Of a stretch of DNA of 64,000 bases, positions 1 to 64,000 are shown one piece after another; the first letter of the stretch is position 1; each line of letters starts with the position of its first letter. Where the stretch lies: NCBI GenBank assembly GCA_030710605.1, contig CP092874.1, positions 25,503,765 through 25,567,764 of the forward strand, written 5' to 3'. This DNA is from Cordylochernes scorpioides (Eukaryota; Arthropoda; Arachnida; Pseudoscorpiones; Chernetidae). The notes under the pieces were generated by a model. That model was not told where the DNA came from. It saw only the letters and a program-made list of their open reading frames with translations, and did no database searches. A program made the position numbers and the translations under genes.

Positions 1-784
1 AACTATACAAAGAAAAACTAAGGATTAAAAGGATTAAAGGGTGTGATAAAATTTAAAAGTCAAAACATTTATGGTAAAATTGATACAGAAAATTAATTTG
101 AAAAAAAAGGTATATTTAAGCAAATAAGCCATTGAAAACTATTGTAAACAAGAGAGAAAAGGTTAAAACGTGGCAAATTATGTAAAAGGGTGATACAAAG
201 TACCTTGAAATGGATGATGGGCTGGAGTTGAAGATCCCGGGAGATGGCTGGTGTTGGGCGGAAGGCTGCTTGTTGCGTGGAAGCGGGTGATGGTTGAGGA
301 TGGAGAAATCCGGAGTTGTCCTGAGTTAACTGGATATGGTGATGTCTGGTTGAAGTGGGATATCAGGTTGAAAAAAATCTTGATATTAAATAATTTTCCT
401 TTTGAAATTTTGAACGAACAGGTAAACATCCTGTCGACTAATATTATATTAAAAAAAAAGATAAGATTTCTGTTGTTTTGGATCATCTTGATGATTATGC
501 TATGGTGGTGCAGTCGTGGTTAAATTCTTGAAAGTAATAATAATAAAAATGGTTTTTTGATCAGTAATTGCTTTAATTGAGCTAAGTGATATATATGAAA
601 AACATAATTTGATTAAAGTACTGCCTGGCTTAAGGCGTGAGAATAAAAAAAGAAAAACTTATTTACATAATGTACAAAAGTTTTGGGTCGGCCATCGGGA
701 TAAAACAACGAGTTTTTATATGCAAAGCGTGACCTCTGGCGGTCGATTTAACAAAATATTTGTATCCATGAAATATATTTTAAA
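1..784. other. AT-rich noncoding stretch, nothing recognised
   Basis: I find no convincing exon, repeat family member or RNA gene here. The short open frames around 180-520 have no recognisable motif and sit in low-complexity AT-rich sequence. Confidence 0.5.
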
Positions 785-895
785 ATAAAATAATATTTTA
801 ATATAACATTTTAAATAATACCTTTATATAACATTTTAAATAATATCTTAATATAACATTTTAAATAATATCCTAATATAACATATATATATACA
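785..895. repeat. Short AT tandem repeat, period about 25 bp
   Basis: Four near-identical copies of an ATATAACATTTTAAATAAT core begin near 801, 827, 851 and 877. The block is simple tandem DNA with no coding potential. Confidence 0.8.
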
Positions 896-1734
896 TGCTG
901 AAAGATAAAACCTTCCTTTAGTTTTGTCTATGATTGAAAATGATGCTTTTATTTCGTAAAATTTACTTTTTTAGCCTTTCAATGATTGCAAAAAAAAAAA
1001 ATGCGTTTTTTTTTTTTAAGAATTCTTCTTTTCTGCGCATATTATCGTAATTCAAATAGCAATTTGTAGACATGTGTACAAAGTAAAGTCAACACATTTT
1101 CCTCTCCTGATCTTCCCTTCGTCGAGCTTCCAAAGACAGCAGCAGTAGCAAAGGAAGACTTCAAGGAAATTTGAACGGTCCTATTCTCTGATGATTACCC
1201 ATGATTAGATTCTCTTTTTGACTTCATTTGTGAAGAGAACGGAATTGGAAGAAGCGCCCGATTGGAAATTATAGAGTAAGAAAATTATACTTTTTTTCCT
1301 CCTTACACCATTCGTACTTTCTTTGTAGTACGCTCTTTTTTTTTCATCTTTCGTTCTTTATTGTTTAGTTTTTTCTTTTCCTAATTCCATTCAAAATTAT
1401 CTTGTTCGCAGGAAGACGTCCTCCTTCACTTCACCAAACTGAAATAACTTCTACCAACTGCTAATCATCTTTTCTTCTTCTTTTTTTTTTTGCTTGTTCT
1501 TTTTCTCTTGTTGACTAACTGATGAATTCATTCCTTTTTTTCCTCTTCAAATGATAGCTGAACTGTTTCATTGGTTTACAGATTTTTTTTTTTGTAGATT
1601 AAAAAAAATCTCTGTTGGATTATTTCGCATAGTTTAAACATCTGTATATACTTTTATGTTGTTAATTTTTCATTTTAAAGTGCATTACGCGAAAAATATT
1701 GAAAAATATACTGAATTTATCAATATATATTTAA
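896..1734. other. Noncoding stretch with homopolymer runs
   Basis: The stretch has poly-A, poly-T and TC-rich tracts. A short open frame near 1066-1170 lies downstream of a possible splice acceptor, but it is too short and unfamiliar to call. Nothing else is recognised. Confidence 0.4.
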
Positions 1735-1938
1735 ATTCATAGACAAAACTTAAGGAAGTTGTACATTTTTTTAACATGTATATCGGGATTCATACAATAA
1801 CTCTGGAAGATATTATAGTGACCTTTATTGAAGACACACGAGATAACCAAGTGTGAACAAAATTGACTCTGTCTCCTTAAAAAAATGGACGACCTGAGAC
1901 CTCAAAAACTTTCCACTTAGTTTTTATCCATGAGTGTA
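1735..1938. mobile_element. MITE-1 (Tc1/mariner-like), about 205 bp
   Basis: The copy has terminal inverted repeats of the form CACTCATGGACAAAACTTAAG; the right end reads TTTTTATCCATGAGTGTA. The interior contains 'cgggattcatacaataactctg' and 'gacacacgagataaccaagtg', shared with copies at 24.9, 28.4, 39.0, 50.6 and 62.4 kb. The short length, the TIRs, the TA-type ends and the lack of coding sequence point to a non-autonomous Tc1/mariner element. The partner transposase is not in the window. Confidence 0.7.
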
Positions 1939-2756
1939 CCTTCACAAAGAGTCAATTGAGACCAAAAATTTAGATAAAAGTAATCTCAGGAAAAAAAAAT
2001 TGAGTTCCCGTTTAAAAAAAAATATGTTTGTGCGTGCATTATAACCGTCGAAAATTTTATATAAATTTGACCTTTTAGCTACGAGATTTCGTAGACATGT
2101 TCTTGATGTTAATAACCGAAAGTGTGGAAAACAAAATCACTATTTTCTGGGGCGTAAATGTGATCCTTAAAAAAATAAAGATTCTCAAACCGATCATATA
2201 TACAAATCAGATGGAAATTCACCTCTCTATCTATATTTTTTAAAGGGGATCTCTACACCAAAAAAAAAAAAAAAAGGATATCATTCATTACATACCAATA
2301 TAATTTGTATATATGAAAGAAGAATGAGAGAGAGAGAGAGAGAGATTTTGAGATTTAAAAATATTTTATTGACCTCATACACAAGTCAATGGTAGTAGTA
2401 TATATAGTAAAATGTATAGAGAGAGAGAGAGAGACTAAAACCAAAATGGAAAGTACTCCTTACATTCCTTTCTAAAAGAATTAATAACAATAAAAGACTG
2501 AGCATTACTTTAAAAATGTCAAACATTTTACTTCTCTTTTTTTTTTTTTTCAAGAAACATTCACGAACATGAACACAAAAGACTAAATAAAAGACCTAAA
2601 TGAGCATCTGTTTTTCACATGAGAATGAAATATTATTCCGACCAAAGGGATAAAAATGATAATCTCATCTTTATAGTTCACACACGTAAAAAATCAAGGA
2701 GCAATAAAGAATGACAGAACGTAAAACAAAATATTACGAGAACCTTTACTTTTCAA
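1939..2756. other. Noncoding stretch with (AG)n microsatellites
   Basis: (AG)n tracts occur at 2325-2344 and 2420-2435, and poly-A/T tracts are common. No gene or transposon is recognised. Confidence 0.5.
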
Positions 2757-2857
2757 ATGAAGTTTCGTAAAGTAAGACTGACGACAAAACACTACTTCTC
2801 TCTCTTTCAAGAAAGGCATCTAACACCAAGAAGAATCCTTATTAGACAGACTCCGGC

Positions 2858-3087
2858 TAGAAGAACAAAGCGGCGTGGTCAGCATGCTAAACGGGGCATG
2901 CGAACGGGCCATATAGCACCACGGGGTGCGCGCGCAGCCCACCCGGATATGAGGCCGGGGGAAGAGAACGGCGCTGGCCGGCGTGGGAAACTGTTGGCTC
3001 CTCTTACATCGGGATACCTACCTTGATGGATACCATGTGACCGGTGTCCCGTCGTCTCCTATCTACTCATCCGTCCATACCTATCCA
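2858..3087 (+). other. GC-rich CpG island with possible exon ending at a splice donor
   Basis: About 230 bp are clearly richer in G+C and CpG than the surroundings. A frame without an ATG stays open from just after a TGA near 2950 to 3087 (about 45 codons, ending with residues such as YLDGYHVTGVP and SSPIYSSVHTYP). It runs straight into a strong donor, GTAAGT, at 3088-3093. This would suit a first or internal exon of a plus-strand gene. I do not recognise the peptide. Another frame holds an 89-codon ORF rich in Arg, which looks like a by-product of GC content. The coding claim rests only on composition, an open frame and the donor. Confidence 0.3.
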
Positions 3088-3120
3088 GTAAGTCTCCGAA
3101 AATCCCCATTTTTTATTATT

Positions 3121-4050
3121 ATTTGAAAAGCTTTCGATTGATACTCATTCTCAAAATATAATTAATTAAATTTTCATAGTTTTTTTTTTGTTTAATTCCT
3201 CCAATTTTTTTTAAAATTTGCATTCATTCTCAAGATATAATTATTAAGTTTTCATATATATATTTTTTAATTTGCAAAGCTTTCGATTGATACTCATTCT
3301 CAAGATATAATTTATTAAGTTTTCATATATATTTTTTAAATTTGCAAAGCTTTCGATTGATACTCATTCTCAAAATATAATCTATTAAGTTTTCATATAT
3401 ATTTTTTAAATTTGCAAAGCTTTCGATTGATACTCATTCTCAAAATATAATCTATTAAGTTTTCATATATATTTTTTAAATTTGCAAAGCTTTCGATTGA
3501 TACTCATTCTCAAGATATAATTATCAAGTGTTTTCATATATATTTTTTAAATTTGCAAAGCTTTCGATTGATACTCATTCTCAAGATATAATTATCAAGT
3601 GTTTTCATATATATTTTTTAAATTTGCAAAGCTTTCGATTGATACTCATTCTCAAGATATAATTATCAAGTGTTTTCATATATATTTTTTAAATTTGCAA
3701 AGCTTTCGATTGATACTCATTCTCAAGATATAATTATCAAGTGTTTTCATATATATTTTTTAAATTTGCAAAGCTTTCGATTGATACTCATTCTCAAGAT
3801 ATAATTATCAAGTGTTTTCATATATATTTTTTAAATTTGCAAAGCTTTCGATTGATACTCATTCTCAAGATATAATTTATTAAGTTTTCATATATATTTT
3901 TTAAATTTGCAAAGCTTTCGATTGATACTCATTCTCAACATATAATTATTAAGTTTTCATATATATTTTTTTAAATTTGCAAAGCTTTCGATTGATACTC
4001 ATTCTCAAGATATAATTTATTAAATTTTCATAATTTTTTTTTGTTTAATT
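3121..4050. repeat. Tandem array, 70-71 bp unit, about 12 copies
   Basis: Units containing TTTGCAAAGCTTTCGATTGA start at 3271, 3341, 3411, 3481, 3552, 3623, 3694, 3765, 3836, 3906 and 3976, with degenerate copies before 3271. The period is 70 bp at both ends and 71 bp in the middle block, which carries the variant TATCAAGTG. This suggests local homogenisation of the central units. Both edges carry GTTTAATTCCTC. Confidence 0.95.
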
Positions 4051-4488
4051 CCTCTAATTAAAAAAAAAAAAAATTAACTTATTGTTATCTCTCTTCTGAT
4101 TTTTTCCTTCTTTTTACCGAATAATATAATGTTTGTATATCTCTATTATATTTATATTATTTTAAATAATCGTAACTTTTTAAAAATATATAAAGTAGTT
4201 TTTTCATTTTATTGGTGGCTTTCGGCTCTTGATCTTTCTCAACCAATTGTTATTAATGTTTGTATCTTTAAATATAGTTGAGAAAGGGAAAGATATACGA
4301 AAGCTATAACATTAGCATGTTTTTTTTTTCCTATTTAATCGAAATCACAAACGCCTATTTTTAGAGATATATTTCTTTAGTTAAAACTTTTCCAAAACAA
4401 TATTTTTTATTTATGGAAATACAGTAAAACATAGTAGAGCCTCCTTTATATAAACCCACATTTATACGAATTTTAATCATAAAGATAG
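4051..4488. other. AT-rich noncoding stretch, nothing recognised
   Basis: No open frame, RNA gene or repeat family member stands out. Confidence 0.4.
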
Positions 4489-4636
4489 AGGCTGCCTGGC
4501 CGGCATTCATAGTTCTTTAATTAAAGATACTTCGACCAGTAAATCTATTTTATTGTTTCGACAAAAATCTTGACGAGGACAAAAGATTTTTGTCGAAACG
4601 TCAAGACAATAAAAATATTTACTGGCCGAAGTATCT
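4489..4636. mobile_element. Family B Penelope-like unit, foldback
   Basis: Two inverted arms meet near 4565; the left arm is 'cttcgaccagtaaatc...tttcgacaaaaatc' and the right arm its near complement. Both match the elements at 38.4 and 54.5 kb. The plus-strand hammerhead-like motif at 4570-4602 has stem II GACAAAA/TTTTGTC followed by GAAAC and GTC, but the leading box reads TTGACGA instead of CTGACGA, so this copy has lost core C3. The unit starts with GGCTGCCTGGCCGGCATTC, also seen at 54.7 kb. Confidence 0.65.
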
Positions 4637-5015
4637 GTTAACACGTTTTCTTTGAACTTTCATCTAGAAAGAACGAGCTGACTCACTTCGATTCAATTCG
4701 ATTTATTTCAAACAACAACAAAGAATTACACTAAGATTTAATGCGATTTAGTTGTATTTTTTTAACACAAAAGAAAAAAAGAGACTATATTAACACAAAA
4801 AAAAACAGAAGAAGAAAAAAAGAATGATGATAAGTAACAATAAAATTCTATGAATATGAATTATAATTAATTAATAAAATACAATAATTTATTTTTCAAA
4901 AAGGTTACAAGTTTTTCTCTAAAAGGTAGCGAATGGTCAGTCTATTTACATATTTTTATTTACAACTTCAATAAATAACAACAGTAAAAGTAAACAAAGA
5001 TATTTACATTTGCTA

Positions 5016-5144
5016 TCATGACTCCTGGTCAGTGCTGTGGCCCTTGCCGTTATGGTCTCCTGATGTCCTGCAGCTCTCCAGCAGTCTTTCTATGGCCTCT
5101 ACTAGTGGCTCCTCGATAAGATGGTCCCCTGGCCTTGATCCATT
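5016..5144 (-). CDS. Candidate terminal coding exon, unknown protein
   Basis: On the minus strand a reading frame opens right after a splice-acceptor-like TTTTATTACAAG and runs 42 codons to TGA at 5016-5018. It includes GDHLIEEPLVEAIERLLESC and a polar tail SGDHNGKGHSTDQES. The exon is markedly richer in G+C than its flanks, and an AATAAA-type signal follows within about 60 bp (TTTATT on the plus strand near 4955), as expected for a last exon. The VEAIERLLESC segment could be an amphipathic helix. I do not recognise the family. A transposon origin is possible, but I see no second copy in the window. Confidence 0.4.
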   Translation of the reverse strand, partial: NGSRPGDHLIEEPLVEAIERLLESCRTSGDHNGKGHSTDQES

Positions 5145-5400
5145 CTTGTAATAAAATACAATAATAATAATAAATAAAAAAACCTAACAGTATCTTTAAT
5201 TTAAAGAACGAAATTTAATGTATAGGAACTTTTTATTTGAACCGTCATTGTAATTGTCTAGAGGCTACTACTGTAAAACCCTGGTTCAATGAATCTTCCC
5301 AGTTTAAACAATGATATCTAAGCTATAACTAAAGTTCTACTTGTTTACTATATATTGTTGAATATTACAATATAATTTTTTATTAAGAGGTTAAAACCTT
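5145..5400. other. Possible intron sequence upstream of the 5.0 kb exon
   Basis: AT-rich, with no further minus-strand exon recognised. If the exon call is right, this is its intron. Confidence 0.25.
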
Positions 5401-5413
5401 TTGTAATGATTAT

Positions 5414-5614
5414 TGATAAGGCACAATTTGGATTATCGATTATAAAAACAAGGTAATAAAACCAAATCCAAATAAATAAATAGTGTGTGACGTTTCGGTA
5501 ACAGCGTTGTTACCATCTTACCATTCAGTACTTTTGTCTGAAGATGGTAACAACGCTGTTACCGAAACGTCACACACTATGTATTTATTTGGATTTGGTC
5601 TTATTACCTTGTGT
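5414..5614. mobile_element. Family A Penelope-like foldback insertion with TSD
   Basis: This 201-bp palindromic insert is bounded by a 13-bp direct repeat TTGTAATGATTAT (5401-5413 and 5615-5627). Each arm carries 'ccaaatccaaataaataaa' and a hammerhead-like motif pointing outward. The same unit occurs in rearranged form at 17.1 and 20.6 kb and forms the tandem array at 51.3 kb. The exact TSD implies that the inverted dimer inserted as one piece. Confidence 0.75.
5538..5571 (+). ncRNA. Hammerhead-like ribozyme motif, family A
   Basis: The order is CTGAAGA, one spacer T, stem II GGTAAC/GTTACC with loop AACGCT, GAAAC, then GTC. The core residues CUGANGA and GAAA are intact, and ACGT around GAAACGTC is self-complementary, so stem III could only form between two molecules. 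This matches the minimal hammerheads described in Penelope-like element terminal repeats. The extra base between CUGANGA and stem II is non-canonical. Confidence 0.6.
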
Positions 5615-5627
5615 TTGTAATGATTAT

Positions 5628-5867
5628 GAAAAAGGCATCTCCTTATCGTGCAACTGAAAGTTGCTGATGGCTTACGTCATCTTTCGGAATAAATATCAAC
5701 TATTCTCGTTGATTTCTAAATATTCCAGAATTGGCCAATTACCCATTCTTAATTAATCAAGAAAAGCTAAACATCAGCAACTTTCAGTTGCACGATAAGG
5801 AGATGCCTTTTTCATAATTAATCCACCTTATCCCCAGTACAATATCACATTTGTACTTTTTTTTTTC
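5628..5867. mobile_element. Family X foldback element
   Basis: Inverted arms share GGCATCTCCTTATCGTGCAA and 'gttgctgatggc'. The right end adds the AGTACAA/TTGTACT palindrome seen at 13.9 and 14.8 kb. The flanks CTTTTGTAATGA (near 5399) and CTTTTGTGATGA (5868 onward) look like an old target duplication that was later split by the family A insertion to its left. Confidence 0.6.
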
Positions 5868-6295
5868 ACTTTTGTGATGAGTTTGTTTAGTATCAGAACC
5901 GCGAACTTTCAAGCTTTCTATTGTAGTCAAACTGCAGAGATTTTTAAACACATCATCAACATTGCTCTCCTGCACATCACAGATGTTTCAAATATGAAGA
6001 AATCCACAACACACATTATAGTTAATTAACATATAACATCACACCTTATATATATATATGAAGTTTACAAATTGTTTAATTTTAAAAATAATTATATACG
6101 CATCTAAAATAATTTTAAATTCTTATATGTACGAAGTTTTGAGAAAAATATAAAATTGAAATCTATATCCCAAAACTTATGTACATATTTTCCTTAAAAT
6201 ATAAAGTACGATCCTTCCCAAGAATCCCTCTAAAATGCAGTCAGAACAGTATAATACAAGTATATAGGTGTCTAATACTTGTACAATAGTAGAAT

Positions 6296-6390
6296 GGTCT
6301 GGTAGATTAAACTGGCGAAACCGCTGGGAGAGTTCACCACTGATGAGCCAGACCTTCCCACTATGTCTTTTTCTTACCGCAGTAGGAAAT
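6296..6390 (+). mobile_element. Family G unit with CTGGCGAAAC...CTGATGAGCCAG
   Basis: GGTCTGG pairs with CCAGACC around a core holding GGCGAAACC (near 6314-6322) and CTGATGAGCC (6340-6349). Related copies lie at 22.9, 59.5 and 59.8 kb. The two boxes are those of a hammerhead in permuted order. No internal stem I is visible, so activity is doubtful. Confidence 0.4.
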
Positions 6391-6616
6391 ATTGTTTATA
6401 ATTTAAAAAGAATCTTGAAAATAGAAAGAAAATACGATGTATTCTATAAAATACATTGAGCTTTAAATCTCTTTTCCCCTTAACACACGTACGTTTCCTG
6501 AGATAATGGACACTACATGTTGATAGACAATTTGACAATTAAAATAATTTTTTCGAAATTTTGTCAATACATTCAAAGTGCACAGTCTGTACTATTAAAA
6601 AAAGCATAATATGCAT

Positions 6617-6710
6617 TATATACACTATGTACAATGAATATGGCGCCTCTGCCAGCGCTGCAGAGTTTGGTGGAGAATCACCAGTGGGTCTCCAGCGACA
6701 TCACGTATTC
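6617..6710 (-). mobile_element. 5'-truncated LINE 3' end, family F
   Basis: This is a copy of the element ending TTATATACACTATGTACAAT, also at 42.3, 45.8 and 57.8 kb. The copies share this end and differ in how far they extend, as expected of 5'-truncated non-LTR insertions read on the minus strand. The longest copy (57.8 kb) encodes a reverse-transcriptase C-terminus. Confidence 0.6.
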
Positions 6711-6959
6711 GTACATGTTGATAGAATTGAAACTACTGTAGTCACATAATTCTGTTTCGATATTCCACTTTTTTTATATAAGAATTTGCTTCAATCGCCC
6801 ACTCTACATTTCAACGGTGAGAGGTCGAATCCTCCCTTTTCTGTAGTTTTATAGCGAATTCAGGAACGACGCTCCAAATTTAGCGTGGAATTCTAAAAAA
6901 AAAAACGAAGACTATTCATCTCAACCTTCAAAATAGGAGCAAAAGTTAAGCGTCATCTA

Positions 6960-7040
6960 TGATCTTCTCTGCACCGAATCATTCAGGTCGGTGACAAAGC
7001 CACAATACCAGCTTTGTCAAATTCAGAACACCCACCTGAA
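6960..7040. repeat. Interspersed repeat Z fragment
   Basis: The segment 'ggtcggtgacaaagccacaa' recurs in the foldback at 62.2 kb, and a diverged form is at 41.85 kb. Too short to classify. Confidence 0.5.
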
Positions 7041-7519
7041 GACCATGGTTTTTGACTATGGCCTTCGACAGTACAGCACGGGTTTTTTACTGTATAAGAT
7101 CGCAGGGGTTTTCACGAAATGATCAGAATCTGTCAAAGAAATGTATAGCCGATAGAGTAGCTATGGCCAACATGTATAGATGGACAATTATTTTTTTGGG
7201 AGAAGATATTGATTTTTAAAAGAATTGGCTGCTTCTTCCTTTGCGTAGAATTGTTTTCCTTTCCATTACAGTTGTCTTAACGATAATTCAAGGCAATCCC
7301 ACATTCCAATGTAGATTTTTCATTATAGGTATCTATAAGAAATATAGATTTTTCGAATATATCAAAATTACGAAATGCAAAAATTGGCGTTTTTGATGTC
7401 TACATACCTTAACGTTTTCAAAAATTAGAAGAACGATTTGAAATATCCGTAAAGGAAAAACAGCTGGAGTTAAATCACAGCTAGGAATTAGAACCTCACG
7501 TACATGGGCACACACAAAA
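7041..7519. other. AT-rich noncoding stretch, nothing recognised
   Basis: The short open frames have no supporting features. Confidence 0.35.
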
Positions 7520-7724
7520 ATTGTTTTATTGGCCCCCGATTCTTTCTAAAGTCCAGACCCACAAGTAAGAGCAAGTAATCAAACAGGGCTCTGTCACACT
7601 CGTAAATGTAAAAGTCAAACTGCACTTTCCACATGTGTAGACATGTGGTACACTTACAAGTAAGAAGTCTCAAACTTCTACTCACCATGATTGTCATGGT
7701 CTATATCACATGTACCAGGGATTT
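7520..7724 (+). mobile_element. tRNA-derived SINE-A, body and tail only
   Basis: The body has 'aagtccagacccacaagtaa', the CACATGTGTAGACATGTG palindrome and 'accatgattgtcatgg' and ends TGTACCAGGGAT. The tRNA-like head present in the full copies at 19.6 and 52.7 kb is missing, so the copy is 5'-truncated. It is more diverged than the others, hence older. Confidence 0.75.
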
Positions 7725-8300
7725 AAAAAAGGCTTACCATTTAAAACCACTATTAAATTATAGTATTTTCTAATGCTAGAATGTTAAAGCTAATTCCATA
7801 CATACTTCTATTACCTCTTGTTTTAATTGACTTTTGTTAATCGTCAAAAAATTGTCGGTAAAAAGAATATAAAACGACGACATCAAAAAATAGGAAGATA
7901 AACTTGCGTTTACAACTCGGAAGCTGCGACTTTTTTTTTTCTCTTTCCTTCTCTGTATAATGGTGTCTAACAATGCATAATACTCGTCCGAATATGAACT
8001 TCGGTGGAAAAAAAGTTAAAAAAAAAAAAGGTCTAACGGTCAGTAGCAATTGGTGGTCAAGTTGTCGCCACATTGTTAGCAAGGTGAGGAGGTCACGTGC
8101 GGTGGCTTTGTGTCGCGGCGACACGACACAAAAAAAAACTCCACCTGATGACACTCGCGCGCTCTCTCGTGGCAATTAAATTGTCATGCTCTGATTGTCA
8201 AGCCCTGGGTATGAATGAATAGTTAGCTGTGAAAAAAGTCTTTGTGTTTTTTAAAACTTTTACGTATATTAGTATCATTATTTGTATTTTCATGATTACT
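7725..8300. other. Noncoding stretch, nothing firm
   Basis: A somewhat GC-richer block near 8080-8175 has CGCG and CACGTG clusters, but no splice sites or recognisable peptide. Confidence 0.3.
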
Positions 8301-8356
8301 TATTATTTTACTTTTATTATTATATTGTTGTTGTTTCTTATCTCCTTGTGTAAAGA

Positions 8357-8660
8357 TTACACGAATTCCATGAGTTCATGCTCCTCGAACTGTTTTATGA
8401 TAACCAGTGGCCTCTCCCAAAGGTCCTGTTTAGTACATCTAATGCAAGCCAAAATGTGTTTTGGAGATGCAGGTACCAAGCTACATTTTGGGCAAGTGGG
8501 GTAGATTTTGTTATTATTTTCTATCTTCAATGGCTTGAGATGGCCTGTTCTAAATCTTGTTAGTGTTGTTTGATGCTGTCTATTTCTGATGTTCAGAGCT
8601 CCTCCTAGGATCACTCCATTTTCTTGATTATACTGATTAGTTTTCTCTTAATATTGTCTC
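8357..8660 (-). pseudogene. LINE RNase H / zinc-finger C-terminal fragment
   Basis: The minus-strand frame reads RQHQTTLTRFRTGHLKPLKI followed by CPKC and HILAC, then stops at 8357. A 'L-x-R-x-R-T-G-H' segment followed by C-x2-C...H-x3-C is the usual end of the RNase H region in arthropod non-LTR retrotransposons. The frame extends upstream of the first start codon (NQENGVILGGALN), so the copy is 5'-truncated. Downstream on this strand is a short UTR with CAA repeats. I infer a dead LINE fragment. Confidence 0.7.
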
Positions 8661-10217
8661 AGTGAATAGTATTAATAAATAATGATGAATTAAAGAAATT
8701 ATTCTGTATAAATGTGAATTGAAAATGAGCCTCATTACTGTTTAATTGTACCTTATCTCTTGATGTACACTCGGATTCCTGGAAGGTACAAAATCACATA
8801 TTATGCTGATTATTATTGTTGTTGTACATACTTTTTTTTTGGGCCATATCTGTGTAACAAATGATATTTAACGATATAAACATTGGTTTATTATCTTGAT
8901 TGAATAACTACTGGGCCTCTCACTACCTTGACAATATATAGGTCAAATTTATTCTAATATGTAAATTACCTAAACTTTAGCTCTGTGTTTGAAGATAAAT
9001 TGCTTTAATTTTGTGAGAGAGTTCAAAGAAGATTTCTTAAATATAATATGCAGTCTTGGGCTTAACCTCGTTCTCAAAAAGTCAAAAATACGATTTATCG
9101 GAAAAACTGAACTGAATTCTTGTACTCCCCCAGACAAGAGGTTTTACTACCTCTATTTATCGAACTTAATGATACCTCTCCCAATAGAGAGAAGCCTCTT
9201 GCTTCTATATTATAAAACTCTCTTTCTAAAAACGGTCTTTTTTAAAATTTAAATTTCCATTTTTTAAAATTCCTTTCGAAAGTAAAAAATCTTACATACA
9301 AGAAAGAACACTTTATTAGAGATATAAAAGGTTTAGAGATATTAAAGGGTTCGTATAATTTTTTTTTTCGAGTACAAATTCAACAGGTCTTTTTCCCCTG
9401 CTCGCTTTGAATGTACTTACTGTAAAAAAGCTTTTTCAAGATTTCTATGATCCCTTTCTAGCCGAGTCTTGCATAGTTCTTAAAGTATAAGGAAAGGAAA
9501 ATTAGTGGAATGTTGAATTCATTATACCTGTTTTGAGCGTGTGTCTTCCTTCTATTGTAAACCTTTTGGTGAATTATACGAAGCTATACCGAATGTGAGG
9601 AATGTTTTGGTCCATTCCATTTCCCCCTTCTCATCACCACAGAGTTGACCAAACCAACCCTAGTTAAACAGCAATAATCGCTCCAATATAGAAACACGAA
9701 AGTTTAAAGGTTCCAAAACAAATTTCACAGAGAATCGATACATTTCTTTTTAGTTTAGTAGATTGGCAAACTTTCGATTAATAGATCTTTGACGGGCCGA
9801 TAACTCGATCTTTTGTGGTCTGTATAAACAAGGGACACAAAAAACAAAATAAAAGTTTTATATATCCGATTATGACGTTCATATATCCTGTCACTAAGAG
9901 AATTCTTTGTTGTTAATTTATACCTCGCTCTTCACATCAAAAGAGAGAGGACCCAGAACCATCTTCTATTTAAAGTCAATCCATATGTCTACAAGTTCGT
10001 CCTATTTACATATCCATTTACATATGTAAAATGAGGCCCTTTGTGGCCTGAGATATCCTTAAATGTCTTTACTCCTTTACAGGAGACCGCTATAACAAGA
10101 TTTGTCTCTGTAATACCCGCGCAAAGTTTATATTCAAATTTATAATCTACTTTTCATTTTTACTTCAAAGTTTTTTTCATTCTCATGACCCCTTCTCTAC
10201 TAAGGACTAAATGTAAT
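8661..10217. other. AT-rich noncoding stretch
   Basis: About 1.5 kb without a recognised exon or repeat. If the 10.2 kb heat-shock exon belongs to a live gene, the part nearest 10217 would be its 3' UTR. I see no clear AATAAA in the first 100 bp. Confidence 0.35.
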
Positions 10218-10496
10218 TTATTTGAACATGGTGTTCTTGTTGAAGTCCTCCGATGCAGTAGCGTGTTCAGTCTCTCGCCCAGAGGAAGCGTACTTCAGTG
10301 GAATTTCCACCGTGAAGATCCCTTTGTTTGAGAAGATGATATTCAAGGAGTTGAGATTCAAATTCTCTGGCAAAGGAATACGTCGCCTGAACTCGCAGAA
10401 GAAATGGTCGCATGACCCCTTCTCAACTTTCACTCTATCTAGAATTAGCCTTAAGGAACCCATATCTTGAGTATTCCCCATCAGCTTAGCGCACAA
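10218..10496 (-). CDS. Small heat-shock protein (alpha-crystallin domain), partial 3' exon
   Basis: The minus-strand frame ends at TAA 10218-10220. It contains FCEFRRRIPLPENLNLNSLN followed by IIFSNKGIFTVEIP. This matches the end of an alpha-crystallin domain: the F-x-R-R-x-x-L-P-E strand, a short loop, then a G-I/V-L/F-T-V-E-x-P strand. A polar C-terminal extension of about 35 residues follows (SSGRETEHATASEDFNKNTMFK). Such proteins are ATP-independent cytosolic or nuclear holdase chaperones. The first half of the domain is missing; the frame opens just after a TAG near 10508, with acceptor-like AGs at 'gctaag' and 'actcaag'. I did not find an upstream exon by eye. It could also be a 5'-truncated retropseudogene, although no frameshift or stop is present. 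It is the best host-gene call in the window. Confidence 0.6.
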   Translation of the reverse strand: MCAKLMGNTQDMGSLRLILDRVKVEKGSCDHFFCEFRRRIPLPENLNLNSLNIIFSNKGIFTVEIPLKYASSGRETEHATASEDFNKNTMFK

Positions 10497-10888
10497 ACAA
10501 TACTACACGCCAGTCATTGGGGACACCACCCAAATATTTAGAAAAGAAATGCAAACAAAATCATGAGGAGGCCAATCATTTCTTACAAAAAAAAAGTCCT
10601 TTTTGTGTTGAGCTGTTTGCTGAGTCGAGGGTTGGGGGCTAGAGACAGGTAAAGAAAAAAAAATAAATAAAAAAACAGGTCGTCATAGTTAGGGGGAGGG
10701 GTGGTCCCCCAAATTAGGGAAAAGGGGGGGGGGGGGTTATGACAAACCCCAGCGGTTAAAAAAAAGTGATAGAAAGAGAGGAAACTTGTCCCATCGCGTC
10801 CCCCTCCTGCCTCATTCCTCCTGTCAACTCCGCCCAGGCAACTTCCACAGTAAGTCCGACCTTTTGTTTTTCTGATTTACTGGTTTTC
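10497..10888. other. Noncoding stretch upstream of the heat-shock exon
   Basis: It contains G-rich and A-rich low-complexity runs (poly-G near 10726-10736). No upstream alpha-crystallin exon was recognised on the minus strand. Confidence 0.35.
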
Positions 10889-11211
10889 TGTGGTTTTACC
10901 TACCATGATTATCATGGCCTAGCACAATGTGTAGATATGTTGACGTTATGTGGCGCTGAGTTTGTTGTTGACACACATTAATATGAAAAAATAGTACAAA
11001 TATGATATTGTACTGGGATAAGGTGCATAAATTATGATTATTTTATTACGATATTACGAATCCTTATTACGAAAAGGAGATGCCTTTTTCATAACACATT
11101 ACTATGTGTATTAATGTGTGTCAACAACAAACTCGGCGCTACATAACGTCAACATATCTACACATATAAATGTGTGCTAGACCATGATAATTATGGTAGA
11201 TAAAACCAAAG
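10889..11211. mobile_element. Composite foldback: SINE-A, family C and family X pieces
   Basis: The outer arms carry the SINE-A core 'accatgattatcatgg' and its inverted copy. Inside lie inverted copies of 'gttgacgttatgtggcgc', the spacer sequence of family C units at 30.5 and 63.0 kb. The centre has the family X palindrome 'agtacaaatatgatattgtac' and 'ggagatgcctttttcataa'. This is a nested palindrome made of three repeat families. Confidence 0.65.
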
Positions 11212-11620
11212 GAACAGTGAACGCAAGTAACCAAACGGGACTATGGCTCACTGTTATATGTGCAAGAGTTTCTAACGTACTCTATAAACTAGTTTAAGTA
11301 CACACAACCTTTTCTATACATACTACATTTTGGCCAGGAAACATCTGACCTAGGAACTATGACCCCAAAAGAACCTGGTGGTTAAACAAACAGTATACCG
11401 TGCGTTAGTTAAACAAATAGTTAACTGAAACCGTGTGGTGCTCCAATTTGGTATCCATCTTGACCACAGAGAGCCGTTTAAATATAACCTAATATTCGTT
11501 TTTTATGATTATTAAAAAGTAATTTTCATGGTAACTCTTTGTGGTGTGTTTAACACGAGGGATATATATTATTATACAATATAATGCGGCTTATCATTGT
11601 AGAACGACATTTGAAAACTA
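11212..11620. other. Noncoding stretch, nothing recognised
   Basis: A short SINE-A-like segment (about 11215-11260, 'aagtaaccaaacggga') may continue the composite element. No other call. Confidence 0.3.
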
Positions 11621-11820
11621 TCCCGCATGTGTTTCTTTTGAACGAAAAATCGAAATTTATTTTAAAGGAGAAATAACGATTATTTCTAACCTTAAGGATA
11701 AAGTATGAAAGGATGAATTGTGAAGAATAATGATATAAACGGAAAAATAAAAGTGTCCCTTGAAATAATCGTTATTTCTCCTTAAAATAAATTTCGCTTA
11801 AAAGAAACACATGCGGGATA
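11621..11820. repeat. Foldback element, arms about 60 bp
   Basis: Arms 11621-11687 and 11761-11820 are near-perfect inverted complements (ATCCCGCATGTGTTTCTTTT versus AAAAGAAACACATGCGGGAT) around a spacer of about 75 bp. I see no coding sequence and no clear target duplication. Confidence 0.8.
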
Positions 11821-11939
11821 ATATACATTATTCTATCCACTTAAGAAAAAAGATTTGGTAATGTAAAAACAGTAGTTATTAGAGGCTATTTAGGCCTTAT
11901 TTTGATCGCTGCTTATTACCATTGTGATCAGCTTTTTAA

Positions 11940-12058
11940 AAAATAATAATAACAATGCTTATTTTACTGGTATTATTATTGTTTTTCCTGCATATACCCT
12001 ACGTTTCTACTCGGAGAATCTGTATAAGACTAAAATGTCTAAATAAAGCTTTTTGTTG
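11940..12058 (+). mobile_element. LINE 3' end with (TTG)n tail
   Basis: The sequence ends AATAAAGCTTTTTGTTGTTG, a polyadenylation-like signal followed by a short TTG repeat, the 3' end style of several LINEs in this window. The coding part is absent, so this is a heavily 5'-truncated copy. Confidence 0.5.
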
Positions 12059-12430
12059 TTGTTGATTTTGATCGCTAATTCACAATTTAGATTTTTTAAT
12101 AAGAGTAAAGTGCGCGCCGTATATCATCAAACTCATATTGAGGAACAAACCTCAAGACATCTACTGATCGATTGCCCAGCATTTCAAGATTATAGAATGA
12201 AGAATGAACTAGTTGTTTGTGAACTTAACGATTTGATTTCCCCGATAAAAAATCATATTTAAAGTTCAATTCATTTTGTAAATACATTCTAAACTTTCTA
12301 CAAAATCTGGATCTCTAATGTTTTCATGCGTTGAATAATGTAAATAACTTATGTAAATAAACTTTTCTCCTTGTTTGACGCAAGTATCCCTTGCGGGATA
12401 TAGCGCTTTGGAAATAAAATAATTGATAAA
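12059..12430 (+). pseudogene. LINE RNase H tail and 3' UTR fragment
   Basis: The frame (stop near 12260) reads KSKVRAVYHQTHIEEQTSRH followed by LLIDCPAF, the H...C-P end of the zinc-finger segment of non-LTR polyproteins. It is followed by a UTR ending 'ttggaaataaaataattgat', a tail also present at 17.51-17.56 kb. The cysteine pair that normally precedes it is missing. It abuts the (TTG)n tail on its left. Confidence 0.5.
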
Positions 12431-13105
12431 CATCAAACTCATTAGTTAGTTTCTTTCTATATGTTCCACTGTATGTCTCAGTGACTCTTTCACTCCTTTC
12501 CTACAGAAGCTGTTTTTCTTTAATAAAGAATCATATGAGGAGTTTGGATTTTAAATAAAAAAGAAGTTAGCTAGTGTTTGGTATTGGCACGTTTCTACAT
12601 AGAATTGTCGAATTATCGCAAGTAGGATTCTTTCTATACAAATAAGATTATTCGTCCTTGTGTTTAGCATATGAGTAGTTGGAACTACGATTCATCCAGA
12701 GGAATACATTTCCTGTAGTTATTTTAATAGCGTTGCTCAGACTTTCAGGTCTTTATGTAGAAGGGCAATTCTATAACTACGTGAAACTTTTATCCCCTCT
12801 TGGATGATTCAAATTTCCAACTGAATAAATTTTTGAAACCATTGTGTTTGCATCATTCTCAAAATGGAAGCAGAATTAATCTGCAGTACAACAGCGAAGG
12901 TTGGAAATGGAATTAATGTTTATATATTTACATATTGGCATATGAGATCCTTTTCTGTTGGTTCCCCACGCAGTTTGTAGATTACATGAATCTCTGCGAT
13001 GATGATGGAATTCCAAGTTTTTACAGATTAGGTTATGAAATCCGTAGTAGGCTCTTTACACTCTTTTTGGTGTTTTTTATTTAATAAAATGAAGTTTATA
13101 AGTAT
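12431..13105. other. AT-rich noncoding stretch, nothing recognised
   Basis: No repeat family or gene recognised. Confidence 0.35.
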
Positions 13106-13116
13106 TTTTTTTTTAG

Positions 13117-13393
13117 ATGAGGGTTGTAGATGGGGTCATCATATCAATTCGTACCATTCCATTAACCGCGAGCAGTTGTAGAGATGGGAGACCTTGGGAT
13201 TGTAGCAATATCGCTATTGAAACGTCAAAACATATTTACAAGTTAGGAAATCACTTAGTCGGAACTTTTAAGCGATTAAAAAAAGAGGACGGGAGTGAAA
13301 TGTTAGAAAGGGAGCGGCTTTCTTCATCCATCCGAGGGCGTTGTCCAATGCCATAGTAGAACAAAGAAATTCCCAGCTCTGAATTCCTCCCCC
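13117..13393 (+). other. Exon-like block between strong splice signals
   Basis: The block begins after a textbook acceptor (run of T, then AG, ending 13116) and ends CCCCCAG before GTGAGT (about 13394-13399). Inside, an ATG at the first base opens a 79-codon frame ending TAG at 13354-13356. The peptide (MRVVDGVIISIRTIPLTASS...) matches nothing I know. Since the frame closes 38 bp before the donor, it could be a 5' UTR exon with a short ORF, a noncoding RNA exon, or coincidence. Confidence 0.25.
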
Positions 13394-13399
13394 AGGTGA

Positions 13400-13917
13400 G
13401 TAACAAACGGCGGGCCCATTGTACTGCCCCTTTTATCTCATTAATTGTGAAGACTTGGTTGATCTTTCTTATGGCCATAGTACAAATTCCCTGTGGTTCC
13501 CTCTGGGTAAGTTCAGCTGCCCAGGGATTTTTCTGAGCGTTTCTGAATCAGCATACCGGATTACAAATCCTCCCTAACACGCTTTCGGTCTAAGTGGCCC
13601 ACCATATCCATAGGTGTGCCATTTCCCAACGGTACACAGGCAGTATAGGCAGTCTAAAATCACCGAAGACAACGGAATACTGACCAAAGTAGTCTGGCCA
13701 GCTTAAAATCTTAAGTACAACTTTCTATGAGAGACCATTTAAAATCATGAAAACTCCTGGACTCTCACGGAGGTGGTACTCTCATTGGAGGTTTAATCAG
13801 TATAGATCATTCTTGTTTTTACCGAGGTGATTGTTCGTATTGTGTATTTTCATTTTTGAGACAACTAACATCTTTAAGACAACAATAATCTGCCTATTCA
13901 CTAAGAAACAACTTTAC
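13400..13917. other. Noncoding stretch, nothing recognised
   Basis: Moderate GC content around 13540-13700, but no continuous frame with recognisable motifs. Confidence 0.3.
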
Positions 13918-13929
13918 TAAATAATAATT

Positions 13930-14058
13930 TGAAAAAAATAGTACAAATTTTATATTGTACTGGGATAAGGTGCATAAATTAGTTGATATTTATTCCGATA
14001 GATGGCGCAAGCCATCAGCAACTTTCAGTTGCACAATAAGGAGATGCCTTTTTCATAA
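13930..14058 (+). mobile_element. Family X short insertion with 12-bp TSD
   Basis: The 129-bp insert starts 'tgaaaaaaatagtacaaat' and ends 'ggagatgcctttttcataa'. It is flanked by TAAATAATAATT at 13918-13929 and 14059-14070. It holds the AGTACAA/TTGTACT hairpin, then 'gatagatggcgcaagccatc' and GCAACTTTCAGTTGC. No hammerhead is retained in this copy. Confidence 0.8.
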
Positions 14059-14070
14059 TAAATAATAATT

Positions 14071-14777
14071 ATTCATAACGTTCTCAAAAAAAGTATTGTA
14101 ATTAAATCCAGTTAAAAATTCTAACCAGAAGAGATCTTTGGGCGGGATCTCAAAAAAAAAAAACAAATAACACTGGTGTAACACAGGTTGCCTTTTGGCA
14201 CAATGTATTACGTCAGTAAATACAAAGTTTTTTATCCGTACGTAAGAGATTTCCGTTCCCAAAAGATGTTATTGTATCAACGTGCATGTGTATAAATCAA
14301 ATATGAATTGTGAAAGAAGTTCAAGGTAATAATGGAAAAAAAGTAGCTTATCCCTGTTACAAATTGAAATCTCCAATGTTTCAAACCAAGGTTAGCCCAT
14401 CTTGCGATTGGTTAAGAGACTTTAAGAAAAAAAAAGGGGGGGGTGAGGGGAGATTTAAAAAAATGTAGACAAGATCGAGGTCAGACGTGCGGGCGTCCTT
14501 CCATAAGGAATCAAAGAGGGGAAATGTCCCAATATGATTGACATTCTCCACTATGGATTGTGTAACACTGCTGTAATATGATTTAATACCCTTCTTTTTT
14601 TATCATAACTTTCATTTTTTATTATTATTATCCTTACGCCATGTTTATAAAACCATGTTTGTTCTACAATCACCCCACCCCTTTTTTTTTCTTAGATGGA
14701 TAGAAGGTATTTTGAAACTCTTCACATGGGATTGATGCTGAGTCTGTAAACATGTTTGTTTATCTGTGCTAGTTACA
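14071..14777. other. Noncoding stretch, nothing recognised
   Basis: Poly-G and poly-A runs near 14428-14443. No feature supported. Confidence 0.35.
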
Positions 14778-14789
14778 TTCAATTCTTTG

Positions 14790-15070
14790 TGAAAAAAATA
14801 GTACAAATGTAATGTTGTACTGGGATAAGGTGCATAAATTTAGAAAAAGGCATCTCCTTATCGTGCAACTGAAAGTTGCTGATGGCTTGAGCCATCTATC
14901 GGAATAAATATCAACTATTCTCGTTGATTTTTAATTATTCCAGAATTGGCCAAATAAATCCAAGCCAGAATTGGCCAAAAATCAACGAGAATAGTTGATA
15001 TTTATTCCGATAGATGGCGCAAGCCATCAGCAACTTTCAGTTGCACGATAAGGAGATGCTTTTTTCTAAA
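14790..15070. mobile_element. Family X foldback insertion with 12-bp TSD
   Basis: The 281-bp insert is flanked by TTCAATTCTTTG (14778-14789) and TTCAATTATTTG (15071-15082), differing at one base. It starts like the 13.9 kb copy, then runs into head-to-head arms sharing GGCATCTCCTTATCGTGCAA, 'gttgctgatggcttg' and 'caactattctcgttgat', meeting near 14950. The TSD shows that the inverted arrangement inserted in one event. Confidence 0.85.
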
Positions 15071-15231
15071 TTCAATTATTTGTCTTCCGAGAATTCTTAG
15101 TCATTCTGTTACTACAAAGTTATCCAAAAAGTTCGTTTTTTTGCTTAAAACGTTGTTTTTCATATTACTTAGCGAAATATATTAATACATAATAATACAT
15201 AATGCAATTACTTTACACATAATACAATGAC

Positions 15232-15440
15232 ATTATTTGAAAGAGGAAAAATAAAAATCAGGTAAAAAGTTTCTTTTAATTTTGAATTTGCAAGCTTCGA
15301 GGAAATATACTGTTCTTCAACGGGATAATATTCTATTATTTATTTGCCCGTTGAAGAGCAGTATATTTACTCGAAATCTTGCAAATTCAAAATTAAAAGA
15401 AACTTTTTACCTGATTTTTATTTTTCCTCTTTCAAATAAT
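15232..15440. mobile_element. Foldback element, arms about 94 bp, family D-like
   Basis: Arms 15232-15324 and 15346-15440 are nearly perfect inverted complements. The right arm reads CCCGTTGAAGAGC...CTCGAAATCTTG, which resembles the family D hammerhead-like motif (GTTGAAG, stem, GAAA, CTTG). Arms this similar imply a recent event or correction. No TSD found by eye. Confidence 0.75.
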
Positions 15441-16780
15441 TTCTGGGTTACTATTGCTTACACAAATACGTTATACATAACGACGAATATAATATAGGTA
15501 TTTCAATTTTTTTTGGCAAGTGTTTAAGAACTTTTGGGACAACCTTGTAATTCCTATTCTGTCTCTCTTTCTCTCAATTTCTCGATGCCACAATAGTGAA
15601 ACACTTATATACAGTAGAAAACACGAATGGAAGATTCTCTATTATAAAAGATAATTATTTTTTAAGATCATTTTTTTTTTACAACCACTGATGAAAATCA
15701 TTAGGAGAACCTGGTTAATCGTTTGTGTGAACTATCGCTGTGTTCAGATCAAACCATATACACTCATGGACAAACTTAGGTAGATGTGGAAAGTCTTTGA
15801 TGTCTTTTAAATACAAAGATATTTATTTATTTATGCTTATGAGGTGATACAGCAGCGTATTTACAATTAGAGAGGAGACAAAATGAATATAATGTAGCTG
15901 CTGTATTGTCCGTGAGGTCAAGAGACGTACGGACCTCTGTGGTGTTGATCTCTTGGCGGAACGACTTGGAAGTCGGACTCGGGCCCCCCCACTACGGCAA
16001 AGTGGGTACAAAGATATAATATATATGAGCTAATAACAAAGAAAGAGAATACATGTACTCAAAGTAAGAACGATTAAAAGTTCTATGAAAAGAATTTAGT
16101 CTTCATATCAAAGCCAGAGAGAGGAGCCAAAAGAGAAATCATTTACAAACCAAAGATGATGTTTCCATTTAAAAAGAATACGTTGCAAAATCAAAGAATC
16201 AGTCAATAATTTGGGCACGTAAAAAAAAAAAAAAAAAGAACAGTAGAGAAAATGATATCCGGCTGATTTTTATTTACATAATTCGTATTCACTTTCGCAA
16301 TGTTAAAAAATATTAATGTAAAATTAAAAAAAAGTCTAATTCGTTTTTCTAAAGAAACGCAAAGTGGAACGCCCCATCAAGGTTACCATTCAAACCAACA
16401 TGGCGTCTAAATGCTTGCATATTGGGGAATGTTGAATTTGCATAGCCTACAAACGTCCTTTGTCTACCGAACATCTCAGTGGAGCATCTTAACCCCCTTA
16501 GATCACCTCCCTCAATCAAGAATTACCTGACCATAAAGTCCATTTATAGTTTTGTGAAGAAAGGAATTAAAAAAATCCCCACAGGCCTTCATCAACATAA
16601 TTCTCTCCTCCCTCCCTTCGCACACACGGCGCCCTTGTTCTGTGCAAACACCGTTAGCATATTGATGAGCTGAGACCATCCTCTGTTGGAATGCCCTTCT
16701 TTTACTTTGCGCCCACTGTCTCCAGACACACTCAGGCGTACAGACTTCGGTCTAGGTAGCTCACTATCCATCGGTGTCTC
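15441..16780. other. Noncoding stretch with a MITE-1 TIR fragment
   Basis: A MITE-1 end ('acactcatggacaaac') near 15760 is followed directly by GTGGAAAGTCTTTGAT from the other end of the element, so that copy is internally deleted. A GC-richer block at 15900-16010 has a short open frame with no recognisable motif. Confidence 0.4.
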
Positions 16781-16789
16781 CTTTTTATT

Positions 16790-16950
16790 ATTATTATTAT
16801 CCCTGGTACACGTGGTACAGGCCATGATAATCATGGTGGGTAGAAATTGGCGACTGTTTTTACTTTAAGTGCACCACATGTCTACACATGTGAAAAGCAG
16901 TTCGACTTTGCACCTACAAATGTGCCAGAGCCCCTGACACTCATGAGCCC
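16790..16950 (-). mobile_element. SINE-A copy, minus strand, head missing
   Basis: It starts 'ccctggtacacgtggtacag' and continues through the CCATGATAATCATGG palindrome and CACATGTCTACACATGTG. It ends after 'aaatgtgccagagcccc', before the tRNA-like head. Confidence 0.75.
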
Positions 16951-17109
16951 AGAATGGCCTATAGAACTGGCAAACAGACTTCGATATAGACTGCCCACTA
17001 TATATCGGTTTCTCCAGACTGAAGATGGTAATATAGACTCTCTTTCAAACATCATAGACCATTTTATCCATTTCCCCCCATTTTATGAACAATATTGCGT
17101 CTCCTATAA

Positions 17110-17215
17110 CAAATAAGACTTCTGATAAGGCACAGTTTGGATTATAGATTATAAACACAATAAACGTCACACACTATTTTTTTAAAATTTGGATTTGATC
17201 TTATTACCTTGTGTT
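17110..17215. mobile_element. Family A remnant
   Basis: It carries 'gataaggcacagtttggatt', AAACGTCACACACTATT and 'ttggatttgatcttattacc', which are pieces of the 5.4 kb unit with the hammerhead deleted between them. Confidence 0.6.
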
Positions 17216-17504
17216 TAAATACATCATATAGGATCGCTTTTGAGTACAATTCAAAAAGGTAATCAAAATGACACTTCTAAATCTTAAAATAATAAGCTGA
17301 ATTAGCCATTTTAGAAATAGAAAGAATTAAGTAACAATTCTAAAGATATCGTTAATCTCTTGAAAAGTTAAGCAAGCAACTATGACTAACCCGGATTCCG
17401 TAAAAAATTAGGATTGTGTTTTCTTTTTGCAAATACCACCATCACCACCACTTTATCATTTGGCGCTCAGATGGGAATGCTACAAAACTACACTTCCCTG
17501 TCTT

Positions 17505-17562
17505 ATCTTGAACTATTTGGAAATAAAATAATTGAAAATAATTGAAAATCTTGAACTATTTT
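17505..17562 (+). mobile_element. LINE tail fragment
   Basis: GGAAATAAAATAATTGAAAA repeats match the tail of the 12.1-12.4 kb LINE fragment. Confidence 0.4.
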
Positions 17563-18426
17563 GAATTATGGGGAGATATTAGTCATGGACTCTGAGAATA
17601 TGGTTTTACGGGGCTGCTAACCAAAGTGGATGATTTTTGAGCCCAAAAGTCATGGACTCTGGAAATATCTTTATACTAGCCGAGTGACCCGGGCAACGCC
17701 CCGGGTTTACTCGAAGGGCCCGCAGGTGAGAAACTATAGGCATTGGTTCCTATGCCTAAAAAATTATTTAAAATGAAAAAAGAAGAAAAATACTAACAAA
17801 TCAGAAAATAAAAGTGCAAACAACACATCTACACTACTTCAAGAACATGAGAGCACATGCACTGTGTAACCATACGTGTACCATTCGTAAAGACCCTGCT
17901 TAGGATTAAAATATCTCCGAAGCATAACAATACAACCAACTCATGTTTGCTAAGCAATTTCAGGAAAGAAACTATAGGCATCAGTTGAAGAGTTTAAATA
18001 AATATATTTTGAGTGAAAAAATGACACAAATCAGCAAATAAAATTGCAAAAAATGCTACTAAATCGCAGATAAGACAACATATAAAAGGAATGAAAATAT
18101 TTAAAGGACCTCATTAAAACTACATTTCTAGTTTTATATATACAATATAACCTCGATAATTCGACCATGTTTTGTTGTCTTGACCTACAGCCTATCATAT
18201 AACAAAGTGTAATTCAACACTATCGATAATTCGACCATTTTAAATTTCAACAATTGTTTGTTGCTCAAATATAACTTCACTGCTAAAAAGGTATTACAGA
18301 GAAAATGGCTGACATTGTAAATGTACAAAATGTATGTATAGAGCAGGGGAATAATAAATAAAGACCAAAATCAAATTAATTGATAATAAATAGATTATTG
18401 CCAAAAAAAAAATACAAAAAATATTT

Positions 18427-18728
18427 TTTTCTCCTTTCTTATCTTCACTCAATCATATTAGAGTGTCAAGCTTGTAAATCTTGAAATTAACAACCATCAC
18501 GATTGGGTGAAGTAGAATGCGTCTGCCTTTGTCATCAAGACTGGGAGCACTACTCAGTGGCAGGCCACTGACTTAGCTCCAAAAGAATGTATCCCTGGAT
18601 TAGGAGCCCTTACAAGGTACTATCAGCCGGGCCAGCTGAGCCCAGGTTTTTTTAGTGAGGTTGTTACTGCTCCCCCTCCTCCTTTTTCATCCTGGCTTGG
18701 GACCGGCAAAGGCGGAGTTTTTTTTCTT
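18427..18728 (-). mobile_element. Element E copy, minus strand
   Basis: It runs from 'ctcctttcttatcttcactc' through 'gggagcactactcagtggc' and 'cagccgggccagctgagccc' to 'ggcaaaggcggag'. Poly-T stretches on both sides may be the target duplication. It matches copies at 50.0, 56.6 and 57.3 kb, with a deletion between 'ctccaaaagaa' and 'tgtatccctgg'. Confidence 0.75.
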
Positions 18729-19551
18729 TCAGGTGAGAAACTTTAGGCATTGGTGAAAAGTGTAAATATATATTCTGGAAATGAAAAAAAAAGGATAAAA
18801 TAAATCAGAATATAAATTTACAAACTATATTTCAGAGGAGACGATTTATAATAGGAATTCATTTAAATGACCTCATTAAAAACTACATTTTATATATACT
18901 TGGGTTCAACTTTACATGTATGCTATCCAAAGTTCGCACACTTGAAAAAGTCACATAAAGTCGTCTGTGCGTAAACACAGGCTCTTGTAGCAAAGGTTTG
19001 GCCTTGAGCCCTCTTTATAGTCATATATTTCAGACATTATACAGTGTGTTCAACTTTGGGTACTGTCAGTATATGTGCTTCAAGGACATGAGAGCACATG
19101 CGCTAGAACACCATACCTGTTCCATCGCAAAGATCCTATAGGCATTGGTGAAAGTGTAAATAAATATTTTGGAAATGAAAAAAAATTGCAGATATGACAA
19201 CATATTAAAGGAATAAATTCATTTAAAAGACCTCATTAAAAACAACAATTCTATATTTTTATATATACAATATAATCTAATTAATTCAACACACGATAAT
19301 TCGACCATTTTTGGATGTCTCGACCTACGGCCTATCATATGACAAACTAATTCGACACTTTCGATAATTCAACTATTTTGGAAAATCAAATTTCAACAGT
19401 TGATATTTGTCTAAAACCCCTATTATTAACAACATATTAGACTGCAGAGTGCAAAAATGTAGAAAAGTGTATGTATATAATTGTATGCATATATTTGTAT
19501 GTAAATAATTGTATGCAAATAATTGTATGTATAGATCAATGAGTAAAATAA

Positions 19552-19868
19552 TTTTTTTTTTTTTGCTTATCCCTAGTACACGTGGTACAGGCCTTGATAA
19601 TCATGGTGGGTAGAGTAGGCGACTGCTTTAACTGTAAGTACACCACATGTCTAAACATGTGAAAAGCAGTTCGACTTTGCATTTACAAATGTGCCAGAGC
19701 CCGTTTGATTACTTGCGCTTGCTGGTGGGGTTGGACTTTTGCAAGAATCGGAAGCCATTGGAGCATTTTATTTTTTTATTTTTCAGAAAAAAGTGCCCAA
19801 TGCGGGAATCGAACCCGGGTCGTAGCGGTCGAAAACCAACGGCTTAGACCATCCTTCCACCAACCCCC
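19552..19868 (-). mobile_element. Full-length SINE-A with TSD
   Basis: The 317-bp element is flanked by AGTAAAATAA at 19542-19551 and 19869-19878. Read on the minus strand, it has a tRNA-like head (A-box-like TGGTCTAAGCCG, B box GGGTTCGATTCCC), a body with the CACATGTTTAGACATGTG palindrome, a CCATGATTATC segment, TACCACGTGTACTAGGGAT, and an A-rich tail. Such SINEs are transcribed by RNA polymerase III from the head and mobilised by a LINE. It lies inside the candidate Helitron and is therefore younger. Confidence 0.85.
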
Positions 19869-20319
19869 AGTAAAATAAGTAAGTAAAAAGAAGACCAAAA
19901 ATAAGTGATAATAATTTATTGAATAACAAATAAAATAAAAAATCTTTCAGGTGAAAAATTATAGGCATTGGTAAAAAAGTAAACAAGAGAAATAGCAATT
20001 GGGGTTTTGTTGTCTGCGGCGAGTCATATTAGCACGCCTAGCTGTTAGGGGAGTGAGTCTTCCACGGCCTTTTCGAAGCATGACAGAAGACGCTGAAAAA
20101 AAAAGGTAAAATAAGAACCAAGCAGAGGAAAACTATAAAACTGGAAGCCAGGACAGGCATAAAAAGAAAATTCCAAGCATGTGAGGAAACAATTGATGAA
20201 AAAAAAAAAGGATTCCAAAAAAATACTGCAAAAAAGAAACCAGACACAAAAAGCAACAATTGAGTACGCAAATACAGCATCAGCCTATTTATGAGAAGAA
20301 AGAAAAAACGACAGACACA

Positions 20320-20980
20320 AAAATGGAGCTAAATTTAAATGAAAAACTATAACAGATCAAGTAATCAAATCAGGCATTATGAAAGATACTGTAAAAAAGA
20401 AAATCAGACACAAAAATCAGACAAAAGAATAAATGAGATTTTATTCTTTAGTTCATTTATTAAATAAGACACAAAAATGGAGCTAAATTCAAATGAAAAA
20501 CTATAACAAATTAATAAAAAAAAATAAGACCTAATCCAAATGTCACCATCATCAGACAAAAGAAAAAATGAGATTTTATTCTTTAGTTCATTTATTCTTT
20601 AGTTCATTTATTCTTTTGTCTGATGCTGTTGCTGAAACGTCACACACTATTAAATTATTTGGATTAGGTCTTATTAATGAGAAAAAAAAAATGCCAAAGA
20701 GAGATGAAAAGATGCCAAAAAAGATAACCAGATACAAAAATTGTGCTAAATTCAAATGAAAAACTATAACAAACACTTATAAAAGATAATTATTATAGAA
20801 TAAAAGTAATAATTCAATCTACAATTCGAAAAATAATATAACCTCAGCCTATTTATGAGAAAAAAAACGTTGCCAAAGACATTAGGAAAGATACTGCAAA
20901 TAGAAAACATACACAAAAATTGAGCTCTATTTAAATGAAAAACTATAACAAAGTACTTACAAATTATAATCATAATCAAA
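20320..20980. repeat. Segmental repeats inside the candidate Helitron
   Basis: AAATGAAAAACTATAACAAA recurs at about 20.34, 20.49, 20.75 and 20.94 kb with shared flanks ('aaaaatggagctaaatt' and 'aatgagattttattcttta'). A family A remnant (GCTGAAACGTCACACACTAT) sits at about 20.63-20.65 kb, with its partner 'cctaatccaaatgtcacc' at 20.53 kb. Confidence 0.65.
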
Positions 20981-21831
20981 TGAATCAGAAATATATATTA
21001 TAAATAGCGAACCCGGCCACGCGTTGCTGTGGCTAAATTGTAATATGTTAAATTAACATTATACTAAACTATTCAGTACAGTAAAGTTAATATTCACTTA
21101 TAAAGATAAAAATGTTTTAGCCGATCTAAAGCCCTACGGGATTGAGAATGGAACGTTACGTTAAAATTTGAAAGAGATTTTTTATATATATCGATAATAT
21201 AGCCCTTCATTGTAATCATTGATTATAATCACTGCATTAATAAATGTCAGTGAACTCGTTTATATGTATTGTTTTTTGTTTTCGAGATATTCTAATAGAA
21301 CGTTCTAACATTTTCTGTTAAATATTAATATATGCACAAACACAGAATATAATAACTATGTCTTAATTTCGCTATAATTATTGTTATAAATATTATTCTA
21401 AAATAATTCGCCAGAAATCGTCCTGATAGTATACTAAACAACTTCCCAAAGTTTCATGGCAAACATCTAAAATAAAATAATACTTTTAATACTTTGCTAC
21501 AATATTAAAAAGAGGGGGGGCTTAGGTGTTTAAAATGTAAAATGTGCTCTAAATAGTATTACATAGAGCCTTCATAACAAACATATTTAAAATAAACCAA
21601 TCAAAATATAATAATGCTGTAAAAACAGACCTTTCTACAATAATATAAAAGAAACGAAAATAAAAAAGACACCCACGCTGAGCCTCGAACCTAGGTTTGT
21701 TACAAATATTATTAAAAAATTGTGTATGTTAATTTTTATTTTAAAAAGCCTACATTTTAAATAAAATAATATTTTTAATAATTTGCTACAATAATATAAA
21801 AGAAATGAAAAAAAAAAAAACAACCACGCTG

Positions 21832-21897
21832 AGCCTCGAACCTAGGTTGCGGGGGTACGAAGCTGCGTACCTAACGTATAGGCTAAGCTTGACGTTT
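21832..21897 (-). pseudogene. tRNA-like relic
   Basis: On the minus strand 'aagcttagcctatacgttag', a GTACG/CGTAC anticodon-like stem and a T-arm-like CCTAGGTTCGAGGC occur in tRNA order. GCCTCGAACCTAGG also occurs at 21.68 kb. There is no acceptor stem I can close, so it is a relic or a transposon-borne tRNA-like piece. Confidence 0.3.
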
Positions 21898-22256
21898 CAA
21901 ATAAGATCATGCGAGGCTATTTAAGGCCATACGTCTGCCGCGAGGGGGCGCTGATTGCGAGTGAATCTACGTTTTATCGTAAATAAAAATGCAACGAAAG
22001 GTTATTTCTAAAGAGTAATTAGCCAGAAACCATCCCGGTAGTATACTAAACATCTTCCCAAAGTTTCATCACGATTGGTTGTAGTAATAAGACAAAAGAA
22101 CGCATTTCAAAACAAAAAAATTGATGATGATAAATGCAAAAAATCTACGATTGTAAAATAGATTAAATTAAAAAATAAAAATAACTGTTAACATTAGGAA
22201 AATAAAAACAGGCCTATCATATGAAGAAAAAAATAACGAAAATTTTGGTATATAGA

Positions 22257-22890
22257 TCGTTATATGAAGTTCAGAATCTTCGGAGGAGATAGCTCAGGAC
22301 TTTACAATGGAAAACTCTGTTACGGTATTATCTATATAGATAAAACCACTATGACCAGGCTGGAGAGGCTAGGGACAGAATCTCCGTTAGGGAAGAGGCA
22401 GGTTAGGCCGGAAGTCATGGACTCTGGTCTTGTTCGAAGTTTTCGTAAATATTAATGGATAGTTCCTTTTATACTTAGGAGCTCGTTCGTAAGAGAATTT
22501 TTTATTAATTCTGGACCGAGAAATGATGTTTAAATATAAATGATGTTTTATTTAAAATGCCTATTAAAGTTATAAACTAATGAATAATATAGAAGCAAAT
22601 GAATTTCTCAAAAAAGAATTTAAAAAAGTTCATTTGTCTAAGGCCATAAAAAAGTCATATAAAAAATTTCTAATGTCATTAATTTCCAAGTATGTTAATT
22701 AATATTATCTTAATAATCAGCTTATATGAATTCTGTGAGGTATTATATTAAACAAATGTGTATTTTTCTCTTAGCTGATTACTTAAATTGGGATAGCTGT
22801 AATTTGTTTTACATAAGGTTTTAATTCACCGAATTCTTCTACCAAAACCTTCTGGTAAATTACCCTTGTTATTAAGGTCAGAAAACTGGT
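22257..22890. other. Noncoding stretch
   Basis: It shares GTCATGGACTCTGG with sequence on the other side of the candidate Helitron (17.58 and 17.65 kb), suggesting the Helitron landed inside an older repeat. Nothing else recognised. Confidence 0.35.
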
Positions 22891-22895
22891 TATAT

Positions 22896-22960
22896 AGCGG
22901 TCTCTGGAGATATTAAACTAGCGAAACATCTGGGTTCTTTCTTGATGAGCCAAGCCCTCT
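22896..22960 (+). mobile_element. Family G unit, diverged
   Basis: 'attaaactagcgaaacatc' followed by CTTGATGAGCCAAGCCC aligns with the 6.3 kb copy, with one change in each conserved box. Confidence 0.4.
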
Positions 22961-23365
22961 ATATATTCATTATATATTTACATTTTTTTCCTATTAGTGC
23001 ATAAGAGACCCTATTTAAAACTGTTCATTAGAAACCATATTTACACAACATACTCGACGTTATCTTGAAGAGAGAAATTGATTGGCTGGCATTCATTTTT
23101 CTTCAAATAAGAGACACTGTAGAGCCTGTAGAGTTCAAAACGGCCAAAGTGTACTTTTTTTAAAGAACATGCTCTACGTTGTGCTTCAAGTATTAGTTTA
23201 ACATAAAAGTCCATTTTATATCCATATGTGATGCTAATGTTCAGTTTTTTTTTTCTTATTAGGTTAAAGGGGGGGGGGACAGCATATTTTCGAGATATGA
23301 GAAGCCTTCAAATAAGTTAAGCATTTCTTCGGATTACGTGTGATAATGACAATTAGAACACTTTT
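22961..23365. other. Noncoding stretch
   Basis: It includes TTGGCTGGCATTC and ATAAGAGACACT near 23.1 kb, faintly like family B edges. No firm call. Confidence 0.3.
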
Positions 23366-23382
23366 ATTGACTTCTTAGTCAA

Positions 23383-23606
23383 CAACAACAACAACAAAAA
23401 AGCCTTTATTTAGGGTCACTGACCCTATACAGGATTCACCAGAGGTATGCATAAGAACAAAGCAGTGAGACAAAGGAAATAACGATATATACAGGGTAAA
23501 AAGAAAAAAAAAAACAAGAAAAGAAAAAAGAAAAAAATAAGAATAAGAAAGAGGGAAGCAAGAAATCAACACAAAAAGAGTAGCAGTAAGAAAGTGAGGA
23601 GTGAGT
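23383..23606 (-). mobile_element. 5'-truncated LINE insertion, 17-bp TSD
   Basis: The 224-bp insert is bounded by ATTGACTTCTTAGTCAA (23366-23382 and 23607-23623). On the minus strand it ends AATAAAGGCTTTTTTGTTGT with a (TTG)n tail, as at 46.7 kb. The long exact TSD shows recent target-primed insertion. It encodes nothing recognisable at this length. Confidence 0.85.
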
Positions 23607-23623
23607 ATTGACTTCTTAGTCAA

Positions 23624-24858
23624 TATTTACATGAAAAAGATCAAGAGAACTATATACAATCAGCCAGGTGTTCTTCCCTACCGCGATAGTGTCCAGGCGA
23701 TGATGGGGTCCTCAATGGTCTGGGCCGACCTGGACATTAGTGATAATGGCTAAATTCAACCTTCTCTCTCTCTCTCAACAAAATTATAAAACTTAACTCA
23801 TGTTTTGATGACTTCATCAACTTTTTTAAATAAACATTTATTGTCATTTGACGTTTCTACGATCTACTGTCGCCCTTAAAAAAAAAAAGATAGGTAGAAA
23901 GCTTATTAGGGATTTCACTAAAAATCCCACTGGGTGTCGTCTCGTTCAATGTCACATTCTGTCCTGAAGTCGGACAGGCCTAGATCGGAGTCCTTGTTCC
24001 CGGATGGAAATAAAGATTTTCCTAACTTTGATTTAATATAGACATGGTAAAGAGAGAGAGAGAGAATGACAAACCAATACCAAAAAATGAACCCAAAACT
24101 ACATCAACAAAACATCCGCTAAAAAGAAAGATCTTCACAACAAACCACCATTCCACCAAGAATCCACCTCAACTCCACATATTCTTCTATCCACCAGAGA
24201 TAAAAAGGAAGACAAAAATCTCTCCAATTTTCTTCTTCTTCAAAACCACGACTCGCAGCTATTTAAGATTCCGATAAGAAGGGGGTTTAACGTATTCATT
24301 GCAGGTATAATCATAAGAGCCATCTTCCTCCCATCTCCTACATCCCATAATAGAGTTCATTCTCTTCCCACAATTATCCTCCGGAGATCCTCCATGCTAA
24401 TTTTTCATTAAACCACCACTCATCTCGTCTACCTGAACTCCTTTTTTTCTTTAATTAAAAAGATCTTTAAAAACTTTCGAGAAGTTACCCTTCTTTTTTT
24501 CTTTCTAAGGTATAAATACTAATCAGCTCCTTCACCACCCACGCAAGTTTCCTGATGATCTTCGTGCTCTTTTTCATAAAATGCCGGAAGCTAATAATAT
24601 AGTAATGATTTGGTTGGTTTAATTAAATGTATGTTGATGTATCGTTCGTATTTTTTTGACGGTTATTAATTTCTTTCTTTTGCTTTCCTTCTTTCTCTTC
24701 AATTTTGGCGTTACCTCTCGTCTCAGCTTGATTTTATTCTCAGGAGTCTCTTTGTTCTAAGGCCATGATAATAGACACAATTTGGATGATGGTTCAGTCT
24801 TACAAGAAAGAGAAATGATAAGACAGCTGAATATGAGAGTTTTCTGTAACCGCAGAAT
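23624..24858. other. Noncoding stretch with TC/AG microsatellites
   Basis: (TC)n near 23766 and (AG)n near 24050. A 77-codon plus-strand frame at 24044-24277 is Lys/Thr/Pro-rich low complexity and is not called a gene. Confidence 0.4.
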
Positions 24859-25239
24859 ACACTCATGGACAAAACTTAAGGAAGTTATACCTTTTAGCAT
24901 GTATAACTGGATTCAAACAATAACCCTGAAAGATATTTTATAAACAGTAACCAAGTGTGTAATATGTTTTGTTTATTATTTTTATTAAAGAAATATATAT
25001 CTATATAAAAAAAAACGTATTTTATTTAATTAAAAAAGTACAACATACATAATATTATTAATCTTCTAGAATTATTTTACATATTTATAAAACAATAATA
25101 ACATTGGTCAATGGTCAAATCCATTTAAAGCATTTATATCATATTACAAAGTGTGAACAAAATTGATTCTGTCTTCTTCAAAAGACAGACGACCGGCGAT
25201 ATCAAAATATGAAATTTCCTTAAGTTTTGTCTATAAGTG
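24859..25239. mobile_element. MITE-1 copy, interrupted
   Basis: The left half (CACTCATGGACAAAACTTAA to 'aaccaagtgtg') and right half ('aagtgtgaacaaaattgatt' to 'taagttttgtctataagtg') are separated by about 180 bp of AT-rich sequence with no identity of its own. Confidence 0.65.
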
Positions 25240-25380
25240 TTGTTACTCTCTCTTTTCTCTACCTACGACACAAACCTATATCTAGGTTTGTACTTCCCAC
25301 ACTTGGATAATATATACATGAAATATAGGATGTAAAAATAGAGCAGAATAAATTGATTCATTTTAGTTATTTTATTAATA

Positions 25381-25551
25381 CAGGAGAACCTTTTTGTAAA
25401 GGATACAGGTTGGAAGCAAAAGTGTCCTTTAGGGAGAGGGTGTCTTCTAATTGTTGTTAATTAGTAAAAAATAGTATTTCGGTGGGATGAAAAATGTCCT
25501 TTGTAGAGAGGTTTCCTCTAGTTAGAGTGTCTTTTCATGGAGGTTCTAGTG
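25381..25551. mobile_element. MITE-2 (CAGTAGAACCTC ends)
   Basis: The ends CAGGAGAACCTT and GAGGTTCTAGTG are inverted and preceded by TA. The interior 'aaagtgtcctttagggagag' is shared with the larger copy at 57.6-58.1 kb. The CAG ends and TA target resemble pogo/Tigger-type elements. Confidence 0.5.
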
Positions 25552-25904
25552 TGTATGTATATATATATATGGAAGAATAGAAGAATTTTGCAAATTTTGT
25601 AAGAAATCGGGACGCCAATTTGTGTGTAGACCATAATTTCGTTCTCTGCATAACTATCACAGCCACATTACTAATGTGTGTGAAATGGAAAGTTTGTAAT
25701 GAAATAACAAAGAAATAACAGACAAACAAACTGATAAAGAGATAACTGTTTGCGCTGTTTTTTACTCTTCATTGGAAAATGGGTGCCGTTTCCATGTTAG
25801 TCACTTTTGACAAGAATTTGGTCGAATATTCCAAGGATCCAGGGGGAACTGGTGTGGTTGGACTTCTCCCTTCCACGCTATGTTTCTATTTTTTTTTTTG
25901 AGGA

Positions 25905-25962
25905 GGAATAGATCAGTGGTAGAACATTCGACTGTTATGTTTTCGGAGAGGTGTGTTGACCG
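25905..25962 (+). pseudogene. Degraded tRNA-like sequence
   Basis: AGATCAGTGGTAGAACATTC followed by GACTG resembles the D arm and anticodon arm of several elongator tRNAs. The T arm cannot be recognised. Probably a tRNA relic or SINE head. Confidence 0.3.
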
Positions 25963-26034
25963 GAAAAAGACGAGAGATCGATATGGTCAACCATATTAAC
26001 AAAAAAAAAAAACTTATAACTGAATAGAATGGAT

Positions 26035-26700
26035 AGGCTTTTGTAAGCTTTCCATGGTACCAACAGAACATGGAAAAAGAAGATATCCATTATTACCGCA
26101 ATTTACTAATTTTGATCCTATATTGGTACACATAGGTTGCAATGGATATCTCTTCTATAGGAGAAACAGACTTTTTGTAAGCTTTCCATGGTACCAACAG
26201 AACATGGAAAAGAAGATACCCATTATTACCACAATTTACTAATTTTGATCTTTATATTGGTACACACAGGCTACAATGGATATCTCTCCTATAGGAGAGA
26301 CAGACTTTTTGTAAGCTTTCCACCGGAACTAACAGAACATGGAAAAGAAGATACCCATTATTACCACAATTTACTAATTTTGATCCTATATTGGTACACA
26401 CTGCAATGGATATCTCTCCTACAGGAGAGACAGACTTTTTGTAAGCTTTCCATGGTACCAACAGAACTTGGTAAAGAAGATATCCATTATTACCACAATG
26501 ACGTTATTAATTTTGATCCTATATTGGTACACACAGGCTGCAATGGATATCTCTCCTACAGGAGAGACAGACTTTTTGTAAGCTTTCCATGGTACCAACA
26601 GAGCATGGAAAAAGAAGATACCCATTATTACCACAATTGATCCTTATATTGGTACACACAGGCTGCAATGGATATCTCTTCTATAGGAGAGACCGACGCG
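26035..26700. repeat. Minisatellite, 130-137 bp unit, 5 copies
   Basis: GTAAGCTTTCCATGGTACCA-type starts occur at 26043, 26177, 26311, 26441 and 26578. Each unit contains a perfect 18-bp palindrome of the form TCTCTCCTATAGGAGAGA or a one-base variant. The 150-codon frame across the array arises from the repeat and has no independent support. Confidence 0.9.
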
Positions 26701-27030
26701 AAGAGAGAAAGTCCGGCGGGGGATGATTATAAAGAATATATCTCTTCAAATCATCCTATTTAAATCAATCTTCTTGGGTGGAGGCGGAAATACGATCACG
26801 TTTAACGTGGCAGGGCGTGGTGGTACGTCACAATACTACTACTTCTTACTTCACTTCTACTCAACCCCAGCATACCCTAGTCTTCTTTTACATGGCGGCA
26901 ATTGTGGTTCATTTACAAAATATTTATCTTTTTTTGTCCAAGCTTATCGTACAGTTTTGAGTCAAAATATCAGACCTCCAAAGGGAAAAGAATCTTTTAT
27001 TATTGATATGTATTCTCCTACCTAATATTC
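26701..27030. other. Noncoding stretch
   Basis: 'cttttacatggcgg' near 26886 echoes 27640-27655 in the family D unit. No exon recognised. Confidence 0.35.
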
Positions 27031-27044
27031 AATAATCTTAGGTA

Positions 27045-27141
27045 GTGGAACGCTTCACGATTTTGCGTGTCATCCTTGCGCATGGGCCATACTAATCTTC
27101 TCTGTATCGTTCCTATTTTAGTATATGTACCGCCGAACAAG
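27045..27141 (-). pseudogene. U6 snRNA copy, probably a retropseudogene
   Basis: Read on the minus strand, it follows U6 almost from end to end: TTCGGCGGTACATATACTAA, GGAACGATACAGAGAAGATT, GATGACACGCAAAATCGTGA, AGCGTTCCAC. The ACAGAGA box is intact, but AGCATGGCCCCTG reads AGTATGGCCCATG. The run of T needed for RNA polymerase III termination is missing downstream. GGTAGTG flanks both ends, a possible short TSD. These points favour a retroposed pseudogene over one of the functional U6 genes. Confidence 0.75.
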
Positions 27142-27284
27142 CGTGTTGGTAGTGTAGTTTCTATTAAAAGAGATTTTATGCTACTGAAAAGTTATATATT
27201 TGCATAATATTATTACAGAATTATCATAAGAACTAAAAACATTAATATCTCACGCTATGAAGCTTCCAGGGTTAAGTTTCTTGT

Positions 27285-27345
27285 GCAACTTTTATTTTCA
27301 AGTTTTCTGACTTTTCAGTCCTTCAACAGGATTATCATGTTAACA
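27285..27345 (-). ncRNA. Hammerhead-like motif, family D
   Basis: The minus strand reads CTGTTGAAGGACTGAAAAGTCA followed by GAAAACTTG at 27300-27330. The order CTG-TTGA, GGACT/AGTC stem, GAAA fits a degenerate hammerhead: a U stands where the core expects A6. It is one of several family D remnants. Confidence 0.4.
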
Positions 27346-27489
27346 ACTTAATAATAAATACAATTTTTATATACATATTATTATATACATATTTTAAATA
27401 CTTATTATATATTGAGAGAAAAATATATTACATTATATCAGTTTGTAAAACAATTTTTTTTGAAAATATACGTGCGTGGTGGATGATAC

Positions 27490-27801
27490 GTGTTGGTATC
27501 TTTAAAAAAAAACTTTTATTCTCTAGCTTTCGGGTACAAACGTCCTTCTACAGTAGAAAACATGGTATAATGATTCGCCAATAGAACACGAGTTAAAATA
27601 TAATCAGATTAATTTTTATTGAAATATCGTACAGTGTTCTTTTACATGGCGAGGCAGTGGTGGCTTATTAACAAAAAATAGTTTATCTTTTATTAATTGT
27701 CTTGGTAATCTCACCACTTCTTCTTTACCTTCTATTAATTCTGGCCTATATGTTTTAAGAATATAATTTAAAATATTAGTCCATCCATCGAGGATATGCA
27801 A
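27490..27801 (-). mobile_element. Family D Penelope-like terminal unit with short ORF
   Basis: The motif at 27521-27553 (minus: CTGTAGAAGGAC, loop, CCC, GAAAG) matches 37.4 and 63.6 kb. Upstream on the same strand, 'ctattggcgaatcattata' parallels 'ttattggcgtattattcata' at 63.7 kb. A 61-codon frame ending at 27616 (...IKDKLFFVNKPPLPRHVKEH...) lies at the same relative place as a frame in the 63.8 kb copy. It may be the 3' end of an element ORF, but I do not recognise a domain. Confidence 0.45.
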
Positions 27802-28352
27802 CTAAGAAATTTGAGGATGTGTCTAAATCAAAATACTAAACTTTTTAGAAATCTCCCTTTAACTTTTTTTCCCCTGAAATAAAAGTAATTATTTTATAAA
27901 GAAAATATAATTAAGAAATTGGCTGACGTTTTAACCGGGAAACAGCTAGAAAGAAGGCAAGGTACAATACAGAAAGTCGAAACCATTTTTTTACTCATTG
28001 TGATTATCATGACTTTTACTATATGTATATTATCCTGAGAGAAGTACACAATAAAATTTTAAAAAACAAACATCTAATAAGTATAGACAACCCTTGCTAT
28101 ATAAATAATCATTATTGTTATATAATTCTCTATATAAATATGGAGGTATTTTATATATGATATCATAGATTTTATCTCTGAACCGGATATAGAGATGACC
28201 AAATAAGGATGTTTAATCCTTCAGGATGCAAAAAAAAAAAACCTTTTATTTCTTTGAATTATCAATAAAATACTTTGACCACACAATATATTCCAGAATA
28301 ACCTTTAGTTTAATGTACTTGTATATACACTCAAACCTTTAGTTTAATATAT
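27802..28352. other. AT-rich noncoding stretch, nothing recognised
   Basis: No feature supported. Confidence 0.35.
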
Positions 28353-28557
28353 ATACACTCACACATGAACAAAACTTAAGGAAGTTGTACTTTTTAGCAT
28401 GTATATCAGGATTCAGACAATAACCCTGAAAGATATTACAGTGACCTTTATTGAAGATACACGAGATAACCAAGTGTGAACAACCTCTATCTCCTTAAAA
28501 AAAAACAGACCACCGGCGATATCAAAGACATTCTACTTCCTTAAGTTTTGTCTACGA
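28353..28557. mobile_element. MITE-1 copy
   Basis: It runs from 'cacacatgaacaaaacttaa' to 'ccttaagttttgtctacg', with the standard interior. The left TIR has two extra bases. It is followed at 28565-28590 by a family X scrap (GATAGATGGCACAAGCCATC). Confidence 0.75.
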
Positions 28558-28590
28558 TTGTATAACGATAGATGGCACAAGCCATCAGTA

Positions 28591-29090
28591 ACATTAATTT
28601 CCACTATCAGATGTTTTTTCCCTAATGAATATTTCTTGCTAATCAGCAACAAGAAATCTCCAATCAAGAACTCGTAATCTACATTTTCCCCTTCCCTTTT
28701 TTTTTTTCTCGATACAGAGGTAAACTGCAGCAAGGGGAAGCCCAGAAGGGGAAAATTTTTCTAAACCAAAATTAGTAAAGTCGATAATGATATAGTTTAG
28801 AGGAAAATTCTTCAAAGTTAATTTCCTCTCTCTCTCTCTCTAGGTCATCCGTTATAAGGTAGTTAAATGGATTCTTACTTCCATCATCCCCACCCTCTTC
28901 TAATCAGAATGGGAGTTTTTTTAACCACAAAAATGTGTTTAGATCTTCTTAGAGAATTGTCCGGGAATTTGGTTCCGGATTCGAGAAGGCGGGAATTTTT
29001 GGGGGGTAAAAAATGAAAAGGAAAAAATGTGTTCTATTTCAACGATTTATTTGATCAGATATAAGAAATTTGCGATTTACTTTTATAAAA
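28591..29090. other. Noncoding stretch with (TC)n
   Basis: (TC)n near 28826-28840. No gene recognised. Confidence 0.35.
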
Positions 29091-29094
29091 GAAA

Positions 29095-29180
29095 AAAAAA
29101 AAAACTTACGCAATATGTTTCTTTATTACAAAAAAATACCGCGAGCTTTTCGAGCTCTCGCCCTTCAACAGGCAAAATTA
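29095..29180 (-). mobile_element. Family D remnant
   Basis: The minus strand reads CCTGTTGAAGGGCGAGAGCT followed by CGAAAAGCTCGCG (29141-29172), a degenerate hammerhead-like unit. A 47-bp tandem array follows directly. Confidence 0.45.
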
Positions 29181-29204
29181 CAAATCTAAGAGTGGGCAAG
29201 GGGT

Positions 29205-29700
29205 GGGTGAAATGGCTATTTATACTGAGAGTAAGCACGTGAGGCGAGGATTTTGCATAGATGGCTATATAGAGGGAGCACGTGAATTAAGATTTGCATA
29301 GATAGATATTTATACTGAGAGTAAGCACGTGAATTAAGATTTGCGTAGATAGATATTTATATTGAGAGTAAGCACGTGAATTAAGATTTGCATAGATAGA
29401 TATTTATACTGAGAGTATGCACGTTAGGTGAGATTTGCATATATGGCTATTTATACTTAAGAGTGAGCACGTGAATTAAGATTTGCATAGATAGATATTT
29501 ATACTGAGAGTAAGCACGTGAATTAAGATTTGCATAGATAGATATTTATACTGAGAGTATGCACGTTAGGTGAGATTTGCATATATGGCTATTTATACTT
29601 AAGAGTGAGCACGTGAATTAAGATTTGCATAGATAGATATTTATACTGAGAGTGAGCATGTGAGGTATATTTGCATAGATATATATTTATACTGAGAGCA
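29205..29700. repeat. Tandem array, about 47-bp unit with CACGTG
   Basis: About ten copies of GCACGTGAATTAAGATTTGC followed by 'atagatagatatttatactgagagtaa'. Some units have the variant GCACGTTAGGTGAG. A two-unit block containing this variant is itself duplicated (about 29420 and 29560), so growth occurred in larger steps. Confidence 0.9.
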
Positions 29701-30338
29701 ATTGTTAATTAAAAGTATGATAGTAATGATATGATTGGATTGGAATCAGTTAGTGGTAGAGGAGGACGTGAAAGAAGTCAGTACTCCATCATTGGAGCAC
29801 CGTGGGAAATCTCTTAGAGGCGTAGGCGGAGACGTGCTAGAATTCACAACGAACCGCGCACCGCTCACACCAAAATGACGCAAGCGTTTTACTCGGAGAA
29901 TAATACATGATGGATGAACCTTGAAACTCTTTCTTTCTTCTTTTTTTGGAAGATATTTTACTACTTAGGTGGCGCCGTTTTAGAATCATAACGGTTCTTT
30001 GTTTGGTTCGTTTTTCTTTTTTTGGTGTTGTTTAATTCCTATATGTATGTTCTTTGTTGTTCTTTCTTCATTGAACATTTGTGTTTGTTCTTTCTGTTCT
30101 CCTTATATTAAAGCTTATTTTAATCCCTTTCTATTTGTGTGCGTTTTTTAAAATTATTTCTTTATTTAATTTTTTGTTGTTTATCTCCTGATTGAGTTTA
30201 AAGATGGTTCTTTTTTTTTTTTAAGTTTGTGATCTTTATAGAGTTTGTTTTCACGTATGAAAATGATCAGAGTTTTTATGCATTCTCACTTATTTTTCTC
30301 TTTTTGTTGCGTTTCACACAAACAAGTAAAAAATACCT
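29701..30338. other. Noncoding stretch
   Basis: A GC-richer patch at 29760-29890 has no supported frame; the rest is T-rich. Confidence 0.3.
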
Positions 30339-30350
30339 ACAGTGTTATAT

Positions 30351-30595
30351 TTAATTAAAAAGGCATATATTAGATCAAAACATCATTTATTTTACTAATA
30401 TTTCAGTTGGCTGAATGTCAACCTTTATCAAGGTGTTATAACATTTTAAAGTGTGTCAACAACAAACTCAGCGCCACATAACGTCAACAGAATTCTGTTG
30501 AACGCCAACTGAAATATTGGTAAAATAAATGATATTTTGATCCAATATATGCCTTTTTAATTAAAGATTTATTTAAGGATTGCTCTATTTTCAAA
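30351..30595. mobile_element. Family C foldback insertion with 12-bp TSD
   Basis: The 245-bp insert is bounded by ACAGTGTTATAT at 30339-30350 and 30596-30607. The arms carry AATTAAAAAGGCATATATT, 'tttcagttggctgaatg' and their inverses; the spacer holds 'caacaaactcagcgccacat'. The hammerhead-like motif in the left arm (30398-30433, minus strand) keeps the GTTGAC.../GCCAAC stem region and GAAAT, but has TTGATAA in place of CUGANGA. Confidence 0.8.
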
Positions 30596-30607
30596 ACAGT
30601 GTTATAT

Positions 30608-31550
30608 ATTTTAATGGATTTTGTTTTATTTACCTTTTTCACATTTTTAAACACTTATAAGAGTAACTATTTATTTAAAAAATATTTAAACTATTTAAAA
30701 AAATATATATATATTCACATAAAAAATATCGTCTTCATAATAAACTCTGATATTACTTTACCGTTTTTTTTAGAATTTTTGATTTTTGTTTCTCTCTAAT
30801 TTCTGAATATATCAAGGGACGAAGAGTATAGGAATAGTTCACTTTAGAAGAAATAAGCCAAGATGAAAACAACTTGAAAAATAGCAGAACGGAATAACAG
30901 TCTCTTTAGAATTATCACTGTATACTGGAAACAAGCTGAAACCCGGAAAATCATAAAAAATACTATGGCCGGACATCATATTCTTCTTTTCAGAAACTAT
31001 AGAGAGTTGTTTGATACATGTTTGAAACCCTTGGTTATATCATCTTTTCCACACCAATCCAGAAATGAAAGTTTACGATTCAAACTGATTCGATTATCCT
31101 ATCGACACTTTGACTGACCCATCCACCAGCTATTGATGTAACAACCCAGGGGAATGAAAAGTGTCAGATCCCTAATTTATTGTTCCATACATATTCATCC
31201 AGGTCGCGAGGGGAAAAAAATCAATTTAAAAGCTATGATAGAGCTGACACAGAATGATGGAATGGCTAAATATTGATATGAGCTCATCCATAATGTTACC
31301 ACACTTCTTCCTACGTTTTAACTCTCCTTTTTTTTATTTGTTAAACTTCAATTATCCTATTTATTTATTCGTTGACACAGATGTGTAAATTTGACTGCTT
31401 CCCTTCCTTCCTTTCCGTTGAGATAGAAATAGAGTTAATTTATTTACCCAGATTGAAATTATATTTAAATGGGGTGATGAATAATATTAAGACAAAATAT
31501 ATAAGGAAATATCAAATATGCGAAATATAAACTCTCTGAGAGAATAATCA
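30608..31550. other. AT-rich noncoding stretch, nothing recognised
   Basis: A 66-codon frame at 30599-30799 is Phe/Leu/Lys low complexity and is not supported as a gene. Confidence 0.35.
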
Positions 31551-31559
31551 CAAAAACAA

Positions 31560-31815
31560 TATCAAGACAGAATGAAACACTATAAAGGAATGACAATACA
31601 TCCAGATGGCACAAGAATCTATAGGACATGCAAAATTTGTCCTGGCGAGGAACTAACACATACTCACATATTCTCATGCCCAGAAATTGCCGCAGACTTG
31701 CAGAAAATTGACATAAACCCAGAACAGCAGCTTCACACACCCAAGATAGAGAACATTGCTGTGATAGAGATGTACAGAGACATCTGAGGCTCTTCATTGG
31801 ACACAACAACAACAA
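31560..31815 (+). pseudogene. LINE RNase H / zinc-finger C-terminus with (CAA)n tail
   Basis: The frame reads KHYKGMTIHPDGTRIYRTCK, then CPGEELTHTHIFSCPEIAA, and stops at TGA 31785-31787. C-x2-C...H-x4-C after an 'H-x-G-M' segment is the usual C-terminal end of arthropod non-LTR polyproteins. A short UTR (GGCTCTTCATTGGACA) and (CAA)n follow. The copy is 5'-truncated and starts within the RNase H region. Confidence 0.7.
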
Positions 31816-32108
31816 TAATATTAAGTAACTTGTATAAATAGAAGAACCTTCTCTTTTAAAAGTAGAAGTGGTTCTATATTTCTCTTTCCTTTGGGAACTC
31901 GTCAAAGAACAAACAGAGCTTGCTGCACAATTTGGATTGTATATCAAACCATGTTATATCGATATAGCCACAGTAATCATATAGCGATAGCATTGCCGAA
32001 TTGTAACGCACATAGGTAGATGCCTCTATGTTACTTACAGTCAATTCCTTATAACGTATTCCAACTTATTACGTTATATTTGTGTTTTGTCAAAGAGCTG
32101 TTTAGATA

Positions 32109-32360
32109 TCCCATATTCACACAAATCGTAGATGGTCAATTCTCAAACTATACAACGAAGAAGAACACAAGGCAAGAATAAAGTGGATTAATAATATCCC
32201 AAATGGAGGAAGTCTCAAGACACTGAAGATAAACTACCCAAGATAACTATGGCAACATTTAGTAAGAAACATTTCATCTGAACTATCTCAAATGGACCGC
32301 GAGTTGACGGAGATTTGGCTAAGACCCCAGAATGAGTTTTATCGAAGTTTTACATTGTAA
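32109..32360 (+). pseudogene. Broken reading frame of unknown origin
   Basis: A frame starts after TTTAG (acceptor-like) and runs HTNRRWSILKLYNEEEHKAR..., meets TAA at 32244-32246, and continues in the same frame (RNISSELSQMDRELTEIW...) to TAA at 32358-32360. Two long same-frame segments split by a single stop suggest a recently disabled coding sequence, probably from a transposon. I do not recognise it. Confidence 0.35.
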
Positions 32361-34869
32361 CGTTTCCTATTTAGAAATAAAGGATAGTCACAACACTTTA
32401 TTTTTTATTAGTAATTATAACAAGGTTAAACATAATATATAAATGTGATATAAGGGAAAAAGGATCCTGAGAATCTTATCGACTCTCTATAATATATAAA
32501 AAATGCTTGTCGACTTCACTGTGATAAAGTGCTTTGTCCTGAGAATCCTCGGGCGTGGATGGGGTTTTGAATGTTTGGGCAGTCGTTGTCAATGGCGGTG
32601 GATGAAGGAATCGGCACACTATATCGATTAATGAATCACAAAACACTTCGGAATATTAATCATTGGCGGCTCGGGAGAGGAGATGGAAGGATTTTCACGA
32701 TTAAATTGGATTGAGATGACTCACATCTTGGACCTCGAGGCACTACTTTTAGAAGATGCACACACACGTCTTGACCCACACGTTACCGACCGAAAACTGT
32801 CGTTGCCCCGCCCCCTGGCTTGGGTCATGTGGGACCCTGCTTGACCTTTGATTGGCCCCTGTCTCTGTCGGCCATGATGGTAAATTTGGTCGGGAAGAAC
32901 CTTTGCCTAACGTCCGAATTTCTCAGGACATTCAACTCTGGAATATGAGGGCCTCTTTGTTCTAAGTGACCTAGATACACGACTTGGATCTGTCGTTCTT
33001 TTCTCTTCTACTTCTTCCATCTCCCACGTCCTTTGACTGCCATCTTTATTATAATCCATACAGAATACATTATATCCAACATGGTACATAATTATTCATT
33101 AGACAATATTCTTTATAATATTACATAAACATGTTGACTTTGCTTATAATTTTTAATAAAACTGATTCCAATAATTATTAATTAAACATTATATTTATTG
33201 ATTTACAAGAGAGAGAACAAAATATATAAGGGAAACTAATATTAAAACAAAGGAAATTTTTTTCTGTTTCGGTTAGCGCCTATTTACCTGTGAGCTTACA
33301 CACACTCTGTGGTAACAATTAATTAATATATATACAACAAAACTTATGCAAAATTACAAAAAAAAAAAAAAAGAAAGTAGTGTTACCGACTGACTAACTA
33401 TAAAGAAAAATCAAAGAATAATTAAAAAATTTACATAAATAAATAAATACAAAGCATGTTGCATATACTATTTCCGTATTTTTTATTTGGTACAATGTAT
33501 ATTTGTTCAACTGTGTGTATTCTTGACGTTTTTATTGTTCATTTTAAAAATAAATTGAGAAAAGTTGCTTAATAAAGAACAGTTGCTTCTATTTTTTTTT
33601 GTATATGTGTTCTGTGATATCGAATATGAATATAAGCGTGCCAATTTTATAGTAATTGTTTTATTGAATAGCTCTATTTTTGTAAATGTTCAAAATATAG
33701 AATAATAAGCCCTTATTGAGTTTTTAAAACAGATAAATATACTCACAATATTAACCTATAGCATATGTAACTGAGAAATTTGACAATATCTAAACCGAAA
33801 AAGAGCGAAACTCTTGTTCGGAAAGTCTTCATTTAACATATTTGAAAACATTAACTATTTATTTTTAAGGGAGTTAGGAAAATGACTGAAGATTAAACCT
33901 TTGGAAGCAGCTTGGTACTCATATGGGAATATAATCAACACCATAGAAATCGAATACTAAGGTGCTAAGTATATTGTGATGATGTTACCATACGTAATGA
34001 TATAAAAAGAGAAATAAATTTGCATATCGCCATTTACATATACACAGGAAAGATATGCACAAAGGATCTTCGACAGTATTAAAAAAAAACATATGTTTCA
34101 ATGCCGAACCAAATGATTTTCTTCAACAGCCAAGGTTTTTCCGCATTCTCAAACACTTATTTTCTCTTTTGGGCGAGTTCCACAAACCAAAAGAAGAAAA
34201 AAAAAGCTCTCCAGAGTTACACCTTTCATGGCTTTTGTTTCATTGACTTTTTTTTACCTCTTTTTAACCACTTCCCCTAGATGTTTACTTTTACGCTAGG
34301 CTGACGCCTCACTATTAAAAAAACACGTTTTGTTCTTGCGAAGAAATATGTCAACAACAAAAATGTAAGATTGTGGCAAAAGAAATCTATAATCAGGAAC
34401 AGTAGATAAAATTATCACCTCTTTTTTTTTTCTTCACATCTTCCTTTTAAAAAAAATCATTTTTCAAAAAATTCATTCTTTTGTATTGCGAAAAAAGAAT
34501 ACAAAATACTTCCTGATAAAAATAATTGAATTCCAAACAAACATGTCTTCTTCCCCCTTTTTTTTTTTAAATCTTGATTTGACGTTTGTCCTTTTTCATC
34601 TAAAATAGGTATTGAAAGTAGCAAATGTTTTCATTTCTTTTCTAATTTCTTTTTCTCTTCTTATTCTTGTAATTCTGTTTTGTATTGCTACTATTTTAAA
34701 TGAGGAAATGATCATTTAAGTTTTAAAATAAACTAGTGAGAGAGAAATATAAAATTAAACAGCACAATCAGGAAATCCTTAACAAGTTACTATTAGCCGA
34801 GCCAGCTGAATTCAGGATTTTAGCGAGTTTGTTACTGCTTCCCCTCCTCCTTTACAGGCTTATCAATGT
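32361..34869. other. Noncoding stretch with one GC-richer block
   Basis: 32.55-33.08 kb is GC-richer and has a minus-strand frame (60 codons from 33089). With AATAAAG inside and GGTACA at the right edge it could be a solo LTR, but I could not find matching ends or a 5-bp TSD, so I do not call it one. The remainder is AT-rich with nothing recognised. Confidence 0.3.
34785..34858 (-). mobile_element. Element E fragment
   Basis: 'ctattagccgagccagctga' followed by 'tttgttactgcttcccctcct' is a diverged internal piece of element E. Confidence 0.6.
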
Positions 34870-35211
34870 GATAAACGAACCAATATTTAGATACCGATTC
34901 TACATCAAGATGTTCCACAACCTTTTTTTTTTTCTGATATTCCCACAGCTTCAGCAATCTCACAGTCTTCAACTCGCCTATTGTCCAAAACAATATTGAG
35001 CACCTTTTCCAGTGTGTTAGCAGTTTTCGCCGTCCTTCATGTGGACGAGTGATGTGTGACCATGTTTAAATTCAGCTGACCAAATTTTAACGGCTGAAAT
35101 TAAAGGTGCAGAGTTCCTGTAAACTTTTGTCCACTTCAAATGAATTTCTTTAGGGGTCAATCTATCAAAAATTAAGAATTTAATAGCTGCAAAATATTCA
35201 AGGTAATCCAT
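34870..35211 (-). pseudogene. Mariner transposase N-terminus, frameshifted
   Basis: From an ATG at 35209-35211 the minus strand reads AAIKFLIFDRLTPKEIHLKW, then NSAPLISAVKIWSAEFKHGH, the first helix-turn-helix of mariner transposases (compare the family pattern TPKEIH...VKxWxAEFKxGRTS). After a shift it continues in another frame with LEKVLNIVLDNRRVEDCEIA (second helix-turn-helix), and after a further shift with EHLDVESVSK. At least two frameshifts, stops and loss of the whole catalytic domain make this a dead relic. Confidence 0.8.
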
Positions 35212-35358
35212 TTTAACAAAAACTATTTGAGCAAACAAGTTAAAACTTGTTCTACGAACAAATGACATGCATTTGCAGGGAGGAAACCTAATATTTTGGC
35301 GATTGGAATTTTTAAGACTCCTAATGGAGCACACACACACTCACCCCAAAAAAAAGAA

Positions 35359-35422
35359 GTCGGTGGACGAGTGGGTAACACCCTCGATTCCCGACAGTCA
35401 TAAACCGGGATTGAATAACCTT
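35359..35422 (+). pseudogene. tRNA-like sequence, possible SINE head
   Basis: GTCGGTGGACGAGTGGGTAA resembles a tRNA 5' part with A box, and ACCGGGATTGAATAACC a decayed T arm (the B box would be GGTTCGAATCC). Confidence 0.35.
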
Positions 35423-36355
35423 TTGTTTTATATTTGAATAACCTTCACATATTATTCATTGTTGCAAATATCATAAACTAGGTTGCTCTTGTTGAGCAGT
35501 ACCTAATAAAGTGATTTTGGAACCGAACCCAACACTCACCTCTCTCCTGAGAAAGCTGATGTCCTTCATCGGCACAATAACCTCAATAACCGATCAATGA
35601 TTGTTTCAACAACAATGAGAGAAGACCATTGTTTTCCAACTTGCTAATCGTTGTTAACCAAAGTCCCGACTTTAGATCGCCTTGTTTGATTGTTCTTGAA
35701 AAGATAGAGAGTAAGTGGAATATAGGCCGCCGCGCTTTTTGTGTGCGCGTACAAGGTCGCTAGCTACACTCACGATTCTCTCTACAATTCGGGGAATATT
35801 TGCATATTGTCTGGATGTACCATCGGAATGGTCAACAAAGGATTTCTCTTCAAACAGAACACCTGGATCCATTTGGATTTTAGATTAGGAACACTTTTAG
35901 CGTGTGTTTTAAAACATGTCGTAAACTAGCGCGTTTTTTTTTTCTTTTACCATAAAAATCACTTATAATAAGCATTTGTTTAAAATGATGCCATTTGTAA
36001 ATACATTCACTCGAGCGGAACTTAGGCACACCCGGGACATATGTCTAGTTTGAAATGTTAGAATGATATTTGTATTTTTCAATAGATTTGAGAACCAAAC
36101 TACCACATTAAAAACTTTATATACCTCTCTCTTTCTTTGAGATGTAATATTGCCTAGAAGACAATAAATAATTTTTAATTGTCAATTGTCACATTAGAAA
36201 CTTTTATTCATTCACAAAAAAATACATTAATTATTCTTTTATACCAGTTCGATACCATCAAATGAATGCAAATAGCCAAAAAGAGTCTTTAGCACCCCTA
36301 ATTTCTACATAGGATGCACCTAGGGCAAATGGAAGTCGTACACAAACTACCATCA
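35423..36355. other. Noncoding stretch, nothing recognised
   Basis: Short open frames around 35.67-35.93 kb have no motif. No repeat family recognised. Confidence 0.3.
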
Positions 36356-36357
36356 AA

Positions 36358-36398
36358 GAATATCATGGTCTGTACCACGTGTACTAGGGAAAGATAAA
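36358..36398 (+). mobile_element. SINE-A 3' scrap
   Basis: 'tatcatggtctgtaccacgt' followed by 'gtactaggga' is the SINE-A 3' end only. Confidence 0.6.
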
Positions 36399-36689
36399 GT
36401 TGTGTCTAATAAAGTGATATAGAGAATGGTTAGCTACATCCTGTCTATCCTTCCAGAAGTGGATAGAATGTTGCATAGAAAAAAACGGCTCCGATAAAGA
36501 AATTGAACAATTAAAGGACAACGATATAGGCGATAGATTTCCCAACACATAAAAAAAAGCTATCCTAAAAAAAGTGTGGCCTTTTACGATCTTTTAATCT
36601 TCATTTTAGAGGTGAGGGGGTCCTGGAGGTGTGGGCGGGAGGGAACCGTGGGTGGTCAAACAAACATTTGATGAGGGTCGTCGCCCCCC

Positions 36690-37350
36690 TTTGTCTGGCC
36701 CCTGCAGGAGGGACCTGAGATATCACTCGGACTTTCTCTCGCCAGGGTACTCTTCGGTAGCATTTGGAAGGGGGAAAGGAATCCAGAGATCTGGCCACTT
36801 CAGGAGGGACCTGGGATATCACTCGGATTTTCTCTCGCCAGGGTACTCTTCGGTAGTATTTGGAAGGGGGAAAGGAATCCAGAGATCTGGCCACTTCAGG
36901 AGGGACCTGGGATATCACTCGGATTTTCTCTCGCCAGGGTACTCTTCGGTAGTATTTAAAAGGGAGAAGGAATCTAGGGATCTGGCCCCTGCAGGAGGGA
37001 CCTGAGATATCACTCGGACTTTCTCTTTCCAGGGTACTCTTCGGTAGCATTTGAAAGGGAAAAGGAATCCAGGGTTCTGAACCCTGCAGGAGGGACCTGA
37101 GATACCACACGGACTTTCTCTCGCCAGGGTACTCTTCGGTAGCATTTGGAAGGGGAAAGGAATCCAGGGATCTGGCCCCTGCAGGAGGGACCTGAGATAT
37201 CACTCGGACTTTCTCTCGCCAGGGTACTCTTCGATAGCATTTGGAAGGGGGAAAGGAATCCAGGGATCTGGCCTCTACAGAAGGGACCTGGGATATCACT
37301 CGGACTTTCTCTCACTAAGGTACTCTTCGGTAGCGGAGGAAAATAATCCA
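36690..37350. repeat. GC-rich minisatellite, 95/96-bp unit, 7-8 copies
   Basis: GGGACCTG marks units at 36710, 36806, 36902, 36997, 37092, 37187 and 37283. A typical unit has 'gatatcactcggactttctc', 'ccagggtactcttcggtag' and 'aaaggaatccag'. The minus strand stays open in several frames, giving a 232-codon frame of mixed repeats (motifs such as YRRVPWREKVRVISQVPP and SLDSFPPSK). Because 95-bp units shift the frame, this is better read as noncoding repeat than as a protein. Confidence 0.9.
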
Positions 37351-37374
37351 GGGATAGGTTTCTTGTATGCATCT

Positions 37375-37560
37375 TTCTTTTAACTCAAACTCTTTCGGGC
37401 CTTGGAGTCCTTCTACAGGAGTATTGCTGACTAGTTATAGTTTTTGTTGATATTGGGTTGAGTGCAGTGACTGGTTGGCTCCTTGAATGATGACCTTCTA
37501 CTGTCTCCTTTCAGATTTGCATAGCCTAGACTCTCAATTCATCAATACATGTCTACTTGG
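37375..37560 (-). mobile_element. Family D unit
   Basis: The minus-strand motif at 37387-37419 reads CTGTAGAAGGACTCCAAGGC followed by CCGAAAGAG, as in other family D units. It borders the minisatellite. Confidence 0.45.
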
Positions 37561-37865
37561 GAAAAAATGCTGATGCCATGTGGCCAGAATGTTTTTCTAC
37601 TAATTTACCTCCCAGGAGAGATCATAGTCCAAAGTTACGAATACTGAAGGTTTTCATTCATCAGGTGTTATATTAGATAAGGACAAGCCCCATTTTATAT
37701 AAAAGTCATAGCTCATGGGAGTAGTAATCGGCCATCAAATATGTCGCTCAAAGAAGATTTGACTGTAGCTTTTTTTTTTTCTTTGATACGAGTTTAATTT
37801 TTGACGTGTTGACTACTTTTTTTATCCTACATAATTGTCATACCTTGATACTATGTGCAAATGAG
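37561..37865. other. Noncoding stretch, nothing recognised
   Basis: No feature supported. Confidence 0.3.
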
Positions 37866-38100
37866 GATATTTAATTAAAAAGGAATATATTGGATCGAAA
37901 AATTATATATGCCTTTCCAATATCTCTATATATATAAAAGTCAATTTCTGTCTGTCTGTCTGTTTCGCGATAAACTCAATATGCCTATATAATCTAATAA
38001 AAATATATGTCAATATAATCCAAATATATGTCTTTTTATTTAATGATCTATCTATGGATTGTTCTATTTCCAAAATATGAGGATATATGCATATATAGAA
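37866..38100. mobile_element. Family C remnant containing a Helitron 5' end
   Basis: Family C edges ('taattaaaaaggaatatatt' on the left, 'tctatggattgttctattt' on the right) surround a Helitron-like start at 37923: A|TCTCTATATATATAAAAGTC followed by (TGTC)n and TTTCGCGATAAACTC. The Helitron piece is cut off after about 60 bp with no 3' hairpin. Confidence 0.5.
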
Positions 38101-38404
38101 TGTGATGGAAATAAATAATGTTTATTGAATATGTATTTCTTTTGAAATATATTGTAGCGGATGTATGTAAGTTTTTCTTTTTTAGCCATTTTTAATGTAA
38201 AGGAAATAAATAATCAAGAATGTATGTCTCGTTAGTTTTTTATTTTTAACCAACGTCTGCCATTTTACAAAGTCCTCGTGTAAACAATGCTAAGTGATGA
38301 TGATTATTGGAATAAAGTTCTATGAAAAGTTGAATATGAGAATAATAATTTTGAGATGTTTACAGCACGTATCAATATAAAGAGAGAAAGAAATGAAAAA
38401 CCTA

Positions 38405-38530
38405 ACAGCATATTTGATTTCTTCAAATAAAAGACACTTCGGCCAGTAAATCTTTTTATTGTCTCGACGTTTCGACAAAAATCTTTTGTCCTCGTCAGGA
38501 GCGAACAAAAATTAAAACATTAGGCAAAGC
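38405..38530 (-). mobile_element. Family B Penelope-like unit, single orientation
   Basis: It contains 'cttcggccagtaaatctttt' and 'gcgaacaaaaattaaaac' around a hammerhead motif. This is the only family B copy in the window that is not a foldback, and its core is the best preserved. Confidence 0.65.
38466..38498 (-). ncRNA. Hammerhead-like ribozyme motif, family B
   Basis: The minus strand reads CTGACGA, G, stem II GACAAAA/TTTTGTC with loop GAT, GAAAC, GTC. All conserved core residues are present. One extra G lies between the core and stem II, and stem III can only be the self-complementary ACGT. The 54.5 kb copy has a compensating change in stem II. Confidence 0.65.
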
Positions 38531-39004
38531 GTTAGAAGCATATTTAATGATGGAGAAAAATATTTAGGAATCGAGCAAAGATCTTACAAGAAAGAGAAGA
38601 AGAAAAATGCAGTGGAGAGACAATAGACCTTATTTTAGCAGAAACACGAAGAATTTTTAGGTTTTTTTTTTCTTTCATTCAAAAGAATATGATTCGTTCC
38701 GGACTCAATATTAGCACAGTAGCTTACGTCGTGTGAGGTAAAACATTCGCTTATTTCTGGTAACTTCTGGAGGTTTTTCTTCGTGGAGAGAACTGCCTTT
38801 AAGTACATACCTTTTTTTCAGCCTCTTTGTATGCTTATTGAGATCGTGAAAAAGATTTAAGAGAATGATATAAACATCTTTTCATCTTTTGATTCTTATT
38901 TTGCGATATTATATTACGTTCAAAAAGAAAGAAATAGAGGAAAAAACACAAACACAAACAGACATTTATTATAAGAGCTGAAGCTTCAAAATTGTAGATC
39001 TATA
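38531..39004. other. Noncoding stretch, nothing recognised
   Basis: No feature supported. Confidence 0.3.
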
Positions 39005-39010
39005 GATATA

Positions 39011-39500
39011 TACACTCATGGATAAAACTTAAGGAAGTCGTACCTTTTAGCATGTATATCGGGATTGAGACAATAACTCTGAAAGATATTACAGTGACCT
39101 TTATTGAAGACACACGAGATAACCAAGTGTATATGCACTTATGAACCAAACTTAAGGAAGTTATACCTTTTAGAATGTATATCGGGATTGAGACAATAAC
39201 TCTGAAAGATATTACAGTAACCTTTATTGAAGATACACGAGATAACCAAGTGTATAAACACTAATGAACCAAACTTAAGGAAGTTATACCTTTTATCATG
39301 TATATCGGGATTCAGACAATAACTCTGAAAGATATTACAGTAACCTTTATTGAAGATACACGAGATAACCAAGTGTATAAACACTAATGAACCAAACTTA
39401 AGGAAGTTATACCTTTTACCATGTATATCGGGATTCAGACAATAACTCTGAAAGATATTACAGTGAACTTTATTGAAGATACACGAGATAACCAAGTGTG
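39011..39500. repeat. MITE-1-derived tandem array, 123-bp unit, 4 copies
   Basis: The left half of MITE-1 (end sequence to 'gataaccaagtgt') is repeated with AAGGAAG marks at 39031, 39154, 39277 and 39400, exactly 123 bp apart. Only the first unit has the full end CACTCATGG; the rest read CACTTATGAACC or CACTAATGAACC. The right half of the element is missing apart from a short scrap. Confidence 0.9.
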
Positions 39501-39898
39501 AACAACCTCTGTCTCCTCCTCCTCCTCCAAAAAAAAGTATTTCTGTCTTCGGTGTTTATACTGTTATTATTACTTAATATCATCAATTACAGAATGAATA
39601 TATTATATTTTGAATATATATATGGTGACATCCAACATGCCTTGTCCTTTTGTGTAATCACGCCTTAACCCACTCTAAACATTGTGGCCCCTACGACTGC
39701 AACTAACATGCCACACACTACACTCATCCTACAGCATAAAACTACATTACTACATATATATTTGGAAATAACACTTGACGTCTCTCCTTGAATTGATGGC
39801 TAGTTGTAGTTGGTTACAAATCTATTACCACTCAAAATAGATCATTTACTCCACCAGCATTAAATGTGGCGTAATGTTAAGTTTCAGGCTTGGTATTA
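39501..39898. other. Noncoding stretch
   Basis: (TCC)n near 39510. Nothing else recognised. Confidence 0.3.
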
Positions 39899-39899
39899 A

Positions 39900-39985
39900 T
39901 ACACACACAAACCTTTTATTAGGGATCAAGCCCCATACAGGATTCTCCCAGTATAGCAATGGTTTCAGAGGCTTGGTATTCAAAA
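39900..39985 (-). mobile_element. LINE 3' end with (GT)n tail
   Basis: The minus strand ends AATAAAAGGTTTGTGTGTGT. 'catacaggattctcc' matches the tails at 23.4 and 46.7 kb. Confidence 0.5.
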
Positions 39986-40440
39986 TAATATAAAGTTATA
40001 TAGAATTACTAGACCCATTCTATTCATGATATTTGATAGGGAGAAAGAAAGGATTTTTAAAGAACTTAATTAAATAACCTTTTAAGTCATTCGATTTGAT
40101 GGTTCCCGCTTTATTTATACCCCTTCAATTATTTATACATCAAAATGCACATATAAATTTGAATCGCTAATGCTATAAATGTTAAAATGTATAAGTATAG
40201 TAATGATAGTATAAATAATAACATAATACTATCTTTGAGAGTAGTAACTATTCATTAACTATGAAATAATCGTATGATAAAAAGGCACGTTCTCAAAGGA
40301 GGAAGAAGGTAATCGAAGCAACCACGTTTTACATAATAAACTATGATTACCATTTGGATGAGGGGGAGGAGGAATGTATGCTACTGGGTCATCATTATCA
40401 TCATAATAGAAGGTAGTACCTAACTTAGGGCACATACATC
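39986..40440. other. Noncoding stretch, nothing recognised
   Basis: No feature supported. Confidence 0.3.
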
Positions 40441-41105
40441 CTTGGCAGACTGTGTAGGTGCCTGCTTAGTACTACAACTTAGGCATAGGAGATCAACCCT
40501 GTGATACCAGTTCGGCGGTACAACTACAGTGGACCCTCGGTTTACGAGCACCTTGGAGTACGAGCAGCTTTTCGCAGTACGAGCAAATTTTTTTGAAAAA
40601 TTTTACCTCGGATTACGAGTGAAATTTCGCATTACGAGCAACTCGTGATGGTTGCCCGTAATCGTGATGGATAAAAATTCACTGGGATCCCTCCCTTCAG
40701 ATCAGATTCGGGAAATATGTAAAATGTGGGAAACTGTGCAATTGTTCGTAGCAAGAAGAATTGCCCGAGTTTCAATTATTAAAAATAAGAAATTAGTTTC
40801 GCACTACGAGCGTTTTGGAGTACGAGCATGGCTCTGGAACGGATTATGCTCGCAAACCGAGGGTCCACTGTACTACAATAGGAAGGATACAGATAAGATT
40901 AGCATGGCCCCTGTGATACCAGTTCGGCGGTACAACTACTACAATGGGAAGGATACAGAGAAGATTAGCATGGCCCCTGTGATACCAGTTCGGCGGTACA
41001 ACTACTACAATAGGAAGGATACAGAGAAGATTAGCATGACCCCTGTGATACCAGTTCGGCGGTACAACTACTACAATAGGAAGGATACAGAGAAGATCAC
41101 GGTCT
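40441..41105 (+). repeat. U6 snRNA-derived satellite, 66-bp unit
   Basis: Units start TTCGGCGGTAC at 40511, 40923, 40989 and 41055. Subtracting the inserted 344-bp element and its TA duplication makes every interval 66 bp. Each unit equals the 5' two-thirds of U6 snRNA ('ggtacaactactacaatagg', 'atacagagaagattagcatg', GCCCCTG) followed by TGATACCAG, then restarts at U6 nucleotide about 8. The U6 3' domain is absent. A degenerate unit may precede (40465-40500). The same junction occurs at 49.2 kb. Confidence 0.85.
40527..40870 (+). mobile_element. Tigger/pogo-like non-autonomous element in a U6 unit
   Basis: The 344-bp element has inverted ends CAGTGGACCCTCGGTTT and AAACCGAGGGTCCACTG and a TA duplication (40525-40526, 40871-40872). 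Removing it restores the U6-type unit exactly. TACGAGCA is repeated near both ends, perhaps as transposase-binding sites. The interior encodes LPSDQIREICKMWETVQLFV, which resembles the C-terminal helix of Tigger/Jerky transposases, so it is probably an internal-deletion derivative of an autonomous Tigger. Confidence 0.8.
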
Positions 41106-41925
41106 CAACGCAAAGATAACGTACAGACAAGATAATCTGGAAAAAGAAAGCTAAGGGAAGCTCCAAAGAGGGCTGTACCGTCAAAGGACGGTACCCCCCT
41201 CACCAAAAACACATTGATCCGTAATTTATTTGGGACAGGCATCGCTTCCTTTTACGAACGCCACCCCCCAGCCACTTAAGAGTGGGTGGTGGTATTCGGA
41301 GCATTTAGAAGCCTGAGGGGAGGAGGGAGGATTCTGGCGAGAAAGAAGAAGAAGAAAAAAAGAAAAATGTATGACGGGGGATTAATCTTCTTATTTGACG
41401 GTGGAGGCCTGGTGTCGCCTCCAAGTAAACATGTCTGGAGAGTGTCTATTGTGGCCTCTCTCCTGTCATTATACATATTTACATACCTACCTGTTGTATA
41501 CCACAGCCTGGTTTAAATCTCTTGAAGAATTTTTATTTGTTATTGATGATCTTTCGCGGTTTTGTATTATCCTCCAGGAATCTGGCTATTTATGGAAAAT
41601 GTTTTCACTTTTTTTTTTTTAATCTTCAATATTTGTTCCCCTTAAGTTAGGGATTTTCTTATGTAAGTATGTATGTGTATATATACCGTTTTGTAGATGG
41701 CTGTAATCCCCTTCGATTGCTCTCAATGAGTTTTTTTTTTTTCAACATGCATTGGTTCGTGTTTCTTTTTGAGTGTTTTAGGATATAGAGGAGTTGTGTT
41801 TGTGAATCAGATTTATCTTTAATTACAAGTTAGTTAGCAGATTCAGGTCGGCGAAAAATCACCAGTTTTGGAAAATTCAGAACACACACACACCTCTAGA
41901 TCAAAATACAATTTCAACCTTATTT
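41106..41925. other. Noncoding stretch
   Basis: An inverted repeat (TACCGTCAAAGGACGGTA) lies near 41176. A GC-richer block at 41280-41480 has no supported exon. Confidence 0.35.
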
Positions 41926-42030
41926 ACATAACAATTAAAATAATTTTATTGACATCTTGTCAATACATGCAAAACTACACAGTCTGTACTATTTTAAAAA
42001 ACGATAATTAAAATATACAGTTATCAGCGT
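41926..42030. repeat. Interspersed repeat shared with 6.54-6.60 kb
   Basis: 'attaaaataattttattgac' and 'cacagtctgtactatt' occur in both places in the same order. Confidence 0.5.
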
Positions 42031-42224
42031 CATAATTAATTCTTTCTTAATCAATTCGGTCACAGTTTGCTTTGTGAATGGAATAAATACCCAAATATGG
42101 CCATTACTCATAACCATCGGTTATCATTTTTTTTTTTTACAATTTTTAAAACTCATTTATATATTATACAAGAATGACATCCACGCCACCAATTTATAAT
42201 TGTAACGAATAGTATTTGAATAAA

Positions 42225-42272
42225 AGCATTTAATCGGGTAAAACCCGGGCGTTGCCCGGGTCATTCGGCTAG
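42225..42272 (+). mobile_element. Helitron 3' end
   Basis: The hairpin CCCGGGCGTTGCCCGGG is followed by TCATTCGGCTAG|T. It is almost identical to the 17.7 kb end. I could not place a matching TC start upstream. Confidence 0.6.
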
Positions 42273-42290
42273 TTATATATATATATATGC

Positions 42291-42335
42291 ATGATACTAT
42301 GTACAATGAATATGGCATCTCTGCCACACCTAGAG
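42291..42335 (-). mobile_element. Family F LINE 3' scrap
   Basis: 'actatgtacaatgaatatgg' then loss of identity after about 40 bp. Confidence 0.5.
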
Positions 42336-42489
42336 ATCTTAGTTTCGTGCTATATCCTTTGTCAGTCCAGAGAGAACTTAGATTTCATGAAATCCACTAA
42401 GGATTCTTTAAGGCCAGATAGTTTTTTTGACAGATTTCCTTCCAGAAAAATTTCTATCTCTCTAACCATTGTTTCTATTAAACCAATGT

Positions 42490-42655
42490 AACATTATGAA
42501 AAAGGCATCTCCTTATTGTGCAGCTGAAAGTTGCTGATGGCTTGCGCCATCTGTCGGAATAAATATCAACTATTCTCGTTGATTTTTAATTATTCCAAAA
42601 TTGGCCGAATACCCATTCTTGATTAATCAAGAAAAGCTAACCACGGACGCGTTTC
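42490..42655 (-). mobile_element. Family X element with partial hammerhead
   Basis: From right to left on the minus strand: GAAACGCGTC|CGTGG, 'ttagcttttcttgattaatc', 'atcaacgagaatagttgat', the GATGGC/GCCATC hairpin, and AGGAGATGCCTTTTTCATAA. It retains the 3' half of the hammerhead with the optimal GUC triplet. The CUGACGA half is lost at the truncation point. It joins the X body to the ribozyme seen at 49.9 kb. Confidence 0.7.
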
Positions 42656-44293
42656 ACAATGAAACAATGTAACTGTAATATCCAAAGAATGTTGATAAGA
42701 ATAATTATAAATCCAGTATCTATAATTCTTTACCTAACCATACATAATAACTTTTTTTCCTTGTGTTCAAAACTGTCAAACAAATCAAAACTTCAACTTG
42801 TATTTCACAAACATGCCACTTCTATAATTATTGTTCTAAGGTTATTATGGACAAGAGGTATTGTTTAAAATGCATGTTTGTCTAACCGTGATTGTAATAC
42901 GTAATTGGATTTTTTTTATATATATACCTCCCTCTCTCTATATATACTGTAAAGAAAAGATCCCACAAAATTAATGTAAGCTTCAAGGCAAGTATAAAGG
43001 TCACTACTTCCATTATTTAGAAAGAAGGACAACAGCTAGCGTTGAAGGCCGATTGCTACAATTCTATGAAAATATTTTATATTTGGATGACTATTGACCA
43101 GTTTTTTTTTTTATATAAGCCTTTTACTTAGAGGAAAATGTTGTTATTTTTTCTGCTAATCAATTTTTTTCTTCTCATCTCTACCAAATATAATGTTTCT
43201 TTAGGATGCTTAGATTAGCAGTTGATCTCTCTCCCCCATTGTTGCATATGTTGCTGCGTATTTGCATAAAATAGAATCTAGAGAGAGATCTTGGTTGAAG
43301 TAGAATGTCGATTTCTACTTGGAAGTGGAATATTTTGTAAGTTACATCCTCAGATATCCCTTTCTTGCTAAATATCATGTGTCAGAAATACTTTTTATTG
43401 AGCCTTAAGAAATAAGAGAAAATTTTCTTGAAAAAATCGAGATTGGGAAAAGGCTGAATATTGAAGATATCGTTATTTTAAAACGCACTTTAGGTTTATT
43501 ATTATTATTCTTATTTCATATTTTGTCAAATATCAATCACAGACCCCACCAATTTAACGTAAATTGTGTAAATAATGCACTTCTATATCAATGCATAGTT
43601 CTACTTTCACACTACCACGCTCATTTTAAAAACTCGAATGTTACAAAAAAAAAAAAAAAAAACTCGAATTTATATATTTAAAAAATCTTCCATATTTTAT
43701 AATTTTTAGTTTTCGAAATGAATAGCGATGGATATTTCCCCCCTCTCTCGAAAGAGAGAAAGCTTTATGAATTTGCTTTATAAAAAAAAAAAAAAAAAAA
43801 ATAGAGACTGTATCCGAGATTCCATCCATACTTCTTTTTTTTTTTTTTTTTTTCAAATCTAAAATGACCAAAAACGATACGAAGCAAGAATCCAAACAAC
43901 AATCCCCTGACAAAGTTAACAAAGAGGTGTCGAAACGCGTAAGGTGTCCAATTAAGAGATATTACAACCATCTGGCCATTTGTCTTAATGATGAAGCTGG
44001 AGAAGAAATGGATGAGAGGTCCCCCCAACATTCAGATTTGGATCCCTCTATCAGGCTGATTGTATATATTTCTTGACCCCACTATCCTTTCTGATAAAGT
44101 TCAGAAGGATAGACACGTAGAAAGTGCAAAGTATATGCAAAGAGGTAAGAAAAAGACCTGAAAGCCTAAAAGGAAAGATACTTCCTAAATGTGTAACAGG
44201 TCAAGTGCCTCTTAGTATAAAAGACTGTTTTAAATCCTATCGCACAAAGCTTAACTATTGGGGCAGTTAACTTTTTATCTTAAAAAAAAAACA
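42656..44293. other. Noncoding stretch with long A and T runs
   Basis: Long poly-A/T runs lie at 43646-43663, 43783-43801 and 43836-43853. A 70-codon frame at 43864-44076 (Lys/Glu/Gln-rich start) has no recognisable domain and is not called a gene. Confidence 0.35.
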
Positions 44294-44650
44294 TCTATAT
44301 ATATAAAAATCAATGTTTGTATGTTTGTTTGTTTATATGTCCGGTATACAAATTCGCAGTAGTTCACTAATTCAAACCAAAATTTCCATACATAGGTAAA
44401 AAAATACGGGGAAGACGATAGGCTATTTTAAAAAATATATAAATCAATTATTAAAACTATATATTCAAATTATTCTACTTAGTTCACGAACAGCACCCTC
44501 TATCAAAGATTAGATAAATTATGCTGATGCAAACAAATAGATAATGCTAATAACAAACAATTATAAAAAAATATATTATCTAAATATATATCACTCGGGT
44601 AGATATGAACACGGGTCAATCCCGGGGCGAAGCCCGGGTCACCCGTCTAG
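44294..44650 (+). mobile_element. Complete small Helitron, 357 bp
   Basis: It starts TCTATATATATAAAAATC after A (44293) and ends with hairpin CCCGGG...CCCGGG (6-bp stem, about 44622-44639) then TCACCCGTCTAG before T (44651). These are the accepted Helitron rules: TC start, 3' hairpin 10-12 bp before CTRR, A|T target, no TSD. It has no coding sequence, so it would depend on a RepHel protein from elsewhere. Confidence 0.85.
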
Positions 44651-44651
44651 T

Positions 44652-45600
44652 ATAATATATATAAAACAATGTGTATATAGCTTATTTTTATAATAGTTAC
44701 CTTTTACTTGTTAATTTATATATCGTATATTTCAATCGTATGCTCTACATAGAAGCATACGAGTATATACAAAATGTTCCCTCTATATAAACAAAACACA
44801 AAGATATAAACCCTAGGTTTGTTTAACCAATAATCTACATCACTCCGACTCTAATGATGGCTTGACTCATCAGTGGTAAAAAAAAAACTTTTTTTTTCTA
44901 CTACGCAGTTTCGTCAGCCATCACATAGATATTCAACAACTGCAATCAGAGTTCCGTGTTGAAATATCAATCAACTTGGAGAAAAAGAAGTTGATTGCGA
45001 TTTAGCAATGCAGTTCTTTTTCCTCAAATATTAATCCTTATGGCTTTGAAATCATAGTTTTTTTTTTCTAGAAATTATATTAACCCCCATTCTCAATGGC
45101 TCATCAAACTCTAAAGAAATTATTTTAAAGAAATTATTTCTTTAATTATTCCCCCTTTTTTTTTAATTTTAGATGTCTTCTCAACTATTGTTTTCGTAAA
45201 TTCCTCCAAACCATTGTACCCCTTCCTCTTTTCATTAACCCACACACAACACCGTTACTAATTACCATTTATTCCTAGAAAAGAATTTTCATTGAGATAA
45301 TTACATAATTGTTTCCTTTTTAAATATATTTTTTTCTCTAACCATCTACATCTTTTCTTTTATTCTAGTATACAGTATATCGATTTTTTTCCAATGTTGA
45401 ATTTCTTTTTCGTTTTCGTGAGCTTCTGTGACTAGATATAAAATATTTATTTTTGGAGCAAAATATCTGACAATCCAGTATATATATATATATATAATAA
45501 ATATATATTTTATATAATATTATTAATTTATTCCTCCTTAATATATATTTATATTTTTAAATAGTAGAAAAATCTGTATTTATTTTATATTTCACTCTAT
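44652..45600. other. AT-rich noncoding stretch
   Basis: A weak family G-like scrap ('ggcttgactcatcagtggt') lies near 44862. Nothing else recognised. Confidence 0.35.
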
Positions 45601-45604
45601 TAGA

Positions 45605-45745
45605 TAGTAAAAAGGCATATATTGGATTGAATAAAAGATTTATTTGCCAAAATTTCGGTTGGCTGAATGCCAACCTTTATCGAAGCATTACATTTTTGTA
45701 TATACAAACTCAGCGCCGCATAGTGTCATTTATTTATATTTCACT
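45605..45745 (+). mobile_element. Family C unit, single
   Basis: 'aaaaaggcatatattggatt', 'ttcggttggctgaatgcc' and 'caaactcagcgccgcat'. Here the motif reads ...CCAACCGAAA on the minus strand, so stem II gains one pair (GGTTGGC/GCCAACC) relative to the other copies. Confidence 0.65.
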
Positions 45746-45811
45746 CCATATAACTAGTGCCAAATGAAGAAAACTAGTTTTCCAAAATTTCACCTCCTTA
45801 TATAATAATAT

Positions 45812-45886
45812 GGATTATATACACTATGTACAATGAATATGGCGCCTCTGCCAGCGCTGCAGAGTTTGGTGGAGAATCGCCAGTTA
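45812..45886 (-). mobile_element. Family F LINE 3' fragment
   Basis: 'ttatatacactatgtacaat' to 'ggtggagaatcgccagt', the last 75 bp of the element. Confidence 0.65.
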
Positions 45887-46725
45887 TATGAGAGAGAAAT
45901 ATGACAAATATTCAAATATATTTTTTCTATTGATTATATATATTTAAAAATCATTTTTTTTTAATAAAAATAAATTTCCAGTTTTTCTTTGATTAAAGAA
46001 ATCAGAAAAAAAAATTAGTGAAAAAATGTACTCGTAAATATTAACGTATCTATGAAAAATATTATCTGAAAAAAAAATTTTGTAACTATGCAATAAATTA
46101 AAATTCTCAATAAAAAAAATCAATATTACACTGCTGTTAGATTTTATTTTTTCATATGGAGATAAAAAAAAAAAGGGATTTTTAAAGTGGAGGGGCGGAC
46201 GCTACACCCACCACTGAGTAATAATAATAATAATAAAAAAAAATAACGTAGTCATTAGATGCCTAGGGTTATTCTCTCTCTAATTTTGGTATCATTAGGG
46301 TTAGCTGTGACCTTGGCCTTGGTCGTTTATTGTAGTGCTGGGGTGGGGTTTGATGATGTCGACCGTTTTTGTTTGTTCGCCTTTTTTACCTTGGTAATCG
46401 CTGACAACGCCTAAAATTGAATTAGAGGGTTTTTTTTTTTTATGTATAGGCTCTCTCTGCTACCTTTTCTCATCATCTCTTCCTGAGTTTTAGTATAATT
46501 TTCTATCGGTAGAGTTTTGGTATTGTAGAGTGTGAAATTGTCTTTGGCTTGTATTCTGACGTTATCTATGATAACCTATAGAGACACCACTTCTTTCCAT
46601 AGATTTGGGTATTTTTTTCTAGCGATAGATTTTTTGCTTAGATAACTAAATGTAAAAAAAAAAAAAATTGCCACTGTCTACAAAAAAAAAAAAAAAAAAA
46701 AATTGACGACCAGAGACATTAAACA
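45887..46725. other. AT-rich noncoding stretch
   Basis: (TAA)n near 46218 and long poly-A runs near 46651 and 46682. Nothing recognised. Confidence 0.35.
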
Positions 46726-46990
46726 ACAACAACAACAAAAGCCTTTATTGAGGACCTCTCGTCCTATACAGGATTCGCCAGTTTACAGAGTAAGAGAAGA
46801 GAACTAAGAATGCAGAGAGAAATGTAGTAGGTATAGTATTTTCTACACTGTGACTATATACAACAGCAGCAACAAGCCTTTTACTGGTCTACGTCATTCT
46901 AATCCTGACATAGATTATTTGCATATAATTATTTACATCAATTAGATTATGTATATAGCCTCCTCTTCTCTTCAGCCGTCTTCCAAAATT
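46722..46990 (-). mobile_element. LINE 3' ends with (TTG)n tails
   Basis: The minus strand ends CAATAAAGGCTTTTGTTGTT after 'ctgtataggacgagaggtcc'. A second, diverged tail ('caacagcagcaacaagcctt') starts near 46862. It is the same family as the 23.4 kb insertion. Confidence 0.55.
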
Positions 46991-48084
46991 TGAACAACGC
47001 AAAAGCTCCAGCTCTGTTTCTCATTAAACTTTTGTCCGTGAGTGTATTTTTGGTTTAGTATAGGTCGATTTGATTTTGATAGGTTACTAGAATCCTAATT
47101 CGATTTCCTTTGTAGCATTTAAAAACTACTGTAAGCATTCTACAGCATATCGAAGTCCAATTATCCCTTGAATCCTCTCTAAAACAAATGGTAATTAGAA
47201 TAATAGAAAAATGTGCGGTTTTTTAGTTAGGAATGACCAAAGAAGTTATATATGTAATCCAAATGTCCATATTCAAAGATATCTTTAATAATAAACCTAA
47301 AATTTACCGCTTGAAAACTAGCATTATAAAAATAATTGTGAGAAATGTTTGTAATTTTTAAACGTTTTTCACAATTTTTTTTATCTTGAAACCTAATTTT
47401 ATATAATCAATATTTATTTTCTCAAAAAATTCTATAAACAAAATATTTTTGTTTCATTTTTAAAAGGCGGTTTTTTTTTAGGCTTTAAAGCATAAACTAA
47501 CTTGGTGGTGGTGGTGTCTTGTCCACTCCATAGAAAGGGGGGTGCCATTGCCCCGTTAGTCAGCCACATTTCAGCATAAACCATCTTAAAAATGTGTTAT
47601 AATTGAAGTGTTTTATGTTTGGTATATACTTATCTCTATGTACATAACTCTCTTTGTTTCCTGTAGTTTTGTTTAAAACATTTATTTCCCTGAAACTAAA
47701 ACTATATGTTGAGGAATTTGTGAGTCACAAAGGAGGCGGCTCCATGTTTACTCTCCTATTTTAAGGATGTACCAGAATATGTAGCGGCTGGAGGAAAAAC
47801 CTCTTCAACTGGCCTCTTAGGAAAACATGCGTCATAAGAACCCATAAGATCTTATGTGCCATTAGCGTAACTCTTCTTTTTTTGTGGGTTGTTTCTTAGG
47901 CGTCGTTGAATTTCGTTCTCTTTTTCTTCTTTTTTGGAGAACATGTGTAAAATATTCTTGATTCTTAGTATAAATCATACATTATATTTACATATATATC
48001 ATTAATCCTTCTATAAAACTATGTATATATTATGGGTGCTATATGGAACACACACAAAAAATTCTTGCTTGTGTGTAAAATATC
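46991..48084. other. AT-rich noncoding stretch
   Basis: A copy of TTGATTCTTAGTATAAATCA at about 47.96 kb shows that the flank of the next LINE insertion is itself tandemly duplicated. No gene recognised. Confidence 0.35.
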
Positions 48085-48104
48085 TTGATTCTTAGTATAA
48101 ATCA

Positions 48105-48300
48105 CACACACACACAAAAACCTTTATTAAGACACACAGGTCTTACAGAGGATTCTCCTTGGAGTTACAAGACGGAGAAACCTATGAAAGTGGGAAATAT
48201 ACAAAGGGGTAAAAATGGAGAAAGATTATATACACATGGTAAATATATACAGATTATTATTTGAATAATCCTATGGAAAATAAGAATATGTAAAAAAAAA
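48105..48300 (-). mobile_element. 5'-truncated LINE insertion, 20-bp TSD
   Basis: The 196-bp insert is flanked by TTGATTCTTAGTATAAATCA (48085-48104 and 48301-48320). The minus strand ends TTAATAAAGGTTTTTGTGTG with a (GT)n tail. It is nearly identical to 53.33-53.52 kb. Confidence 0.85.
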
Positions 48301-48320
48301 TTGATTCTTAGTATAAATCA

Positions 48321-49110
48321 TCCATTATGTTTACATATATACCATTAATCTTCTATATTCATGTATGTATGTATAGGTGCGATTTGGAATACTTTTTCGA
48401 AATGTATAGTATTCCATGTTTATATAGCCTCAGAATATGGTATTTACAACATCGAAGAGTGGAGGTATAATTCATTATAATTTATTTTACACAAATATGT
48501 AAATCTCTGAAGACATAGTTGGGGCATAAGAGATGTTCCTCAAACTTTCTCTATTCTGATCAATTCTATAGATAACTGTAGGGAAGTGGTCATGTTAGGT
48601 ATCTGTTTGATAGATTTGTCTGTATTGAATATTTGGTCTTCTTTTTTCATTGCATCGCGTTGGGTAGAGTAGTAGATGGTATGCAGTTGAAAAAAGGAGC
48701 AGTATAACTATGAAATCGAATAAATACCATTTTGTTGTTGCTCCTTGTAGATGAGTGGTGGTCGCTATGTCCACCATGGCTTATATCTGTGGAGAACTGA
48801 AAGCAACGGTACTGCAAACATCCATACATATAACAATGTAATATACCTTATAATAATTTTATAATGTACTCTGTTTAATTAATTTATTTTTGAATGTTTG
48901 GATTTGGCAGCACTGTAATTGTTGTTGTTATGAATATATTCAAAAATGTAAATATAACATTAGAAAGATATATAATTAAAATTTATTTCTTAATTTGGTA
49001 AAGCATATTTATTTATTTAATCGAAGAGAGAGAGGAACATTACAAACAAAAAAAAAAAAAACAGCTATTACAGATAACACTACAAGGGATATAAGTGGGG
49101 GGTAAGAAAA
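48321..49110. other. Noncoding stretch, nothing recognised
   Basis: Short frames near 48.6-48.8 kb have no motif. Confidence 0.3.
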
Positions 49111-49111
49111 G

Positions 49112-49276
49112 ACCTGGAATTCTTTACGATTTTGCGTGTCATCCTTGCGCAGGGGACATGCTAATCTTCTCTGTATCGTTCCTATTGTAGTAGTTGTACC
49201 GCCGAACTGATATCACAGGGACCATGCTAATCTTCTCTGTATCCTTCCTATTTTAGTAGTTGTACCGCCGAGCAAA
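49112..49276 (-). pseudogene. U6-U6 chimeric retropseudogene with TSD
   Basis: On the minus strand a U6 5' portion (...GATTAGCATGGTCCCTG) ends in TGATATCAG and restarts at TTCGGCGGTAC, then runs to the U6 3' end (GATGACACGCAAAATCGTAA...TTCCA). This is one 66-bp satellite-type unit fused to a full-length U6. The flanks AGAAAAGACC and TGAGAAGACC look like a slightly diverged target duplication, consistent with LINE-driven insertion. Confidence 0.75.
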
Positions 49277-49280
49277 CATG

Positions 49281-49439
49281 AGAAGACCTGGAAAGTTGAA
49301 AACGACATGGATAAGCAACATCAGGGTGGAATGGCTGAATTCACAAACTTCACGGATCATTCATATTGTACGTAACAGGAAAGAATTCAAGAAATATTCA
49401 TACACACCTCATGATATCATTAAAAGAAGAAAGATTTGA
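49281..49439 (+). pseudogene. RTE-like LINE C-terminal fragment
   Basis: A 52-codon open frame, RRPGKLKTTWISNIRVEWLN followed by IIHIVRNRKEFKKYSY..., ends TGA. R-x-x-G-K/R-x-K-x-x-W-x-x-x-I...D/N-R-x-x-W/F-K is the typical C-terminal stretch of RTE and related reverse transcriptases. No ATG; 5'-truncated. Confidence 0.5.
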
Positions 49440-49869
49440 CAGCGATGCTAAAAAAACACAATTTATGGCCAAAAAAAATTAAGATTTATTAAACGTTTTT
49501 TTGTCGGGGCAATTTTTCTAAAACGATATATGTGTAGAGCATAAATAATAAAAATTCATTACGATTTGTCATTTTACACAAACTAACGTATGGAAACAGA
49601 TCTCATTGTTCTATATTTAGAATTGTCGCTTTTTTTTCCTCCATTGCAACGGTACTGTACAATGTGGGGTGCCGGGGAATGTTCCAGGCCGGAAACCCCC
49701 ACTTCCTGCAACCTCATCACACTAAATATGGCATTCTCTCTTCTTTGATCACTGAGCTGTGTTTTTGTGACGTCATGACACTGGATACCTACGGCAACAT
49801 CCTACTCTCAAGATATCTACCTACCTATTTTGTAATTGAAATATAGATGCAAATAATATTATAATTGAA
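49440..49869. other. Noncoding stretch
   Basis: A GC-richer segment at 49.66-49.81 kb has a 60-codon frame with no known motif. Confidence 0.3.
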
Positions 49870-50012
49870 TTAAATATATATAAAAATATTTCAACCTGTA
49901 CAACCTGTGGTACAGCCTACTCCATGCTGACGAGCGCCAACAGCGCGAAACGCGTTCGTGGATGGCTTTTCTTGATTTATCAAGAAAATGGGTTGGCCAA
50001 ATATCAAGGAAC
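49870..50012 (+). mobile_element. Family X element 5' part with hammerhead
   Basis: It contains the complete hammerhead at 49921-49962, then 'ggcttttcttgatttatcaa' and 'ggttggccaaatatcaa', matching the 42.6 kb copy. Element E interrupts it at about 50012. Confidence 0.7.
49921..49962 (+). ncRNA. Hammerhead ribozyme, type I, minimal (family X)
   Basis: Stem I TCCATG (49921-49926) pairs with CGTGGA (49957-49962), with one G-U pair. CTGACGA is at 49927-49933. Stem II GCGC/GCGC (934-937, 943-946) with loop CAACA joins the core directly. GAAA is at 49947-49950. Stem III would be the self-complementary ACGCGT (49950-49955), with cleavage after GTT at 49956. Every conserved core base is present and there is no extra base beside stem II, unlike families A and B. 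The 42.6 kb copy has GTC at the cleavage site. The loop-less stem III suggests cleavage as a dimer. Confidence 0.75.
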
Positions 50013-50259
50013 AGTTCTTCTTCTTTCTTATCTTCACTCAATCATATTAGGGTATCAAGCTTGTAAAGCTTGAGATCATGACTGGGTGAAGTAGAATGTG
50101 TCTACCTTTGTCATTAAGACTGGGAGCACTACTCAGTGGCAGGCCGACTTAGCTCCAAAAGAAATGACCGCCTCTGACATGAGGAACAGACGCCATGTAC
50201 AGCCGCTCCTAACAATGGAGTACAAACGCTGCTCATCCTGTATCCCTGGATTAGGAGCC
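50013..50259 (-). mobile_element. Element E copy, cut by the gap
   Basis: It runs from the CTTCTTCTTTC tail through 'gggagcactactcagtggca' and 'cgcctctgacatgaggaaca' to 'ccctggattaggagcc', where the N run starts. The missing part would be about 80-100 bp by comparison with 57.3 kb. Confidence 0.8.
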
Positions 50260-50359
50260 NNNNNNNNNNNNNNNNNNNNNNNNNNNNNNNNNNNNNNNNN
50301 NNNNNNNNNNNNNNNNNNNNNNNNNNNNNNNNNNNNNNNNNNNNNNNNNNNNNNNNNNN
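50260..50359. other. Assembly gap (100 N)
   Basis: An exact run of 100 N, a conventional placeholder. Its true length is unknown. It starts inside a repeat, a common reason for an assembly break. Confidence 0.98.
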
Positions 50360-50555
50360 ATAACTGAGATTGTAAACATCCTACAGTATTGCTCAACTAT
50401 TTCCGGTGATATCATTGACTTTTTTCCCTTTAATTTAATTGATTTCACTGAATGATGGTAGTTTACGATAGGAATAAGAAATGAATTGTATGAAAACTAT
50501 GAAGAAGTGTAGAGAAGAACTTAAGAAAGAGTATATACTGGAGACATAGACCTAT

Positions 50556-50759
50556 ACTTTCATAGACAAAACTTAAAGAAGTGGAAAGTCTTTGATATTG
50601 CCAGTCGTTTGCTTTTTGAAGGAGACAGAAGCAATTTTGTTCAAACCTGGTTATCTCGTGCCTTCAATAAAGGTCACTGTAATATATTTCAGAGTTATTG
50701 TCTGAATCCCGATATACATGCCAAAAGGTGCAACTTCCTTAAGTTTTGTCCATGAGTAT
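50556..50759. mobile_element. MITE-1 copy, inverted orientation
   Basis: It runs from 'catagacaaaacttaaagaa' and 'ctttgatattgccagtcgt' to CTTAAGTTTTGTCCATGAGT. Both ends are present. Confidence 0.75.
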
Positions 50760-51304
50760 AATTCTCATTTCAAAAATATGCAAATAATAATTTTCTCAGA
50801 GGAAGATAGATAAACTTGAATCTTAAAATATTTGATTATTTTTAATTATTCTAATTTTTTCCAATTCCTGCCAATTATTTCCGTTTGTAATCTCGTTAAA
50901 TTTACATAAAAATGGGACTATGCAAATTAGAGAAATGTATAAATCCCCAATTGCATATTGGATTGGCACAAATCAATATAAAATCACACACTATGCAAAC
51001 ACCAATTACATTACTGAATACAATGATGTCAAGGAGGGGAGGAAACCAATGATAAATTATGATAGGTGTGAGCTACATTTATCATCATCAATATATCATC
51101 AATAATTATTGTTGTCATAGTTAAGGCGACTTCCTATTGGATAAGATTAATGAACACGGTGATTGGTCCAAATAGCTCCAATGGGAGATGTAACAACATT
51201 GTGTTTGTTTGTTTATAAACCGGCATTTGTGTGAACTACAGGATTCCTTGTTGTTTCTCAATGTTTCTCTCTCTGTCTGAAATATGAAACAGTTTAAAGA
51301 TAAC
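50760..51304. other. Noncoding stretch
   Basis: Two short open frames here have no known motif. Nothing recognised. Confidence 0.35.
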
Positions 51305-52556
51305 AAGACCAAATATAATTAAATAGTGTGTGACGTTTTGGTAGCAGCGTTGTTACCATCTTCAGACAAAAGTGCTGAATGTAATAAGATCAAATATAAT
51401 TAAATAGTGTGTGACGTTTTGGTAACAGCGTTTTTACCATCTTCAGACAAAAGTACTGAATGTAATAAGACCAAATATAAATAAATAGTGTGTGACGTTT
51501 TGGTAGCAGCGTTGTTACCATCTTCAGACAAAAGTGCTGAATGTAATAAGACCAAATATAATTAAATAGTGTGTGACGTTTTGGTAACAGCGTTGTTACC
51601 ATCTTCAGACAAAAGTGCTGAATGTAATAAGACCAAATATAAATAAATAGTGTGTGACGTTTTGGTAACAGCGTTGTTACCATCTTCAGACAAAAGTGCT
51701 GAATGTAATAAGACCAAATCCAAATAAATAAATAGTGTGTGACGTTTTGGTAACAGCGTTGTTACCATCTTCAGACAAAAGTGCTGAATGTAATAAGACC
51801 AAATATAATTAAATAGTGTGTGACGTTTTGGTAACAGCGTTGTTACCATCTTCAGACAAAAGTGCTGAATGTAATAAGACCAAATCCAAATAAATAAATA
51901 GTGTGTGACGTTTTGGTAACAGCGTTGTTACCATCTTCAGACAAAAGTGCTGAATGTAATAAGACCAAATCCAAATAAATAAATAGTGTGTGACGTTTTG
52001 GTAACAGCGTTGTTACCATCTTCAGACAAAAGTATTGAATGTAATAAGACCAAATCCAAATAAATAAATAGTGTGTGACGTTTTGGTAACAGCGTTGTTA
52101 ACATCTTCAGACAAAAGTGCTGAATGTAATAAGACCAAATCCAAATAAATAAATAGTGTGTGACGTTTTGGTAACAGCGTTGTTACCATCTTCAGACAAA
52201 AGTACTGAATGTAATAAGACCAAATCCAAATATAATTAAATAGTGTGTGAAGTTTTGGTAACAGCGTTGTTACCATCTTCAGACAAAAGTGCTGAATGTA
52301 ATAAGACCAAATCCAAATAAATAAATAGTGTGTGACGTTTTGGTAACAGCGTTGTTACCATCTTCAGACAAAAGTGCTGAATGTAATAAGACCAAATCCA
52401 AATAAATAAATAGTGTGTGACGTTTTGGTAACAGCGTTGTTACCATCTTCAGACAAAAGTACTGAATGTAATAAGACCAAATCCAAATATAATTAAATAG
52501 TGTGTGACGTTTTGGTAACAGCGTTGTTACCATCTTCAGACAAAATTACTGAATAA
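51305..52556 (-). repeat. Hammerhead-derived tandem array, 15 units of 81-87 bp (family A)
   Basis: Units start AAGACCAAAT or AAGATCAAAT at 51305, 51386, 51467, 51548, 51629, 51710, 51795, 51876, 51961, 52046, 52131, 52216, 52303, 52388 and 52473. The 81-bp type has 'atataattaaatag' or 'atataaataaatag'; the 85-bp type has 'atccaaataaataaatag'; one unit is 87 bp. On the minus strand each carries CTGAAGAT, stem II GGTAAC/GTTACC (or GCTACC), then AAAACGTC. In every unit the GAAA of the 5.5 kb copy is AAAA. Open frames across the array are by-products. Confidence 0.95.
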
Positions 52557-52684
52557 GAAAACATTATTTATTATAGAAAACTAAATATCTTTTCTTTTTT
52601 CTCGGATTTACCCAGACCAATCTGTATATGGCTCTGTGTGTATGTGGTTCGATTATGTTTATTCAGTCATTTTATTGTTAAATA

Positions 52685-52991
52685 GAGGGTTGATGGAAGG
52701 ATGATCTAAACCATTGGTTTTCGACCGCTACGACCCGGGATCAAATCCCGCATTGAGCACTTTTTTCTAATAAAAAAAATAATGCTCCAATGACCCCTGA
52801 TTCTTACTAAAGTCCAATCCCACCAGTTAGTGAAAATAACCAATTGGGGTTATGGCATATTTGTAAGTGCAAAATTCGAACCACTTTTCACATGTATAGA
52901 TATGTGGTGTACTTACAGTAAAAGGAATCGCTAATTTCTAACCACCATGATTATCATGGCCTGTACCACGTGTACTAGAGACAAAAAAAAA
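52685..52991 (+). mobile_element. Full-length SINE-A with TSD
   Basis: The 307-bp element is flanked by TATTGTTAAATA (52673-52684) and TATTATTAAATA (52992-53003). The tRNA-like head (TGATCTAAACCA as A-box region, CCCGGGATCAAATCCCG as T arm) has a mutated B box. It is followed by the common body and TACCACGTGTACTAGAGAC with an A-rich tail. Confidence 0.85.
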
Positions 52992-53011
52992 TATTATTAA
53001 ATAAAATATAT

Positions 53012-53062
53012 ACGTGGTGGGATTCGAACCCTGGTAAACCGGTAGTTTGGAGTGTTTGCTAT
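53012..53062 (-). pseudogene. Second tRNA-like head next to SINE-A
   Basis: The minus strand reads GCAAACACTCCAAACTACCG, then ACCAGGGTTCGAATCCCACC, with a perfect B box. The same piece in opposite orientation adjoins a SINE-A at 53.82-53.88 kb. This suggests that some SINE-A copies are joined at their 3' side to another, oppositely oriented tRNA-like head. Confidence 0.5.
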
Positions 53063-53323
53063 GAAGGCAGAGAGGCGAGAAGTCTCCCACGCTATATATA
53101 CAATATCCTAGATATGTGGAAGAGGGCTTGGCTCATCACACAATGTGGGCTAAGTCCTTGACGTATGGAGTCCATGGTTGATTGAAGATCCTATTGTGTG
53201 ATCCCCCCCACGACAAAAAAGCCGCTGGACTTTGCTACAGAACTGTGTCACTGTGTCTATCTTCACCATCCTTTCTTTGTCCTTTCTCTTGGAGACTGAG
53301 GGACGTTCACTTCAGTCTGGGGA
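53063..53323. other. Spacer of the SINE inverted pair
   Basis: Unique-looking sequence with moderate GC; no exon recognised. Confidence 0.3.
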
Positions 53324-53710
53324 GTCACACACACACACACAAAAACCTTTATTAAGACACAAAGGTCTTACAGAGAATCCTCCTTGGGGTTACAAGACGG
53401 AGAAACCTATGAAAGTGGGAAATATACAAAGGGGTAAAAATGGAGAAAGATTATATACACATGGTAAATATATACAGATTATTATTTGAATGATCCTATG
53501 GAAAATAAGAATATGGATTTGGAAGAAAAAAAAAGAAAAAAGAAATTTTGGAAATATGGGTGGAAGAAGTAGAAAGCGAAAAGAGGAAAGAAAACAGGTA
53601 TTTACATATGGAACAAGTCAATTTAAGCTCTTCTGCTCACACAGCACAGGTGGACCATGGCTTTTTTTCAAAAAAATCTTTAAGAGATTTTCCAGGAAAA
53701 TCCGAGTGTT
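53324..53710 (-). mobile_element. LINE 3' fragment, longer copy
   Basis: 53328-53515 is almost identical to the 48.1 kb insertion, including the (GT)n tail. The rest up to about 53.7 kb probably extends the same element toward its 5' side. No reverse-transcriptase motif is readable. Confidence 0.65.
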
Positions 53711-53814
53711 CAGAGTTGTAAGGTAAACACCGTTTTATCGTTGTGGCAGTATGGGGAGTCATACTGTAGACATCCATCCATGTATACAACTATAAAGATG
53801 TCTACCTCTCTACC

Positions 53815-53995
53815 TTTGTAGCAAACACTCCAAACTACCGGTTTATAGACACCCATGTTCAAATCCCACCACGAATATATTTTATTTAATAATCCTTTTT
53901 TTTTCTCATTATTGTCTCTAGTACACGTGGTACAGGCCATGATAATCATGATGGGTAGAAGTTGGCGACTACTTTTAATGTAAATGCACCACATA
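53815..53995 (-). mobile_element. SINE-A 3' half joined to a tRNA-like head
   Basis: On the plus strand a tRNA-like head (GCAAACACTCCAAACTACCG ... ATGTTCAAATCCCACC) is followed by 'atattttatttaataat' and then SINE-A in minus orientation to GCACCACAT. It is the inverted counterpart of 52.95-53.06 kb over about 135 bp. Confidence 0.65.
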
Positions 53996-54480
53996 TTGTT
54001 GCACCAGGTTGCGGCTTGGCAGACTCTTCAATCTTGATTCTCTCCTGTGCTGGGTCTTGCATCTTACCAGAGCGTGTTTCAACCATCCTACCAATTTATA
54101 TAAGGAAATAATGAGATAACTTTAAGTAACCTCCAGAATTATTTATTTATTTCTCACGTCAAAGAGAGCAGTGAAGTCACACAGTGTACCAAAATACAAA
54201 TGGTGATTCTATAATACATATATTCTATTTATAATACATATATTCTGTTTAATAAAATAAGTAAAATATAAATTTGAATTAAAAATATATGAAAAATAAT
54301 ATTACAAATTAAAATAAAATAGGTTCATTAGCCATGATGCAACAATATCTACACATGTGAATTGTTGTATATTTCCTTTTTTCTCTTGTACTCATCTAAA
54401 TTTCTATCTCAATACTACTAATTATTGTTTTTTTTTAAGAAAAGGAACTGTTTCTTCTTGATTGCTTTGTATATAAGTTT
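53996..54480. other. AT-rich noncoding stretch, nothing recognised
   Basis: No feature supported. Confidence 0.3.
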
Positions 54481-54483
54481 TAT

Positions 54484-54745
54484 TTCTTGAAAATGAAGAT
54501 ACTTCGGCCAATAAATCTTTTTATTACCTCGACGTTTCAACAAAAATCTTTTGTTCTCGTCAGGAGCAAACAAAAATTAAAACAGAATGATTTTAACGCC
54601 TTGCCAAATGTTTTAATTTTTGTTTGCTCCTGACGAGGACAAAAGATTTTTATTAAAACGTCGAGGTAATAAAAAATATTTACTGGTCGAAGTATCTTTA
54701 TTTTCAAGAAATATGAATGCCGGCCAGACAGCCTCTATTTTTAAG
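54484..54745. mobile_element. Family B foldback
   Basis: The left arm starts 'tttcttgaaaatgaagat' and the right arm ends 'aagaaatatgaatgccggcc'. They meet at a spacer near 54590 ('agaatgattttaacgccttg'). The left arm has a complete hammerhead-like motif on the minus strand. The right arm's plus-strand motif has lost GAAA (reads TTAAAAC). Confidence 0.75.
54531..54563 (-). ncRNA. Hammerhead-like motif, family B, compensated stem II
   Basis: The minus strand reads CTGACGAG, AACAAAA, GAT, TTTTGTT, GAAAC, GTC. Relative to 38.5 kb, the first stem pair G-C is A-T here, a compensatory double change that keeps the stem. All core residues are intact. Confidence 0.6.
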
Positions 54746-55061
54746 ATATAGGCTTATGCCCTTTACTTTATTCTTTCCTCTTATTTGATACATTGTAAAT
54801 AAAATTGCTGATTACTTAAAAAAAAAAAAAGAACGAGGAATCTCCTTATCCTTCAACTATAGACAACCATATAAAAGCTTAGTAGAAAAGTGTAGTAGTG
54901 GTAGTGATGATAATAATAAGGTTTTTTTAAATTATTATCGTCATCATCATTTCACCCCGACTCTATGCAAATCAGTCCGTCATCATCTTATTTGCATATT
55001 TCGATGTCGAAATCAGGAATGACTCTTTCCCGCGACCTAACACACTAGCTCTTTTCTAATA
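54746..55061. other. Noncoding stretch
   Basis: A family X scrap ('ggaatctccttatccttcaa') lies near 54837. Nothing else recognised. Confidence 0.35.
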
Positions 55062-55063
55062 TA

Positions 55064-56482
55064 CACTGCGTGACATTGAAAATGGAACACCAAGAAATAG
55101 TGGCCAGAAAGTGATGAAACTCGGCAGACAGAGAGAGACAGGGACGAACAATAAGTGATCTTTATTTCAAAATGATAGTCATAATACAGAGCGAGAACGG
55201 CGTCGGCTTAGTAGCAAGTAGGACCACCGCGGACGGCGATGCACGCAGCAACACGTCTAGGTAGAGAGCCAATCAGAGTACGGATGGCGTCCTGAGGGAT
55301 GGCTCTCCATTCCCTCTCAACCATTAGCCACAGTTCGTCTTCTGAACGCGGCTGTGGCAAGGCATGCAAACGGCGTCCGATGATGTCCCAGACGTGCTCG
55401 ATTGGTGAGAGATCAGGAGATAACGGTGGCCAGGGAAGCATCTGTACATCTTGCAGAGCTTGTTGGCTAATGCGAGCAGTGTGCGGTCGGGCGTTATCCT
55501 GCTGATAAAGGGCATTGGGTACCCCCTGAAGGTAGGGGAGTGTCACCGGTCGCAGCACATCATCAACGTATCGTTGGGCCGTCATAGTGCCCTGAATACG
55601 AAGTAAAGGTGACCTGGAATCATACGCGATTGCGCCCCAAACCATGATTCCACGTTGTCGCACGGTGGGGCGTTCCACAATTGCTGCCGGATTGGACCTT
55701 TCTCCACGTCGACGCCACACGCGTACACGGCGACTATCACTGGACAAGAAGAAACGCGACTCATCTGAGAACACGACCCTGTGCCATTCCGTCATCCACG
55801 TCGATCTAGCCCGGCACCATTCCAAACGTTGGCGCCTATTCGGTGGGGTCAATGGCAGTCTTCTTAGCGGACGGCATGAGTGCAAGCCATTAGCAACCAA
55901 TCGACGGGAAATGGTTCTGGTCGAGATGGAATGATCTAGGGTGTCTTGCACATGTTGCAGGATGGCGGTACAAGTGGCTTGTGGGGCCGCCACTGCTTGT
56001 CGAAGGATACGCCGATCCACACGTGCTGACGTCACTCTGGTTGCACCGACATTCCTATAAATTGCCACATTTCCTTGTTCCAACCATCTTCTCCACAGTC
56101 GGTGCACCGGGGACGCACCAAGGTGTGTATCAGCTGCGATTTGACGTATGGACCAACCTGCCCTTTTCAGTCCGATCACCATGCCCCTCGTAAAAGCGTC
56201 TGTCTGCTTGAACTGCCTCCGTTTACGATGACCTGGCATTCTCTGTTATTACACGTGTCTTTTGACACAAGAACAAAATTTCTACAATGATTTTCCTTGA
56301 AGAAATAACGACACGAATACTGTCCTTTCTGCAAGTTCCTTCCCTTATATCTTACTCCATGTGCGCACGAGAGCTGCGCATTTTACATCATTTGCATAAC
56401 TCGGTTAGGCGCGTCTACCGTGAAATTTGCATAATTTTCTGGCCACTATTTCTTGGTGTTCCATTTCCAATGTCACGCAGTG
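55064..56482 (-). mobile_element. Complete Tc1-like transposon
   Basis: The 1419-bp element has TIRs of about 47 bp (CACTGCGTGACATTGAAAAT on the left; the right differs at one base, GAAAAT/GGAAAT) and TA duplications at 55062-55063 and 56483-56484. It holds one intact transposase frame on the minus strand. Nearly identical TIRs, an open frame and correct target sites suggest recent activity. Its GC content is clearly above its surroundings, as for a recent arrival. Confidence 0.95.
55208..56239 (-). CDS. Tc1-family transposase, 343 aa
   Basis: It catalyses cut-and-paste transposition by binding the TIRs and cutting at TA targets in the nucleus. Residues about 15-55 form the first helix-turn-helix (MVIGLKRAGWSIRQIAADTH...) and about 75-118 the second. 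The DDE catalytic triad is D159 (VVFSDESRF), D248 (YQQDNARPH) and E281 (SPDLSPIEHVWD). I count 32 residues between D248 and E281, two fewer than the standard 34 of Tc1. The length is normal for the family, the ATG at 56237-56239 is the only sensible start, and there are no stops or frameshifts. Very similar proteins are common in spider genomes (from memory), which fits a chelicerate source but does not prove it, since Tc1 elements move between species. Confidence 0.95.
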   Translation of the reverse strand: MPGHRKRRQFKQTDAFTRGMVIGLKRAGWSIRQIAADTHLGASPVHRLWRRWLEQGNVAIYRNVGATRVTSARVDRRILRQAVAAPQATCTAILQHVQDTLDHSISTRTISRRLVANGLHSCRPLRRLPLTPPNRRQRLEWCRARSTWMTEWHRVVFSDESRFFLSSDSRRVRVWRRRGERSNPAAIVERPTVRQRGIMVWGAIAYDSRSPLLRIQGTMTAQRYVDDVLRPVTLPYLQGVPNALYQQDNARPHTARISQQALQDVQMLPWPPLSPDLSPIEHVWDIIGRRLHALPQPRSEDELWLMVEREWRAIPQDAIRTLIGSLPRRVAACIAVRGGPTCY

Positions 56483-56494
56483 TATATATTTAAA

Positions 56495-57018
56495 AAAATT
56501 GTTCTATTCTTGCAAAAGTCCAACCCCACACCAGTGAGTACAAGTAACCAAATGGGGCTCTGTCACATTTTAAGTGCAAATGTCGAACGGTTTCCCATAT
56601 ATATTTAGACATATATGTGATGCACTTACAATAAAACTCCGCCTTTGACGGTCCCAAGCCCGGATGAAAAAGTAGGAGGGGGAGCAGTAACAAGCTCACT
56701 AAAAACCCTGGGCTCAGCTGGCCCGGCTGATAGTACCCTGTAAGGGCTCCTAATCCAGGGATACAGGATGAGCAGCATTTGTACTCCATGTTAGGAGCAG
56801 CTGCACATGGCGTCTGTTCCTCATGTCAGAGGCGGCCATTTCTTTTGGAGCTAAGTCGGCCTGCCACTAAGTAGTGCTCCCAGTCTTAATGACAAAGGCA
56901 GACACATTCTACTTCACCCAGTGTGGAGATAAGAAAGAAGAAGAAGAAGACTTACAATAAAATCCGTCGTCGGCTATTACACAACATGATTATCATGGCC
57001 TGTATTACGTGTACTTAG
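56495..57018 (+). mobile_element. SINE-A copy split by element E
   Basis: The left part (56495-56636) has 'gcaaaagtccaaccccac' and a decayed palindrome. The right part (56950-57018) has 'acatgattatcatggcctgt' and GTACTTAGG. Element E inserted at ACTTACAATAAAA between them. Confidence 0.8.
56637..56949 (+). mobile_element. Element E (SINE-like), 313 bp, 13-bp TSD
   Basis: It is flanked by ACTTACAATAAAA at 56624-56636 and 56950-56962. It starts CTCCGCCTTTGACGGTCCCA and ends in a (GAA)n tail. The same 5' start appears at 18.73 and 57.59 kb, so this is a defined unit rather than random truncation, as in a SINE. I do not see a clear tRNA-type A/B box. Confidence 0.85.
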
Positions 57019-57289
57019 GTATAAGTATAAAAAAAATCTTTTGATACGTCAAAGAAATAAGGTCAACGCTTCTTAATTGATGTTTTTTTTAAAAGAAGGT
57101 CGTTTCGGAAGTTTCCTAGGAAGTTCCGCGGAGGTGTCACAAGCAGTTATCTGAAGGCGGCGATCTGCAGAACATTGGAGTGACACATTCCAGTGTCGTA
57201 AATGTCCGACAGCCTGTGGGAGAATACTTCCTTCCTTCTCTTGAGGAAGTTTTGTGTCGCGCGTTCCCCGACACCGTTATTTCATGTTA
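57019..57289. other. Noncoding stretch, start of a repeated SINE-linked unit
   Basis: 'ccgacaccgttatttcatg' at about 57.27 kb recurs at 58.29 and 58.74 kb between SINE-A copies. Confidence 0.45.
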
Positions 57290-57300
57290 TGGTTCGTTGT

Positions 57301-57593
57301 CTTCTTCTTCTTTTTTATCTCCACATTGTGTGAAGTAGAATGCGTCTGCCTTTGTCATTAAGACTGAGAGCACTACTCAGTGGCTTGCCGACTTAGCTCC
57401 AAAAGAAATGGCCGCCTCTGACATGAGGAACAGACGCCATGTGCAGCCGCTCCTAAGTACAGACATCCTGTATCCCTGGAGCCCTTACAGGGTACTATCA
57501 GCCGGGCCAGCTGAGCCTAGGTTTTTTAGTGAGCTTGTTACTGCTCCCCCTCCTCCTTTTTCATCCGGGCTTGGGACCGACAAAGGCGGAGTT
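57301..57593 (-). mobile_element. Element E, 293 bp, 11-bp TSD
   Basis: It is flanked by TGGTTCGTTGT at 57290-57300 and 57594-57604. It runs from the CTTCTTCTTC tail on the left to GGCAAAGGCGGAGTT-like sequence on the right. Confidence 0.85.
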
Positions 57594-57630
57594 TGGTTCG
57601 TTGTAATACAAGTTAGCTATATACAGTAGA

Positions 57631-58142
57631 ACTACCTCCCTGTAAAGGACAACACCTAATTGCAGAGCCAAAGACTCAAGACTTTTGATTAGAAGACCAT
57701 TCTATAATGGCCAATTAGTCGAGTAAAAGAGTGAGGCAGAGCCAAAGTGTCCTTTAGGGAGAGGTGTCCTCTTACTGGAGAGTTGCTAAATAGTAAAATT
57801 GATAATTTTGCGAATGAACACTGATCTTTGTAGATTATATACACTATGTACAATGAATATGGAGCCTCTGCCAGCGCTGCAGAGTTTGGCGGAGAATCGC
57901 CAGTGGGTCTCTAGCGACACCACGCATTTCGCGATCTACGATGAATACGTAGATCGCGTATTTCGCCGCTGAGGAAATGGTGATGGCGTGGTCCTCGAGA
58001 CCAACTGGAAAGATCCAGGACTGCGGGTCCGGCGGCCGGCCGATGATGGAGAACACCTTTCGGATGACAGGGCGAACGGCGCTGCAGGACTTTGTAGAGA
58101 GGTGTCCTCTAGCGGGAGTGTCCTCTCATTGAGGTTCTACTG
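57631..58142. mobile_element. MITE-2 copy carrying a family F insertion
   Basis: The ends CAGTAGAACTACCTC and GAGGTTCTACTG are inverted. The interior 'agtgtcctttagggagagg' matches 25.4 kb. The element is split at CTTTGTAGA by the LINE fragment. Confidence 0.65.
57835..58089 (-). pseudogene. Family F LINE 3' end with RT C-terminal coding
   Basis: The 255-bp insert is flanked by CTTTGTAGA at 57826-57834 and 58090-58098. The minus strand stays open across it: RKVFSIIGRPPDPQSWIFPV, then ISSAAKYAIYVFIVDREMRG and AILRQTLQRWQRLHIHCT, stopping at TAG about 10 bp before the end. The 'A-K-Y-A-I-Y...R' helix after a GRPPD segment resembles the C-terminal domain of several LINE proteins. The near absence of a 3' UTR is notable. 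Confidence 0.65.
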
Positions 58143-58154
58143 CACTACTAAGAA

Positions 58155-58400
58155 ATATTTCTTTTTATTATCCTTAGTACACGTGGTACAGACCATGATA
58201 ATCATGATGGGTAGAAGTTAGCGATTGCTTTTACTGTAAATGCACCACATGTCTACACATGTTAAGAGCAGTTTTGTGTTATACGTTCCGACACCGTTAT
58301 TTCATGCTATGGTTGGTAGTGATACAAGTTCGTGCTATACTATTTAGCTATAGTTCTTCTTTTTATTATCCTTAGTACACGTGGTACAGACCATGATAAC
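58155..58400 (-). mobile_element. SINE-A copies in tandem with a linker
   Basis: SINE-A 3' halves at 58160-58275 and 58365-58399 are separated by linker 'acgttccgacaccgttattt', which also follows the later copies. The unit SINE-A plus linker has been duplicated. Confidence 0.7.
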
Positions 58401-58641
58401 CACACGCACAAAGCTTTATTAAGATCACCGGTCTTATACAGATTCACCATAGGAAGAAATAATAGATGGAGCTCCTATACTCCAGGCAGCGCAGCACCCA
58501 ACAACAGCCTCCTGGTCCGACGTATGTCCAATGGCCACACGTTCCTTCGTACATACGTCATGGCTAGCGTATCACTGAACAGGCTAGTGTGGAATCAGCC
58601 GCGTTCTAGTCTTCTCTTTCCTCGTCCAAATGGACAACTAA
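58400..58641 (-). mobile_element. LINE 3' fragment in SINE-A, 10-bp TSD
   Basis: It is flanked by ACCATGATAA at 58390-58399 and 58642-58651. The minus strand ends TTAATAAAGCTTTGTGCGTG. The target is the CCATGATAATCATGG palindrome of SINE-A. GC content is moderate; a minus frame may be the 3' coding end, but I do not recognise it. Confidence 0.75.
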
Positions 58642-58935
58642 ACCATGATAATCATGGTGGGTAGTTAGCGTTTGCTTTTACTGCAAGAGCACCACATGTC
58701 TACACATGTTGAAGGCAGTTTTGTGTAGTACGTTCCGACACCGTTTTTTTTTTTTGTTGTTATGGTTCGGAGTAGTGGTTAGCGCTATAGTGCTTAGCAA
58801 TAGTTCTTCATTTTATTATCCTTAGTGCACGTGGTATAGGCCATATATGATAATCATAATAAGTAGTTAGTGATTGTTTTTACTGTAAGTACACCACATG
58901 TCTACACATATTGAAAGCAGTTAGACTTTTGTAAT
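58642..58935 (-). mobile_element. SINE-A copies plus linker
   Basis: Copies run from 58642 and from about 58820, each with ACCACATGTCTACACATG-type palindrome and linker 'gttccgacaccgtt'. They complete the duplicated units. Confidence 0.7.
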
Positions 58936-59074
58936 TCTAAATATGCCAGAGAGAAAAGTTTGGTTGTGTGCACTCATTGGTAGGATGGGAGTTTTACAAG
59001 AATCGGTGACCCCATTGAAACAATTTTATTCTTCAGAAAAAAAAAAACCTGTTGTGAGAATTAATCCTAAATCA

Positions 59075-59385
59075 TTTTTTATTATTCCTAGTACACGTGG
59101 TACAGGCTATGATAATCATGATGGGTAATTAGCGATTGCTTTTACTGTAAGTACACCACATGTCTACACATGTTTAAAGCAGTTCGAATTTTGTACTTCT
59201 AAATATGCAAGAGAACAGTTTGGTTAATTACACTCATTGGTAGGATGGGACTTTTTCAAACATCGGTGACCATTGAAACGATATTTTTCTTCAGAAAAAA
59301 AAAACATTGCCTGTTGTGGGATTCGAACCCGTGTGGTGGATACCGAAAATAACAGTTAATACCACTCTTCCACCGTTAATCATTA
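59075..59385 (-). mobile_element. SINE-A with tRNA-like head
   Basis: The 3' part is 'tagtacacgtggtacaggct'. On the minus strand the head at 59310-59385 reads GGTGGAAGAGTGGTATTAAC, then CACGGGTTCGAATCCCACAA (perfect B box). A diverged copy starts just before it at 58935. Confidence 0.8.
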
Positions 59386-59426
59386 ACATTATTTGCTTCT
59401 TATATAATCATTGTGTTTTATCCATG

Positions 59427-59639
59427 TACGCGTATGATTCTTTTGAAAATTAAACAATTTCTACTGCCCTTACTGCAATGGAAATATTAAAGGGAGGGCC
59501 TGGCTCATCAGTGGTGAACCCTTAAACTGGCGAAACCGCTGGGAGGGTTCACCACTGATGAGCCTGGCGCTCCCATTAATTTTTCCATTGCAGTAAGGGC
59601 AGTAGAAATTGTTTGTTTTTCAAAAGAATCATACGCGTA
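59427..59639. mobile_element. Family G foldback, 95-bp arms
   Basis: Arms 59427-59521 and 59545-59639 are near-perfect inverted complements ('tacgcgtatgattctttt', CTACTGCCCTTACTGCAATG, GGCTCATCAGTGGTGAACCC). The spacer holds CTGGCGAAACCGCTGG. The arms include the CTGATGAGCC box. Confidence 0.85.
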
Positions 59640-59739
59640 TATAATAGCTTCGAATATTCATAACATGTATCTATGTAGAGGTATAAAAATATAACAAATG
59701 AAAACATCAAGACGCGAATGTTTCTTTTCCCAAATAAAA

Positions 59740-60010
59740 CAAACTTCTACTGTCCTTACTGCGGTAAAAAAAAAATATTGTAAGGGATTGACTCATCAGT
59801 GTTGGACCCTCCCAGCGGTTTCGCCAATTTAATCTACCAGACCGCTTCTTTAGAGCTCTAATACTGTAATATATCATTCTGCTTATATATGTTACACTGA
59901 AGGGTGGAATTTTATGGTATTTATTATATTATATGGTATATATAATGGTATTTTATTGCAGTATAAAGACAGTAGAAGTTTGATTTATTTGTGAAAAGAA
60001 ACATTAGCGT
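59740..60010. mobile_element. Family G second copy, looser inverted ends
   Basis: The left end 'acaaacttctactgtcctta' and right end 'aaagacagtagaagtttgat' are inverted. The core on the minus strand has TTGGCGAAACCGCTGG and GGTCCAACACTGATGAGTC. Confidence 0.65.
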
Positions 60011-60299
60011 CTTAATGTCTTCATTTGTTATATATAGATGGTGCGTTATTGCTTTAAAAAGATACCAGAAAGAATCAAAGAGAGACTTTCATAAAAAACG
60101 TTAATATCATGTGAAGAGTTATAAAAAGAAGATCCATATGTCAGAACAGTGTCCTCACATATCGACCCACTGTGGATTTACAGTTCCCTATTCCTGTCCT
60201 TGAGAGAATTATTGCTTTCACGTTCCTGGAGTTTTATTTTAGGCTATTTTGACAATGTGAAGTCTGTGAGGAGTTATGGACGGATAGGTTTAGCAACAT

Positions 60300-61590
60300 T
60301 GTGCGCGGTGCCTTTCTTGTAGATATTCTCTTTGTTTTTTTTTATTGTAGATATTTTGTTGAGCACTTTCTTGGGTAGATAATCTTTTATTGGGGATTAT
60401 ATTCTTTAGTAAAATTGTAGTGGAAATCTCATTATTGCGTAGATACATTGTTTTATGTAGAATTTTCGTTTAGATTCTTTGTTGAGGGTGTCATTTTGGT
60501 GTAGATCTGTTGTTAAAGATTTCTTTCTTGTTAAGATTCGTGGTTGTAGACTCTATTCTTAAGTAGTTTTCGGGTTGTTTTGGTGATTCCATTCTTAGCG
60601 ATTTCGTTGTTGTGATTCCCCATTCTTCTTTATTGGAGGTTCCATTCTTGTGTAGATCCATTGTCGGAGATCCTATTCTTGTGCAGATTCATTGTTGAAG
60701 ATCTCATTCTTATGTAGATTCATTGTTGAATATCCCATTTTTGTATAGATCCATTGTTGGAGATCCCATTCTTGTGCAGATTCATTGTTGGAGATCCTAT
60801 TCTTGTGTACAAATTCATTGTTGAAGATTCCATTCTTGTCTATACCCTTTGTCGGAGATCCCATTCTTGTATAGATCCATTGTTGAAGATCCCATTCTTG
60901 TATAAGATCATTGTTGGAGATCCAATTCTTGTATAGATCCATTGTTGAAGATCCCATTCTTGTATAGATCCATTGTTGGAAATCCCATTCTTGTATAAGA
61001 CCATTGCTGGAGATCCCATTCTTGTATAGATCCATTGTTGAAGATCCCATTCTTGTATAGATCCATTGTTGGAGATTCCATTCTTGTATAAAATCATTGT
61101 TAGGGATACATTCTTGTATAGATCCATTGTTGAAGATCCCATTCTTGTATAAAATCATTGTTAGAGATACATTCTTGTATAGATCTATTGTTGAAGATCC
61201 CATTCTTGTATAAAATCATTGTTAGAGATACATTCTTGTATAAATCCATTGTTGAAGATCCCATTCTTGTATAAAATCATTGTTAGAGCTACATTCTTGT
61301 ATAGATCCATTGTTGAAGTTCCTATTCTTATGTAGATCCATTGTTGAAGATTCCATTCTTATGTAGATCCATTGTTGAAGATCCCATTCTTGTGCAGAAT
61401 AATCGTTGGATATCCCATTTTTTAATAAATCTATTGTTGGAAATCCCATTCTTGTATAGAACCATTGTTTGAGAGATTCCATTCTTGTATAGATCCATTG
61501 TTGGAGATCCAAATTATTCGGTAGGGATCTTTGTTGGATATCCCATTCTTGTATACATTTCATTGCTGTAGATCCCATTATTTTGTAGAT
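60300..61590. repeat. Minisatellite, 31-bp unit, about 30-35 copies
   Basis: The unit is GATCCCATTCTTGTATAGATCC plus ATTGTTGAA or variants. It is clean from about 60.6 to 61.5 kb and decays at both edges. 31 is not a multiple of 3, yet both strands stay open over long stretches because the unit lacks stops in most frames; the 176- and 118-codon frames are by-products. Confidence 0.9.
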
Positions 61591-62125
61591 AATTATAAAG
61601 ACCAGGTTATTAGGCCTGATGTTCCTTCAATTTTTTTTATCCAGAGAAAATCTGTTGTTAACTGCTGGTAAGGGACGGATGAAATCTGGTTGAAGTATTG
61701 CCAGTATTGGACTGTTGGTCTTCCTGTGTTGCTTACGCCGTTGGCAAAGTAGAGGCACGCCAGTTGAAGGAAGATGTAGGGAGATTTCTCAGTAAATGAT
61801 CAAACCACTTCAGTTGAAGCTTTTAGATGTCGTCTATCACGGTCTTACATATGATTAATAATGAGGCAAATATGTATTTTGTATTTAATTTAAACATACT
61901 TGTATTTTATATAAACAAACGTGATCTCGAAAGTCCGAACGTGTATTTCTTTTTCAAATATATTTACGACTCAAACTTGCAACGTAGATATGCGTTTTCG
62001 TAGTGCTGCTAAGGTAGACTGTTGAATTCTTCTGGGGTCGGATTTTTTAGATTAATTTGCATATTATCCCGGGGGATATTTGTATCTCTTTCTATTAATA
62101 CTATTTTAGTCTATTATTGAGTCTT
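61591..62125. other. Noncoding stretch, nothing recognised
   Basis: No feature supported. Confidence 0.3.
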
Positions 62126-62156
62126 TCATACATTCGTGGACAAAACTTATGGAACT

Positions 62157-62311
62157 AAAGAGACAAAGGTCGCCTCTCCCGTCAAAACCACACGCCATCT
62201 ATTGACCGTCGCCGCAAATTAGCGACCTCGGGTCGGTGACAAAGCCACAACACCAACTTTTGCCAAAGCAAAGACGTCTATTTTGACGGGAGAGGCGACC
62301 TTTGTCTCTTT
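62157..62311. mobile_element. Foldback Z, perfect 31-bp arms, inside a MITE-1
   Basis: The arms AAAGAGACAAAGGTCGCCTC... (62157-62187) and their exact complement (62281-62311) enclose 'gccatctattgaccgtcgcc' and the Z repeat. A MITE-1 end ('cgtggacaaaacttatgg') lies immediately left and the rest of the MITE follows at 62340, so the foldback probably landed in MITE-1. Confidence 0.75.
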
Positions 62312-62339
62312 ATATCAATATCCGCCCGGCAAAATTTCC

Positions 62340-62530
62340 ATCTATAAAACTTAAGGAAGTTTCAAATTTTGATGTCGTCGGTCGACTGTTTGTTTGAAGG
62401 AGACAGAGACTGTTCACACTTGGTTATATCGTGTGTCTTCAATAAAGATCACTGTAATATCTTTCAGAGTTATTGACTGAATCCCGATATATATGATAAA
62501 AGGTACAACTTCCTTAAGTTTTGTCCATGA
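62340..62530. mobile_element. MITE-1 copy, main part
   Basis: It runs from 'aaaacttaaggaagtttcaa' to CTTAAGTTTTGTCCATGAGT, with the standard interior in inverted orientation. Confidence 0.75.
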
Positions 62531-62658
62531 GTATAGATTTAGCGCAGTATATAGAAGCATTAGGTACTGATGGAATGTACATCCAATTAGCGAAAAAATA
62601 TATATAAAATACGAATCATTATTATTAAATCTCATAATAAAAGAATACATTATAATAG

Positions 62659-63295
62659 TTTTAATTAAAAAGGCATATATTGGATCAAAATATTTATTTT
62701 ACCAATATTTCAGTTGGCTGAACGCCAACCTTTATCAAGGTATTATAACATATTAATATGTTTTGAAAATAGAGCAATCCATTAAAAATATTTAATTAAA
62801 AAGGCATATATTGGATCAAAATATAATTTATTTTACTAATATTTCAGTTGGCTGAACGCCAACCTTTATCAAGGTATTATAACATATTAATATGTTTTGA
62901 AAATAGAGCAATCCATTAAAAATATTTAATTAAAAAGGCATATATTGGATCAAAATATAATTTATTTTACTAATATTTCAGTTGGCTGAACGCCGACCTT
63001 CATCAAGGTGTTATAACATATTAATGTGTGTCAACAACAAACTCAGCGCCACATAACGTCAACAGAATTAAGTTTTTAAAAATATTTTGTTATATTCAAT
63101 GGGAAGAAAAAAAAAAGATATATAAATTTATATTATGGACAAAATAAATTTTGTAAATATGTTATAACACCTTGATAAAGGTTGGCGTTCAGCCAACAGA
63201 AATATTAGTAAAATAAATTATATTTTGATCCAATATATACATTTTTAATTAAAGATTTATTTATGGATTGCTCTATTTTCAAAACAATATAATAT
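62659..63295. mobile_element. Family C: three tandem units plus one inverted unit
   Basis: Units begin TTAATTAAAAAGGCATATAT at 62661, 62792 and 62926 (131 and 134 bp apart). An inverted unit occupies 63160-63290. Each carries the GTTGGC/GCCAAC stem II, GAAAT and a TTGATAA box. The last direct unit ends in the 'caacaaactcagcgccacat' spacer. The flanks (ACATTATAATAG, ACAATATAATATG) may be a diverged target duplication. Confidence 0.85.
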
Positions 63296-63544
63296 GTTTG
63301 AAATATATAAAAATAAACTTAAAATTGAATTTTTTAAAGATGTATTTTATTCATCATAAGATGAACTTTACTTCTGCTTGATGATTATTATATTCGATGA
63401 TGATTTCAGATAAAAGGTTGTGTGGTATGATGGATAATATCTTATTTCTTGAGAGAAAAAAAAACATAATTAATAAATATATAAGGCCTAAATGTCTTTT
63501 ATCAAATAATGATGATTCTTCTTTATATTTTCATCATTGATTAA
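63296..63544. other. AT-rich noncoding stretch, nothing recognised
   Basis: No feature supported. Confidence 0.3.
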
Positions 63545-63589
63545 ATTTTACACAAATAAATTTTATTAAAATAAAAACATAAAGCCTCC

Positions 63590-63956
63590 AGGGAAAAGTT
63601 TCTTTTAAAAATATTTTTTATTAAAAAAATATCTCGAGCTTTCGGGCAAGTAAGCCCTTCTACGGGATAAAATGCTTTATATGAATAATACGCCAATAAA
63701 ATATGATTTAAAATTAAATAAAGTCCATTCACTGTTTACATTTGTTTTAAGGCATAATCAACACGGGCTTCTGTTGCGCGTGCTTCACTTGGGCGTTATG
63801 GGCTGGGCTCAGGGAATATAATGTTATAAATTTCCGGAATATATCTATTCTTCTGTTAATGCTATTGTGCTTTCTGGATTCTATTATAAGTCTCTGTAGT
63901 CTATTGGGGATGTTGGAGTAATTTACTGACAATGTGTTTCTTTTAAATATCATCAA
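63590..63956 (-). mobile_element. Family D Penelope-like terminal unit and flanking ORF
   Basis: The motif at 63632-63666 (minus: CCGTAGAAGGGC, TTACTT, GCCC, GAAAG, CTCGAG) has a four-pair stem II directly beside GAAA. Upstream on the minus strand a 69-codon frame (63956 to 63747) reads NRLQRLIIESRKHNSINRRI... and ends before the terminal unit, the position expected for the end of an element ORF. I cannot confirm a reverse-transcriptase or GIY-YIG domain in so short a stretch. Confidence 0.45.
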
Positions 63957-64000
63957 ATATTATCTCTACAGACCTTACTGCAATGATATGAGTTATTGAA

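What the first reader, a model, noticed from the sequence alone, without database searches (positions are those of the whole stretch)
5414..5614. Inverted dimers of ribozyme-bearing units insert as single pieces with target duplications
Three families show the same arrangement: A (5414-5614, TSD TTGTAATGATTAT), X (14790-15070, TSD TTCAATT[C/A]TTTG) and C (30351-30595, TSD ACAGTGTTATAT). Each is a head-to-head foldback bounded by a 12-13 bp direct repeat, so inversion preceded or accompanied insertion. Penelope-like elements are known for odd tandem and inverted copies; recurrent foldback units this short (about 200-280 bp) suggest a regular product, for example reverse transcription switching between two annealed RNAs held together by the palindromic stem III.
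Basis: partly seen in the sequence, partly recalled or inferred. Interest (0 to 1): 0.75.

Follow-up and report, generated by a model that had tools for sequence, protein, structure and literature searches.

The report
Two-sided Penelope-type retroelement insertions
Short jumping-gene copies in this genome are inserted as back-to-back pairs that look as if two RNA molecules were copied into the two sides of one staggered cut, each copy starting at a different fixed point on its RNA, which would explain a long-known oddity of Penelope-type elements.

Summary
Observation confirmed. A, X and C are head-to-head foldbacks with 12-14 bp target duplications at the stated coordinates. Genome copies behave alike: a duplication was found in 76 of 107 P/T foldback rows against 12 of 321 mismatched pairings. 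The proposed mechanism (switching between two annealed RNAs) is not supported. The asymmetric 'head' beside one arm is the reverse complement of a 3' extension like the Penelope-like-element (PLE) 'tail': one outer end is a proximal 3' site (P), the other a distal, tailed site (T). In 63 rows outside the hits that foldback queries were meant to find: P/T 39, P/P 6, T/T 1, unresolved 17 (five P/T rows are repeats or query hits). All 25 resolved rows there with a duplication are P/T (23 loci). Junctions differ between copies, so foldbacks arise anew. In 15 of 15 rows with a diagnostic G in one arm of a short A foldback, the other arm has T (14 loci), so two RNA molecules were copied. Best reading: two-sided target-primed reverse transcription by a PLE enzyme, one cDNA from P, one from T, joined end to end. 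Inverted, one-tailed PLEs are in print; I found no paper with the P/T pairing count or the two-template evidence.

The parts
5400..5413 (.). left target duplication of foldback A1 (TTTGTAATGATTAT)
   Evidence: TSD test
5414..5519 (-). A1 T arm: unit q19-124 in reverse, outer end is the tail
   Evidence: L001 = this locus
5520..5522 (.). A1 junction filler ACC
5523..5613 (+). A1 P arm: unit from q1 (ATTCAG) to the proximal 3' end (..CCTTGTG)
5538..5571 (+). hammerhead-like core CTGAAGA - stem II - GAAACGTC with an ATG at stem II
   Evidence: motif by eye; stem II folds; not called by Rfam
5614..5627 (.). right target duplication of A1
5628..5868 (-). X2, foldback of family X (P end left, T end right); A1 sits inside its flanking duplication
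10986..11094 (+). X4: T arm 52 nt, P arm 26 nt, imperfect TSD
13930..14058 (+). X3: T arm is about the tail only, then P arm; TSD around TAAATAATAATT
   Evidence: as L031:641-769
14778..14789 (.). left target duplication of X1
14790..14956 (-). X1 T arm with about 50-nt tail
14977..15070 (+). X1 P arm ending CTTTTTTCTAA
15071..15082 (.). right target duplication of X1
17123..17217 (+). A2: T arm is about the tail only (38 nt), P arm 56 nt; no TSD found
30339..30350 (.). left target duplication of C1
30351..30490 (-). C1 P arm, outer end TTAATTAAAAAGGC
30504..30595 (+). C1 T arm with about 30-nt tail
30596..30607 (.). right target duplication of C1
37867..38075 (.). C-family foldback, P end left, T end right (arms 90 bases apart, so not among the counted rows)
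42494..42645 (-). X5, single-arm X copy ending at P, preceded by GAAACGCGTC
51297..52554 (-). tandem array of about 15 A units (85 bp); units match q1-88 and lack the P end and the tail
62660..63285 (.). C-family tandem plus foldback: outer left end P, outer right end T; internal tandem joints show that the tail is contiguous with the unit

Best explanation
These are non-autonomous PLE-type units moved by two-sided target-primed reverse transcription. A PLE enzyme (probably a dimer carrying two RNAs) cuts both target strands 12-15 bp apart. Each free 3' end primes a cDNA on its own sense RNA: one starts at the proximal site P, the other at the distal site T, 30-50 nt further 3'. Both cDNAs run toward the RNA 5' end and are then joined 3' end to 3' end, often with filler bases or at the stem-II inverted repeat, giving T-arm/P-arm head-to-head pairs between TSDs. 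Shown here: the anatomy, TSDs, P/T asymmetry, varying junctions, different alleles in the two arms. Inferred: dimer, order of steps, how the ends are joined, which enzyme acts.
For: (1) The head is the reverse complement of a 3' tail: in the C tandem array it follows the unit directly. (2) Of 63 rows outside the primaries: P/T 39, P/P 6, T/T 1, unresolved 17. L006:2093 is itself a hit (L020) and four rows are duplicated loci, leaving 34 P/T; L040 repeats L037, leaving 5 P/P. With a TSD: P/T 25 of 35 (23 loci), P/P or T/T 0 of 6. (3) 20 stretches fetched of 40 places hit by a query without tail, by eye: 14 P/T, 1 T/T, 3 with one end seen, 1 duplicate; one P/T spans two stretches and one (L101) is doubtful because its P end runs into another repeat. 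(4) TSD 76 of 107 rows against 12 of 321. (5) Junctions differ between copies. (6) Non-CpG site q59: 15 of 15 rows with G have G in one arm and T in the other, G in the T arm in 10 and in the P arm in 5 (14 loci). (7) Removing A1 and one TSD copy restores the 12-bp duplication of X2 at 11 of 12 positions. (8) In print: a purified PLE starts cDNA at two internal RNA sites that bound the tail, cuts and extends both strands, and is predicted dimeric (PMC11167929). (9) All 11 neighbouring pairs within 12 kb among the 146 listed GIY-YIG matches (best-scored part of 17,015 candidates) are minus/plus, head to head.
Against: P/P and T/T rows exist (6 and 1, plus L107 by eye, and L007 and L033 among the primaries); of the 5 P/P rows testable for a TSD, 4 are fused to another repeat, nested or part of an array (L037 and L040 are one locus) and one (X, L047) is not; none has a TSD, but they may be real. 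31 of 107 P/T rows show no good TSD. 17 of 63 rows are unresolved, 3 of these with a TSD. Arms within an element are somewhat more alike than shuffled pairs (A 0.0455 against 0.0520; X 0.0403 against 0.0538; C 0.0572 against 0.0666), which could mean one RNA in some cases. G/G pairs occur in the longer elements L092/L098 and L107 (by eye). No PLE gene was tied to these units by sequence. The published enzyme showed no start-site difference between strands, which does not predict a strict pairing.
Confidence: 0.7

Rival explanations
1. Self-priming: a cDNA (or antisense RNA) folds back at a palindrome and copies itself, as proposed for rotifer Penelope elements.
For: Head-to-head orientation and palindromes at junctions are reported (PMC3846280); here 6 of 50 A rows overlap by 17-18 bases, the length of stem II, and stem II starts are frequent (12 of 100).
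Against: The T arm holds tail bases absent from a P-primed cDNA; the two arms carry different alleles (15 of 15 informative rows); many junctions have fillers.
Confidence: 0.12
2. The foldback is itself the element and is copied whole.
For: Full-length foldbacks match A1 at 89-96% while A1's own arms match at 89%.
Against: Arm ends, fillers and overlaps differ from copy to copy; the q59 G lies in either arm.
Confidence: 0.08
3. Reverse transcriptase switches between two annealed sense RNAs.
For: Two RNAs are indeed implied.
Against: It gives direct, not inverted, order; junctions are not at stem III (3 of 100 at q42-50).
Confidence: 0.03
4. Two separate insertions, or a palindromic DNA transposon (MITE).
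For: Short TGAAAAA/TTTTTCA ends in X look like terminal repeats.
Against: One TSD encloses the pair; arm lengths and junctions vary; tandem forms and a tail occur; TSD length varies (9-23).
Confidence: 0.04
5. P/P and T/T products form equally but are lost more often as perfect hairpins.
For: Long palindromes are unstable (general knowledge, no call).
Against: P/T pairs keep near-perfect arms of 65-96 nt in the three reported cases, so one 30-50 nt tail should matter little.
Confidence: 0.03

Closest known systems
Penelope retrotransposons of Adineta vaga, e.g. Pen2a_Av (PMC3846280; term passages and the Discussion read)
   Different: those described are mostly gene-bearing and few; self-priming was proposed; here short gene-less units, many insertions, P/T pairing counted, two templates indicated by alleles
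Poseidon PLE of Anolis, PAc (PMC11167929; parts 1 and 2 of 4 and term passages read)
   Same: hammerhead with the start codon at stem II and cleavage about 26 nt after it, two RNA start sites bounding a 30-40 nt tail, both target strands cut and extended, AT-rich targets
   Different: no link there between strand and start site; foldback products are not treated in what I read
Animal retrozymes (PMC7229834; abstract, introduction and start of methods read)
   Same: small gene-less units with type I hammerheads in tandem arrays; 170-400 nt RNAs
   Different: described as tandem repeats spreading through RNA circles; here foldbacks with tails, and X5 and L054 extend about 10 nt upstream of the predicted cleavage site
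Twin priming of L1 (recalled, no call)
   Same: both target strands prime cDNA, giving an inversion inside one TSD
   Different: in L1 the two cDNAs copy different parts of one RNA; here both copy the same 3' region, apparently from two RNAs

Membership tests
Penelope-like elements (non-autonomous members) | optional 30-40 bp tail at one end, bounded by two start sites | tested here: met
   tail of about 30-50 nt at one end; P/T 39, P/P 6, T/T 1, unresolved 17 of 63 rows; that the two ends are start sites is taken from PMC11167929
Penelope-like elements (non-autonomous members) | tandem or inverted pLTR arrangement | tested here: met
   foldbacks and tandem arrays
Penelope-like elements (non-autonomous members) | hammerhead motif in the pLTR | tested here: inconclusive
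   core by eye in A and in longer X copies; Rfam HH9 26.5 bits, below the 52 cut-off, in L033 and L083; none called over A1, X1 or C1
Penelope-like elements (non-autonomous members) | short target duplications at AT-rich sites | tested here: met
   TSD in 76 of 107 rows; AT-rich by eye, not compared with the AT-rich background
Penelope-like elements (non-autonomous members) | RT plus GIY-YIG gene in the element or a partner with the same ends | tested here: inconclusive
Animal retrozymes | type I hammerheads within short tandem repeats | tested here: inconclusive
   tandem arrays present; canonical-looking core only in longer X copies
Animal retrozymes | circular RNA intermediates | not testable with these tools
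   no RNA data
MITE / foldback DNA transposon | identical terminal inverted repeats at both ends and fixed TSD length | tested here: not met
   one end has an extra tail; TSD length 9-23

The most novel reading that the evidence does not exclude
PLE insertion is a two-RNA reaction by rule: an asymmetric enzyme dimer primes both target strands, one protomer always at P and the other always at T, so no second strand is made on the first cDNA and every insertion is a hetero-dimer of two transcripts; tails and inverted copies are two sides of one mechanism.
Probability: 0.5. Interest if true: 0.85.

Novelty: new variant of a known kind. Interest (0 to 1): 0.66.

Why it matters
How PLEs finish insertion, and why they carry optional tails and inverted copies, is left open in both PLE papers that I read in part. 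If each insertion is two cDNAs from two RNAs starting at two set sites, tails, inverted copies and TSDs have one cause, and the enzyme differs from LINE-type enzymes in making both sides of the insert directly from RNA. The genome then holds many natural experiments on how two cDNA ends are joined, and a purified PLE with two marked RNAs could test it directly.

Tried and rejected
Head as a separate module shared by A and X: dropped once the C tandem array showed that it is the unit's own 3' extension. 'P arm always full, T arm truncated': seen in the primary A rows, but those resemble the A1 query; not kept, as arm starts outside them look less one-sided. C junctions nearly always at q80: likewise from C1-like copies, so not weighed. 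Linking the units to a PLE gene: only GIY-YIG positions were found, no shared letters; a GIY-YIG-like frame beside the A copy in L005 lies outside its TSD (recognised by eye, not scanned). RNA folding: no better than shuffles for the X hammerhead (z 0.26), weak for A (z -1.38). Several miRNA-family matches fall on foldback hairpins and are below cut-off. Species not identified.

Full report
What is there. A1 is 5414-5613 between 14-bp duplications, X1 is 14790-15070 between 12-bp duplications with one mismatch, C1 is 30351-30595 between perfect 12-bp duplications. The window lies in a 2.62-Gb genome of 24 contigs, with U6-like repeats and a Tc1-type transposase frame; it is eukaryotic, species unknown.

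The asymmetry. In each of the three, one outer end has a stretch that the other lacks: 5414-5438 in A1, 14790-14836 in X1, 30569-30595 in C1. In the C tandem array at 62660-63285 this stretch follows the unit directly at internal joints. It is therefore the unit's own 3' extension. I call the short 3' end P and the long one T. This is the layout of the PLE tail, described as optionally present on one of two inverted pLTRs (PMC3846280) and shown in vitro to lie between two reverse-transcription start sites (PMC11167929).

Genome copies. Searches with A1, X1 and C1 gave 30 loci each. Because those queries were themselves P/T foldbacks, their hits are biased. They class as A 25 P/T, 1 T/T, 1 unresolved of 27 rows; X 23 P/T, 1 T/T of 24; C 24 P/T, 6 unresolved of 30 (repeated loci removed). 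For a fairer sample I used (a) other copies that lie in the flanks of those loci and in the window, and (b) 20 stretches fetched for part of 40 places hit by a query with one unit and no tail. Together 63 rows: 39 P/T, 6 P/P, 1 T/T, 17 unresolved. Checking names, one P/T row (L006:2093) is itself a hit and four repeat other loci (L026 twice, L108, and L002 in X), so 34 remain; L040 repeats L037, so 5 P/P remain. By eye, set (b) holds 14 P/T insertions (one spans L098 and L092, 1.7 kb apart; L101 is doubtful, its P end running into another repeat), one T/T (L107), three with only one end seen (L097, L106, L109) and one duplicate (L108). The script did not pair the spanning element, L100 (P arm about 9 nt) or L107, whose arms are not adjacent or are too short.

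Target duplications. With the T end turned left, a score of 9 or more was reached in 76 of 107 P/T rows and in 12 of 321 pairings of mismatched flanks; 51 of the 76 are 12-15 long. By class outside the primaries: A P/T 20 of 27, C P/T 3 of 4, X P/T 2 of 4, P/P or T/T 0 of 6; primary T/T 0 of 2. Among unresolved rows outside the primaries 2 of 11 A, 1 of 1 C and 0 of 3 X have one. So all 25 resolved rows with a duplication in the fairer sample (23 loci, as L026:674 and L108 are repeats) are P/T; if the two ends were chosen independently at most half should be. A1 sits inside the duplication of X2: taking A1 and one of its duplications away restores the 12-bp duplication of X2 at 11 of 12 positions, where with A1 in place the match breaks off after 10. 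This shows A1 as a single insertion.

Junctions. The point where the arms meet differs from copy to copy, with up to 29 filler bases in some and short overlaps in others. Outside the primaries, A arm starts pile up at q1 (23 of 100) and at stem II q24-25 (12 of 100), with 3 of 100 at stem III (q42-50); 6 of 50 A rows overlap by 17-18 bases across stem II. The foldback is thus mostly made anew at each insertion. Two cDNAs of one polarity can pair only at inverted repeats, which may explain the palindromes noted in print.

Two templates. At unit position 59 of A (CTAT[T/G]TATTT, not CpG) 15 of 15 short foldbacks with G in an arm have T in the other; G is in the T arm in 10 and in the P arm in 5 (L108 duplicates L096, so 14 loci). 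The queries carried G, so G in one arm was favoured, but the other arm was not. One RNA, or copying of one arm from the other, would give G in both. G/G was seen by eye in the longer elements L092/L098 and L107, which the script did not pair. Against full independence, arms within an element are slightly more alike than shuffled pairs (A 0.0455 against 0.0520, 0 of 500 shuffles as low; X 0.0403 against 0.0538, 0 of 500; C 0.0572 against 0.0666, 1 of 500), as expected if both templates come from one pool at one time, or if some insertions use one RNA.

Mechanism. The tail in the T arm speaks against copying of the T arm from the P-primed cDNA, hence against simple self-priming. A switch between two sense RNAs gives direct order. 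What fits is cDNA synthesis from both nicked strands, each on its own RNA, one from P and one from T, followed by joining of the two cDNA 3' ends. The PLE enzyme PAc cuts and extends both strands, starts at two sites and is predicted dimeric, though its authors saw no start-site difference between strands. In this genome 146 GIY-YIG matches are listed, the best-scored part of 17,015 candidates; all 11 neighbouring pairs within 12 kb are in minus/plus order, which is head to head if the domain is C-terminal as in canonical PLEs. Why one end is P and the other T is not known; an asymmetric dimer is my guess. P and T sites look alike (X: GCCTTTTTCA and ACTATTTTTTTCA; C: GCCTTTTTAA and TCTATTTTCA; by eye), as if a start motif were present twice.

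Known or new. Searches of the paper library (listings, with three papers read in part) showed inverted, one-tailed PLEs and the two start sites; I saw no paper that counts the pairing or shows two templates. The library lacks most subscription papers, and I recall earlier PLE papers that I could not check there. I rate it a new variant of a known kind with a clear mechanistic proposal.

Noticed in passing
window 18670-18724 (-), 56630-56684 (+), 57544-57598 (-): Type-P1 twister ribozyme matches (29.0-44.6 bits, best E 1.3e-6, below the 67.2-bit cut-off) inside a dispersed repeat; the stretch at 56.8-57.5 kb forms a foldback with 173-nt arms. The same repeat abuts P ends of A copies in L027 and L042.
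   Followed up: no
window 40847-41148, 27039-27144, 49108-49277: U6 snRNA-like copies, including a 66-bp tandem repeat made of the first 65 positions of U6.
   Followed up: no
window 54481-54713: Another foldback with a hammerhead-like motif (CTGACGAG..GTTGAAACGTC in one arm) whose two ends are symmetrical, with no target duplication seen by eye: it does not show the P/T pattern.
   Followed up: partly
L010, L037 (and its duplicate L040), L101: ends of A copies: A units whose 3' end runs into CTAGCCGAATGACCCG[GC]GCAACGCCCGTG instead of the tail: fusion with another repeat or an alternative 3' end.
   Followed up: no
G000, 146 listed places: Very many GIY-YIG endonuclease candidates (17,015 first-look, 146 matches listed, open frames up to 828 aa): the genome looks rich in gene-bearing PLEs.
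   Followed up: partly
L033 1169-1362, L083 1240-1495: Longer X copies carry a canonical-looking type I hammerhead whose cleavage site falls at the 5' end (q1) of the X unit as I defined it; X5 and L054 extend about 10 nt past it. Related copies in L062 and L080 have a similar core by eye but no Rfam hammerhead match.
   Followed up: partly
window 15229-15443 and 59424-59642: Further near-perfect foldbacks (69- and 99-nt arms) of other families, not analysed.
   Followed up: no
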